Part shown: positions 1 through 6,053 of the stretch, piece by piece | Layout of the letters: every line of letters begins with the position of its first letter | Position numbering within the stretch: position 1 is the first letter of the stretch | Origin: Clostridia bacterium | GTDB lineage: Bacteria; UBA6262; WVXT01; JAUXBS01 | Direction: 5' to 3' | Length of the DNA: 6,053 bases | Assembly: GCA_030618495.1 (NCBI GenBank) | Contig: JAUXDE010000101.1 | Span: forward strand, 1 to 6,053 | Translations under genes and position numbers: made by a program | The notes under the pieces: generated by a model | What the model was told of the DNA's origin: nothing | Seen by the model: only the letters and a program-made list of their open reading frames with translations | The model's database searches: none

Positions 1-1343
1 TTTCTCTTACGAAAGAGCTTGCCATCAGGCAGGCGAGGGAGGCGGATAAAAAGATTTCGGAGGGCGGCGATACGGGAATACTGGCGGGTGTGCCGGTGCT
101 TATCAAGGATAACATCAACGTGAAGGGCGTAAAAACAACGTGTTCTTCGAAAATACTTCATAATTTTATCTCACCTTACGATGCCACGGTAACGGTGAAG
201 TTAAGGGATGCGGGCGCCGTGCTTATCGGCAAGTCGAATCTTGACGAGTTTGCCATGGGCTCCTCAACGGAAACTTCACATTTTGGCACAACAAGAAATC
301 CATGGAACCTGGACTGCGTTCCCGGCGGGTCCAGCGGCGGGGCTGCCGCGGCTGTGGCTGCGGGGCAGACCGTTCTTGCAATCGGGTCTGATACGGGCGG
401 GTCCATCAGGCAGCCGGCGTCGTTTTGCGGCGTTGTGGGGCTTAAGCCCACTTACGGGCGTGTTTCAAGGTACGGTCTTGTGGCATTTGCATCATCACTA
501 GACCAGATAGGCCCCGTTACAAGGGATGTCACCGATTCTGCCCTGTTGTTGAACGTGATTGCCGGACACGATAAGAAAGATTCCACATCCGTTGACCTGC
601 CTGTTCCCGATTATACGAAATCCCTTGAAAACAATGTGAAGGACGTTAGAATCGGTATGCCGAAAGAATACTTCAGCGAAGGATTGGACAAAGGGGTGGA
701 GAAGGCGGTGAGGGAGGCCGTAAAACTGCTGGAAAGCATGGGGGCAAAGGTTATGGAGGTTTCACTGCCCCATACCGAGTATGCCGTTGCCGCTTACTAC
801 ATTATTGCGCCCTCGGAGGCAAGTTCCAACCTCGCGCGTTACGACGGGGTGAAATACGGGTACAGGACTTCGGAGGAAGATCCCGGCCTTTCACTGATAG
901 ATGTTTATAATAAAACGAGAGGGGAAGGTTTTGGGCAGGAGGTTAAGAGGAGGATAATGCTCGGTACGTACTCCCTTTCATCAGGATACTACGATGCCTA
1001 TTACCTGAAAGCGCAGAAGGTGAGGACCCTGATTAAAAGAGATTTTGACGAGGTATTTAAAAAAGTTGATGTTATAATAACCCCCACTGCTCCAACGACG
1101 GCTTTCAGGGCTGGGGAAAAGATGGAAGACCCGCTTAAAATGTACCTGTCGGATATATACACTATTTCAGCAAACCTTGCCGGTATTCCGGGCATTTCCA
1201 TCCCGTGCGGTTTTGACGGGGGAGGAATGCCGATAGGCTTGCAGATACTGGCAAAGCCGTTTGATGAAGAGACCATATTTAAAGTGGCTTACAGTTACGA
1301 ACAGAGTACCGAATGGCACCGCAAACAACCGAAATTAGGATAA
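1..1343 (+). CDS. gatA: Aspartyl/glutamyl-tRNA amidotransferase subunit A (5'-truncated by window edge)
   Basis: GatA is the amidase subunit of GatCAB. It hydrolyses glutamine and passes the ammonia to GatB to convert Glu-tRNA(Gln) or Asp-tRNA(Asn). The reading frame (codons from position 3) is open to the window edge, with 446 codons visible against a usual length of about 485, so roughly 40 N-terminal residues are missing. A GTG at 90 is internal, not a start: homologous sequence continues upstream and the catalytic Lys lies only five codons after it. The amidase-signature Ser-cisSer-Lys triad is complete: Lys in VLIKDN (codon 105-107), cis-Ser in PGGSSGG (330-332) and the nucleophile Ser in DTGGS (402-404). 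The [13 protein letters not shown] block and the C-terminal [18 protein letters not shown] block are also typical of GatA. The stop TAA is at 1341-1343 and gatB follows after 10 nt. No frameshift or missing residue is seen. Confidence 0.97.
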
Positions 1344-1353
1344 TGGAAATCTA

Positions 1354-2802
1354 ATGGAAAAGTACAGGGTGACGATAGGCCTTGAAGTTCACGCGCACAT
1401 AAAGACTGTGTCCAAGATATTCTGCGGATGTTCGACTGAATTCGGGGCTGAACCCAATACCCATACCTGTCCCGTGTGCATGGGTATGCCCGGCGTACTG
1501 CCGGTGCTGAACAAAAAAGTGGTGGAGTACGGCATAAGAGCGGCAATTGCCACGAACTGCAGCGTAGCGCCTTATTCTATATTCGCCAGGAAAAACTATT
1601 TTTACCCTGACCTGCCGAAGAACTACCAGGTTTCCCAGTACGAAAAACCCCTTGCCGAAAACGGGTTTATAGAAGTAACGGTTGAAGGGGAGAAGAAAAA
1701 GATAGAAATACTCAGAATCCATCTTGAAGAGGATGCCGGGAAATCAATTCATGATATGTGCGAAGGCAGCCTTGTTGATTTTAACCGTACCGGCACGCCC
1801 TTGATGGAAATCGTTACCACGCCCTGCATTAGCAGCCTGGCGGAAACGCAGGAATACCTTAAGACCCTGAAGAGCATACTGCAGTACCTGGGTGTTTCCG
1901 ACTGTGATATGGAAAAGGGTTCGCTGAGATGCGATGCCAATATATCCGTGAAGCCCGCGGGAGAAGAGGGGCTGGGAGTAAAAACAGAGGTCAAGAATAT
2001 GAACTCCTTCAAGGGCATACAGCGGGCGCTGGAGTACGAGTCAGAAAGACAGATAGAAGTGCTTGAGGGCGGCGGGAAAATCCACCAGGAAACCAGGCTC
2101 TGGGACGAAAAGGCGGAAAAGACTTTTTCAATGCGCTCCAAGGAAGAAGCTCATGATTACAGGTATTTTCCTGAACCGGACCTTGTCCCAATCGTGGTTT
2201 CAGAGAAGTGGAAAGAAGAGGTGTTAAAGACACTGCCGGAATTGCCCCGGGCGCGCCGTAAGAGGTTCATAAATAATTACGGTCTTTCGGATTATGATTC
2301 GAAGATATTGACCGCGGAGAAGGCGCTTGCCGATTACTATGAGGATTGCCTGAAGAAAGTAAAGGATGTTTCCGGGGATAAAAAGTTTTGCAAAACCGTT
2401 GCGAACTGGATTATGGGCGACCTGATGGGGCATCTTAACGAAGAGAACAAGTCCGTAGAAGAATCCCCCGTATCTCCGGAAATGCTTGTCGATATGATTG
2501 AACTAATCAACAAAGGGACGATATCGGGCAAGATTGCTAAGACGGTGTTCGATGATATGTATAAGACCGGTAAAGCCCCCGCGGATATTATAAAGGAAAA
2601 AAACCTGGTACAGGTTTCGGATGAGGGGGAGATAATAAAAATCATTAAAGAAGTGATAGGGGAAAACCCGGCATCGGTTGAAAGTTACAGGAAAGGCAAA
2701 GAAAAGGCAATCGGATTTCTCATAGGGCAGGTTATGAAGAAAAGCAAGGGCAAGGCAAATCCCGCTGTTGTAAACAGGATTTTAAAAGAGCAATTAAAGT
2801 AA
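1354..2802 (+). CDS. gatB: Aspartyl/glutamyl-tRNA amidotransferase subunit B
   Basis: GatB binds the misacylated tRNA, activates its side-chain carboxylate with ATP and amidates it with ammonia from GatA. At 482 residues it has full family length. The N-terminal cradle/kinase domain (about 1-290) contains the GLEVHAH motif (9-15), a zinc-binding cysteine set (C24, C26, C39, C42, the last two in CPVC), HLEEDAGK (123-130), VDFNRTGTPLMEIV (142-155) and YFPEPDLVPI (271-280). The remainder is the helical domain and the YqeY-like C-terminal tail that contacts the tRNA elbow. The start ATG at 1354 begins the conserved YRVTIGLEVH segment. The ribosome-binding site is weak: AGGA at 1337-1340 is 13 nt away and TGGA at 1344-1347 is 6 nt away, so translational coupling to gatA, which ends 10 nt upstream, is likely. 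Start and family assignment are firm. Confidence 0.97.
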   Translation: MEKYRVTIGLEVHAHIKTVSKIFCGCSTEFGAEPNTHTCPVCMGMPGVLPVLNKKVVEYGIRAAIATNCSVAPYSIFARKNYFYPDLPKNYQVSQYEKPLAENGFIEVTVEGEKKKIEILRIHLEEDAGKSIHDMCEGSLVDFNRTGTPLMEIVTTPCISSLAETQEYLKTLKSILQYLGVSDCDMEKGSLRCDANISVKPAGEEGLGVKTEVKNMNSFKGIQRALEYESERQIEVLEGGGKIHQETRLWDEKAEKTFSMRSKEEAHDYRYFPEPDLVPIVVSEKWKEEVLKTLPELPRARRKRFINNYGLSDYDSKILTAEKALADYYEDCLKKVKDVSGDKKFCKTVANWIMGDLMGHLNEENKSVEESPVSPEMLVDMIELINKGTISGKIAKTVFDDMYKTGKAPADIIKEKNLVQVSDEGEIIKIIKEVIGENPASVESYRKGKEKAIGFLIGQVMKKSKGKANPAVVNRILKEQLK

Positions 2803-2804
2803 AA

Positions 2805-2819
2805 AGGGGTCAGACCCCT
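2805..2819 (-). terminator. GC-rich palindrome, likely intrinsic terminator of the minus-strand receiver gene
   Basis: A perfect inverted repeat, AGGGGTC/A/GACCCCT, lies in the 39-nt gap between the convergent ends of gatB and the receiver gene. Read on the minus strand, the G+C-rich hairpin is followed at once by TTTT (2804-2801), the classic form of a Rho-independent terminator, and starts 22 nt after the receiver gene's stop. Read on the plus strand, the hairpin is followed by GCAAGTTTTG, a much poorer U tract, so termination of gatB here is less certain. The run of Ts overlaps the gatB stop codon region. The same palindrome core may also be a dispersed repeat rather than a purpose-built terminator. 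Confidence 0.65.
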
Positions 2820-2841
2820 GCAAGTTTTGAGGAATCAGTTG

Positions 2842-3216
2842 TCAGGTCTTCTTTTTTAATATCGAATTTACCTTCTCCAATAGTTCTTCCATTTCAAAGG
2901 TTTTCGGCATGAAATAACTCGGACCTTTTGGTTTTAGCGTTTCATACATGGTTTCGTCTTTTACCTTTGCCGTCATGAATATTACGGGAATGTTTATAAA
3001 TCTGTCAGTGTTTTTCAGTTTTCCAACCGCCCTGTAGCCGCTGAGGCCGGGCATTATGACATCGGCAATGATAAGGTCGGGCTCAAGGGTTTTGCCTGTT
3101 TCCACGAGTTGCGCGCCGCTATCAGCGGTTGTCACGCTGTACCCTTCCATTTCAAGGGCTTCCTTTATACCGTTTCTTATGTCTATTTCATCATCGGCAA
3201 GAAGTATTTTTTTCGG
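2842..3216 (-). other. C-terminal canonical receiver (REC) domain
   Basis: This region encodes residues 405-528 of the double-receiver protein. All five conserved receiver positions are intact (D412, D413, D456, T486, K509), in the usual spacing. It should therefore bind Mg2+ and accept phosphate from a histidine kinase. It is placed at the extreme C-terminus, so nothing follows it that could act as an output domain; any output must come from the linker, the N-terminal pseudo-receiver or protein-protein contacts. Confidence 0.93.
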
Positions 3217-4428
3217 GGGAGTTTTTGTTTCATCTTTTTCGACAGGAGGTTTCTTTTGAAATGGTTTTTCCTTTTCAGGTTTTTCCCGGGACGGTTCTTT
3301 GCCGGGTATTTTTGTTTTTAATCCGGAGTCCTTCTTTTTTGTTGTTTTTTCCTTTTTGGATTCTTCGGTTTTCTCTATTTGCCCCGGTGTTTTGGTTTCC
3401 AGTCCGGAATCCTGCTCAAATCTGATGATTTCCATCGGTTTGGCTTCGGCCGGTTTTGCTTCCGTTTTGGCTTCAGCTGGTTTGGCTTCCGGTTTTGCTT
3501 CAGCCGATTTTGCTTCCGGCTTGGCTTCAGCCGGTTTTGTTTCCGGTTTGGCGGGTTTCCCGGATAATTTCTTTTCTTCCGCGCTGTCCTTTTCATCTTT
3601 GGCGGAGGCGGATTTTTCAGGCTGCTCTTCGTGTTTGACGGTTTCTATAGGCGTGTCCGCAGTGATTAACATCTTATCGATAAGTTCCCTGGATTTTTCC
3701 AGGTTGTATTTTTTTTCGTCCCCGGGTTTTCCTTCAAGGAGGTCGTCTATAAGTGATTTTGCTTTCAAAACCGCGCCTTCTTCTTTATCATTCGGAACAA
3801 TCTTGCCTTCTTGCGGCTTTTCGGTATCCGGAGGGGATGTTTTTTCGGGTTCTTTCTTTGTTTCAGGGGGTTTTTTTATATTATTCTGTACGGTGGAGGG
3901 TTCCCGGGAAGGCGCTTTTTTCGCTTCAGGGGGGGGTGTTGTTGTTGTCTTTGAATCTTTACGGGGAGAAGCGCCCTGTACGATATCGTCCCAGGAGGGC
4001 AGGGAAGTTTTATCTTCTTTTTCCGCCGCGTTTTTTGGGGCGGGTTTCAGCTCCCCTGTAAGTGTTTTCACTGAGGATAAAAGTTCTTTTCTGAATGACG
4101 GCCTGGATAATTCAAGAAGAAGGTTGTCCTTGACGATTTCGGACATTTTTATTTTAGACCCCGGTGGCAGTGAAACCACTGATGGTAAAAGAAGGATTAT
4201 CGGAACTGCGGTTTTTTCCGGCTTGCCTTCTTTTATTTTGTGATACGCCGCAAGGTTTGCGGGAGAGAAGGACATGATTATTAAATCGGGCTTCAATTCT
4301 ACGGATTTATAGGTTAATGATATACCGCTTGCCGCTTCAATAAATTCCAGGCCATATCCTTCAAGGCATTTTTTTATTGAGTCGCGGATTTCTATATCGT
4401 AAGAGGCGATTAAGACCTTTTTTACCAT
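2842..4428 (-). CDS. Double-receiver response regulator-like protein (pseudo-receiver, long disordered linker, canonical receiver)
   Basis: A 528-residue cytoplasmic signalling protein with no visible signal peptide or membrane segment. Residues 405-528 form a canonical CheY-like receiver: acidic pair D412/D413, phospho-acceptor D456 in PDLIIADVIMPGLSG, T486 in FMTA and K509 in MPKTF. Residues 1-125 have the same fold pattern (KKVLIASYDIEIRDSIKKCL, then PDLIIMSFS), but the acidic pair is S9/Y10, the acceptor position is S53, the Thr is L81 and the Lys is R109, so it should not be phosphorylated. Residues about 126-404 are rich in Lys, Glu, Pro, Ala, Ser and Thr, probably disordered, with internal repeats and two short amphipathic helices near 217-264. 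No DNA-binding, GGDEF or other output domain is present. The start is supported by GGGAG at 4442-4438, 9 nt before the ATG. It is divergent from greA and a histidine kinase. Its partner and output are unknown. Confidence 0.88.
   Translation of the reverse strand: MVKKVLIASYDIEIRDSIKKCLEGYGLEFIEAASGISLTYKSVELKPDLIIMSFSPANLAAYHKIKEGKPEKTAVPIILLLPSVVSLPPGSKIKMSEIVKDNLLLELSRPSFRKELLSSVKTLTGELKPAPKNAAEKEDKTSLPSWDDIVQGASPRKDSKTTTTPPPEAKKAPSREPSTVQNNIKKPPETKKEPEKTSPPDTEKPQEGKIVPNDKEEGAVLKAKSLIDDLLEGKPGDEKKYNLEKSRELIDKMLITADTPIETVKHEEQPEKSASAKDEKDSAEEKKLSGKPAKPETKPAEAKPEAKSAEAKPEAKPAEAKTEAKPAEAKPMEIIRFEQDSGLETKTPGQIEKTEESKKEKTTKKKDSGLKTKIPGKEPSREKPEKEKPFQKKPPVEKDETKTPPKKILLADDEIDIRNGIKEALEMEGYSVTTADSGAQLVETGKTLEPDLIIADVIMPGLSGYRAVGKLKNTDRFINIPVIFMTAKVKDETMYETLKPKGPSYFMPKTFEMEELLEKVNSILKKKT
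3301..3411 (-). repeat. Spaced direct repeat in linker (DSGLxTKxPG motif)
   Basis: Two copies of a ten-residue motif lie in the linker of the double-receiver protein: DSGLETKTPG at residues 340-349 (3382-3411) and DSGLKTKIPG at residues 367-376 (3301-3330), 27 residues apart. Each is followed by a Lys/Glu-rich stretch. Similarity is also visible in the DNA (shared TCCGGA and CCGG elements), which suggests a diverged internal duplication rather than chance. Confidence 0.6.
3436..3531 (-). repeat. 27-bp tandem coding repeat (9-residue Ala/Glu/Lys/Pro unit)
   Basis: About 3.5 imperfect copies of a 27-bp unit encode residues 300-331: AEAKPEAKS, AEAKPEAKP, AEAKTEAKP, then AEAKP. Each unit contains two nearly identical halves (AEAKP and EAK-P/S). 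The repeat stays in frame and the DNA copies differ mainly by single bases. Such Ala/Lys/Pro/Glu repeats usually form extended, highly charged spacers. Copy number may vary between strains by replication slippage. Confidence 0.8.
4054..4428 (-). other. N-terminal degenerate pseudo-receiver domain
   Basis: This region encodes residues 1-125 of the double-receiver protein. It aligns well with the C-terminal receiver of the same protein at its start (KKVLIASYDIEIRDSIK against KKILLADDEIDIRNGIK) and at the third strand (PDLIIMSFS against PDLIIADVI). The phosphorylation residues are replaced: S9 and Y10 for the acidic pair, S53 for the acceptor Asp, L81 for Thr and R109 for Lys. The hydrophobic strand pattern is preserved, so the fold is probably intact and used for binding rather than phosphotransfer. 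Confidence 0.75.
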
Positions 4429-4451
4429 TTTATAAAACTCCCGTAAGACAT

Positions 4452-4481
4452 ATTATACTTTTTTAGCAAAATATATCACAA
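4452..4481 (-). promoter_or_regulatory. Sigma-70-type promoter for the double-receiver gene
   Basis: On the minus strand a perfect TATAAT (4457-4452) lies 18 nt downstream of TTGTGA (4481-4476, 4 of 6 matches to the -35 consensus). Transcription would start near 4445, giving a leader under 20 nt that begins just before the GGGAG ribosome-binding site. A perfect TTGACA at 4488-4483 is also present but would be 25 nt from this -10; at 17 nt it would pair only with the poor TAAAAA. Confidence 0.6.
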
Positions 4482-4487
4482 TTGTCA
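4476..4487. promoter_or_regulatory. Imperfect palindrome over the receiver-gene -35 region
   Basis: TCACAATTGTCA is a 12-bp inverted repeat with one mismatched symmetric pair, centred on CAATTG. It covers the proposed -35 of the minus-strand promoter, a position where a dimeric repressor could block RNA polymerase. This is a candidate operator only; a 12-bp AT-rich palindrome can arise by chance. Confidence 0.3.
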
Positions 4488-4516
4488 AATGGAAAAGCGG
4501 GAAATGGAAAAGCGGG
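4487..4516. repeat. Perfect tandem 15-bp direct repeat between divergent promoters
   Basis: AAATGGAAAAGCGGG occurs twice, head to tail and without mismatch (4487-4501 and 4502-4516). It lies directly upstream of the minus-strand -35 region and 27 nt upstream of the greA -35 box. It does not code for anything in view. Two adjacent copies spaced about 1.5 helical turns apart could be regulator binding sites, or a recent slippage duplication. Confidence 0.75.
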
Positions 4517-4543
4517 GCAGATTTTTAATTTCTAAACATTTCC

Positions 4544-4572
4544 TTGACAAACCGCTATTCCTGTAATATATT
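4544..4572 (+). promoter_or_regulatory. Strong sigma-70-type promoter for greA and the downstream kinase gene
   Basis: TTGACA (4544-4549) and TATATT (4567-4572) are separated by exactly 17 nt, matching 11 of 12 consensus bases. Transcription would begin near 4580, giving a leader of about 32 nt. The surrounding AT-rich stretch (4561-4595) fits a promoter. No terminator is visible between greA and the kinase gene, so both are probably read from here. Confidence 0.8.
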
Positions 4573-4611
4573 ATATTAATATCAAATATAAAAACACAAA
4601 GGAGACAGCCA

Positions 4612-5085
4612 ATGGCAAAAGAGAACGTCTATATGAGCAGGAAGGGTTATGAGAAATTAAGGAATAAGTTAATGGAATTAAAAAGTACAAGACCTGAACT
4701 TTCAACGGAAATAGAGGTTGCCAGGGAGAAGGGGGATTTAAAGGAAAACGCGGAGTACCACGCCGCGAAGGAAGCCCTGATGCATTTACAGGGCAGGATA
4801 GCTACCCTGGAAACCAAACTGCGCAATGCCAGGATGATTGAAGATGAAAACCTGCCGTCTGATACGGTGTACATCGGGGCGAGTGTAGGATTGAAGAACG
4901 TCAGGACGGATGAAGACCTGGTATGGGTCCTGGTGTCAGCCGACGAGGCGGACATAACCGAAGGAAAGATTTCAATTGAATCCCCGATGGCGCAGGGACT
5001 CCTGGGCCACAAGGCGGGGGACGTGGTGAAGATTACCGTTCCGGCGGGAGTCATGGAATACAAGATAATAAAGATATCAAGGTAA
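4612..5085 (+). CDS. greA: Transcription elongation factor GreA
   Basis: GreA inserts into the secondary channel of backtracked RNA polymerase and stimulates cleavage of the extruded 3' RNA, letting elongation resume. At 157 residues it has the normal length. Residues 1-78 form the antiparallel coiled coil, with the tip motif GDLKENAEYHAAKE at 41-54 containing the acidic residues D42 and E45 that coordinate the catalytic Mg2+. Residues about 82-157 form the FKBP-like C-terminal domain, with the typical SPMAQGLLGHKAGD (124-137) and VPAGVMEYKI blocks. The start is supported by AAAGGAG (4598-4604), 7 nt before the ATG. It has its own near-consensus promoter, is divergent from the double-receiver gene and is followed after 38 nt by a histidine kinase gene. 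GreB is less likely given the tip sequence and C-terminal motifs. Confidence 0.96.
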   Translation: MAKENVYMSRKGYEKLRNKLMELKSTRPELSTEIEVAREKGDLKENAEYHAAKEALMHLQGRIATLETKLRNARMIEDENLPSDTVYIGASVGLKNVRTDEDLVWVLVSADEADITEGKISIESPMAQGLLGHKAGDVVKITVPAGVMEYKIIKISR

Positions 5086-5110
5086 TACTGATAGAAACGC
5101 TAAGCCGGGG

Positions 5111-5116
5111 GAAGGA
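5111..5116 (+). promoter_or_regulatory. Ribosome-binding site that sets the kinase start
   Basis: GAAGGA lies 7 nt upstream of the ATG at 5124. It selects this codon as the start of the kinase over later in-frame ATGs, such as those in the first membrane segment (5225-5230). Confidence 0.75.
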
Positions 5117-5123
5117 TTAAATT

Positions 5124-6053
5124 ATGAAGCTGGAGAATAGAAAGGAAATAATCAGTATACTAAAAATTCATTTGAGAGTCCGGGTCGTGGTTATTGCTGT
5201 CGGATATTTGATAGTATTTATAATGATGGCGCTGGGCATCGGTATTTCTTCCGGAAAAGTAGGTATATTCACGGGATTAGCGCTGGCATTTTACGTTATT
5301 TTAAGATTGATTATTACTTTTAAACGGATACATGTTTCAGTTAAATACTTCATTAATGTTTTTGACGTTCTTCTAACAACCTATGCCATTGATATCACCG
5401 GCGGTCTTGACAGCCCTTTTTTCATGATTTATTTTATTTTACCCCTGATAGGGGGGTTTTCCCATACCAGCAGGAGAATGGTATTATTCAGCTGGAGTAT
5501 TCCGATAGTCGTATATCCGGCATATATTATTTTCTTGCAAAAATTCGATTTTACAGGTGGGGATATCGGTGTTCTTGTTTCCAGGGTTGTGTTTATATTC
5601 ATGGTTGGGCTGATAAGCAATTACTACCAAAAAATCATGTTAGACGAAAAAGAAAAAGTTAAAAAGGCAAATGAAGAAATAAAAAAGATGAACCAATCAC
5701 TGGAAATGCTCGTGGAAATAAGAACCCAGGAATTGATAAACACCCAGGAGCAGCTGATACAATCGGAAAAAATGGCGGCGGTCGGCCAGCTTGCGGGCGG
5801 GACTGCTCATGAATTGAATAACCCGCTTACGGTTATCCTGGGGCAGGCGCAGTTTTTATTGAAACAGCCCCAGGAGTACGGGGAAACGAAGAAAGGCCTC
5901 CTTGAAATAGAGAAATACACGAAGCGGTGCAAAGGAATAATACTGAATTTACTCGGGTTTTCCCGGCAGTACAGCATGAAGGAAGAGAAATTCAATATTG
6001 AGGACGTGATAAATAATGCAATAGAGATTTCAAGCAATCAGTTGAAAATGAAA
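5124..6053 (+). CDS. Membrane-bound sensor histidine kinase (3'-truncated by window edge)
   Basis: The frame is open from ATG 5124 to the window end, exactly 310 codons. Residues 1-18 are a basic cytoplasmic leader. Hydrophobic segments follow near 19-38, 46-66, 76-90, 99-112, 119-138 and 147-166, giving a multi-pass (about six-span) sensor with almost no extracytoplasmic domain. The [10 protein letters not shown] sequence (91-100) resembles the GG-x-x-SPF motif of PilS/RegB-like membrane sensors. Residues 170-215 are a charged heptad-like coiled coil. The HisKA dimerization domain has its H-box at 219-239 (AVGQLAGG, then [13 protein letters not shown]) with phospho-acceptor H229. The ATP-binding HATPase domain lies beyond the window. 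It follows greA by 38 nt with no terminator, so co-transcription is likely. The ligand is unknown. The divergent double-receiver protein is a possible phosphorylation target, by proximity only. Confidence 0.93.

Follow-up and report, generated by a model that had tools for sequence, protein, structure and literature searches.

The window, by which we mean the whole stretch of DNA analyzed here (contig G000:C141, 6,053 bases, from an assembly of 1.69 Mb with a completeness of 98%), encodes a protein of 528 amino acids comprising an N-terminal pseudo-receiver, a long linker, and a canonical C-terminal receiver. We propose, at a probability of about one half, that this protein is an output-less two-receiver response regulator turned into a single-input adaptor resembling FrzS, and that the genus split a two-input ancestor into two paralogues. 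The protein is encoded on the minus strand (2842..4428; stop codon at 2842-2844, coding sequence at 2845-4428), and an ortholog with the matching layout was found in the congener G001. The open reading frame on the minus strand is real, and the plus strand of the same interval contains 20 stop codons. We set aside a long plus-strand frame at 3299-4243 as a probable by-product of the low-complexity linker read in antisense.

Architecture of the protein and its locus

The C-terminal receiver (residues 405-528; 2845..3216, minus strand) was matched by the Pfam model Response_reg (PF00072) over residues 408-520 with an E-value of 4.5e-25. It possesses D412, D413, D456, T486, and K509, so that the claim of the earlier note that this receiver keeps every phosphorylation residue holds. 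K509 is followed by T510 in place of the usual K-P motif, and the domain carries YETLKPxGPSYF, a motif of the family as judged from a search that covered the six genomes of the phylum. The domain search found no DNA-binding or enzymatic domain in the 528-residue protein, in agreement with the absence of an output domain reported before.

The N-terminal domain (residues 1-128; 4045..4428, minus strand) received no Pfam match, including that of PF00072, and was recognized by BLASTP, a local receiver profile, and an AlphaFold2 model. In the BLASTP comparison, residues 1-127 aligned with the N-terminal receiver of a tandem-receiver protein in the sister family (see below) with an E-value of 6e-17 and 33% identity, and a profile built from the receivers of the phylum matched the domain with an E-value of 8.7e-16. 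Searches against the PDB retrieved receivers, among which the FrzS chains were present and ranked below many canonical receivers. Structure prediction, which the earlier note had proposed as a check, yielded a domain model with the receiver-like order of strands and helices, a mean pLDDT of 82.6, and structural Z-scores of about 13 against DivK, YycF, and PhoP; as four of the five AlphaFold runs were poor (pLDDT 40-54), the details of the model beyond the fold, such as a missing beta5, were left unused. The elements of the N-terminal domain agreed in a full-length model built from two sequences, with no canonical N-terminal receiver in the input, albeit the confidence of this model was low outside the receivers (pLDDT 50.5, pTM 0.30). 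S9/Y10, S53, L81, and R109 aligned with D9/S10, D53, T83, and K102 of the sister-family receiver. All five active-site residues at the DD, D, T, and K positions are thus gone, and the residues named in the earlier note are correct. Judged from the alignment and the model, residues 1-128 are a receiver fold devoid of catalytic residues, namely a pseudo-receiver.

The linker spans residues 129-404 (276 amino acids; 3217..4044, minus strand) and comprises 20% K, 16% E, and 13% P, with 43% of the residues charged. It is predicted to be disordered, the pLDDT being under 50 across residues 129-401, and is 42% identical to its counterpart in the congener. The description of a charged, low-complexity linker of about 280 residues therefore stands, but the linker is not featureless, as three islands are conserved in the congener. 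Island 1, LPSW[DN]DI (residues 143-149; 3982..4002, minus strand), coincides with a short predicted helix, and no second copy of LPSWDDI was found across the genome. Island 2 (residues 218-251; 3676..3777, minus strand) reads GA-KAKSLIDDLLEGKP...EKS-ELID, in which KAKSLIDDLLEGKP represents 14 consecutive residues identical in the congener with EKS.ELID behind, and coincides with two predicted helices. The helices of both islands are those of the low-confidence full-length model. Island 3, P[MV]EIIRFE (residues 331-338; 3415..3438, minus strand), was delineated from the congener alignment. A 27-bp tandem repeat of 4.3 copies (3436..3552, minus strand), encoding a (P)AEAKPEAK array, is absent from the congener. 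The linker of the G001 protein (L045 241-1917, minus strand) bears extra stretches resembling AK-LI--L--GKP, NAKPLIKDLPGLKP and NAKLLVENLLRGKP, beside KAKSLIDDLLEGKP; at the sequence level, these stretches hint at a repeated docking peptide.

The gene constitutes a separate, divergent unit. On one side, gatA (3-1343, plus strand, 5' end open) and gatB (1354-2802, plus strand, convergent with the 528-residue protein gene) were named by sequence and gene order without a family search. On the other side, greA (4612-5085) is divergent from the gene and is followed by the start of a gene for a membrane histidine kinase with a HisKA domain (5124..6053, plus strand), which is cut by the contig end. 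The copy of this kinase in G001 is complete and has a HATPase domain, and the order of the gene, greA, and the kinase is preserved in this genome. Two candidate regulatory elements on the minus strand were recognized solely as matches to consensus: a putative sigma-70-like promoter, TTGTGA-18-TATAAT, directly upstream of the gene (4452..4481), and a terminator-like palindrome, AGGGGTCTGACCCCT / AGGGGTCAGACCCCT, with a T-rich tail in the interval that separates the gene from the convergent gatB (2805..2819). The palindrome lies just beyond the stop codon of the gene on the minus strand, while its T-rich tail points towards gatB; it occurs in three copies in the genome and is absent from the five remaining genomes sampled from the phylum. 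A perfect 15-bp direct repeat, AAATGGAAAAGCGGG (two copies; window 4487-4516), lies where the promoters of the gene and greA diverge.

Sister-family relatives and constraint within the genus

The phylum was sampled by six genomes in two genera. Three genomes of the sister family (G002, G003, and G005) possess a homologue of 272 amino acids, in which tandem receivers, both matched by PF00072, are joined by a short linker. The N-terminal receiver of these proteins keeps D9, D53, T83, and K102, but its second acidic position is occupied by S10; the C-terminal receiver keeps the DD, D, S, and K residues. The tandem gene is preceded by a dCache-HAMP-PAS histidine kinase gene and one encoding a LysM/FecR protein. 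The absence of the tandem gene in G004 is not meaningful, because the contig there stops within the LysM gene. In G005:C6 (L043), the end of the tandem gene and the downstream genes are doubled (5528-5980 and 7688-8140; also 2909-4942 and 6530-7102), with a second C-terminal receiver at 23167-23535 of the same contig; this doubling may be genuine or may have arisen during assembly.

We analyzed a tree of 65 receivers over 121 columns, in which many other forks were left open. The N-terminal domain of the window protein grouped with the sister-family N-terminal receivers and the N-terminal receiver of a paralogue in the same genome with support of 99/100, while the C-terminal receivers of the genus grouped with those of the sister family with support of 97/47. 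Together with the shared YETLKPxGPSYF motif, the tree indicates that both domains are orthologous to those of the sister-family tandem protein. The identity between the window protein and the sister family amounts to 47-50% for the C-terminal receiver and 32-35% for the N-terminal domain. These relatives suggest that the 528-residue protein was once a pair of working receivers.

The comparison within the genus was made with one congener genome, G001, so that the dead N-terminal receiver is known from two sequences. The ortholog (L045, 559 amino acids) shares the same layout, and all five substitutions in the N-terminal receiver are fixed, implying that the layout is not a product of chance; the conservation of S9/Y10/S53 raised in the earlier note is thus seen in the single congener available. 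In the half of the pseudo-receiver from beta1 to alpha3 (residues 1-67; 4228..4428, minus strand), 63 of the 67 residues are identical (94%) with a dN of 0.029, and the synonymous sites are saturated. Residues 68-128 are 62% identical (dN 0.293), the C-terminal receiver 83% (dN 0.099), and the dN of the linker is 0.527. For comparison, the dN between the two genomes is 0.093 for GatA, 0.126 for GatB, 0.147 for GreA, and 0.336 for the N-terminal part of the kinase. Residues 1-67 are therefore the most constrained stretch measured at this locus, and their identity over saturated synonymous sites argues that the dead domain is strongly selected. Within the ortholog gene, a pair of G001 contigs (L045 207-507 and L046 1-301) share 301 bases at 97% identity; their coverages are 274 and 42, and they possibly represent two strains assembled apart.

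The second tandem-receiver protein of the genome

A second tandem-receiver protein of 255 amino acids is encoded at 2346-3110 of G000:C178 (L064) on the minus strand, with a sensor kinase gene on one side and that of a PhoB-like regulator on the other. The kinase gene (3156-4595, minus strand), behind which the paralogue gene lies, encodes sCache, HAMP, HisKA, and HATPase domains, and this neighborhood resembles the arrangement in the sister family. The paralogue in G001 (G001:C161) is 81% identical to the G000:C178 protein. The N-terminal receiver of the paralogue is intact and bears 48-52% identity to its sister-family counterpart, while the C-terminal domain is 20-32% identical to the sister-family C-terminal receiver. 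The latter domain keeps the D and K residues, with the acidic pair being E-N in G000 and E-D in G001, and the T replaced by F or L; from these residues, we regard the domain as eroded, but not certain to be dead. In profile comparisons, it is matched best by the C-terminal receivers of the family, although by a modest margin, four of them scoring from 26 to 20 bits and the fifth 17.4 bits, while the best other receiver scored 17.6 bits.

In the two proteins of the genus, the retained receivers are 47-52% and the eroded ones 20-35% identical to the sister family, and the two erosions occurred at the opposite ends; the erosion is thus complementary. We tentatively propose, as a history that we hold to be somewhat less probable than its negation, that an ancestor whose two receivers could both be phosphorylated was duplicated and each genus copy lost the opposite receiver. 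A two-input integrator would thereby have been divided into two single-input proteins, and the dead receiver of the window protein would have been re-fixed as a binding module with its kinase-facing helix copying that of the live partner. The proposed duplication, drawn from three tandem lineages, may have come before or after the two families split. If true, this history would be a naturally occurring example of complementary degeneration within response regulators.

Proposed function and known systems

The earlier note offered the function of a scaffold or a phosphate-relay adaptor. The former fits the constraint on the dead domain and the linker islands, the partner being putative; the latter is weakly supported at best, as the dead receiver cannot take phosphate from the live one and the genome appears to lack an HPt domain. 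Under the adaptor model proposed above, a histidine kinase, possibly the conserved neighbor at 5124, would phosphorylate D456, while the pseudo-receiver would hold a fixed protein partner, as that of FrzS does. Phosphorylation of the C-terminal receiver may alter its binding, and the tether would bring a phosphorylation-dependent partner to the fixed one, with the linker islands potentially serving as further docking peptides. Each of the two paralogues into which the genus may have divided the ancestral two-input protein would retain a different receiver. Against the adaptor model, the kinase at 5124 is in divergent orientation with greA in between, and is therefore a candidate only.

The two receivers may instead dock on one and the same histidine kinase, the dead one anchoring or buffering the kinase dimer while the C-terminal receiver takes the phosphate. 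The alpha1 helix of the pseudo-receiver (IEIRDSIKKCL) resembles that of the C-terminal receiver in the same protein (IDIRNGIKEAL) with a BLOSUM score of 30, a value reached by 8 of 1,596 receiver pairs (0.5%). Once this protein and its ortholog in G001 are set aside, the best alpha1 score was 17, and the sister-family N-terminal receivers scored 12; against the ortholog, the alpha1 of the pseudo-receiver scored 50 with the N-terminal domain and 25 with the C-terminal receiver. At the alpha1 positions that presumably confer kinase specificity, taken after RR468, the pseudo-receiver has E/I/S/C and the C-terminal receiver has D/I/G/A. However, this comparison was post hoc and covers 11 residues, and gene conversion or chance may explain the resemblance. 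Furthermore, the other pairs with scores of at least 30 are often receivers grouped in the tree or encoded by adjacent genes, so that the score can mirror relatedness rather than shared docking. We consider this docking possible but unlikely.

A phosphate sink, in which the C-terminal receiver drains a kinase and the remainder is a stabilizing or localizing tail, would accord with one live receiver in a protein with no output domain, but leaves the near-invariant residues 1-67 and the conserved linker islands unexplained, and we regard it as quite improbable. Stand-alone receivers such as Spo0F act as phosphorelay intermediates, and this general precedent could be extended to a phosphorelay from a kinase through the C-terminal receiver to another protein. 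Nevertheless, no HPt domain was detected in the 98%-complete genome with the Pfam model, which may miss divergent phosphotransferases, while the same search was positive in 8 of 14 control genomes. A phosphorelay is thus very unlikely. That the gene is decaying, with the N-terminal receiver as a remnant on its way out, is barely credible despite the loss of five catalytic residues and the repeats that expanded the linker, because residues 1-67 are held more tightly over saturated synonymous sites than GatA or GreA and the gene order is maintained in the congener.

Two further readings were dropped. One, in which the protein is fed by FrzE/CheA, was abandoned for the absence of HPt from the genome. 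The other, a role in MglA/MglB polarity, was abandoned since no match to Robl_LC7 (PF03259), which we take to be the family of MglB, was found in the genome.

Among known systems, the pseudo-receiver of FrzS binds SgmX through alpha3-beta4-alpha4 (PMC12632262; PMC11580455). Like FrzS, the 528-residue protein is output-less and has an N-terminal receiver fold that lacks the critical phosphorylation residues, which in FrzS is used for protein binding. On the other hand, FrzS has a large C-terminal coiled coil in place of the predicted disordered linker and live receiver, and the part most conserved here is beta1-alpha3, implying that the interface would differ. FrzZ of Myxococcus xanthus serves the Frz system as its output response regulator and is phosphorylated by FrzE (PMC3441718). 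It shares two receivers, a linker, and the lack of an output domain with the protein studied here, and the sister-family homologues are the closest to it in layout. Both receivers of FrzZ are regarded as phosphorylatable. FrzZ is fed by CheA, whereas the N-terminal receiver of the window protein is dead and its genome has no detectable HPt. PleD of Caulobacter comprises a receiver, a pseudo-receiver, and a diguanylate cyclase (PMC12632262), and phosphorylation of the live receiver changes its contacts with the dead one; in contrast to PleD, the window protein has no enzymatic output, the live and dead domains are in the reversed order, and a 276-residue tether lies between them. RomR of Myxococcus (receiver, unstructured linker, and conserved C-terminal region; PMC3441718) likewise has a live receiver and another conserved region at the two ends of an unstructured linker that is long and lineage-specific, but this other region is not a receiver.

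Pairs of live and dead receivers (PleD), output-less dual receivers (FrzZ), and live receivers on unstructured linkers (RomR) are therefore already known. Pseudo-receivers themselves are common: one count puts them at about 6% of the receivers in bacteria (PMC12632262), and the Asp is missing from about 4% of receivers overall (PMC4395418). Among the pseudo-receivers surveyed, the first position is non-acidic in about 20% and the second in about 80%, and each of D, T, and K is retained by about 65% of them (PMC12632262), placing the loss of all five residues at the far end of the range and not as new in kind. Our literature search for a receiver-linker-receiver protein with a pseudo-receiver retrieved nothing closer than FrzS, FrzZ, PleD, and RomR, and no description of a dead N-terminal receiver tethered by 276 residues to a live C-terminal receiver with no output, or of a complementary paralogue, was found in the literature searched. 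A scan of genome contigs with the protein returned the congener and weak receiver matches only. Outside the phylum, the best among the matches listed for the pseudo-receiver profile in 386 genomes was a receiver frame of ordinary length (G190, 150 amino acids). In plasmid records, the best ten places matched the C-terminal receiver only, and 0 of 1,822 covered 80% of the query.

How pseudo-receivers work and originate is regarded as an open question (PMC12632262). The dead receiver found here can be compared both with a sister-family relative that appears phosphorylatable and with a paralogue from its own genome in which the opposite receiver has eroded. With a mechanism that we infer, the interest is a specialist one, and such a comparison would offer a ready test of what persists once phosphorylation is lost.
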